Source: Pseudomonadota bacterium (lineage in GTDB: Bacteria > Desulfobacterota > Binatia > UBA12015). From it: a stretch of 33,780 nt of DNA. Where the stretch lies: assembly GCA_005777805.1 (NCBI GenBank), contig SXLG01000116.1, positions 1 through 33,780 on the forward strand, in the 5' to 3' direction. Position numbers and translations under genes: made by a program. The first letter of the stretch is position 1; the number at the start of each line of letters is the position of its first letter. Positions 1-33,780 of the stretch are shown in pieces. A model generated the notes under the pieces. It had not been told where the DNA came from. It searched no databases and saw nothing but the letters and a program-made list of their open reading frames with translations.

Positions 1-1
1 C

Positions 2-310
2 TATCCGGCGCAGATGTTCATGGGCGATGTCGGCTCGCTCTCGCTCGGTGCCGCGCTCGGCGTGGTGGCTCTGGCCAGCAAGCAGGCCCTCGTGCTGCCC
101 CTGCTCGGCTTCGTGTTCGTCGCCGAGGCGCTCTCGGTGATGGTGCAGGTCGCGTCCTACAAAACTCGTCGGCGGCGGGTCTTCCGCATGGCGCCGCTGC
201 ACCACCATTTCGAGTTGCTGGGCTGGCCCGAGCCGCAGATCATCGTCCGGGCCTGGATCATTGCGGCCATCTGCGCGTTGCTCTCGCTGGCGACGCTCAA
301 ACTGAGGTGA
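2..310 (+). CDS. mraY: MraY, phospho-MurNAc-pentapeptide transferase (3' end only)
   Basis: This is the C-terminal part of the integral membrane enzyme that transfers phospho-MurNAc-pentapeptide from UDP to undecaprenyl phosphate, giving lipid I. The gene starts before the window and is open from base 2. The visible residues begin [16 protein letters not shown], which holds the conserved MGDxGS metal and nucleotide site. The HHHFE histidine motif follows in [12 protein letters not shown], and hydrophobic helices lie on both sides. The stop TGA at 308-310 overlaps the murD GTG start at 307, so translation is probably coupled. Position immediately before murD is the standard dcw order. The family assignment is secure; the missing N-terminal part cannot be judged. 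Confidence 0.95.
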
Positions 311-1686
311 GCAGAGGCGTGCCCCCCGACATCGAGTCGCTCGCAGGTTCCGTCGTGCTGGTCCTCGGCTTCGGCCGGACGGGCTCGGCCGTGGCCGAGC
401 GGCTGGCGGGAGCCGGCGCGCGGGTGCGGGTGGTCGATCGGGTGCTGCCCGAGACCGCGACAAACCCGGCGCGCCGGCAGCTCGAGATGCTTGGCGTGGA
501 GTTCGTGCCCGAGGGCGAAGCGGCGGATCTGCTGGCGGGCTGTGATGTGGTCGTTCCGAGCCCGGGCGTTGCGGCGTCGCATCCCGTGCTTGCGCGGGCG
601 CAGCGCGCCGGGGTGGCGGTCGTGGCCGAGATCGATCTCGCGGCCGCGGCCCTCGCCGGGCCCCTGCTCGCCATCACCGGCACCAACGGCAAGAGCACGA
701 CGACGACGCTGGTCGGCGACATGTTGCGCGCCAGCGGTCAGGCGCCCTTTGTCGGCGGCAACCTCGGGCGGCCGTTGATCGAGGCCGCGGGCTGGGTGGG
801 GCCGGTGGTGGCCGAGATCTCGAGCTTCCAGCTCGAGTGGGCGCAAACGTTTCATCCGCGCGTGGCCGCACTCCTCAACGTGACGCCCGACCATCTCGAT
901 CGCCACGGCGACCTCGCGACCTACCTGGCGGTCAAGGCCCGCCTCTTCGCCCACCAGCAGCGCGACGACGTCGCCGTGCTGGCACGGGATGATGCGCGCG
1001 TCGCGGCACTCGTCGGCGCGCTCGCGGCGCGTGTCGTCACCTTTGGCGCGGGCACGAGTGACGGTCCGGGGGCCGTCCCCGAGGGCGACGGTTTTCGCGT
1101 GGATGGACCCGAGGGGCCGAGCGACCACCTCTCCCTCGCGCGCTTTCCGCTCGCCGGGCCGCATAACGTCGAGAACGCGATGGCGGCGGCCCTGTGCGCA
1201 CGGGCGGGGGGCGCCTCGGTGGCGGCGATACAATCAGTGCTCGACGATTTTGACGGACTGGCCCACCGGATGCGTGTGGTGGCGCGGCGCGACGGCATCA
1301 CCTTTGTCGACGATTCGAAGGGAACCAATCTCGGCGCGCTCGAGCGGGCGATCGAGGGCACTGTCCCCGGCCATCTCGTGCTGCTCGCGGGTGGGCGGGC
1401 CAAGGGGGGCGACTTCGCCGCACTCGGGCCCGAGCTCGCGCGCCGCGCCCGCTGCGTCGTGGTCTATGGCGAGGCCGCAGCGATGCTGGCCGAGGCATGG
1501 TCGGGAGCGGTGGAGACGCGGCGCCATATCGGGTTTGACGACGCGGTCGCCGAAGCGATCGGGCTGGCGCGGCCGGGTGACACCGTGCTGCTCTCGCCCG
1601 GCTGCGCCAGTCAGGACCAGTTTCGGGACTACGCCGAGCGGGGCGATCGCTTCGCGGAATTGGTGCGGGGAGGGGCGGGCTCGTGA
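307..1686 (+). CDS. murD: MurD, UDP-MurNAc-L-alanine:D-glutamate ligase
   Basis: MurD is the cytoplasmic Mur ligase that adds D-glutamate to UDP-MurNAc-L-Ala using ATP. It has 459 residues, normal for the family. A Rossmann-like N-terminal domain ([13 protein letters not shown] near residue 20) is followed by the ATP loop [12 protein letters not shown] at about residues 122-133. The central-domain motif [11 protein letters not shown] lies near residue 195, and the C-terminal ligase domain has DDSKGTN and [12 protein letters not shown]. The GTG start at 307 overlaps the mraY stop, and the TGA stop overlaps the ftsW start (GTGA at 1683-1686). The gene is intact and typical. Confidence 0.97.
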
Positions 1687-2840
1687 AGACATTTGCGGGA
1701 TTGGATTCAGCAAGGGTGCTCGAGGGCGTCACGCAGAGGCCGGTGTTCTCGGCGTCACGGCGGATCGACCGGGTCCTCCTCGGCGCGGTCGCCACGCTGG
1801 CCGTGCTTGGTCTCGTGATGTTGCTCGATGCGGGCTATTTCCTCGGCCGCGAGCGTTTTGGCGACGCCTTCGCGCTGGTTCGTCGCCAGTTCGTCTTCGT
1901 CCTGCTCGCGGCAGCGGTCGCTGCCGGTGCGAGTTGGACACCCTCGTGGGCATGGCGCCGACTCGCCTATCCCGCACTTGGGCTCGGGCTCGTGCTACTG
2001 GTCGCCGTCCTCGTGCCCGGGCTCGGCGTGCGCCGCGGCGGCGCCCAGCGCTGGCTCGATCTCGGGGTCTTCGTCTTCGAGCCCTCGGAACTCATGAAGC
2101 CGATCTTCGTGCTCTACCTGGCGCATTCGTTGACGCGCAAGCAGGAACGACTCCAGAGCTTTGGCTGGGGTGTGCTGCCGCATCTGGTCGCTCTCGGGGT
2201 GCCGGTGGTGTTGCTGCTCGCCGAGCCCGACTTCGGTGCTGCGGCCGTGCTCACCCTGGTGACGCTGGCCATGCTGGTGCTGGCCGGGGCGCGGCCGCTG
2301 CACGTCTTCGGTCTGGGTTTGCTGATCTTGCCGCCGGCGGCTTTGGCGATCTGGTCGTCGCCGTACCGGGCGGCGCGCGTGGTGGGTTTCCTCGATCCGT
2401 TCAGCGACCCGCGCGGCAAGGGGTTCCAGCTCGTGCAATCCTTCCTCGCCTTCGGCAACGGGGGAGCGATCGGGAGCGGCCTCGGTGGGGGGCGGCAGAA
2501 GCTCTTCTATCTGCCCGAGGGACACACTGATTTTATTTTCGCCTTGACCGCAGAGGCGATCGGTGCCGCGGGCTGTCTCGTCGTTCTGGGGCTCTTCGGG
2601 CTCATTGCGGCGCGCGGGGTGCGGATCGGACTGCGCGGCCGGGATCGCTTCGCGATGCTGCTCGGGCTCGGGCTCACGGTTCTGCTGGTCGGCCAGGCGG
2701 TGCTGAATCTTGGGGTGGTGACGGGATTGCTGCCGACCAAGGGGCTGCCGTTGCCTTTCCTGAGCTACGGGGGCTCATCGACGATCGTCACGGGGGCTAT
2801 CGTCGGCGTCCTGCTCAGCCTGTCGCGGGAGAGTCGCTGA
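1683..2840 (+). CDS. ftsW: FtsW, SEDS-family septal peptidoglycan polymerase
   Basis: FtsW is a polytopic SEDS-family glycosyltransferase that polymerises lipid II at the division septum with its partner class B PBP. The protein has 385 residues and about ten hydrophobic segments. SEDS landmarks are present in order: EPSELMKPIFVLYLA, LLLAEPDFGAA, DPFSDPRGKGFQLVQS, LPEGHTDFIFA, and PLPFLSYGGSS near the C-terminus. RodA belongs to the same family, but the location between murD and murG makes FtsW the better name. The GTG start overlaps the murD stop. The stop directly abuts the murG GTG with no spacer. The first 25 residues look like a cytoplasmic tail. Confidence 0.95.
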   Translation: MKTFAGLDSARVLEGVTQRPVFSASRRIDRVLLGAVATLAVLGLVMLLDAGYFLGRERFGDAFALVRRQFVFVLLAAAVAAGASWTPSWAWRRLAYPALGLGLVLLVAVLVPGLGVRRGGAQRWLDLGVFVFEPSELMKPIFVLYLAHSLTRKQERLQSFGWGVLPHLVALGVPVVLLLAEPDFGAAAVLTLVTLAMLVLAGARPLHVFGLGLLILPPAALAIWSSPYRAARVVGFLDPFSDPRGKGFQLVQSFLAFGNGGAIGSGLGGGRQKLFYLPEGHTDFIFALTAEAIGAAGCLVVLGLFGLIAARGVRIGLRGRDRFAMLLGLGLTVLLVGQAVLNLGVVTGLLPTKGLPLPFLSYGGSSTIVTGAIVGVLLSLSRESR

Positions 2841-3938
2841 GTGGGAGATGTGCCTGAGCGCGTGCTGATCGCCGGTGGCGGCACGGGCGGGCATCTCTTT
2901 CCCGGAATCGCGCTTGCCGACGAGCTGCGGCGGCGCGGCGTGCGCGAAGTCATGTTTGTTGGGAGCCGGCGCGGCATCGAACGGGAGGCGGTGCCGCGCG
3001 CCGGGTATCCGGTCGAGCTGCTCGACGTGGGCGGCGTGCGTGGCCAGGGCGCGCTCGGTGCTGCCGCGGCACTGGCGCGGGTCGTGCCCGCGCTCGGACG
3101 CAGCGTGCGGATCCGCCGCGCGTTCCGTCCCGAGCTGGCTGTCGGTGTGGGGGGCTACGCCGCTTTTCCGGCGATTGTCGCGGCCCGGCTCGGCCGGGTG
3201 CCGGTGGTGCTGATGGAGCAGAACGCCGCGCCGGGCTGGGTGACGCGCGGGCTCGCACCGCTGGCGCAGCGGGTGTGCGTGAGCTTCCCCGGCACGGTCA
3301 CGACGCTCGGCACGCGCGCGGTCCTCACCGGGAATCCGGTGCGCTGGTCGCTTGTCCCGTCCGCCGTCGAGCGCCGCGCCGCGGTCGCGCTGCGGCTGCT
3401 GGTTTTTGGCGGCAGCGCGGGGGCCCGCCGGCTCAACGACATCGTTCCGGGTGCGGTCGCGCGGGCGCGTTTGTCGATCGAGGTCCTGCATCAGGGCGGT
3501 GCTGCGGACTGCGAGAGAGTGAGCCGGCACTACCGCGACGCCGGGGTCGAGGCGCGGGTCACGCCCTTCATCGACGATATGGCAGAGGCCTACGCCTGGG
3601 CCGATCTGGTGGTCTGCCGGGCCGGGGCGACGACGCTCGCCGAACTCACGGCCCTCGGTGTTGCCGCTCTTCTGGTGCCCTATCCCCATGCGGCCGGGGA
3701 CCACCAGCGCATCAATGCCGAGGCGCTGGTGGCGGCGGGTGCCGCCCGGATGATCCTCGATCCCGAACTCGACGAGAGCGGTCTCGCGCGGCAACTCGTC
3801 GAGCTGGTCACGCAGCCGGCGCAGCTCGCTGCGATGCGCGTCCAGGCCCGTGCCCTGGGCCGGCCCGACGCCGCCGCGCGGGTGGCAGATGAATGCCTCG
3901 CGGTCGTCGCCGCCCGCCGCGGACACGGACGCCGGTAG
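2841..3938 (+). CDS. murG: MurG, lipid II synthase (GlcNAc transferase)
   Basis: MurG is the peripheral membrane glycosyltransferase (GT28) that transfers GlcNAc from UDP-GlcNAc to lipid I, making lipid II. It has 365 residues. The N-terminal nucleotide loop GGGTGGHLFPG sits at about residues 12-22, VGVGGYAAFPA follows, and MEQNAAPGWVTR matches the conserved EQN segment. The donor-site C-terminal domain shows CRAGATTLAEL and PYPHAAGDHQRINAEAL. The GTG start follows the ftsW stop immediately. The last roughly 15 codons fall inside a degenerate tandem repeat that continues past the stop (see 3895-4140), so the Arg-rich tail AARRGHGRR may have been shaped by that repeat and not by selection on MurG. 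Confidence 0.96.
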   Translation: MGDVPERVLIAGGGTGGHLFPGIALADELRRRGVREVMFVGSRRGIEREAVPRAGYPVELLDVGGVRGQGALGAAAALARVVPALGRSVRIRRAFRPELAVGVGGYAAFPAIVAARLGRVPVVLMEQNAAPGWVTRGLAPLAQRVCVSFPGTVTTLGTRAVLTGNPVRWSLVPSAVERRAAVALRLLVFGGSAGARRLNDIVPGAVARARLSIEVLHQGGAADCERVSRHYRDAGVEARVTPFIDDMAEAYAWADLVVCRAGATTLAELTALGVAALLVPYPHAAGDHQRINAEALVAAGAARMILDPELDESGLARQLVELVTQPAQLAAMRVQARALGRPDAAARVADECLAVVAARRGHGRR

Positions 3939-4140
3939 AGGTCTGTCGCGGGCGAAGGGACGTTGCGCCTCGCGGTCGTCGTAACGCACCGCTGAGCCCT
4001 GAGGGATTTGGCGCGGGCGGAGGGATGTTGCACCTCGCAGTCGCCGTCACGTGCCGCGGGCGCCCGTAGAACTCTGCCGCAGGCGGGCAGGACGTTGCGC
4101 CTCGGGGTCGTCGCCGTGCACCGTGGACACGGACGCCCCT
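3895..4140 (+). repeat. Degenerate tandem repeat across the murG 3' end and the murG-murC gap
   Basis: A unit that begins GCCTCGCGGTCGTCG and ends near AGGGACGTT recurs about four times. The recognisable core starts at 3895, 3967, 4032 and 4099, so the period varies from about 65 to 72 bp. The 3895 and 4099 copies also share GGACACGGACGCC, and several copies share a GCGGGCG stretch. The first copy lies in the coding 3' end of murG; the others fill the gap before murC. No hairpin or integrase-like feature is visible. The origin could be slippage that duplicated the end of murG, or a dispersed intergenic repeat. Apart from this repeat I see no gene in 3939-4177. Confidence 0.6.
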
Positions 4141-4177
4141 CGTGCGCGGCCGGGTGCCCCGGTGTTATGCGGCCCCG

Positions 4178-5578
4178 GTGCTGAGGCAACACCGGATCCA
4201 CTTCGTCGGTCTCGGCGGCATCGGGATGAGCGGCCTTGCCGAGGTCCTGCTCGATCTCGGGTTCGAGGTTTCGGGTTCGGATCTTGCGCGCAGTGAACTC
4301 ACCGCCCGGCTCGAGACGCTCGGCGCGCGCATCTCCTACGGCCACGACGGCGCCACTCTCCCCGAGGACGCCGAGGCGGTCGTGCTCTCGTCGGCGGTGC
4401 GGTTCTCCAACCCGGAGGTGGCACGAGCGCGCGATCTGGGGATCCCGATTCTGCCGCGCGCCGAGATGCTGGCCGAACTCATGCGCATGAAGACCGGCCT
4501 CGCGGTGGCCGGCACGCACGGCAAGACGACGACCTCGTCGATGCTGGCGGCGATCCTGCACGCGGCCGGGCACGACGCCACGGCGGTGATCGGTGGCCGC
4601 GTCCATTCGCTCGGCAGCAACGCGCACCGTGGCGCCGGCGAACTGCTGGTGGCCGAGGCCGACGAGAGCGACGGCACTTTTTTGCTCCTGACGCCGACCA
4701 TCGCGGTCATCACCAACATCGACCCCGAGCACCTCGACCATTGGGGCAGTCTCGAGGCCTCGATCGACGGCTACGTCGAGTTTGCCAACCGCGTGCCGTT
4801 CTATGGCGCGGCGATTCTTGGGATCGACAACTCGCGCGTGCGCGGCATCCTGCCGCGACTGCGCAAGCGTCACGTCACCTTCGGACTCACCTCGGACGCC
4901 CAGGTGGCGGCGCGCGACGTCGTGGTCGAAGGTTTCGAGACCCGGTTCGATCTCGTGATCGATGGCGCCCCGGTCGGCCGGGTGACGATCGGGATGCCCG
5001 GCCGGCACGTCGCCCAGAACGCGCTCGCGGCGATCGCGGCGGCGCGCGAGATCGGCGTCGAGCCGGCCGTGGCGATCCGGGCGCTGGCCGCTTTCGGGGG
5101 CATCCACCGCCGCTTCGAGGTCCGGGGCGAGGTGGCCGGCGTGCTGGTGATCGACGATTACGGCCATCACCCCGAGGAAGTTCGCGCCACGCTGCGGGCG
5201 GCGCGCGAGGGCCTTGGCCGGCGTATCGTCGCGGCCTTCCAGCCCCACCGCTACACCCGCACGCGCGGTCTCTTCGAGGACGTCCGCGGCGCTTTCGACG
5301 CGGTCGACGTGCTCTTCCTGACCGACGTCTATGCGGCCGGCGAAGATCCGATCGAGGGTGCCGACGGCGAGTCGCTGGCGCGCGCGCTGCGGGCGCGGGG
5401 TCATGCCGACGTGCGTTTCGTCGGCCCGCGCACGGCGCTTGCCGAGGCCATCGCGGCCAGCGCGCGCGAGGGCGATCTGGTGTTGCTGCTCGGCGCGGGC
5501 GACATCATCCGCGAGGGCGATCGCGTGCTCGAATGTCTTGCCGCAGGTGCCGGCGCGCCCCTGCGGGTGGTCCGATGA
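4178..5578 (+). CDS. murC: MurC, UDP-MurNAc:L-alanine ligase
   Basis: MurC is the first Mur ligase of the cytoplasmic pathway and adds L-alanine to UDP-MurNAc with ATP. The N-terminus HRIHFVGLGGIGMSGLAEVL is the classic UDP-sugar-binding start. The ATP loop is AGTHGKTTTSSM at about residue 112, followed by EADESDGTFLLLTP and NIDPEHLDHWG. The C-terminal domain has DDYGHHPEEVRATL and FQPHRYTRTRGLF. I chose GTG at 4178 (466 residues) because it places the start just before the conserved HRIHFVG. An in-frame GTG at 4142 would add 12 residues and is possible; neither start has a clear ribosome site. The TGA stop overlaps an ATG at 5575. An expected neighbour, murB, does not follow. Confidence 0.95.
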   Translation: MLRQHRIHFVGLGGIGMSGLAEVLLDLGFEVSGSDLARSELTARLETLGARISYGHDGATLPEDAEAVVLSSAVRFSNPEVARARDLGIPILPRAEMLAELMRMKTGLAVAGTHGKTTTSSMLAAILHAAGHDATAVIGGRVHSLGSNAHRGAGELLVAEADESDGTFLLLTPTIAVITNIDPEHLDHWGSLEASIDGYVEFANRVPFYGAAILGIDNSRVRGILPRLRKRHVTFGLTSDAQVAARDVVVEGFETRFDLVIDGAPVGRVTIGMPGRHVAQNALAAIAAAREIGVEPAVAIRALAAFGGIHRRFEVRGEVAGVLVIDDYGHHPEEVRATLRAAREGLGRRIVAAFQPHRYTRTRGLFEDVRGAFDAVDVLFLTDVYAAGEDPIEGADGESLARALRARGHADVRFVGPRTALAEAIAASAREGDLVLLLGAGDIIREGDRVLECLAAGAGAPLRVVR

Positions 5579-5640
5579 GTCGTCCGCCGAGCGTCACGCC
5601 GATCCTCCCGTGCACGGCTGCCGGCGCGGTGGCGCGGTGA
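5575..5640 (+). CDS. Tiny 21-codon ORF coupling murC to ddl
   Basis: An ATG at 5575 overlaps the murC stop as ATGA. The reading frame MSRPPSVTPILPC... runs 21 codons, and its TGA overlaps the ddl GTG start as GTGA at 5637-5640. The ORF therefore occupies the place where many dcw clusters carry murB. It has no recognisable domain and is too short to be an enzyme. It could be a translational relay that keeps ribosomes on the message from murC to ddl, a remnant left after loss of murB, or chance. I do not recognise the peptide. Confidence 0.35.
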   Translation: MSRPPSVTPILPCTAAGAVAR

Positions 5641-6599
5641 GCACGCCGGGTGGAGGCGTGCTCCGGCCCGAGGGCCGCTGGCGGCAGCGTCGGGTGGGCG
5701 TCGTGCTGGGCGGGCTCTCCTCCGAGCGCGAGATCTCGGAGCGCAGCGGGCAAGCCGTCGCGGCCGCGCTGCGCCGACGCGGTTACGCCGTGGTCGAGAT
5801 CCCGGCCGATCGCGACCTGCCCACCCGTCTCGTCGCCGCCGGCGCGGCGGTGATCTTCAACGCCCTGCACGGTCGCTACGGCGAGGATGGCTGCGTGCAG
5901 GGCGTGTTCGAGATGATCGGCCTGCCCTATACCGGGGCTGGCGTTCTGGCGAGCGCGCTCTGCATGGACAAATGGCGCGCCCGACAGATCATGGCTGCTG
6001 CCGGCGTGCCGGTCGCGATCGGGGCGCTGCTGCGGGGCGACGATGTGCAGATGCCCGCCGATATGCCGCTGCCGTGCGTGGTCAAGCCGCGCGGCGAGGG
6101 CTCGAGCAACGGCGTCGTCATCGTCCGCGAGGCCAGGGCTTTCCCCGCAGCCTGCGTGGCGGCGCGTGGCTTCGACGGCGATGTGTTGGTCGAGGAGTAC
6201 GTCGCCGGGCGCGAGGTCACGGTGGCGCTGCTCGACGGTCGCGCGCTCGCGGCGATGGAGGTCGAGGCGCTGGGCGACGACTTCCACACATGGGAGGTGA
6301 AGTACACGCCCGGACGCGAGCGCTTCGTGCTGCCTGCGCCCCTCGGCGACAACTACGCGGCCGTGCTGGCGATCGCCGAGCGGGCCCACGGGGCGCTCGA
6401 CGCCGGCGCTTACAGCCGGGTCGATCTGCGCGTGCGGTCCGATGGCTGGGCGGCGGTGCTGGAGTGCAACACGCTCCCCGGCCTGCACGAACTCGGCTGG
6501 TACCCGGCCATGGCGCGCCACGCCGGCATCGAGTTCGACGACCTGATCGAGATTTTGCTTGACCGGGCCGAGCTCACGGTACGCGAGACCCGCCGCTGA
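5637..6599 (+). CDS. ddl: D-alanine--D-alanine ligase
   Basis: Ddl is an ATP-grasp enzyme that joins two D-alanines for the end of the peptidoglycan stem peptide. The N-terminus VGVVLGGLSSEREIS carries the conserved GGxSxE motif. NALHGRYGEDGCVQG, LPYTGAGVLASALCMDK and the ATP-grasp strand CVVKPRGEGSSNGVVIV follow. EVTVALLDGRAL, ARVDLRVR-like sequence (YSRVDLRVRSDG) and ECNTLPGLHELGWYP close the active site. Its 320 residues are normal. The GTG at 5637 was chosen because it overlaps the preceding stop and gives the family-length N-terminus; the frame stays open upstream but has no conserved sequence there. Confidence 0.95.
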   Translation: MSTPGGGVLRPEGRWRQRRVGVVLGGLSSEREISERSGQAVAAALRRRGYAVVEIPADRDLPTRLVAAGAAVIFNALHGRYGEDGCVQGVFEMIGLPYTGAGVLASALCMDKWRARQIMAAAGVPVAIGALLRGDDVQMPADMPLPCVVKPRGEGSSNGVVIVREARAFPAACVAARGFDGDVLVEEYVAGREVTVALLDGRALAAMEVEALGDDFHTWEVKYTPGRERFVLPAPLGDNYAAVLAIAERAHGALDAGAYSRVDLRVRSDGWAAVLECNTLPGLHELGWYPAMARHAGIEFDDLIEILLDRAELTVRETRR

Positions 6600-6614
6600 C
6601 GGCGGCCTGACCGC

Positions 6615-6920
6615 GTGACCGCGAGGCGACCCGCCTCAAGACCGCGGGTTTGCGCTCGCCCGAGCCGTGCAGGGCGCGCGAGCCGTCCGACTCTGCGCGC
6701 GAAGGCGGCAGACCTCGCGCGCGTCCCGGGCGGCGGCGGGCGGGCGAGCGCTGGGCGACCGGTTCCTGCTCGTAAACGCTTGCCATCGCCCGCCGTCCCT
6801 GCAAAAACAACCGAGCGCCGTCGGGCCGGCCTCGAACAGACGAGGAAGGTCGCGACGGGGACGCGGGAGGCCATACGCTGGTCGCTCGCGGGACGCGCCG
6901 CGGTGGCCGCGGGTGGATGA
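6615..6920 (+). other. ddl-ftsQ gap with a doubtful Arg-rich ORF
   Basis: About 317 bases separate ddl from ftsQ, the longest non-coding stretch inside the dcw cluster. One frame is open from a GTG at 6615 to a TGA at 6918-6920 that overlaps the ftsQ ATG, giving 101 residues rich in Arg, Ala and Pro. Its third codon positions are less GC-rich than those of neighbouring genes, there is no Shine-Dalgarno sequence, and I recognise no domain. A second frame (from 6667) is equally open, which is common in GC-rich non-coding DNA. A promoter for ftsQAZ could lie here, but no convincing -35/-10 pair was seen. Confidence 0.2.
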
Positions 6921-7834
6921 GGGGGAGGATGGAGGGGAAGGGGCATCGCCAGCGTCGGGTCCGACCGGCCACGCGCCGCGAGAGTCACGCTCTCTTGCGC
7001 GCGGAGACCTGGGAGGGTCGGTTCAAGGGCTTGGCCGCGTCGTTGCGCGAGCCGCGCCATCTCCTCTGGGGTGGCGTCGTCGTCGCTCTCTTCTTTACTT
7101 CGGTCCCGCTTCTGCGCTATTGCCTCGACCATCGCTACTTCGCGGTGCGCGAAGTACAGGTGGTCGGCGCGCGCCGGTTGTCGGCGGCGGTGGTTGAGGG
7201 GTGGTTGGGCGTGGTGGAGGAAGGCCGAAGCATCTGGCGGGTCGATCGCGACGCGCTTGCCGCGCGCCTTCGAGCCCGTCCCGAGATCGCCGCGGCGCGG
7301 GTCGAGCGCGAGCTGCCTGGCCGCCTGCGGGTCACGATCGAAGAACGCGAGGGCGCGGCCCTGCTCCATGCCGGGCATCGTTTTCACCTCGTCGCCGCTG
7401 ACGGTTCGGTACTCGGTCAGGTTGCCGAGCCGGATCCGGCGCTGCCGATCGTCACGCTCGCCGGGCCCGCTGATCGCGAGCCGGCCTTGCCCCGGCCCTC
7501 GGAACTCGAGCACGTGCTCGAACTCGCCCGCGAAATCGACGGCGGCGCGGCCGGGTTGCCGATCTCGGAAGTCGCACTTGATGCGGCTGGGCGCGAGCCG
7601 CGCGTGACGCTCTTCAGCGAAGACGGCCGGCTCAGGATCGAACTCGGCTGGCGGGGTTTCCCCGGCAAGCTCGCCTTGCTGCGCCGCATCGTGCGCGAAG
7701 CCGCACTGGATGCCGCCGACGATTCGAGCACGCCGGCGCGGCGGGGCTCGGTCGCGCTGCTGGACGGTCGTACTGCGGTCGTGCGCTGGGCCAAACCCGC
7801 TCCGCCGGGCAAGACCGCGCGGAGGGCTGCCTAG
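6917..7834 (+). CDS. ftsQ: FtsQ, division protein with POTRA domain
   Basis: FtsQ is a bitopic inner-membrane scaffold of the divisome that links FtsB/FtsL to later proteins. Of 305 residues, about 50 basic cytoplasmic residues come first, then one membrane helix (LLWGGVVVALFFTSVPLL, about residues 50-67). The POTRA region begins YFAVREVQVVGARRLS and continues through RPEIAAARVERELPGRLRVT. The C-terminal beta domain includes ALLDGRTAVVRW. Sequence conservation is normally low in this family, so the order ddl-ftsQ-ftsA adds much of the support. The ATG at 6917 is used; an ATG at 6929 is an alternative. The stop TAG abuts the ftsA GTG. Confidence 0.92.
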   Translation: MRGRMEGKGHRQRRVRPATRRESHALLRAETWEGRFKGLAASLREPRHLLWGGVVVALFFTSVPLLRYCLDHRYFAVREVQVVGARRLSAAVVEGWLGVVEEGRSIWRVDRDALAARLRARPEIAAARVERELPGRLRVTIEEREGAALLHAGHRFHLVAADGSVLGQVAEPDPALPIVTLAGPADREPALPRPSELEHVLELAREIDGGAAGLPISEVALDAAGREPRVTLFSEDGRLRIELGWRGFPGKLALLRRIVREAALDAADDSSTPARRGSVALLDGRTAVVRWAKPAPPGKTARRAA

Positions 7835-9064
7835 GTGGCCTCCCGCGCGGAGATCACCGTCGCCCTCGACGTGGGCACCCACCGCACGGCGGTGCTGGTG
7901 GCCCAACGGGTGGCGGGAACTCCGCGCATCACCGGCGTGGGCACCGCGCCGTCGCGCGGCCTGCGCCGCGGCGCGGTCGTCAATATCGAAGCGACGGTGC
8001 ATTCGATCGAGAGTGCGGTGCGCGAGGCCGAGCGCATGGCCGATTGCAACATCCGCGCGGTGCTGGTCGCGCTCGGCGGGAGCCACATCCGCAGCCTCGA
8101 CACGTCGGGCATGACCCCGATTCACCGCCACGAGGTGGATCTCGAGGACATCGATCGGGTGCATGCTGTGGCCCGTGCGGTGGCCGTGCCGGAGGACCGC
8201 GAGGTCGTGCACGTCCTGCCCCAGGACTACGTCGTCGATGGTCAAGCAGGGATCCGCGATCCCTACGGCATGACCGGCGTCCGGCTCGAAGTGCGTGCCC
8301 ACGTGCTGACCGCGGCCCGTGGTGCGGTGCAGAATCTGGTGCGTTGCTGCAACCGGGCGGGCCTCGAAGCCTCGCAGGTGGTGGTGGCGCCGATCGCTTC
8401 GGCGCATGCGGTCTTGACACCCGAGGAACGGGAAATCGGCGCGGTGATGGTCGACATCGGTGGCGGCACGACCGAGATCGTCGCGGTGCGTGGCGGAGCG
8501 GTGCGCCGCGTCTCGGTGGTCGGCCTTGGCGGCGGCCACGTCACCGGCGACATCGCCACCGGTCTGCGCACGACCGGGACCGAGGCCGAGCGGATCAAGC
8601 TGCGCCACGGGCACGCGCTTGCGGCGGCGGTTCGCGCCGGCGAGCACATCGAGGTCAACGGCATTGGCGGGCACGAGCCGCGCATGCTCTCGCGCCAGGT
8701 GCTGGCCGAGATCATCGAGCCACGTGCCGAGGAGATCCTGTCGCTCGTCCGCGAGCGGCTCGAAGAGAGCGATCTGATCGGCGCCCTGCCTGCGGGGGTG
8801 GTGTTGACCGGGGGCAGCGCGTCGCTGCCCGGGCTGGTTGAGCTTGGTGAAAAGGTATTCCGGCTCCCGGTACGGCTCGGAGAGCCGCATCGGATTGCCG
8901 GCGTTGGCGACGTCGTATCTGGCCCGATGTGGGCCACGGCGATCGGTTTACTGGAGTTGGCGGGTGAGGAATCGGATGACTTCGAGCTGCCGGATGGATT
9001 GCCGGCGGGCGTGGTCACGCGATTCCGCAACCGCATGGGGGATTGGCTGAGGGAGTTCTTCTGA
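7835..9064 (+). CDS. ftsA: FtsA, actin-like Z-ring membrane anchor
   Basis: FtsA is an actin-fold ATPase that tethers FtsZ to the membrane and recruits later divisome proteins. The 409-residue protein starts with the phosphate-1 segment [14 protein letters not shown]. The SHS2/1C domain follows ([16 protein letters not shown]). Phosphate-2 is [18 protein letters not shown], and the adenosine motif is [13 protein letters not shown]. The extreme C-terminus [13 protein letters not shown] is the expected amphipathic membrane-targeting helix. The GTG start is adjacent to the ftsQ stop. The protein is complete and typical. Confidence 0.96.
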
Positions 9065-9098
9065 GCACCGACTCGGGGAGAGAGTGCACGGAAGATGT

Positions 9099-9104
9099 GG
9101 AGGT
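9099..9104 (+). promoter_or_regulatory. Ribosome-binding site that fixes the ftsZ start
   Basis: GGAGGT ends four bases before the ATG at 9109. The ftsZ frame stays open upstream into the ftsA 3' end (a TTG at 9043 is possible), but only the ATG at 9109 has a strong Shine-Dalgarno sequence, and it gives the normal short variable N-terminus of FtsZ. Confidence 0.7.
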
Positions 9105-9108
9105 GGCG

Positions 9109-10428
9109 ATGAGCGGGGCGTTCGGCGGCACGATGGAAGGCGCGAGGATCAAGGTCGTGGGTGTGGGGGGCGGTGGTGGAAACGCCGTCAATACCATGAT
9201 ACAGGCGGGTATGGGCGGCGTGGATTTTCTCGCGGCCAATACCGACGGGCAGGCGCTTGGGCGCAGCCTGGCCACGGTCAAGGTCCAGCTGGGGAACGAG
9301 ATCACCAAGGGACTCGGGGCCGGGGCGCGGCCGGCGACCGGGCGCGAAGCAGCGCTCGAGGACGCCGACATGCTGCGCGACCTTCTCTCGGGCGCCGACA
9401 TGGTCTTCGTCACGGCGGGCATGGGCGGTGGCACCGGAACCGGCGCTGCGCCGGTCATCGCCGGCATCGCGCGCGAGGTCGGCGCGTTGACGGTCGGTGT
9501 GGTGACCAAGCCCTTCCTCTTCGAGGGCCGCCGTCGCATGGCCCAGGCCGAGGAGGGGATCCTCGCGCTGAAGCCCAACGTCGATGCGTTGATCACCATC
9601 CCCAACCAGCGTCTGCTCTCGGTGGCGAGCCGCAACATGCCGAGTCTGGAGGCTTTCCGCCGCGCCGACGACGTGCTCCTGCAGGCGGTGCGCGGCATCT
9701 CGGACCTGATCAGTGTCGATGGCCTGATCAATCTCGATTTTGCCGACGTGCGCACGATCATGAGCGAGATGGGCATGGCGATGATGGGTGCGGCCATGGC
9801 CGAGGGCGAGAACCGCGCCATCGAGGCGGCGCAGCGCGCGATCTCGTCGCCGCTGCTCGACGACGTCTCGATCCAGGGCGCGCGCGGCGTGCTGATCAAC
9901 ATCACCGGCGGTAGCGACCTCTCCTTGAGCGAGGTCAATGACGCGGCGACGCTGATCCAGGAGGAGGCGCACGAGGAGGCAAACATCATCTTCGGTGCCG
10001 TGATCGACGAGACGATGGGCGACAAGATCCGCATCACCGTGATCGCCACGGGTTTCGGCGAGGAGGCCCGCGCCGCTCTGCCGACCGCGCAGGAACTGCT
10101 GCGCCCCCGCGCCGCGACGCCGCCTGCGGCTACGGCACCGGCACCCGTGGCACCGCGTCCCGACCTCCGCCGCGGTCCCGCCCCGTCCCCGCTCTCGTCG
10201 GCCCCGTCCGCCAAGGCCCCCTCGGGCTGGGCGCGTGCCGCCGCCGCGGTCGGCCGCAAGGTGGTCCGCATGGGCACGATCGAGGACGAGAACGGCGTCC
10301 CGAAGTTCCACAACACGGCGCATGACACCGTCGAGCGCGACTCCAGCAACGAGCCCGCGCTGCGGCCCCTCGAAGACGACGAGGCCGACTACGACATCCC
10401 GACCTTCCTGCGCAAGCAGGCCGACTGA
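9109..10428 (+). CDS. ftsZ: FtsZ, tubulin-like division GTPase
   Basis: FtsZ polymerises with GTP into the Z ring at midcell. From the chosen ATG the protein has 439 residues. The N-terminal nucleotide loop is [14 protein letters not shown], the tubulin signature [13 protein letters not shown] sits at about residues 106-118, and the T7 synergy segment is [29 protein letters not shown] and [13 protein letters not shown] follow in the C-terminal domain. A disordered Ala/Pro linker of about 80 residues leads to the conserved tail peptide [13 protein letters not shown], the binding site for FtsA and other partners. It is the last gene of the cluster and is followed by a hairpin terminator candidate. 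Confidence 0.98.
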
Positions 10429-10458
10429 ACCGAGCCCTGCTCGGTGAGGGGGTGGCGC

Positions 10459-10486
10459 GGCCCGCCGGGTGAGAGCCCGGCGGGCC
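10459..10486 (+). terminator. GC-rich hairpin after ftsZ
   Basis: A perfect 11-bp stem, GGCCCGCCGGG (10459-10469) and CCCGGCGGGCC (10476-10486), encloses the loop TGAGAG, 30 bases after the ftsZ stop. The downstream sequence GTCCTCGTTC has only scattered T residues, so it is not a textbook intrinsic terminator. Its strength and location suggest that it ends the dcw transcript or stabilises its 3' end. Confidence 0.7.
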
Positions 10487-10496
10487 GTCCTCGTTC

Positions 10497-10879
10497 AAGG
10501 CAATAATAGGCACGGGGTCGAAGGGTAGGGGCTGGCCCCCAAGCTCGGCGCGGTTTCGCGCGCTGCTCTCCGTTCGCCGGAGGCGGGTTGCAGCCGCCGT
10601 CTCTCTGGCCAAGCTCGCGCTCGGGAGTCTCCCGACACCCGCGCATTCCCTCGGTCGGGCGCTCCTCAGTTCCCCGCGCATCCGACGGCAAGGTGTTGCG
10701 GGCATGACCGCCTCCGACCGCCGTCCCGATCCTCGCGTCGGGCGGTCCCGGGGTCGCCCGGCGCATCGAGCGACTTGCTCTGCGACGCCAAGCGCGAGAT
10801 AGGTTTTCAGCCTGGGGGCACCGCTTCCAGCCGGGATATCGCCGGTAAATCGCCGACCGGAGCCGAGGGAACACCGACG
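10497..10879. other. Non-coding stretch between ftsZ and the Sel1 pseudogene
   Basis: No frame here has recognisable protein sequence. A 13-base palindrome, CGGGAGTCTCCCG, lies at 10622-10634. A purine-rich GAGGGA near 10865-10870 precedes the ATG at 10880. I see no promoter that I would defend. Confidence 0.4.
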
Positions 10880-11335
10880 ATGAATGCTGTCAAGCTCCAG
10901 GTATGGGGATGTCTGTCGCTGAAGATCCTCGTGGGGGCGCAAGCCATGGCTGGGATGAGCCTGCTGGCCGCGTGCTCACCGATGCCAAACGCTCAAGAGG
11001 ATCCAGAGCAGGTGGCACCAGCCCCCGAGGTCGCGTGGTACCGCAAGGCCGCCGAGCCGGGCGATGCGTCAGCCCAGTATAACCTCTGATTGATGTATGA
11101 CCAAGGTCAAGGCGTGCCGCAACTGCCCGTCGTGGCCTATGCCCTCTCTAACCTCGCGGCGGCAGACGGCGGCATGTGGGACGGGAATTTGGCCAAGGCC
11201 CGCGACCTCGTCGCGAAGACGCTGTCTCCGCGCGCGTTGGAGGCCGGGCAGGAGCTCAGGCGCGAGTCGAGTACGCCCGGGCGGTTCCTCAAGACGCTGG
11301 ATCGCTACGTCGCGCAGCAGGCCGGTCGCTACTGA
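10880..11335 (+). pseudogene. Sel1-repeat lipoprotein gene with an in-frame TGA
   Basis: The ATG at 10880 starts a lipoprotein-type signal peptide (hydrophobic stretch ending SLLAAC, lipobox Cys32). After a short acidic linker comes a Sel1-like repeat, AWYRKAAEPGDASAQYNL. Codon 70 (11087-11089) is TGA, and the same frame then continues LMYDQGQGVPQ, the exact remainder of the Sel1 motif AQYNLGLMYxxGxGVPQ. The stop thus replaces the conserved glycine, which one G-to-T change in GGA would explain. The frame runs on as AYALSNLAAADGG and AKARDLVAKTLSPRALEAGQEL, a normal Sel1-family ending, to TGA at 11335. Many other genes here end in TGA, so the codon is not reassigned. The remaining risk is a sequencing error. 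Confidence 0.75.
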
Positions 11336-11393
11336 CCGACTGGGCAGGCGACACGGAGGACAGGGGGCCGACGGAGAGCCGGCTTGCCGGGAG

Positions 11394-11699
11394 TCACCGC
11401 CCGCGGCGGGTGTGCGCTCGAATCCATGTTGCCCATTCGCCCTCTGACGCGGTGCCGTCTGCCGGTGCGAGCATCGCCACCACCGCGTCGGCATCTGACG
11501 CCTCGAACTCGACGCCGTTGATGCCGAGGAACGTCACCATGGCGAGGAACCGGACCCGCCGCGGTCTGGCGAGGCCCGATTCGAGGGCGTATTCGTCGCG
11601 CACGCTTGGCAGGCCGCCGTGTTCGGGAAGTTGGTCGCTGTGGATTGCATCCACGACGAGCCCTCCGAGCCACCTGGGTTCGGATCGCCGGTTGGGAAC
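11394..11699 (-). pseudogene. Doc/Fic-type toxin remnant with its catalytic core deleted
   Basis: Read on the - strand, the frame gives EPRWLGGLVVDAIHSDQL, then EHGGLPSVRDEYALESGLARPR, typical of the N-terminal half of Doc (death-on-curing) toxins. It then jumps directly to FLAMVTFLGINGVEFEA, the helix that normally follows the catalytic HPFxDGNKR motif. Roughly 35 residues holding the whole Fic motif are missing without a frameshift, so the product cannot be an active Fic kinase. There is no good start: the natural position, three bases past the antitoxin stop, reads GTT where GTG would serve. An internal GTG at 11654 would give 86 residues. The gene follows an equally damaged antitoxin in the same orientation. 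Confidence 0.75.
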
Positions 11700-11702
11700 G
11701 GG

Positions 11703-11930
11703 CTACTTCGCCAGCGCGCGGAGTGCGTTGCGGTATTTGGTTGCAGCTCTCGCGGCGACCTTCAGGGCGCGTTCGGCCTCGGGGTCGTAGGGCGTGAGGA
11801 GGATGCCGCGGTCCGTCTCGATCGCGAGCACACGGTCGCCGGCCTCCAAGCGCAGGCGATCGGCCATGCCCTAGGGGAGCGTCGCACTCACGGAACCACC
11901 GACCTGGCGGAGAGTGACTTCCTTGGTCAT
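11703..11930 (-). pseudogene. AbrB/MazE-type antitoxin gene with an amber stop at codon 20
   Basis: Read on the - strand from ATG at 11930, the frame gives MTKEVTLRQVGGSVSATLP, then TAG at 11873-11871, then GMADRLRLEAGDRVLAIET and GILLTPYDPEAERAL, ending KYRNALRALAK and a stop at 11703. This is a complete SpoVT/AbrB swapped-hairpin DNA-binding domain except for the stop, which sits where the family has Lys (AAG to TAG, one base). Such antitoxins pair with Doc toxins, and a Doc remnant follows directly in the same frame. An internal ATG at 11867 could restart a 54-residue fragment without the first strand. A sequencing error is possible but would not explain the toxin deletion. Confidence 0.75.
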
Positions 11931-12209
11931 GGACCGAATCTCACACAGCAGTGCCACCCGAACTCAGCGATGGCGGGCCGCGCCGACGTGCGGCACAGGG
12001 TTCGCGCGGCGCGGCCCTCGTGGACCGGCGGCGATCTGCGGCGTCATCCCCGAGATCCTGCTGGCCTGCCGCCGGGCTGGAAGACCCACGGTCCGGTTGC
12101 GGGATCGCCTCGAGTCGAATGCGGGTGGCGGAGACCGATTCGGGGCTCGTGGTTCCCCCGTCTCGGCTGGAGCGGGGCGGCGGCTCGACCGCGGTGCTAG
12201 CCGGGGGGC
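11931..12209. other. Region between the antitoxin remnant and the radical SAM gene
   Basis: The 279 bases lie between divergent genes, so they should hold the promoter of the radical SAM gene and formerly that of the toxin-antitoxin pair. All six frames were examined; open frames exist, but none shows conserved protein sequence. No clear -35/-10 pair was seen. Confidence 0.3.
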
Positions 12210-13925
12210 GTGCAGGGCCATCGCGAACAGCGGGCGCGGGACCGGGCGCGCCGGGCGGCCGAGCTACGGCTCGGTTGCGCCCCGCCGGCGACCTCCGACC
12301 TGTCTGTCTGCCTCGCCTACCCGAACGTCTACCCGGTGGCGATGGCGAACCTCGGATTCCAGGCGGTGGCCGATCTGCTCGCGCGCCAGCAGGTCGCGGT
12401 GGACCGCGCTTTCCTTCCCGACGCTGGCCCGCAGATGCGCCCGGCGTCCTTCGAGCGCGAACTCCCGCTCGACGCTTTCCCGATCCTCGCTTTCTCGATC
12501 TCGTTCGAGGCCGACTATGTGCACGTGCTCGATATGCTGGCCGCGGCGGGCCTGCCGCTACGGGCGGCCGAGCGCGATCGGCGCCATCCGCTGATCGTGG
12601 CCGGCGGTCCCGCCATTTTCTTGAATCCCGAGCCGCTCGCGCCCTTCGTCGATCTCTTCTTGATCGGCGAGGCCGAGGAGATGCTTCCCGAATGGCTCGC
12701 AGTGCTGCGTGCGGTGGGCGGCGCCGAGGCTGGCCGCGAGGCGCTGCTCGAAGCGAGTGCCGGCATCGAGGGGGCGTACATCCCCGCGTGGCACCGGCCC
12801 GAGGGCGACGCTGACGGTGCGAATGGGTTTCGCGTCAAGCGCCGCTGGGTCGGGCGGCTCGACGACGCCCCGACCCAGACCCGGATTCTGGCGGCCGAAG
12901 CGGTCTTCGGCGATATGATGCTGGTCGAGGCGAGCCGTGGCTGCGAGTGGGGCTGCCGCTTCTGCGCGGCGGGCTTCATGTACCGGCCGGTGCGCCATCG
13001 CAGTGCCGACTCGCTGCGCCGCACCGTGCTCGAGGACGCCTTGCCCCAGCGCCCGACCGTCGGCCTGGTCGGCGCCGAGATGGCGAGCCAGCCCGGCATC
13101 GCGGCACTCTGCCGCGAGATTTCCGAGCGCGGCGGGCGGGCCTCGCCGTCCTCGCTCAAGGCCGATCTGGTGAGCCCCGAGCTGGCGCGCGCTCTCGGTG
13201 CCGGCAAGACACGCTCGGTGACGGTCGCGCCAGAGGCCGGCTCGGAACGGCTGCGTCGCGTACTCAATAAAAACCTGACCGAGGAGGAGATCCTGCGGGC
13301 TGCCGAGCTGATCGCTGGCGGTGGTGTCAAGGCACTAAAGCTCTACTCGATGATCGGGCTGCCGACCGAGACCGACGACGACGTCGCGGCGATCGCCCGT
13401 CTCGCCGGCCGCATCCGCGAGCGCCTGCCGGGCGGGGTGGGGCGCATCAAGCTCTCGATCAATCCCTTCGTGCCCAAGCCCCAGACGCCTTTTCAGTGGG
13501 AACCGATGGCGCCGCTCGCCTTGCTGCGCGAACGGGTCCGCCTGCTGCGGCGGCAAGTCGCCGCCATCCCCGGCGCGCAGGTCGATATCGAATCGCCGCG
13601 AGATGCCTACTGGCAGACGCTGCTCTCGCGTGGTGACCGCCGCGTGGGCGACATCATCGAGGAGGTCCACCGGGCCGGCGGGCGTCCTTGGGCGGTGCTG
13701 CGCGCCCGCGAGGCGGCGAGCCGGCACGGTCGGGACGCGGACGCGGGTCCGCCGCCCTCGTGGTGGGTCGAGCGACGGATTCCGCTCGACGAGACGCTGC
13801 CCTGGGAGTTCATCGACCACGGCTTCGACAAGCGCTACCTCCAGGCCGAGTGGCGCAAGGCAAAACTCGAGCGCGAGACGGCGCCCTGCGACGTCGCGAC
13901 CTGCCATGCCTGCGGCGCCTGCTGA
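12210..13925 (+). CDS. Radical SAM protein of the B12-binding-domain type, function unknown
   Basis: The 571-residue protein has an N-terminal region resembling a B12-binding-like fold (LAYPNVYPVAMANLGFQAV, then ILAFSISFEADYVHVLDML, VAGGPAIFLNPEPLAPF and LFLIGEAEEM). The radical SAM core follows. Its cluster motif CEWGCRFC (C245, C249, C252) is the canonical CX3CX2C that binds the 4Fe-4S cluster used to cleave SAM. VTVAPEAGSERLRRVLNK and KLYSMIGLPTETDDD are typical barrel segments. The last residues, CDVATCHACGAC, form an extra cysteine cluster that may bind metal or a second cluster. It resembles a widespread uncharacterised family (TIGR03960-like). The GTG at 12210 is the first start in frame; a shorter N-terminus is possible. 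The substrate is unknown. Confidence 0.85.
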   Translation: MQGHREQRARDRARRAAELRLGCAPPATSDLSVCLAYPNVYPVAMANLGFQAVADLLARQQVAVDRAFLPDAGPQMRPASFERELPLDAFPILAFSISFEADYVHVLDMLAAAGLPLRAAERDRRHPLIVAGGPAIFLNPEPLAPFVDLFLIGEAEEMLPEWLAVLRAVGGAEAGREALLEASAGIEGAYIPAWHRPEGDADGANGFRVKRRWVGRLDDAPTQTRILAAEAVFGDMMLVEASRGCEWGCRFCAAGFMYRPVRHRSADSLRRTVLEDALPQRPTVGLVGAEMASQPGIAALCREISERGGRASPSSLKADLVSPELARALGAGKTRSVTVAPEAGSERLRRVLNKNLTEEEILRAAELIAGGGVKALKLYSMIGLPTETDDDVAAIARLAGRIRERLPGGVGRIKLSINPFVPKPQTPFQWEPMAPLALLRERVRLLRRQVAAIPGAQVDIESPRDAYWQTLLSRGDRRVGDIIEEVHRAGGRPWAVLRAREAASRHGRDADAGPPPSWWVERRIPLDETLPWEFIDHGFDKRYLQAEWRKAKLERETAPCDVATCHACGAC

Positions 13926-14009
13926 AGCGTCGATGGCGCGCGTGACCAGGGCGGAAGACCCCACCGAAGTCGCAGGCCCGGCCCCGGCCCCGGCGATGCG
14001 GAGGGTTCG

Positions 14010-14411
14010 ATGGCGCTCGTAACCGGGGTGGACGTCACCGAGATCGCGCGCCTCGAGCGTGCGCTCGGGGCGCGTTGGGGCGCGCGATTTGCGGCGCGCG
14101 TCTTCACCGAGGGCGAGCGGGCCTGGTGCGAGGGGCGCAATCCTCGCTTGCGCGCCGAGAGCTACGCCGCACGCTTCGCCGCCAAGGAAGCGGTGATGAA
14201 GGCACTCGGCACGGGCCCGGGGCAACGCGCCGGCTGGCACGAGATCGAGGTCGTGCGCGTGGCGGGCCAGTCGCCGTCCATCCGGCTGCACGGCCGCGCA
14301 CTGGCGACAGCAGAGCGCGCCGGGATCGCGGGCTTCGCGCTCTCGCTGACTCACGGCGCCGGCATCGCGATCGCGGTGGTGGTGGCCGAGGTGCGACGGC
14401 CTCAGCCTTGA
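14010..14411 (+). CDS. acpS: AcpS, holo-[acyl-carrier-protein] synthase
   Basis: AcpS transfers 4'-phosphopantetheine from CoA to apo-ACP, activating it for fatty acid synthesis. Its 133 residues are normal for the homotrimeric AcpS group. Family motifs are present: GVDVTEIARLE at the N-terminus (Mg-binding Asp), ARFAAKEAVMKALGTG (catalytic Glu/Lys), and the closing SLTHGAGIAIAVVV. The start is fixed by GGAGGG four bases before the ATG. It lies 84 bases after the radical SAM gene, probably on the same transcript. Its 3' end overlaps the convergent small membrane-protein gene by 10 bases. Confidence 0.95.
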   Translation: MALVTGVDVTEIARLERALGARWGARFAARVFTEGERAWCEGRNPRLRAESYAARFAAKEAVMKALGTGPGQRAGWHEIEVVRVAGQSPSIRLHGRALATAERAGIAGFALSLTHGAGIAIAVVVAEVRRPQP

Positions 14412-14659
14412 TCGCGATCGAGGATCAGCAGCAGGGTCACCGCGACGAAGCCGGTCAGGAGTCCGCCCGCGAACCAGAGCCCGGCGCTGCGCCCGCGCTG
14501 CACCGCGAGGATCCGCGTGACGATCGCGCAGGTCAGCAGGATGCCGAGGCCGGTAGCGATCGTGCTGGCGGCATCCAGTTCGGGGGCGACCAAAGTGAGT
14601 CCGCTCACCGCGCCGATGATTCGTGCCAGCCCGTCCACCTTGACCCCGGTCGGCGGCAC
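14402..14659 (-). CDS. Small two-helix membrane protein, unknown function
   Basis: On the - strand a GTG at 14659 (or GTG at 14638) starts an 85- or 78-residue protein. It has a first hydrophobic helix pair (ARIIGAVSGLTLVAPEL and STIATGLGILLTCAIVTRIL) and a last one (SAGLWFAGGLLTGFVAVTLLL), ending LILDRDQG. The pattern suggests two or three membrane segments with short loops. I recognise no family. It converges on acpS, overlapping its end by 10 bases, and diverges from the coiled-coil gene at 14720, so its promoter must lie in the 60 bases between. The hydrophobic pattern supports a real gene, but there is no independent evidence. Confidence 0.55.
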   Translation of the reverse strand: MPPTGVKVDGLARIIGAVSGLTLVAPELDAASTIATGLGILLTCAIVTRILAVQRGRSAGLWFAGGLLTGFVAVTLLLILDRDQG

Positions 14660-14719
14660 TGTAGGGAAGGCCCGGCGGCCGGTCCAGCAGTTCGGGCGGC
14701 GCCGGCGCGGGGAAAATGG

Positions 14720-15103
14720 ATGGCCGAGACGCGCAAGTCGTTCGATCTCTTCCAGTGGCTCTACGGCGCCGGCGAAGAGCGACTCGGTGCCTTCGCCGAG
14801 CAGATCCTGATGAACCCGCGCCTCATGGCCGCGCTGGCCGCGGCATTGCAGCGAGCCGCCGAGACCAAGGGGCGGATGGATCGCAACATGCAGATGATTC
14901 TGGGAGCGCTCAATCTGCCCTCGAAGAGCGATCTGACGCGACTTCAGGCCAAGCTCGACGCCGTTCAGGGGAGCCTCGTCAATCTGAGCATGAAGGTCGA
15001 TCGCCTGCTGGCTGAGCGCGACTCTCCGCCGCCGGCCCCACGCCGCAGCACGCCTCGCCGGGCGGCGTCTCCCGAGCACCCGACCTCCGACGACGAGCCG
15101 TAG
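14720..15103 (+). CDS. Phasin/PhaE-like coiled-coil protein
   Basis: The 127-residue protein is largely helical. FDLFQWLYGAGEERLGAF and LMAALAAALQRAAETKGRM form an amphipathic N-terminal part. LNLPSKSDLTRLQAKLDAV and SLVNLSMKVDRLLAE form a heptad coiled coil, and a Pro/Arg-rich disordered tail of about 30 residues ends SDDEP. The LxxPSxxDLxxLxxxLD pattern occurs in polyhydroxyalkanoate granule proteins and PHA synthase subunits such as PhaE, which is the basis of the name. No PHA synthase is in the window, so the role is tentative. The ATG at 14720 is preceded by GGGGAAAA; an ATG at 14716 is out of frame. Confidence 0.6.
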   Translation: MAETRKSFDLFQWLYGAGEERLGAFAEQILMNPRLMAALAAALQRAAETKGRMDRNMQMILGALNLPSKSDLTRLQAKLDAVQGSLVNLSMKVDRLLAERDSPPPAPRRSTPRRAASPEHPTSDDEP

Positions 15104-15110
15104 CGGGGCC

Positions 15111-15350
15111 CGGGCCGCCGGCCGTGGCGGTCTCGGTTCGTGTGGGCGACCGCTACGAGGCGAGCAGCCGTGGCGCGGCTCGGGCCACCGACCGCGAGGT
15201 GGTCTAGTCGTCGCCGATGGAACGTCCCGGCCCGAGAAATTCGTGACGTGGTTCGGGCGGTCGTTCGCGAGGCGCTCTCGGCTCGCGGCGGCGACCGCTA
15301 CGAGGCGAGCAGCCGTAGCGCGGCTCGGACCACCGGCCGTGGCGGTCTTC
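15111..15350 (+). repeat. Tandem repeat of about 75 bp between two genes
   Basis: Two long copies (15131-15205 and 15276-15350) share a 49-base core starting GCGACCGCTACGAGGCGAGC at 15146 and 15291, with only three mismatches. The tail of the unit, CCGGCCGTGGCGGTCT, also occurs just before the first copy (about 15117). The 70 bases between the two copies look like a strongly diverged copy. The layout is therefore a tandem array with a period near 70-75 bp. The open frame across it (15140-15400) is not convincing as a gene. Apart from the repeat I see nothing in 15104-15396 except the ribosome site of the next gene. Confidence 0.7.
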
Positions 15351-15396
15351 GCGTTCGCGCGGCGGGCGGGTTAGGCAGCCCGCGGGAGGAATCGAG

Positions 15397-15768
15397 ATGA
15401 TCGGTTACGTCACCATCGGGACTCGGGACATGGAGAAGGCCAAGGCTTTCTGGTCAGGACTGCTCGAACCGCTCGGCGCGAAAGTGCTGATGGACCTCGG
15501 CCGGATCGCCTTTGTCGGCGAGGGCTTCGGCAAGCCGATGCTTGCGGTGTGTACGCCGCACGACACCACGCGGCCCGCTTCGCCGGGCAATGGCAACATG
15601 GTGGCCTTCCCGGCGGGCTCCCGCGAGAACGTCGATGTGCTGTACGCGCGCGCGCTGAAGCTCGGCGCCACCGACGACGGCGCCCCCGGGGCACGCATGC
15701 CGACCTTCTACGGCGGCTACTTCCGCGATCCCGAAGGCAACAAGGCCGTCTTCTTCCACATGGGCTGA
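15397..15768 (+). CDS. VOC (glyoxalase/bleomycin resistance-like) family protein
   Basis: This is a 123-residue protein with the vicinal oxygen chelate fold in one compact domain. It starts IGYVTIGTRDMEKAKAFW, the usual first beta-alpha unit, and ends TFYGGYFRDPEGNKAVFFH, the usual RDPEGN turn and last strand. It resembles the small stand-alone glyoxalase-like proteins that are common in soil bacteria. The substrate cannot be told; the expected first metal ligand (His or Gln on strand one) is not obvious. GGGAGGA six bases before the ATG fixes the start. It lies between the repeat patch and a SnoaL-like gene. Confidence 0.85.
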   Translation: MIGYVTIGTRDMEKAKAFWSGLLEPLGAKVLMDLGRIAFVGEGFGKPMLAVCTPHDTTRPASPGNGNMVAFPAGSRENVDVLYARALKLGATDDGAPGARMPTFYGGYFRDPEGNKAVFFHMG

Positions 15769-15861
15769 GTCGCGCCCGCGCCCGCGCCGGCGGCGGGCAC
15801 TTTCGCTTGACCCGAAACCCGAGTTCGGACCCGTGTGGGTCCTGTGGAGGCGAGCAGATCC

Positions 15862-16326
15862 ATGGCGTACCCGGAAGCAGAGATGAGAGCGGCCTACGCG
15901 AGGCTCGTCGAGACGCGTGACCGCATCGAGCGTGGCGAACTTGGCTGGGACGCGCTCGGCGAGTTCTTCACCGAGGATGCCGTGTTCATCGACCCGGCCT
16001 GGGGTCGAATCGAGGGGCGGCCCGCGATCCTGCGCTTCCTGGTGGATTCAATGCTGGGCCTCGATGACTGGACCTTCCCGCACCAGTGGACGGTGGTTGA
16101 CGGCGTTCGCGTGGTTTCGTGCTGGATGAATCGCCTGCCGGGCAGCCGGCCCGACGGTTCGTTCTACGAGGCGCGCGGCGTGTCGATCCTCGACTACGCC
16201 GGCAACGGTCGCTTCTCGCGGGAAGAGGACCTCCTCAACATGGTCCACGTCTTCGAGCTGATGAAAGAGAGCGCCTGGAAGCCGACCGGCCCGCTCAAGC
16301 TCCCGCCCGCCGAGCCGCGTCGCTGA
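15862..16326 (+). CDS. SnoaL/NTF2-like protein
   Basis: The 154-residue protein has the pattern of a cone-shaped NTF2-like fold. An N-terminal helix (AYARLVETRDRIERGEL) leads into ALGEFFTEDAVFIDPAWGRIEGRPAILRFL, the hallmark of SnoaL-like proteins (residue D, then the GR-x-AI segment). Beta strands follow in QWTVVDGVRVVSCWMNR and RGVSILDYAGNGRFSREED. Members are small hydrolases, isomerases, or binding proteins for lipids or steroids; nothing in the sequence picks one. The ATG at 15862 has GGAGG eleven bases upstream; an in-frame GTG at 15835 would add nine residues without conservation. Downstream, 16327-16521 is a convergent gap with only a weak hairpin (16381-16393). Confidence 0.75.
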   Translation: MAYPEAEMRAAYARLVETRDRIERGELGWDALGEFFTEDAVFIDPAWGRIEGRPAILRFLVDSMLGLDDWTFPHQWTVVDGVRVVSCWMNRLPGSRPDGSFYEARGVSILDYAGNGRFSREEDLLNMVHVFELMKESAWKPTGPLKLPPAEPRR

Positions 16327-16521
16327 GCGGGGCTTCGCGGCCGGGCGAACGCGGCAGAGCAGGGGGCGCTGGTCTGCGCGAGGCCTTTGGCCTGGCCGAG
16401 TCGCGAGATCGCACCGTCCGTCGCGCCGTGCGGATGAACGGCCTGCCCGCGGCTGGGGGAGCGCTGCAAGGCAGGGGACTCTGGCTCTCCCGTTGGTCTG
16501 GCCGAAGCTCGTGCCGCGGGC

Positions 16522-17679
16522 TCAGGCCGCGCCGCGCTGGCGCAGGCGGCCCGCCCGGAGGGCCTCGGCGAGTTCGCCGATTGCGGCGAGCGACGTCGGC
16601 GCCGGCGAAAGGGCCGGCAGCAGGAGCCAGCTCGCGCCCGGCTCGGTGAGCGCGGTCGTCTCTTCCAGACTCTCGCGCAGGCGTGCGATCAGCTCCTGCT
16701 GGCCTTCGTGCAGGGTTTCGAGGTCGCGCGCACAGCCGACCAGTTTGCGCGCCAGCGCCGCGTCCCAGGGGACCGCGGTCGGCGGCTCGGTACGCACCGC
16801 GCGGGGGCGTGCACGCGGCAGCTCGAAGACCCGGTTCACCACGACGGCACGGCAGCGGATGCCGGCACGAGTCAGCTCGTGGGCTACGGCCGTGACGTCC
16901 GGGACGGTGTGCGGATCGGGCGCCGTGGTCAGGACAAAAACCGTGCTTTCTGAGGCCAGCAAGGTCTCGATCCGTTGCGCGCGCTCGCGAAAGACGGGCG
17001 CGACGTGGCCGAAGGACTGGGCCAGATCCGAGATATTGCCGAGGACCGAGAAACCGGTCAGCCGTTCCAGACCGCGCACGACGGCGCTGAGCAGGGTGCG
17101 GGCGAAAAACGAGGTTGCCGCGCCGAGGATACGCAGCGGTTCGCCGAGGTACTCGAGCGCGCGCGATTCGAGCAGCGTCAGGATGCGGCGCGGTGCGTGA
17201 AAGAGTTCGAGAGCGTGTGCGGCCGGCGGGGTGTCGACGATGATCAGGTCGAAGCGCTCGTCCGCTGCCAGGTCGAGGAGCTGCTCCAGCGCCATGTAGG
17301 CGTCGGAGCCGGCGAAGGCGCCGGCGACGTTGCCGTAGATCGGGTTCTTCAGGATGCGCTCGGCGAGTGCCTCGGTCGGCGCGAGGCGTCGCACCAGATC
17401 GTCGAAGAGCCCCTTGGCGTCGAGGAGCAGCGCGTGCAGCGAGCCGCGCGTGTCCGGGCCGAGCGGTACGGCGCGCAGTTCGCCGGCCGCGGGGGGCAGG
17501 TCGAGCGCATCCTTCAGCCGCGCCGCGGGATCGACCGTCAGGACGGCGACGCGACGGCCCTCGCGGGCGGCGGCGACGGCGAGTGTGGCCGCGGTGGTCG
17601 TCTTGCCGACGCCGCCGGGGCCGAGGCAGACGACCACGCGCGTGCCGGCCAGGAGGTGGTGCAGGCCAGCGTCAGCCAT
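16522..17679 (-). CDS. ArsA/Get3-like ATPase, second subunit, without the signature lysine
   Basis: The 385-residue P-loop ATPase belongs to the ArsA/Get3/MinD group. Its Walker A is GPGGVGKTT (residues 20-28). The group's deviant loop is GKGGVGKTT, where the first lysine reaches across the dimer to the partner's ATP; here it is Pro21. The switch region is IIVDTPPAAHALELFHAP. RILKNPIYGNVAGAFAGSDAYMALEQL and PARPRAVRTEPP-like linkers match the ArsA-related ATPases known from actinobacteria. The ATG at 17679 overlaps the stop of the upstream paralogue (ATGGCTGA), so the two are co-translated and probably form one complex. No arsenic genes are near, so a role in arsenite export is unlikely. Confidence 0.85.
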   Translation of the reverse strand: MADAGLHHLLAGTRVVVCLGPGGVGKTTTAATLAVAAAREGRRVAVLTVDPAARLKDALDLPPAAGELRAVPLGPDTRGSLHALLLDAKGLFDDLVRRLAPTEALAERILKNPIYGNVAGAFAGSDAYMALEQLLDLAADERFDLIIVDTPPAAHALELFHAPRRILTLLESRALEYLGEPLRILGAATSFFARTLLSAVVRGLERLTGFSVLGNISDLAQSFGHVAPVFRERAQRIETLLASESTVFVLTTAPDPHTVPDVTAVAHELTRAGIRCRAVVVNRVFELPRARPRAVRTEPPTAVPWDAALARKLVGCARDLETLHEGQQELIARLRESLEETTALTEPGASWLLLPALSPAPTSLAAIGELAEALRAGRLRQRGAA

Positions 17680-18592
17680 GGACGAACTCGCGAGCCAGTG
17701 GCGCGCCGAGCGCGCCGAGTTCGCTCCAGCCGAGCCGGCTCGTGAAGAGACGCGGCAGCTCGAGGGGGCGCTCGCCCGTGTCCTCGCGCAGGCGGCGCGC
17801 GAACGCGACATCGTTGTCTCGTCGCTCGCGGAACCACTGCGCGGCCGCCAGCATGGTGGGATCGACCCGCCCCTCGTTCTGTGCGGCGGCGAGCTTCTCT
17901 TCCTCGGCGCGGGAGAAACGGCGCGCGACGACGCCATTGAGAACGGGCCGACCCAGCGCGACCGCGGTCTCTTCGCGCAGGCGACAGCGTAGCTCGACGG
18001 CTTCGGCGACAGCCCAGTCTTCGGGCAGGGCGACAACCAGCGCGCGGGTCCGTTCCGGATCTGTGAGTTGACGACGGCAACGGCGCAGCAGTTCGCCGAG
18101 CGGTCCGAGGCTCACCATCCGCAGGAGTGCGTCGGGCGTGGCCAGGAGCGGCAGCGAATGACCGCTGGCCGGGGCATCGAGGATCACGCGATCGAAGGCG
18201 GGGAGTGCCCGGTCCTCGTGCTCGATCCAGCCGAGGAGACGCGCCAGCAGGGCGACCTCGGCAATCCCCGGAATCGCCGCACAGATCGCCTGGAAGGAAT
18301 CGCTGGCCAGCAACCGGCGCGAGAGCAGCTGCAGCGGCAGCAGTCCCTCGATCAGGCGCGTCAAGGAGTCCTCCTGGTCCAGCGCGGCCGCCCACACGCC
18401 CGGCCGGACCTCGCTGGGTGTGCTGGCCAGAGGTGACACGTCCAGTGCCGAGGCCAGCCGGCCCGGCTTGGCCACTTCGACGACGAGCACGGTCTCGCCG
18501 TCGACGCTGGCCGCGTGCGCGAGTGCTGCGGCGACCGTCGTTTTGCCGACTCCGCCCTTGCCCGTGACGATCCAGAGCCGAGCCCCCGACAT
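17672..18592 (-). CDS. ArsA/Get3-like ATPase, first subunit
   Basis: The 306-residue protein begins LWIVTGKGGVGKTTVAAAL, the full deviant Walker A with signature Lys12 and P-loop Lys17. The switch II equivalent is VILDAPASGHSLPLLATP, matching the D-x-P-x-GH segment of Get3/ArsA. The remainder is helical (AICAAIPGIAEVALLARLLG, PALELPRLF-type end). The length equals one half of ArsA. It is the first gene of a two-gene - strand unit with an 8-base overlap to its paralogue. Similar paired single-domain ATPases are known in mycobacteria (Rv3679/Rv3680) as a Get3-like heterodimer, so a heterodimer here is a reasonable inference. The client is unknown. Its promoter must lie in the divergent gap after 18592. 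Confidence 0.85.
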   Translation of the reverse strand: MSGARLWIVTGKGGVGKTTVAAALAHAASVDGETVLVVEVAKPGRLASALDVSPLASTPSEVRPGVWAAALDQEDSLTRLIEGLLPLQLLSRRLLASDSFQAICAAIPGIAEVALLARLLGWIEHEDRALPAFDRVILDAPASGHSLPLLATPDALLRMVSLGPLGELLRRCRRQLTDPERTRALVVALPEDWAVAEAVELRCRLREETAVALGRPVLNGVVARRFSRAEEEKLAAAQNEGRVDPTMLAAAQWFRERRDNDVAFARRLREDTGERPLELPRLFTSRLGWSELGALGAPLAREFVHG

Positions 18593-18675
18593 CGCGCTGG
18601 CCTAACCCCGACGGCGCGGAGGTTCAACCGGCTGCCCCGAGGAGTGAGGGGCTTCGTGAAGTGCGCTGCCGCGTT

Positions 18676-18745
18676 CGCTGCGTGATGCAGCGGGCGTGCG
18701 GGGAAGAGCGTCCGCACCTGAGGGAGAAGGGTCAACTCTTCTCCC
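18676..18745. promoter_or_regulatory. Three consecutive small inverted repeats in a divergent gap
   Basis: The 266-base gap between the ATPase pair (- strand) and the acyl-CoA dehydrogenases (+ strand) holds three perfect stems in a row. CGCTGC/GCAGCG lies at 18676-18692 with a 5-base loop, GTGCGG/CCGCAC at 18696-18717 with a 10-base loop, and GGGAGAAG/CTTCTCCC at 18722-18745 with an 8-base loop. They could be operators or a structured 5' leader of either transcript. No T-tract follows, so a terminator is less likely. No -35/-10 pair was clear. Confidence 0.35.
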
Positions 18746-18858
18746 GAGTGGAGCCGGAGACTTCCGACCTTACCCGAGGGCCGGTGGGGTAGCGTCGCCG
18801 CGGCGCGCCGCGGCATGGGGCGCTTTCCGGCCCGCTTGCGACGTGCGAGAGGGGCCAG

Positions 18859-20031
18859 ATGGACTACGGGCTGTCGCCCCGCGAGCGGGCCTGGCGCGAC
18901 GAGGTGCAGGCGTTCATCGCCGAACATGTCGACGAGCGACTGGTCGACGAGACCCGGCTGCGCGGCAACGAGGGGCGGGGCGCGGAGGCGCAGCGCTTCC
19001 TCGGTGCGTTGCGCCAGCGCGGCTGGGACCGGATCGCCTTTCCCGAGGAATACGGCGGTCTCGGCAAGACCGCGATCGAGCAGTGGCTCTTCATCGACGA
19101 AATCGAGACCGCGGGTGCGCCGATGCTGCCGCTCACGCTGACCTCGGTTGCGCCGACCATCCTGCGGATCGGCGACGAGGCGCAGCGACGCGAGTGGCTG
19201 CCCCGCATCCAGGCGGGTGAGGTCGATTTTGCGCTTGGATATTCGGAGTCCGAGGCGGGCACGGACCTCGCTTCCCTGCGCACGCGCGCCGAACTCGACG
19301 GCGACCAGTGGCTCGTCAATGGCCACAAGATGTGGAACACCATGGCCCACATGGCGACCCACAACTGGCTCGCCGTTCGCACCGAGCCCGACGCCCCGAA
19401 GCACAAGGGCGTCTCGATGCTCATCGTTCCGATGGACGCGCCCGGCGTTTCGGTGCAGCCGATCCATGTCTGGCCGGGGCTGCGCACCAACGCCGTTTTC
19501 TTCGACAACGTGCGTGTGCCGCGCGCGAATCTGATCGGCGAGCGCGGGCTTGGCTTCTACTACGCGGCGATGGCGCTCAACTTCGAGCGGCTCTCGATCG
19601 GCTCGGCCGGCATGGCGCGGCGGATCTTCGACGCTCTGGTGCGCGAGGTGCGGGTGCGTGTGGTCGACGGGCGGCCGCTGCGCGGCGATCCCTGGGTGCG
19701 CGATCGACTCGCTCGACTGCGCGTCGAACTCGATGCCGCGCGTCTGCTCGGTCTCGAGGTTGCGATCCGCCTCGATCGTGGCGAGGTGCCGGCGGCGGCG
19801 TCGTCGATGGCCAAGGCCTGCGTCTCGGAGCTGGCCCAGCGGGTCGCCGACACCGGCTGCGAGATTCTTGGCCTCGATGGACAGCTCCATGCCGAGGAGC
19901 CGAGCGCGCTGGTCAAGGGCCGACTCCAGTGGCTCTATCGGCTGGCGCCGATGCTGGCCTTCGGTGGCGGAACGAACGAAGTTCAGCGCGACATCATCGG
20001 CTTCATGGGCCACGGCCTGCCGAGGAAGTGA
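18859..20031 (+). CDS. Acyl-CoA dehydrogenase, larger subunit of a pair
   Basis: This FAD enzyme of 390 residues has the complete ACAD layout. The N-terminal helical domain includes WDRIAFPEEYGGLGKTAIEQ. The middle beta domain has ALGYSESEAGTDLASLRTRA and VNGHKMWNTMAHMATHNW. The C-terminal helical domain runs from LNFERLSIGSAGMARRIFDAL to the FAD-contact segment LAFGGGTNEVQRDIIG. It would oxidise the alpha-beta bond of an acyl-CoA and pass electrons to ETF. A second, shorter ACAD gene starts 7 bases after its stop, the arrangement of the alpha2-beta2 heteromeric dehydrogenases known for sterol side chains in mycobacteria (FadE/ChsE pairs). The substrate here is unknown. The ATG at 18859 has GAGAGGGG upstream. 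Confidence 0.9.
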   Translation: MDYGLSPRERAWRDEVQAFIAEHVDERLVDETRLRGNEGRGAEAQRFLGALRQRGWDRIAFPEEYGGLGKTAIEQWLFIDEIETAGAPMLPLTLTSVAPTILRIGDEAQRREWLPRIQAGEVDFALGYSESEAGTDLASLRTRAELDGDQWLVNGHKMWNTMAHMATHNWLAVRTEPDAPKHKGVSMLIVPMDAPGVSVQPIHVWPGLRTNAVFFDNVRVPRANLIGERGLGFYYAAMALNFERLSIGSAGMARRIFDALVREVRVRVVDGRPLRGDPWVRDRLARLRVELDAARLLGLEVAIRLDRGEVPAAASSMAKACVSELAQRVADTGCEILGLDGQLHAEEPSALVKGRLQWLYRLAPMLAFGGGTNEVQRDIIGFMGHGLPRK

Positions 20032-20038
20032 GGCCCCA

Positions 20039-21115
20039 GTGCAGCTCGAACCCACGCTCGAACAGGCGGAGATGCGACGTGCGGTGCGCGAATTCTGCTC
20101 CCGCGAGGTGACCATCGAGCGCCTGCTTGACTGGGAGCGGAGCGGCGTCGGCGTGGACGAGGCGACCTCTCGGAAGGTGGCGGGGCTGGGTTGGCTCGGA
20201 CTCGGGCTTCCCGCCGAGGCCGGTGGGGGCGGAGCGTCGCTGGCGGACGTGGCGCATCTCATCGAGGAGTGCGGGCGCGGTCTCCTGCCGCGCCCCTTGC
20301 TTGCGCGCATGCGCGGGGCGCTCGGCCTTGCCTGGCTGGCCCCGCGCTCGCCGACGCTTGCGGCCGTGGCGCGCGGCGAACGTACGGTGGCGCTGGCTCT
20401 CGACGAACGCGATGCCCGCGAGCCCGCGGGCTGGCGGACTCGCCTTGCCGCCGACGGGTGCCACGTCAGTGGCGACAAGGCTTTTGTGCCGGATGCCGAA
20501 GCTGCGGACCTGCATCTCGTCGCGATCGGCGCGCCGGAGCGGCCGCGCTTCGTGCTGGTGGACCGGCGGGCGCCCGGCGTGTCCTGCGCTGCGCTGCACT
20601 CGTTTGGCAACGAGCCGCAGGCCCACGTCAGCTATCGAGAAGCTGCAGTGCTCGAGGTGCTCGAGGGCGGGCTCGATTTTGACGACTGGCGCCGCCACCA
20701 GGTCGCCCTCGCGCTCGCGGAGATGATCGGAGGCATGGACGCGGCCCTCGCGGCGACCGTGGGCTGGGTCAAGGAGCGCGAGCAGTTCGGCCAGAAGATC
20801 GCACTCTTCCAGGCCGTCCGGCATCAGGTCGCCGACATGGGGACGCGCTTCACCTCGGCCCGCCATCTTGCCTGGCAGGCGATTTCGCGGCTTGCGTCCG
20901 GGAGCCTCGGCGTGACCGACTTCCACTCGGCGGCGGCCTGGACCGGAGCGTCGTTCAAACAGATTTGCTGGACCGCACACCACCTGCACGGCGGGGCGGG
21001 CTTCGTCGTCGAGCACCCGCTGCGCTTCCACAGCGAGCGGGCGCAGTCGCTCTGCATCCGCTGGACGCCCGAAGCCCCCGCACTGGCCCGGATCGCGGCG
21101 ACGCTTCTCGACTGA
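20039..21115 (+). CDS. Acyl-CoA dehydrogenase, shorter partner subunit
   Basis: The 358-residue protein starts with GTG at 20039, five bases after GAGG. It has the three-domain ACAD outline but is divergent. The middle domain is degraded (WRTRLAADGCHVSGDKAFV; no clear SEPxxGSD-type motif). The C-terminal domain keeps VKEREQFGQKIALFQAVRHQ and ends HHLHGGAGFVVEHPLRFHSER, the form typical of the partner subunit in heteromeric ACADs. The FAD-contact GGTNEIQR motif of the larger subunit is absent. It is read as the structural half of a complex with the preceding gene. The stop lies inside a hairpin that may end the transcript. Confidence 0.85.
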   Translation: MQLEPTLEQAEMRRAVREFCSREVTIERLLDWERSGVGVDEATSRKVAGLGWLGLGLPAEAGGGGASLADVAHLIEECGRGLLPRPLLARMRGALGLAWLAPRSPTLAAVARGERTVALALDERDAREPAGWRTRLAADGCHVSGDKAFVPDAEAADLHLVAIGAPERPRFVLVDRRAPGVSCAALHSFGNEPQAHVSYREAAVLEVLEGGLDFDDWRRHQVALALAEMIGGMDAALAATVGWVKEREQFGQKIALFQAVRHQVADMGTRFTSARHLAWQAISRLASGSLGVTDFHSAAAWTGASFKQICWTAHHLHGGAGFVVEHPLRFHSERAQSLCIRWTPEAPALARIAATLLD

Positions 21116-21132
21116 GGGCCGCAGCCGGCCCT
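21115..21132 (+). terminator. Hairpin overlapping the stop of the second acyl-CoA dehydrogenase
   Basis: AGGGCCG (21115-21121) and CGGCCCT (21126-21132) form a 7-bp stem with loop CAGC, starting on the last base of the stop codon. No T-tract follows, so this is a weak terminator candidate. Confidence 0.4.
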
Positions 21133-21498
21133 GACGCGAGGGGGGCCGGGGGTTCGATCTCTGTCTGTAAGTTTGACGATCCACCGCGAGGCCTGCCGTC
21201 GCACGAGGGGGGAGTCTCGGGGGAGACTCGGCTTCCTGTACGGGGCATGGGGCGATGGAGTGAGTCGCACGGTCGAGCCGGTGGCCTGGGGCGGCGGACG
21301 GCGGCTAGCGCGCGTCCGATCATGCAGCGGCCCAAGCGGTCACGGCGGAGTGGCTTGTTGGCCGCGACAGCGGGTGCCGGCAGTGCCCACCCGTGGTGCC
21401 GCTATACCCTCGTTACGGCGTCACGCGCTCTGGCGCGTGAGAGCGGGTGCCAGGAGCGCCCGATTGACCCCGGCCGGCGCGCGAGGCAAGGAGGACAC
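21133..21498. other. Non-coding gap with two hairpins before the acyltransferase
   Basis: No convincing gene is present. Two perfect hairpins occur: GAGTCTC/GAGACTC with a 4-base loop at 21212-21229, and TCACGCGC/GCGCGTGA with loop TCTG at 21421-21440. A TATACC hexamer at 21403-21408 could be a -10 box, but I see no matching -35. The gap ends in AAGGAGG, the ribosome site of the next gene. Confidence 0.35.
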
Positions 21499-22539
21499 GT
21501 GGCACGGGGAGCGGGAGCGGTGGTGCGTTCGATCGGCTCGGCGCGGCCCCGCGGCGGCGCGCCGGCGTCGCCCGTGCTCCCGGCGGCCGCGACCTCGCGG
21601 GGCGCGACGCCGGCACGTTCTCGACGCGACGCGCGACCGATGCGGCCAGGCGTCAGCGATGTGGTCGAGGCCGCGCTCGATCTCGGGATGCAGGCGGCAC
21701 GCGCACTTGGCGAACTCTCCGGGATCGAGTGGTCAGCGCCTGCCGCGGCCGGCGATCTGCCCGAGATCGATCCCTTCGGTCATGACGCTGCCTACGCGGA
21801 ACGGGTGGGCATGGTGTTCCGCTGGCTCTACCGCTCGTGGTGGCGGGTCCAGGTCCGCGGCATCGAGCAGGTGCCCGCTGCCGGTCGGGTGCTGCTCGTC
21901 GGCAACCACGCCGGAGCCCTCTTCGCCTACGACGGCGCGATGGTGAAGGTCGCCCTGCGTGACGTCCATCCGGCGGCGCGCAACCTCCGCCCGCTGATCG
22001 ATGATTTTGTCTACGACACCCCCTTCATCGGCGACTTCATGTCGCGCGTCGGCGGCGTGCGCGCCTGCGAGGAGAACGCCAACCGTCTGCTGGAAGCCGA
22101 CGAGGCCGTGATCGTCTTCCCCGAAGGCACCAAGGGAATCGGCAAGCCCTTCCGCGACCGCTACCGCCTGGTGCGATTTGGCCGGGGCGGGTTCATCCGC
22201 GTGGCGCTGCGCACCGGGACGCCGATCGTGCCGGTGGCCATCGTCGGGGCGGAGGAGATCCACCCCGTGCTCGGCCGCTGGGACTGGCTGGGCCGGCAGG
22301 TCGGTCTGCCTTATTTCCCCTTGACGCCGACCTTTCCCTGGTTGGGGCCGCTCGGGTTGGTGCCGCTGCCGAGTCGCTGGCGGATCGAGTTCGGCGAGCC
22401 GCTCGACATCGCCGCGACCTACGGGCCCGACGCGGCGAACGATCCGCTGCTTGTCAGCCGGCTCTCCGAGGATGTGCGCGCGCGGGTGCAGGACATGGTC
22501 TTCGACGCGCTCGAGCGGCGCGGCCCGGCCTTTCTCTAG
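21499..22539 (+). CDS. PlsC/MGAT-like lysophospholipid acyltransferase
   Basis: The 346-residue protein starts at a GTG with AAGGAGG four bases upstream, which decides the start. About 50 Arg/Ala/Pro-rich residues come first, probably disordered. The acyltransferase domain begins near FRWLYRSWWRVQVRGIEQVP. Its catalytic block is VLLVGNHAGALFAYD, where His and Asp are seven residues apart and not four as in classical PlsC; wider spacing is seen in the MGAT-like branch. The acceptor motif is VIVFPEGTKGIGKPF, and TPIVPVAIVGAEEIHP is the usual third block. It should acylate a lysophospholipid, glycerolipid or other hydroxyl acceptor at the membrane. Proximity to the acyl-CoA dehydrogenases suggests lipid metabolism, but a shared operon is not shown. 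Confidence 0.85.
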   Translation: MARGAGAVVRSIGSARPRGGAPASPVLPAAATSRGATPARSRRDARPMRPGVSDVVEAALDLGMQAARALGELSGIEWSAPAAAGDLPEIDPFGHDAAYAERVGMVFRWLYRSWWRVQVRGIEQVPAAGRVLLVGNHAGALFAYDGAMVKVALRDVHPAARNLRPLIDDFVYDTPFIGDFMSRVGGVRACEENANRLLEADEAVIVFPEGTKGIGKPFRDRYRLVRFGRGGFIRVALRTGTPIVPVAIVGAEEIHPVLGRWDWLGRQVGLPYFPLTPTFPWLGPLGLVPLPSRWRIEFGEPLDIAATYGPDAANDPLLVSRLSEDVRARVQDMVFDALERRGPAFL

Positions 22540-22540
22540 G

Positions 22541-23650
22541 ATGCGGATCCGGCCCGCCCGGGCGCGACGCGAGCGCAGCGGCCGGCGACGGGGCGCGCGA
22601 GCGGCGTGGCCATCGCTTCGGCGCGTCTTGACGTCGATCGTGCTCGTCGCGGCGCTGACCCCGGCGGTGGCTCATGCCGATGAGTCTGCCGCGGCCCCGA
22701 ATCCAGCCGAGGAAGCTCGGCCGGCGGGTCGGCTCGACCCGCGCCGCATCGTCTCGCTCGCGCCATCGATCACCGAGACGCTCTTTGCCATCGGCGCGGG
22801 TGCTGAGGTGGTGGCAATCTCCACGCACTGCGACCGCCCGGCCGAGGCGCTCGCGTTGCCCCGCTCGGGCACCTACCTCGCGCCCGACGTGGAGACGATC
22901 CTCGCCCTCGAACCGGATCTGGTGATCGGGATGCCGACTCCCACCAACCGCGCGCCGATCGAGCAGTTGCGTGGCCTCGGGCTGGTGGTGGTTCTGGTCG
23001 GGGAGGATTCGCTCGCCGACACCTTGCAGGCGATGCGGACCATCGGGCGGGTGACCGGTCGCAGCGTGGCGGCCGAGCGTCTGGTGCGTGGGATCCGCAC
23101 CGATCTCGACCGTGTCCGGACGCTCGCGGCGACGCGCCCGCGCGTGCGGACCCTCTTGCTGGTCGGACGCGAGCCGCCCGTCGCGGCGGGTCACGGTGGC
23201 TTCGTCGACGAGTTGCTCACGATCGCCGGCGGCGACAATGCGGCGCGTGACGCTCTCGGCGAATGGCCCCGTCTCTCGCTGGAGGCGATTGCCGCAGCGC
23301 GCCCTGAAATTGTGATCGATACCGTGATGGAGCCCGGTCGCGCGCGCCTCGATGAAGCCCCGGTGGAGGGCGAGTGGCGCGCTGTGGCCACGGTGCGGGA
23401 GCACGGCTTTGCGCGCCTGCCGAGCGACGCGCTCCTGCGGCCGGGACCGCGGCTTGGCGTGGCGGCGCGCGAGCTCTTCGGGGTTCTGCACGGCGCCGGC
23501 GGCCCGCCCGGTCCCGCGGACGCGACGATGGATCGGGCCGCCGATCCGGTGCCCGAATCGTCGCGGGCAAAGTCGGAACTTTTACCGCCGGACGACGCTG
23601 TTTCGCGAGCCGGCACGGCGGGCATCGCGAGCCCCGCGGGGGACGGATGA
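22541..23650 (+). CDS. btuF: BtuF-like periplasmic substrate-binding protein
   Basis: The protein has 369 residues. A basic N-terminus and hydrophobic segment (VLTSIVLVAALTPAVAHA, then a likely cleavage before DE) form a signal peptide. The binding domain begins RIVSLAPSITETLFAIGAG and continues ISTHCDRPAEALALPRSG and DVETILALEPDLVIG, typical of class III binding proteins for cobalamin, with siderophore and haem relatives. HGGFVDELLTIAGGDN belongs to the second lobe. After the fold a tail of about 45 Ala/Pro/Asp-rich residues remains, with no conserved sequence. The ATG follows the acyltransferase stop by one base, and the stop overlaps the permease ATG (ATGA). Cobalamin is the best guess for substrate; no riboswitch was seen. 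Confidence 0.75.
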   Translation: MRIRPARARRERSGRRRGARAAWPSLRRVLTSIVLVAALTPAVAHADESAAAPNPAEEARPAGRLDPRRIVSLAPSITETLFAIGAGAEVVAISTHCDRPAEALALPRSGTYLAPDVETILALEPDLVIGMPTPTNRAPIEQLRGLGLVVVLVGEDSLADTLQAMRTIGRVTGRSVAAERLVRGIRTDLDRVRTLAATRPRVRTLLLVGREPPVAAGHGGFVDELLTIAGGDNAARDALGEWPRLSLEAIAAARPEIVIDTVMEPGRARLDEAPVEGEWRAVATVREHGFARLPSDALLRPGPRLGVAARELFGVLHGAGGPPGPADATMDRAADPVPESSRAKSELLPPDDAVSRAGTAGIASPAGDG

Positions 23651-24690
23651 ATCCCGCCGCACCACGCGCGCTCGGCCGCCGCTGGCTCGAACTCAATCTG
23701 CTCGGGGCACTCCTCACCCTGGGCGCGCTGGCCGCAGCGCTGGCGATCGGGCCGAGCGGGATCAATCCTGTCTTGGCCATGGTGGCGCCCGAAGGCTCGC
23801 CCGAGCGCGCGATCCTCTTCGGGGCCCGCTTGCCGCGTGTGTTGGTGGCGGCGCTGGTCGGGGGGGCGCTCGGCACCGGCGGGGCCGCCTTGCAGGCGCT
23901 GCTGCGCAACCCGCTCGCCTGTCCGCATGTGCTCGGGATCTCGGGCGGTGCCGCATTGCTCGCGGTGGTGGTCGCGGGCCTCAGCACTGGCGCGCTCGGT
24001 TGGGTGACGCTTGCCGGGCCGGGACTGCTGGTTCCGGCGGCGGCGTTCGTTGGGGCGCTCGCGTCGGCGGCATTGGTGCAGGGCATCGCGCGGGCGACCG
24101 GCCGGGCCACGCCGCAGACGCTTCTCCTGAGCGGCGTCGTCTTCAACGCTTTCAGCGCGGCCGCGATCACCCTGATCAGTGCAGTGGTCGAGCCGACGCA
24201 GGTGCAGAACCTGCTCGGGTGGGTCGTTGGCGCGATCGCGGTGCGCGGCAACCTGTGGACCGGGGTCGCCGCGTTGACGCTCGCGGCGGGGCTCGCCGTC
24301 CTGGTCTTCGCGGCGCGCGACCTCAACGCGCTGGGGCTCGGCGAAGAGGGCGCGCGCAGTCTCGGCGTCAACGTGCGCCGGACGCGCTTGCGCGTCTATC
24401 TCGCCGTCGCGTTGTTGGTGGCGGGTGCGGTGCCGGTCTCGGGGATGGTGGGCTTCGTCGGCTTGATCGTGCCCCACGCGGTGCGGCTCTTGGTCGGGGC
24501 CGACCACCGGCTGGTGCTGGTCGGCTCCGCTTGGGGTGGCGCGGTGTTCCTCGTTCTGGCCGACACGCTGGCCCGCACCGTACTGGCGCCGGTCGATCTG
24601 CCCGTCGGGGTGGTGACCGCTTTTTGCGGCGGGCCGTTCTTCCTCTTTCTGCTGGCGCGCCAAGGGCGTGCTGGCGGGAGGCCTTCGTGA
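23647..24690 (+). CDS. btuC: BtuC/FecCD-family ABC permease
   Basis: This is a type II importer permease of 347 residues with about ten membrane helices. Family landmarks are ARLPRVLVAALVGGALGTGGAALQALLRNPLACPHVLGISGGA near residue 65 onward, LLSGVVFNAFSAAAI, LGEEGARSLGVNV and the coupling-helix region GMVGFVGLIVPHAVRLLVG. It would form the homodimeric channel for the BtuF-like and BtuD-like neighbours. The ATG overlaps the btuF stop and the TGA overlaps the ATPase GTG, so the three are translated together. The fold does not separate cobalamin from siderophore or haem transporters. Confidence 0.85.
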   Translation: MNPAAPRALGRRWLELNLLGALLTLGALAAALAIGPSGINPVLAMVAPEGSPERAILFGARLPRVLVAALVGGALGTGGAALQALLRNPLACPHVLGISGGAALLAVVVAGLSTGALGWVTLAGPGLLVPAAAFVGALASAALVQGIARATGRATPQTLLLSGVVFNAFSAAAITLISAVVEPTQVQNLLGWVVGAIAVRGNLWTGVAALTLAAGLAVLVFAARDLNALGLGEEGARSLGVNVRRTRLRVYLAVALLVAGAVPVSGMVGFVGLIVPHAVRLLVGADHRLVLVGSAWGGAVFLVLADTLARTVLAPVDLPVGVVTAFCGGPFFLFLLARQGRAGGRPS

Positions 24691-25547
24691 GGCTCGAGGG
24701 GCTCGCCATCGATGCCGCCTGGGGGCGGGCCCAGGTGCTCCACGAGGTGACGGCGACCATCGAGCCCGGTGCGGTGCTGGGCATCATCGGCCCCAACGGC
24801 TCGGGCAAGTCGACACTCGTCCGGGTCCTGGCTGGGCTCAAGCGTCCACTGCGCGGCGAGGTCCGGCTCGGTGGCACAAGCCTCGCTCTGGTGAATCGGC
24901 GGGTGCGTGCCCGCCAACTCGGTTTCGTGGCGCAGGAGACCCAGCTCGCCTTCCCGATGACGGTCCGCGAACTCGTCCTGCTCGGCCGCACGCCCTATAC
25001 GGCCGGACCCGGCTTCGAAGGGCCCGGCGATGCGCGGGCGGTCGCGGCGGCGTTGGAGCGGGTCGATCTCACCCGGTACGCCGAGCGTTTCTGCGACCGG
25101 ATTTCGGGCGGGGAGCGCCAGCGGGCCGTGCTGGCGCGGGCGCTGGCGCAAGAACCGCGGGTGCTGCTGCTCGACGAGCCGGTGAGCTTCCTCGATCTGC
25201 GCCACTCCGTGCTCTTCCTCGACCTGGTGCGTGATCTCGCGCGCGACGAGGGGCTCGCGGTGGCGGTCGTGCTGCACGATTTGAACCTCGCGGCGATGTA
25301 TTGCGATCAGCTCCTGCTGCTGGCTCAAGGTCGCGTGGCTGCGGCGGGCCGACCGGCCGACGTGCTGCGCTACGAAACCCTGCGCACCGTCTACGGCACC
25401 GACCTCTACGTGGCTCCGAACGATGTGACCGGCCAGGTCGTGGTGCTGCCGCTTGCCCGGGAGCATCGGCAGCAGCTCGCAGCTTCGAGCCTGCGTGCGC
25501 GCGACGACGACGGTGGTGGTGGCGGCGGATCCGGAGCCGACTATTAG
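24687..25547 (+). CDS. btuD: BtuD/FecE-like ABC transporter ATPase
   Basis: The 286-residue ATPase has Walker A GIIGPNGSGKSTLVRVLAG at about residue 34, Q-loop LGFVAQETQLAFPMTVREL, ABC signature ISGGERQRAVLARALAQ, Walker B VLLLDEPVSFLDLRH and the switch His in VVLHDLNLAAMYCD. It powers the import system formed with the two preceding genes. The GTG start overlaps the permease stop (GTGA). A C-terminal extension past the usual end closes with RDDDGGGGGGSGADY, a flexible Gly-rich tail without known function. A weak 5-bp hairpin (25551-25564) follows the stop before the nuo promoter candidate. Confidence 0.88.
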   Translation: MRLEGLAIDAAWGRAQVLHEVTATIEPGAVLGIIGPNGSGKSTLVRVLAGLKRPLRGEVRLGGTSLALVNRRVRARQLGFVAQETQLAFPMTVRELVLLGRTPYTAGPGFEGPGDARAVAAALERVDLTRYAERFCDRISGGERQRAVLARALAQEPRVLLLDEPVSFLDLRHSVLFLDLVRDLARDEGLAVAVVLHDLNLAAMYCDQLLLLAQGRVAAAGRPADVLRYETLRTVYGTDLYVAPNDVTGQVVVLPLAREHRQQLAASSLRARDDDGGGGGGSGADY

Positions 25548-25574
25548 CGACTCTTACGAAAGAGGCCCGTTTCG

Positions 25575-25604
25575 TTGACTGGCAGACAAGGCAGGTGGTA
25601 GGTA
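25575..25604 (+). promoter_or_regulatory. Candidate sigma-70-type promoter of the nuo operon
   Basis: TTGACT at 25575-25580 and TAGGTA at 25599-25604 are separated by 18 bases, in the 83-base gap between the ABC ATPase stop and the nuoA GTG. Transcription would start near 25611, about 20 bases before nuoA, leaving room for AGGGA at 25622-25626 as ribosome site. The -10 match is only partial. Confidence 0.45.
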
Positions 25605-25630
25605 CCGTCCGCCTCGGGGTCAGGGACGCG

Positions 25631-26023
25631 GTGGAATTTCAGCTCGCAAACGTTCTCGTCTACATCTTGCTCGGCGCGATCACAGCCGCGTTGATGCTCG
25701 GACTGGGCTGGCTCCTGCGGCCGTCGAACCCCGAGCGGATGAAGCTCTCCACCTATGAGTGTGGCGAGCCCCCGAGTGGCAGCGCCTGGATCAACTTCAA
25801 CATCCGCTTCTACCTGATCGCGCTGGTCTTCGTGATCTTCGACGTCGAAGTCGCCTTCATTTATCCGGTGGCCGCGACGTTCCGGCACTACGTGACCTCG
25901 GGCCAGGGCATGATCGCCTTTACCGAGATCTTCGTCTTTCTGGTGATTCTTTTTGTCGGCCTCGTCTATGTCTGGGCGAAGCGCGACCTCGAATGGCTGA
26001 AGCGTGTGCCGCCGGTAGCTTGA
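25631..26023 (+). CDS. nuoA: NuoA, complex I membrane subunit
   Basis: NuoA is a small membrane subunit next to the quinone site of respiratory complex I. The 130-residue protein has three hydrophobic helices. The conserved loop YECGEPPSGSAWINFNIRFY and the second helix ALVFVIFDVEVAFIYP, with its membrane Asp/Glu residues, are diagnostic. The GTG at 25631 has AGGGA four bases upstream and gives the family N-terminus (EFQLANVLVYILLG); the frame is open further upstream inside btuD but without homology. It is the first gene of the nuo operon. Confidence 0.95.
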   Translation: MEFQLANVLVYILLGAITAALMLGLGWLLRPSNPERMKLSTYECGEPPSGSAWINFNIRFYLIALVFVIFDVEVAFIYPVAATFRHYVTSGQGMIAFTEIFVFLVILFVGLVYVWAKRDLEWLKRVPPVA

Positions 26024-26050
26024 CGGCGCACGGGAACGGAAGGGACATTC

Positions 26051-26554
26051 ATGTCGCTCATCAACACCGTTCCGGAGACGGTGCTCACGACGAAGATCGA
26101 CGATCTTCTGAACTGGACCCGCAAATCGTCGGTTTGGTACATGCTTTTCGGCCTTGCATGCTGTGCCATCGAGATGATGCAGACCGGCGGGCCGCGCTCG
26201 GATCTGGATCGGTTCGGTGCGGTTCCCCGGGCCACGCCGCGTGTCTCTGATTTGATTATTGTCTCGGGCACGCTGACGCTGAAAATGGCGCTCCGGACCA
26301 AGCTCCTCTACGAGCAGATGCCCGACCCCAAGTATGCGATTTCAATGGGGAGTTGCTCCAACTGCGGCGGACTCTTCCAGCTTGCCTACTCGGTCTGCGA
26401 CGGGGTCGACAAGGTCATCCCGGTCGACGTCTACGTGCCCGGTTGCCCGCCACGGCCCGAGGCCCTGACCGAGGGGCTGCTCAAGCTCCAGGACAGGATC
26501 CAGCAGGAGCGCTGGCTGGTTCGCAAGGGTGACGCCGCACAGGCGGTGGCGTGA
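26051..26554 (+). CDS. nuoB: NuoB, complex I subunit carrying cluster N2
   Basis: NuoB holds the terminal 4Fe-4S cluster N2 that reduces quinone. Of 167 residues, the four cluster ligands are Cys37 and Cys38 ([12 protein letters not shown]), Cys102 (GSCSNCGG) and Cys132 ([11 protein letters not shown]), all present. [16 protein letters not shown] matches the conserved core. The ATG at 26051 follows GGAAGGGA by five bases. The stop TGA overlaps the GTG of nuoC. Confidence 0.97.
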
Positions 26555-27102
26555 TCGCAGGCAGCGGCGGTTCTGGCGGAGGGGCGGGGGCGTCACGCGC
26601 GATGGATGTACAGCAGATCTTCGAGCGGCTCGGGCAGTTGTGCGGGGGGGCCCTGCTTGACGCCGCGCCGGGCGATGGGGAGTGGCCTCGCCTGAACGTC
26701 GTGCCGACTCGCGTCGCCGAAGTGGCGCGCGTGCTGCGGGACGACCCGGCGCTCGGTTTCGATTGTCTCGCCAACCTCACCGGGGTCGATCTCAAGTCCG
26801 AGGATTCGATCGAGGTCTGCTACCACCTCTTCTCGTACCGCCACCGCCATCAGCTCATGCTGGCGGCGCGTGCCTCGCGCGGCGATCCGCTCCTGCCGAC
26901 GTTCACCGATCTCTGGCCGGCGGCGGACTGGCTCGAGCGCGAATGTTTCGACCTGCTCGGGGTGCGCTTCATCGGTCATCCCGATCTGCGCCGCCTGCTG
27001 ATGCCCGAGGACTGGGTGGGGCATCCATTGCGCAAGGATTTCATCGAGCCCGAGGAGTACCACGGCATCTCGACCCGCCGCGAAAGTTTGTTGAAACTAT
27101 GA
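26551..27102 (+). CDS. nuoC: NuoC, complex I 30-kDa subunit
   Basis: NuoC is a peripheral-arm subunit that packs against NuoD. The 183-residue reading uses the GTG overlapping the nuoB stop. Its first 17 residues are a Gly/Ser/Ala-rich stretch before an ATG at 26602 ([13 protein letters not shown]), so the true start may be the latter, giving 166 residues. The family core is [30 protein letters not shown]. The signature [36 protein letters not shown] is complete. Unlike in E. coli, NuoC and NuoD are separate proteins here, joined by an ATGA overlap at 27099-27102. Confidence 0.94.
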
Positions 27103-28256
27103 CTGTCGCGATCGACGTCGCGCTGGAACGCGAGGGTGTCGGGGGTCTCGAAACCGAGGAGATGACCCTCAACATGGGGCCGCAGCATCCATCCACGCAC
27201 GGTGTGCTGCGCTTCGTCGTCAAGGCCGACGGCGAAGTGATGCGCCGGGCGATCCCGGACATCGGTTACCTGCACCGCTCGATCGAGAAGATCTCCGAGA
27301 AGGTCGGCTACCACGGGTTCATGCCCTACACCGACCGGGTCGACTACGTCTCGGCGATGCAGTGCAACCAGGGCTGGGCGATGGCCTGCGAGGCCCTTGC
27401 GGGCATCACCGTGCCCCGTCGGGGCGAGTACTGCCGTGTGATCGCCTGCGAACTCGGACGGATTGCGAGCCACCTGATTTCAGTGGGCGCGACGGGCATG
27501 GACATCGGTGCCATGACCCCGTTCACGCACTGCATTCGCGAGCGCGAGAAGATCAACGATCTGCTCGAGGAGCTCTGCGGCGCGCGGTTGACCTTCAACT
27601 ACATGCGGATCGGTGGCTGCGCCTGGGATCTACCGCCCGGCTTCGCGGCGCGCGCGCTGGATTTCATCAACCGCTTCGAGCCGCTGATCGATGAACTCAA
27701 CGAACTTCTCTCGTTCAACAAGATCTTTGTCGAGCGCATGGCGAACGTGGCGGTGATCTCGGCCGAGAAAGCGATCGCCTACAACCTCGTCGGACCGAAC
27801 CTGCGCGGCTCGGGCGTGCGCTATGACGTGCGTCGCGACGTGCCCTACTCGGTCTACTCCGAGTTCCAGTTCGACGTGCCGATCGGCACCGGCGAGAAAG
27901 GTACTCTCGGCGACTCCTGGGATCGCTACATGGTGCGCTGTCGCGAGATGAAGGAGTGCTGTCGCATCGTGCGCCAGGCGATCGAGGGCCTGCCCGCGGG
28001 GCCGGTCATCGCGAAGGTGCCACGCACCTTCAAGCCGCCCAGGGGAGAGGTCTACGTGCGGGTCGAGGGCTCGCGCGGCGACATGGGCTGGTATGTGGTG
28101 AGCGATGGCTCGGCGTTTCCTTACCGCACGCACATTCGCACCGGCTCGTACACGGCGATGTCGATCGTCGAGGAACTCAGCCCAGGGCTCATGATCGCCG
28201 ATCTGGTCGCCGTGATCGCGAGCTTCGATATCGTCGCACCGGAAGTGGACCGGTAG
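27099..28256 (+). CDS. nuoD: NuoD, complex I 49-kDa subunit
   Basis: NuoD forms most of the quinone-binding cavity. It is 385 residues long. The N-terminal loop [13 protein letters not shown] with the quinone-site His is present, followed by [19 protein letters not shown] and [15 protein letters not shown]. The C-terminal part has [20 protein letters not shown] and [14 protein letters not shown], and the protein ends [14 protein letters not shown], the normal ending. The [NiFe]-hydrogenase-like metal Cys pairs are absent, as expected for complex I. The ATG overlaps the nuoC stop. The next gene, 13 bases on, is nuoH: the usual nuoE, nuoF and nuoG are not inserted here. Confidence 0.97.
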
Positions 28257-28269
28257 GGGGGCCTGCGAC

Positions 28270-29457
28270 GTGCAGCAATTCGCCGACGGACTGATGGAAC
28301 CCGGGGGGCCACTCGCGGGGATCTCGACTCCGCTCGGCTACGTGCTCGTCGTCGCGTTGTTCGCCTTCCTGATTCTGAACTTCATCATGCTGGTCGCTGG
28401 CGTGACGAGCTGGGTCGAGCGGCGGGTGTGGGCACGGATCCAGTCGCGGATCGGCCCGAACCGGGTCGGGCCGCAGGGCGTCCTGCAGTGGCTTGCCGAC
28501 GGCATCAAGAACATCATGAAGGAAGACATCGTCCCGGAGCAGGCCGATCGCTTCCTCTTCAAGGCGGCGCCCTATCTCACCATGATGGGCTTCTTCGGGG
28601 CGTTCGCCTGCATCCCCTTTGCCGATGGCGTGATCGCCGCCGACCTCAACGTGGGCGTGCTCTACATCACCGCCGTCACCGCTCTCGTCGTGGTCGGGAT
28701 CCTGATGGCAGGCTGGTCCTCGAACAACAAATGGGCACTGCTGGGCGGCATCCGCTCGGCGGCGCAGATCATCAGCTACGAGATTCCAGCCGGGCTGGCG
28801 GTGATCACGGTGGTGCTCTTCACCGGCACGCTCAGCATGCAGGGCATCGTCGAGGCGCAGGGCGCAGCACCGTGGAAATGGTTCCTGTTCGCCAACCCCT
28901 TCCTCTTCGTCGCGTTCTTCGTCTTCTTCACCGCAGCACTCGCCGAGGGCAACCGAACGCCTTTCGATCTGCCCGAGGCCGAGTCCGAGCTCGTGGCGGG
29001 TGCGTTCACCGAGTACAGCGGACTGCGCAGTCTGCTCTTCTTCCTCGTCGAGTGGGGCAACCTCTACGTCATCGGGGCGGTGGCGACAGCGCTCTTCCTC
29101 GGCGGTTGGCGGGTGCCGGCGGTCACCGACAATCCGGTCCTGCTCGGCGTGCTCCAGTTCCTGGTGTTCTTCGGCAAATCCTACTTTCTGGTGTTCATCG
29201 CGATGTGGGTCCGCGGCACTCTGCCCCGGGTGCGCGTCGATCAGCTCATGTCCTTGTGCTGGAAGTATCTCGTGCCCATCAGCTTTGTGAACATGCTCGG
29301 CGCGATGGTGTTCTTCGTTCTCTTCCCGGAGGGATCGCCCGTCGTTCGTTTCGGGATGGTCGCCTTCGGTGCGGCCCTTCTCGTCTACTTCCTGTCGCGC
29401 GTGGTTTTCCACATCCGCCGGGCGCGGCCGGAGTTCCATCTGAGCCCGTTCGCCTGA
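28270..29457 (+). CDS. nuoH: NuoH, complex I membrane subunit at the quinone site
   Basis: NuoH is the eight-to-nine-helix subunit that links the quinone cavity to the proton-pumping arm. Of 395 residues, SWVERRVWARIQSRIGPNRVGP and LADGIKNIMKEDIVP are the diagnostic first loop. GWSSNNKWALLGGIRSAAQIISYEIP is the conserved middle, and AALAEGNRTPFDLPEAESELVAG and EYSGLRSLLFFLVEW carry the acidic E-channel residues. The RVRVDQLMSLCWKYLVP segment ends the core. The GTG start follows a G-rich stretch (AGGGGGGCC). It is separated from nuoI by 12 bases. Confidence 0.97.
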   Translation: MQQFADGLMEPGGPLAGISTPLGYVLVVALFAFLILNFIMLVAGVTSWVERRVWARIQSRIGPNRVGPQGVLQWLADGIKNIMKEDIVPEQADRFLFKAAPYLTMMGFFGAFACIPFADGVIAADLNVGVLYITAVTALVVVGILMAGWSSNNKWALLGGIRSAAQIISYEIPAGLAVITVVLFTGTLSMQGIVEAQGAAPWKWFLFANPFLFVAFFVFFTAALAEGNRTPFDLPEAESELVAGAFTEYSGLRSLLFFLVEWGNLYVIGAVATALFLGGWRVPAVTDNPVLLGVLQFLVFFGKSYFLVFIAMWVRGTLPRVRVDQLMSLCWKYLVPISFVNMLGAMVFFVLFPEGSPVVRFGMVAFGAALLVYFLSRVVFHIRRARPEFHLSPFA

Positions 29458-29469
29458 ATCGGGGACCCC

Positions 29470-30003
29470 ATGGCTTCCTACTTCCAGAACATTCGTGAGA
29501 CCCTCGGGACGATCTTCGAGGGGCTCGCCATCACGGCGTCGCACTTCGTGCGCAAGCCGTTCACGCTCCAGTACCCGGATCGGATCGACATCCCGATCCA
29601 GGATACGCTGCCTTTCCGCTATCGCGGGCTGCTCGATGTCGATCTCGAGATCTGCACCGGGTGCCTCGCCTGCGAGCGTGCTTGCCCGATCGATTGCATC
29701 GTGATCGACGCGCGGAAGGACACGCAGACGCGCGAGATGATCCTCGAGCGTTTCGACATCGATCTTGCCAAGTGCATGTTCTGTGGTCTCTGTTCCGAGC
29801 CGTGCCCGACCGGATCGATCCACCACACGCCGGAGTTCGAAGGCGCCGACTACTCGCTCGAGAGTCTGGTGCGGCGCTTCGTGAAGGCACCGGTGGCGGC
29901 CTACAAGCCGACCAAGGGGCCGGAGACGGATCCCACGATCGGGCCTGTTCTGAAGCGCGGATTGAGGTACCTGGATGAGTTCGCTAGCCCCGGCGCGTCC
30001 TAG
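29470..30003 (+). CDS. nuoI: NuoI, complex I subunit with two 4Fe-4S clusters
   Basis: NuoI passes electrons to NuoB through clusters N6a and N6b. The 177-residue protein has both ligand sets: Cys62, 65, 68 and 72 (CTGCLACERACP) and Cys102, 105, 108 and 112 (CMFCGLCSEPCP). The amphipathic N-terminus lies along the membrane, and the YPDRIDIP segment precedes the ferredoxin domain. With NuoEFG not encoded here, NuoI would be the entry point for electrons from another donor if no nuoEFG exists elsewhere. The stop is 51 bases before nuoJ, the longest gap in the operon between nuoA and nuoM, and it contains a hairpin. Confidence 0.97.
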   Translation: MASYFQNIRETLGTIFEGLAITASHFVRKPFTLQYPDRIDIPIQDTLPFRYRGLLDVDLEICTGCLACERACPIDCIVIDARKDTQTREMILERFDIDLAKCMFCGLCSEPCPTGSIHHTPEFEGADYSLESLVRRFVKAPVAAYKPTKGPETDPTIGPVLKRGLRYLDEFASPGAS

Positions 30004-30054
30004 TCGGGGAGAGGGGGGAGCGGGCCATCCCTGCGGGCGGCCCGGAATTATTCC
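30004..30054 (+). promoter_or_regulatory. Shine-Dalgarno tract, hairpin and short spacer before nuoJ
   Basis: The purine tract GGGGAGAGGGGGGAG (about 30006-30020) lies too far from the nuoJ GTG at 30055 to work as it stands. Between them is a hairpin: CGGGCC (30021-30026) pairs with GGCCCG (30039-30044), and inside it CCC (30029-30031) pairs with GGG (30035-30037) around a TGC loop. If folded, the stem removes about 24 bases, leaving roughly ten to eleven from the purine tract to the GTG. No other Shine-Dalgarno sequence exists next to the start (GAATTATTCC). Confidence 0.5.
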
Positions 30055-30552
30055 GTGATTTACGCGGTGCTGTTCTATCTGGTGGCGGCCTTCACGGTGG
30101 CCTGTGCGGCCGGCGTCGCGCTATCGCGCAACGTCGTCTACTCGGCGTTCGCCCTGATGGGTGCGCTCTTCGGCACGGCCGGCATGTTCGCCTTCCTCGG
30201 CGCGGACTTCGTCGCGACGGTACAGGTGCTGGTCTACGTTGGCGGAATTCTCGTTTTGACTCTCTTCGCCATCATGCTCACCCATCAGATCTCGGAAGTG
30301 CGGGTGTCGAACCGCTCGGTCGCGGCGGTGCCCGCAGCCGTGTTGATCGCCGCGGTGGCGGGGGTTCTCCTGCTCGCGATCCTGCGCGCGCCGTGGAAGA
30401 CGATCGACCCGACGGCGCCACAGGCTACGACCTATGCCATCGGCGAGCTCTTCCTCGGACGCTTTCTGCTGCCCTTCGAACTGGCGTCGATCGTGCTGCT
30501 GACCGCGCTGGTTGGCGCGATCGTGCTCTCGCGCAAGGAACTTCGAGGCTGA
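30055..30552 (+). CDS. nuoJ: NuoJ, complex I membrane subunit
   Basis: NuoJ is the five-helix subunit with the pi-bulge helix TM3 that couples quinone chemistry to the proton pumps. The 165-residue protein begins VIYAVLFYLVAAFTVACAAG. Diagnostic segments are SRNVVYSAFALMGALFGTAG and the TM3 block GADFVATVQVLVYVGGILVL with the conserved Tyr-Val-Gly. ELASIVLLTALVGAIVLSRKE is the closing helix. The GTG at 30055 is the only plausible start because the upstream in-frame sequence has no start codon before a TAG at 30001. The gap to nuoK is two bases. Confidence 0.95.
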   Translation: MIYAVLFYLVAAFTVACAAGVALSRNVVYSAFALMGALFGTAGMFAFLGADFVATVQVLVYVGGILVLTLFAIMLTHQISEVRVSNRSVAAVPAAVLIAAVAGVLLLAILRAPWKTIDPTAPQATTYAIGELFLGRFLLPFELASIVLLTALVGAIVLSRKELRG

Positions 30553-30554
30553 CC

Positions 30555-30869
30555 ATGCAAGCGGCGACGATTGGACTCGAACACTTCCTGATCGTGGGGA
30601 TGCTGCTCTTCGTGGCGGGGCTCTTCACGGTGGTGACGCGCCGCAATGCCATCGGCATCCTGATGGGTGTGGAGCTCATCCTGAACTCGGCCAACATCAA
30701 TTACGTGGCGTTTGCGCGCTACAGCGGCGGACACGACGGGCAGATCTTCTCGGTGTTCGTCATCATGCTGGCGGCGGCAGAGGCCGCGATCGGACTCGCG
30801 ATCGTGCTCGGTATCTACCGGACCTTCGAGACCATCGACGTCGAAGCGACCGACGTCCTGAGAGGCTGA
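30555..30869 (+). CDS. nuoK: NuoK, complex I membrane subunit
   Basis: NuoK is a three-helix subunit homologous to MrpC of Na+/H+ antiporters and carries two essential membrane glutamates. The 104-residue protein starts at ATG 30555, two bases after the nuoJ stop. The first glutamate is in GILMGVELILNSANINYVAF and the second in VIMLAAAEAAIGLAIVLGIY, both conserved. Its length is typical (about 100). Confidence 0.96.
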   Translation: MQAATIGLEHFLIVGMLLFVAGLFTVVTRRNAIGILMGVELILNSANINYVAFARYSGGHDGQIFSVFVIMLAAAEAAIGLAIVLGIYRTFETIDVEATDVLRG

Positions 30870-30884
30870 GGGGGAGGGCCGCGC

Positions 30885-33035
30885 GTGTCGCATCCGATCG
30901 AGGTCGACTGGATCCGCTGGATCATCCTCGCTCCCCTGATCGGGGCGGCGATCAACGGGTTCTTCGGCGTCCGAATCCAGCGCAGCCTGGGCCGTCCTGC
31001 GGTCGGCGTCGTCGCCTGCCTGCCCGTCCTGGTGAGCTTCGTGCTGGCGGTGGCCGTTCTGGTGAAGTTGCTTTCGCTGGAGCCGGCCGAGCGCTTTCTG
31101 CTCGATGACATGTCGCGCTGGATCCACGTCGGATCTCTGCGCGTGAACCTCGCCTGGTGGGCGGATCCGCTGTCTTCGACGATGTTGCTCGTCGTGACGG
31201 GCATCGGCGGTCTGATCCACCTTTTTTCTTACGGCTACATGGACGAGGAGCCGAGCCTGTGGCGGTTCTTCGCCTATCTCAACCTCTTCATGGCGGCGAT
31301 GCTGACGCTGGTTCTGGGCGACAGCTTGCTGACGCTCTTCGTCGGCTGGGAGGGGGTCGGGCTCTGCTCCTACGCGCTGATCGGCTTCTGGTACAAGGAG
31401 CTGGCCAATGCGCGGGCGGCCATGAAGGCCTTTGTCGTCAACCGGATTGGCGACTTTGGCTTCGTGCTCGGCATGTTCTCGCTCTTCTGGCTGCTCGACG
31501 ACCACGGTCAGGGCACGCTGGTCTTCCGCGAACTCGCCGGTCGGGTTCATCTGCTCGAGGGGATGACCGTGCTTGGCTTTGCCGCCCCGGTCTTCATCAC
31601 GCTGATGTTCTTCGTCGGTGCCAGCGGGAAGTCGGCCCAGATCCCGCTCTACGTCTGGCTGCCCGACGCGATGGCGGGTCCGACGCCGGTGTCGGCGTTG
31701 ATTCATGCCGCGACGATGGTCACGGCGGGCGTCTACATGATCGCCCGGCTGAACTTCCTCTTCGACATGGCGCCGGCGACGCTTTTTGTGGTGGCCAGCG
31801 TGGGCACCGCGACCGCGATCGTGGCGGCGACGATTGGCGTGGCGCAGTGGGACATCAAGAAGGTCCTTGCCTACTCGACGGTCTCGCAGCTCGGCGTCAT
31901 GTTCATCGCGATGGGGGTGGGCGCCTACGAGGCGGGGATCTTCCACCTCTTCACCCATGCCTTCTTCAAGGCCTGCCTCTTCCTCGGCTCGGGCAGCATC
32001 ATCCACGCCCTCCACCACGAGCAGGACATGCGGAACATGGGCGGGCTGCGCCGGCACATGCCCGTGACCTTCGCGACTTTCTTTGTCTCGACGATCGCGA
32101 TCGCGGGCATCCCGCCCTTCGCCGGTTTCTTTTCGAAGGACGAAATCCTGTGGAAGGCGTTCTCGAGTCCGCTCGGCTCGCCCGTGTTCTGGGCCATTGG
32201 CAGCATCGCCGCCGGCTTCACGGCTTTCTACATGTTCCGCCAGGTCTTCCTCGTCTTCTTCGGGGAGTACCGCGGCGGTCACGCGACGCACGGCCACCAC
32301 GATCACGATGTGCACGGGGCGCACGGTCACGGGGCGCACGTGCCGCACGAGTCTCCGGCGATGCTGACGCTGCCGCTGGTGGTGCTGGCGGCGGGTGCTG
32401 TGTTTGCCGGCTTTCTCAACGTCCCCGGCGCGATCGACGTCTTCGGCGTGACGCCGCATCTCTTCAACGACTGGCTGGCTCCGGTCATGGCGCCCGAGAC
32501 GCTGGGCCATGGCGCGCACGGGGCCCATGGCGCGCTCGCCGAAGCCGAGGCGGTGCTGCACCACGTCGAACACGACCCGATGGAATACCTCCTGATGGCG
32601 CTCTCGGTGTGCGTGGCGTTCGGTGGGATCGCTCTCGCCTGGCTTGTCTACGCGCGTCAGGCCATTTCAGCCGACCGCTTCGCCGGCGTGCTGGGCGGCG
32701 TGCCGTATCGGGTGGTGTTCAATAAATACTATGTGGACGAGATCTACGAGGCCACGGTGGTGCGCGGCACGGTCGCGCTGGCGCGCGGGCTCGCGGCCTT
32801 CGACCGGGTCGTCGTCGACGGCACGGTAAATGGCACCGCGACCCTGGTTCGTGGACTGGCGCGGATGGATGGCGCTTTCGACCGCATCGTCGTCGATGGG
32901 GCGGTCAATCTGGTCGGGGCGATCTCGCTCTGGCTCGGAAATCGTGCGCGCAGCCTTCAGACCGGCCACGTGTACTCCTATCTGTATGCGATCGTGGTCG
33001 GCGTGGCCGTCGTGCTCGTCACGCGGTTGTTCTAG
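30885..33035 (+). CDS. nuoL: NuoL, complex I proton-pumping subunit
   Basis: NuoL is the antiporter-like distal pump, with a long lateral helix at its C-terminus. It has 716 residues. Core landmarks are FVGWEGVGLCSYALIGFWY (TM5 Glu), FFVGASGKSAQIPLYVWLPD (Lys on TM7), TPVSALIHAATMVTAGVYM and HAFFKACLFLGSGSIIHAL. Two His-rich loops follow the core: residues 466-488 hold ten His in 23 residues, and HGAHGAHG at 542-549. The C-terminus contains a duplicated segment (see 32799-32921). The GTG has GGGGGAGGG upstream. The tail LQTGHVYSYLYA is the normal ending. Confidence 0.96.
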   Translation: MSHPIEVDWIRWIILAPLIGAAINGFFGVRIQRSLGRPAVGVVACLPVLVSFVLAVAVLVKLLSLEPAERFLLDDMSRWIHVGSLRVNLAWWADPLSSTMLLVVTGIGGLIHLFSYGYMDEEPSLWRFFAYLNLFMAAMLTLVLGDSLLTLFVGWEGVGLCSYALIGFWYKELANARAAMKAFVVNRIGDFGFVLGMFSLFWLLDDHGQGTLVFRELAGRVHLLEGMTVLGFAAPVFITLMFFVGASGKSAQIPLYVWLPDAMAGPTPVSALIHAATMVTAGVYMIARLNFLFDMAPATLFVVASVGTATAIVAATIGVAQWDIKKVLAYSTVSQLGVMFIAMGVGAYEAGIFHLFTHAFFKACLFLGSGSIIHALHHEQDMRNMGGLRRHMPVTFATFFVSTIAIAGIPPFAGFFSKDEILWKAFSSPLGSPVFWAIGSIAAGFTAFYMFRQVFLVFFGEYRGGHATHGHHDHDVHGAHGHGAHVPHESPAMLTLPLVVLAAGAVFAGFLNVPGAIDVFGVTPHLFNDWLAPVMAPETLGHGAHGAHGALAEAEAVLHHVEHDPMEYLLMALSVCVAFGGIALAWLVYARQAISADRFAGVLGGVPYRVVFNKYYVDEIYEATVVRGTVALARGLAAFDRVVVDGTVNGTATLVRGLARMDGAFDRIVVDGAVNLVGAISLWLGNRARSLQTGHVYSYLYAIVVGVAVVLVTRLF
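32799..32921 (+). repeat. Internal duplication at the NuoL C-terminus
   Basis: FDRVVVDGTVN (from 32799, residue 639) recurs as FDRIVVDGAVN 78 bases later (from 32877, residue 665). The first 33 bases of the two copies differ at six positions. The preceding RGTVALARGLA and NGTATLVRGLA also correspond, with a three-residue shift. Most NuoL proteins carry a single VxDGxVNG segment before the LQTG tail, so this looks like an in-frame duplication of about 26 codons. Confidence 0.65.
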
Positions 33036-33063
33036 CTCACGCTGAGAGGACGAGAGGGAATCG

Positions 33064-33780
33064 ATGCCCACCAACATCCTGACATGGATGATCTTCCTGC
33101 CGCTGGTCGGTGCCGCGGTCGTGCTTTGCCTGCCGGGACGGGCGCATCAGCTCGTGAAGAGCGTGGCGCTCGCGTTCACGATCCCGCCCCTTCTGATGGC
33201 GATCTCGCTCTACCAGAACTTCGATCGCACCACGGCGGATATGCAATACGTGACGCGAGTCGACTGGATCCCGTCCTTCAACATCCAGTACTTCATCGGG
33301 ATCGACGGCATCTCGATCACGATGGTGTTGCTGACTGCACTGCTGTGCCCGATCTGCCTGCTGGCCTCGTGGGGCATCGAGAAGGCCGTGAAGGGCTACT
33401 TCGCTCTGTTCCTCCTGCTCGATACCGCCATGGTGGGTGTGTTCTGCGCGCTCGACTTCTTCCTGTTCTTCGTTTTCTGGGAAGTCATGCTGCTGCCGAT
33501 GTACTTCCTGATCGGTGTCTGGGGTGGGCCGCGGCGCGAATATGCGGCGATCAAGTTTTTCCTCTACACCATGGTCGGCAGCGTGCTGATGATGGTCGCG
33601 ATGCTGGCGCTCTACTTCTACTCGGAGCCGCATACCTTCGACCTGCTGGAGCTCGCCAGGCGGGCACCGGCCTATCCGGCGGAATTTCAGCGCTGGCTCT
33701 GGGTGGCGCTCTTCATTGGCTTCGCGATCAAGATTCCGGCGTTTCCCTTCCACACCTGGCTGCCTGATGCGCACGTCGAG
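33064..33780 (+). CDS. nuoM: NuoM, complex I proton-pumping subunit (5' part, cut by window end)
   Basis: NuoM is the middle antiporter-like pump. The reading frame from ATG 33064 is open to the last base, 239 codons of about 500 expected. It begins MPTNILTWMIFLPLVGAA and has FIGIDGISITMVLLTALLCP, the TM5 segment FFVFWEVMLLPMYFLIGVWG with the conserved Glu, and AIKFFLYTMVGSVLMM. It ends IKIPAFPFHTWLPDAHVE, the TM7 Lys and the motif that precedes TM8. The purine-rich AGAGGACGAGAGGG precedes the start. nuoN should follow outside the window. Confidence 0.95.
   Translation, partial: MPTNILTWMIFLPLVGAAVVLCLPGRAHQLVKSVALAFTIPPLLMAISLYQNFDRTTADMQYVTRVDWIPSFNIQYFIGIDGISITMVLLTALLCPICLLASWGIEKAVKGYFALFLLLDTAMVGVFCALDFFLFFVFWEVMLLPMYFLIGVWGGPRREYAAIKFFLYTMVGSVLMMVAMLALYFYSEPHTFDLLELARRAPAYPAEFQRWLWVALFIGFAIKIPAFPFHTWLPDAHVE

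What the first reader, a model, noticed from the sequence alone, without database searches (positions are those of the whole stretch)
11394..11930. Decayed AbrB-Doc toxin-antitoxin module with independent lesions in both genes
The antitoxin has an amber stop at codon 20 (Lys AAG to TAG). The toxin has lost about 35 residues containing the whole Fic motif in one in-frame deletion, and its start appears changed to GTT. An inactive toxin removes the need for the antitoxin, so the deletion probably came first and the antitoxin then decayed. The internal start at 11867 could leave a partial DNA-binding fragment.
Basis: partly seen in the sequence, partly recalled or inferred. Interest (0 to 1): 0.5.

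Follow-up and report, generated by a model that had tools for sequence, protein, structure and literature searches.

The report
Dead toxin-antitoxin gene pair
A bacterial toxin-and-antidote gene pair that landed next to a cell-division gene has lost the toxin's active site and the antidote's reading frame, which looks like an ordinary example of a selfish gene pair decaying.

Summary
On the minus strand, 11930-11394 has an AbrB-type antitoxin frame followed directly by a Doc-type toxin frame; both are broken. The antitoxin has TAG at codon 20, where the three closest intact relatives have Lys. The toxin lacks 33 codons (99 nt, in frame; not ~35), which in the relatives hold the Fic/Doc motif except its last one or two residues. 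The toxin start is GTT where two of the three relatives have GTG (the third has GTG one codon earlier). I add: the pair lies in a ~1.7-kb insertion between ftsZ and a radical-SAM gene that the one same-genus genome lacks; a Sel1-repeat gene in the insertion also carries a stop; the probable operator is eroded (weaker evidence); retained toxin codons changed at 16 of 56 positions where the relatives agree; another genome has an independently broken toxin of the same clade. No conserved motif-less form was found. Thirteen flanking stretches comparable with the same-genus genome have no stops, so sequence error is unlikely, but reads were not available. The order of events cannot be shown; toxin loss first is the sensible inference. 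This is an ordinary decayed TasAB (AbrB-Doc) module; decay of such modules has published precedent.

The parts
11706..11930 (-). AbrB/MazE-type antitoxin frame (TIGR02609 'doc_partner' kind), 75 codons, interrupted by TAG at codon 20 (11873-11871)
   Evidence: codons 22-75 are 67-72% identical to three intact antitoxins
11871..11873 (-). in-frame amber stop where the three closest intact relatives have Lys
11706..11867 (-). remaining 54-codon antitoxin frame from the internal ATG; keeps the C-terminal part, lacks the first 21 codons
   Evidence: expression not shown
11397..11702 (-). Doc-type toxin frame, 102 codons from stop to stop, with 33 codons missing
11556..11561 (-). junction of the 99-nt in-frame deletion that removed the Fic/Doc motif except its last one or two residues
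11697..11699 (-). GTT at the codon where two of the three closest intact toxins (G018, G126) have GTG; the third (G043) has GTG one codon earlier
11941..11956 (-). possible eroded copy of a palindrome TAGCAC-N4-GTGCTA found exactly in two of the three intact relatives; 3 of 12 arm positions differ
   Evidence: such matches are expected about 5 times per window by chance, so position is the only support, and a wider 44-nt block test was negative
10880..11335 (+). Sel1-repeat frame in the same insertion, broken by TGA at 11087-11089 inside the repeat
   Evidence: PF08238, 3.8e-05, 24.5 bits, under the cut-off of 30.7, stop read as X
10490..12174 (.). inserted stretch (ends approximate) between ftsZ (9043-10428 +) and a TIGR03960-type radical-SAM gene (12210-13925 +); absent from the same-genus genome G001

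Best explanation
This is the remains of a chromosomal type II toxin-antitoxin module of the TasAB (AbrB antitoxin plus Doc toxin) kind. It lies in a ~1.7-kb insertion between ftsZ and a radical-SAM gene and has decayed. In intact relatives the upstream AbrB-type protein would bind a palindrome over its own promoter and neutralise Doc, which in phage P1 phosphorylates EF-Tu (inferred from family knowledge; PMC4177925, passage). Here the toxin has lost its catalytic loop and probably its start codon, and the antitoxin is cut at codon 20, so no working pair is made. Shown by comparison: the nonsense codon, the 33-codon deletion, the GTT codon, the insertion. Inferred: loss of activity, erosion of regulation, arrival with the insertion, and that toxin loss came first.
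For: Two-piece match to intact Docs and a 33-codon gap over the motif. Lys at codon 20 in 3 of 3 closest pairs. GTG at the GTT codon in 2 of 3, one codon earlier in the third. The intact relative G018 scores 59.0 bits on TIGR01550 (cut-off 38.65) and 59.5 on PF02661 (cut-off 24), while the window frame matches neither. No PF02661 match at E <= 0.001 in the window's own, 70% complete, genome. Window Doc departs at 16 of 56 columns where the three others agree, against 2 of 42, 5 of 45 and 7 of 47 for the others in turn; AbrB 10 of 50 (the stop included) against 4 of 44, 4 of 44 and 5 of 45; pooled Fisher tests 0.0025 and 0.057. Gap ftsZ to radical SAM 1781 nt here, 110 nt in G001, 68-299 nt in 9 of the 11 family relatives that could be measured. 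A neighbouring gene in the insertion is also broken. Of 13 non-overlapping flanking stretches comparable with G001 (13,344 nt) none has a stop in its best frame.
Against: The genome is an incomplete assembly (70.03%, 194 contigs) and no reads could be inspected. Apart from the listed lesions both frames stay open with no frameshift, so decay is not far advanced. The Doc tree puts the window outside the other clade members (supports 0.893 and 0.906), so part of its excess of changes may be a longer branch rather than lost constraint; the AbrB tree nests it among them with weak support, 0.365. The AbrB excess alone is not significant (0.057). Synonymous sites are near saturation. The third relative's start codon is not at the same codon. 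The wider upstream comparison was negative.
Confidence: 0.92

Rival explanations
1. Assembly or sequencing artefact: the species has an intact pair and the consensus is wrong.
Against: Lesions of different kinds (two nonsense codons, a 99-nt deletion, a changed start) fall in one 1.7-kb insertion, while 13 flanking stretches comparable with G001 (13,344 of 33,780 nt) have no stop in their best frame. The retained toxin codons also show excess replacements, which an assembly error would not make.
Confidence: 0.05
2. Functional short variant: a motif-less Doc-like protein, or the 54-residue antitoxin fragment, is kept for a regulatory or anti-addiction role.
For: Both remaining frames are free of frameshifts; the deletion is in frame; the antitoxin fragment keeps the C-terminal part, which is described as particularly well conserved in TasA proteins (PMC1626090, section 4 part 1).
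Against: No conserved short form among the matches in 148 class genomes, in the 58 junction-crossing rows listed of 160 plasmid records or in 2 of 2 matching phage records. Toxin start changed. The 50 nt upstream are 66% GC against 46-56% in the relatives and the palindrome is imperfect. The conserved C-terminal LRELAK reads LRALAK here.
Confidence: 0.03
3. Stop-codon reassignment: TAG or TGA is read as an amino acid in this organism.
For: TAG interrupts the antitoxin and TGA interrupts the Sel1-repeat frame.
Against: Two different stop codons would be needed. TAG ends the antitoxin at its expected length and TGA ends ftsZ and the toxin frame. It would explain neither the deletion nor the start. 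The 13 flanking stretches have no internal stops.
Confidence: 0.003

Closest known systems
TasAB (mazE-doc / AbrB-Doc) type II toxin-antitoxin family; TIGR02609 with TIGR01550/PF02661
   Same: Antitoxin gene directly before the toxin gene; the antitoxin fragment matches TIGR02609 at 2.6e-07; the three closest intact relatives carry H(x)5NKR(x)8F(x)3N as described for TasB (PMC1626090, section 4 part 1).
   Different: Antitoxin interrupted, toxin motif missing, toxin start changed, probable operator eroded. This clade has GGS where TasA proteins are described as having GNS.
ccdO157 and other decaying chromosomal toxin-antitoxin systems of E. coli
   Same: [quoted passage not shown] the Genetics 2009 paper was seen only as a reference there).
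   Different: Different toxin and antitoxin families; here only one assembly of the species is at hand.
Broken clade-A Doc in genome G092 (L006)
   Same: Same toxin clade in the tree, also looks dead: N-terminal part missing, no AbrB found, motif region reads PPHRDGNKR against HPYRDGNKR.
   Different: Different lesions and a different neighbourhood, so decay was independent.

Membership tests
TasAB (AbrB-Doc) toxin-antitoxin module | AbrB/MazE-type antitoxin gene directly upstream of a Doc-type toxin gene | tested here: met
   Frames 11930-11706 and 11702-11397, same order as the 3 closest intact pairs
TasAB (AbrB-Doc) toxin-antitoxin module | Uninterrupted antitoxin reading frame | tested here: not met
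   TAG at codon 20
TasAB (AbrB-Doc) toxin-antitoxin module | Toxin motif H(x)5NKR(x)8F(x)3N | tested here: not met
   R(x)8F(x)3N remains; H(x)5N is gone; no TIGR01550 or PF02661 match
TasAB (AbrB-Doc) toxin-antitoxin module | Toxin start codon at or next to the antitoxin stop | tested here: not met
   GTT where 2 of 3 closest relatives have GTG, CCC where the third has it; the first ATG, GTG or TTG in frame is codon 17 at 11654
TasAB (AbrB-Doc) toxin-antitoxin module | Toxicity of Doc and neutralisation by the antitoxin | not testable with these tools
   needs expression experiments
Decayed chromosomal toxin-antitoxin locus | Lesions in both genes relative to intact homologues | tested here: met
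Decayed chromosomal toxin-antitoxin locus | Relaxed constraint on what remains | tested here: inconclusive
   16 of 56 departures for Doc and 10 of 50 for AbrB, above the relatives, but a longer branch is not excluded
Decayed chromosomal toxin-antitoxin locus | Lesions present in reads or fixed across strains | not testable with these tools
   no reads and no second strain of the species at hand

The most novel reading that the evidence does not exclude
The 54-residue antitoxin remnant from the internal start at 11867, which keeps the C-terminal part that is well conserved in this family, is still made at low level and works as an anti-addiction protein without DNA binding against incoming Doc toxins, so that the locus was not simply lost but reduced to an antidote.
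Probability: 0.03. Interest if true: 0.45.

Novelty: new member of a known kind. Interest (0 to 1): 0.12.

Why it matters
Little on its own. It is a clear single case of how a selfish gene pair dies: it sits at a gap that seems to tolerate insertions, the toxin has lost its active site and probably its start, and the antidote's frame is cut. With the second independently broken toxin (G092), 2 of the 5 clade-A toxin loci found in 148 genomes of the class look dead, so loss in this family could be counted.

Tried and rejected
Wrong frame first: searches (first two proteins; first two proteins), 10 and 11 used stretches out of frame (11395-11706 and 11708-11868). Their results for the pair mean nothing and were redone; the PDB search was not repeated for the broken frame, only for the intact relative (matches to P1 Doc structures such as 3k33 at 4.1e-10).

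Genome contigs: the correctly framed scan found no confirmed relative (188 pattern matches, none passing tblastn), so no organism names could be attached; the class relatives are unnamed.

Transposon-like ends of the insertion: of 7 direct-repeat families none joins the two ends. Among the 25 of 34 inverted pairs listed, I6 (13 nt, exact; 10454-10466 with 11972-11984) and I10 (15 nt, 80%; 10592-10606 with 12171-12185) lie near one or both ends; in this GC-rich stretch I judged them chance and did not test it. Islet DNA gave no blastn match to the stretches at the same gap in G013 and G002 or upstream of the radical-SAM gene in G007.

A 44-nt upstream block shared by the three relatives was scored against the window: best score 9 of 17 informative positions, not at the expected place, and 59% of shuffles reach it. 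Only the short palindrome has a match at the expected place (3 mismatches, 10 nt from the ATG instead of 11); over the whole window 7 such matches occur with 5.05 expected.

Fisher tests pool overlapping comparisons and are illustrative only.

Sel1: neither half of the frame matches Pfam at E <= 10; only with the stop read as X does PF08238 appear, under its cut-off. A relative (L056) passes the cut-off, another stretch (L058) matches nothing.

Structure prediction was not run: a broken frame folded alone says little, and the intact relatives come from a source that the tool does not accept.

Papers: PMC1626090 (outline with abstract, and section 4 part 1), PMC2701414 (passages; not used further), PMC2654758 (passages), PMC4177925 (passages). 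All others were seen in search listings only.

Full report
What is there. On the minus strand an antitoxin frame (11930-11706, stop TAG 11705-11703) is followed without a gap by a toxin frame (11702-11397, TGA 11396-11394). The antitoxin is of the AbrB/MazE kind. Its 54-codon remainder matches TIGR02609 (putative addiction module antidote) at 2.6e-07, 30.9 bits under a cut-off of 55.9; the intact antitoxin of G018 scores 55.7, also just under. With the stop read as X the whole frame passes the Pfam MazE_antitoxin cut-off, 30.3 against 24.7 bits. The toxin frame matches no Pfam family and no Doc model in NCBIfam, but aligns with intact Doc toxins by direct comparison.

The lesions. The class of the window's genome is represented by 148 genomes; 13 others match the toxin frame at E <= 0.001. 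The three closest pairs, in G018, G043 and G126, are complete. Against them the antitoxin has TAG where all three have Lys at codon 20, and the toxin lacks 33 codons between Arg-Pro and the last Arg of HPYRDGNKR. The window has CCC GTT after the antitoxin stop: G018 and G126 have GTG at the GTT codon, G043 has GTG one codon earlier. The first ATG, GTG or TTG in the window's toxin frame is codon 17 at 11654. For Doc the consensus motif is given as HxFx(D/N)(A/G)NKR (PMC4177925, passage), and TasB-type toxins share H(x)5NKR(x)8F(x)3N (PMC1626090, section 4 part 1). The relatives meet the second form; the window keeps only R(x)8F(x)3N. Loss of catalysis is inferred with high confidence, not measured.

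Does a short form exist elsewhere? Of the 13 other class genomes, 11 have a Doc long enough to contain the motif and all 11 have it. Nine of these lie behind an AbrB-type antitoxin and two behind other small frames. The other two, G092 and G074, are fragments: G092 has the motif region in altered form, G074's fragment begins after it. In plasmids 160 records match. Of the 60 listed, 58 cross the junction and in each the matched stretch is 84-114 nt longer than the query's (my subtraction); 2 stop short and 100 were not listed. Both matching phage records show 102 nt more.

Regulation. Two of the three relatives have an exact palindrome TAGCAC-N4-GTGCTA ending 11 nt before the antitoxin start; in the 106 loci held it occurs only there, counting overlapping loci of the same two genomes as one place each. 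G126 has a weaker version at the same distance. I take it as a probable autoregulatory operator, which is inference. In the window the same place, 11941-11956, differs at 3 of the 12 arm positions, and the 50 nt upstream are 66% GC against 46-56% in the relatives. About five matches this good are expected per window by chance and a broader block comparison was negative, so erosion of the regulatory region is likely but not proven.

Constraint. Where the three relatives agree, the window toxin departs at 16 of 56 positions. Each relative, scored the same way against the window and the other two, departs at 2 of 42, 5 of 45 and 7 of 47. For the antitoxin the figures are 10 of 50 (the stop included) against 4 of 44, 4 of 44 and 5 of 45 (illustrative tests 0.0025 and 0.057). 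One notable change is Arg at a position, just after the motif, that is Ala or Gly in the other Docs aligned. The window has the longest terminal branch within the clade in both trees (0.28 for the antitoxin, 0.48 for the toxin), but in the toxin tree it is the outside member, so relaxed constraint and plain distance are not fully separated.

Setting. In G001, the only same-genus genome found, ftsZ and the radical-SAM gene lie 110 nt apart against 1781 in the window, and the DNA match to G001 breaks off at 10489 and resumes at 12175. Of the 13 family relatives, 11 have both genes on the stretch examined: nine have gaps of 68-299 nt (G005 and G009 give identical coordinates), G013 has 803 and G002 has 7111. 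In G007 no ftsZ lies within 1.5 kb upstream of the radical-SAM gene, and in G011 no orthologue was found. The pair therefore sits in an insertion of about 1.7 kb, and the gap seems to tolerate insertions. A Sel1-repeat frame in the same insertion carries TGA at 11087-11089, inside the repeat. As a control I compared flanking frames with G001: one search gave 49 rows, 13 of them with stops; taking the best-scoring frame of each non-overlapping stretch leaves 13 stretches, 13,344 nt, none with a stop. The rest of the flanks had no usable match. This argues against general sequence error. The assembly is 70.03% complete in 194 contigs, and reads could not be inspected.

How it came about. Most likely a TasAB-type module arrived with the insertion, gave the host no lasting benefit, and decayed. 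An active Doc without its antitoxin should be harmful, so a toxin-killing change (deletion, start loss or promoter loss) probably preceded the antitoxin stop; which was first cannot be told from one sequence. In PMC1626090 cloning of tasB in E. coli yielded only toxin mutants, which shows how strongly toxin loss can be selected. Decay of chromosomal modules is documented (PMC2654758, passages). A second broken toxin of the same clade in G092 is an independent case.

Verdict. It is an ordinary decayed toxin-antitoxin pair.

Noticed in passing
10880-11335 +: Sel1-repeat frame in the same insertion with an in-frame TGA at 11087-11089; its start looks like a lipoprotein signal (my reading by eye). 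Some relatives listed also hold stops.
   Followed up: partly
10490-12174: The ftsZ to radical-SAM gap holds an insertion in the window and is enlarged in two other family genomes (G013 803 nt, G002 7111 nt, no DNA match to this one), against 68-299 nt in nine; it may be a repeated insertion site.
   Followed up: partly
L006 (G092:C233): Independently broken clade-A Doc: similarity starts at about residue 42, motif region reads PPHRDGNKR, no AbrB found.
   Followed up: partly
L054 (G074:C34:14000-20000), about 3017-3169: Isolated C-terminal Doc fragment of about 50 codons with no AbrB found nearby.
   Followed up: partly
L004 1246-1261, L005 1887-1902: Exact palindrome TAGCAC-N4-GTGCTA 11 nt before the antitoxin start in two intact pairs, a probable autoregulatory operator of this clade.
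   Followed up: partly
15096-15348: Imperfect direct repeats (72 nt at 87.5% and 38 nt at 89.5%) seen in the self-comparison of the window.
   Followed up: no
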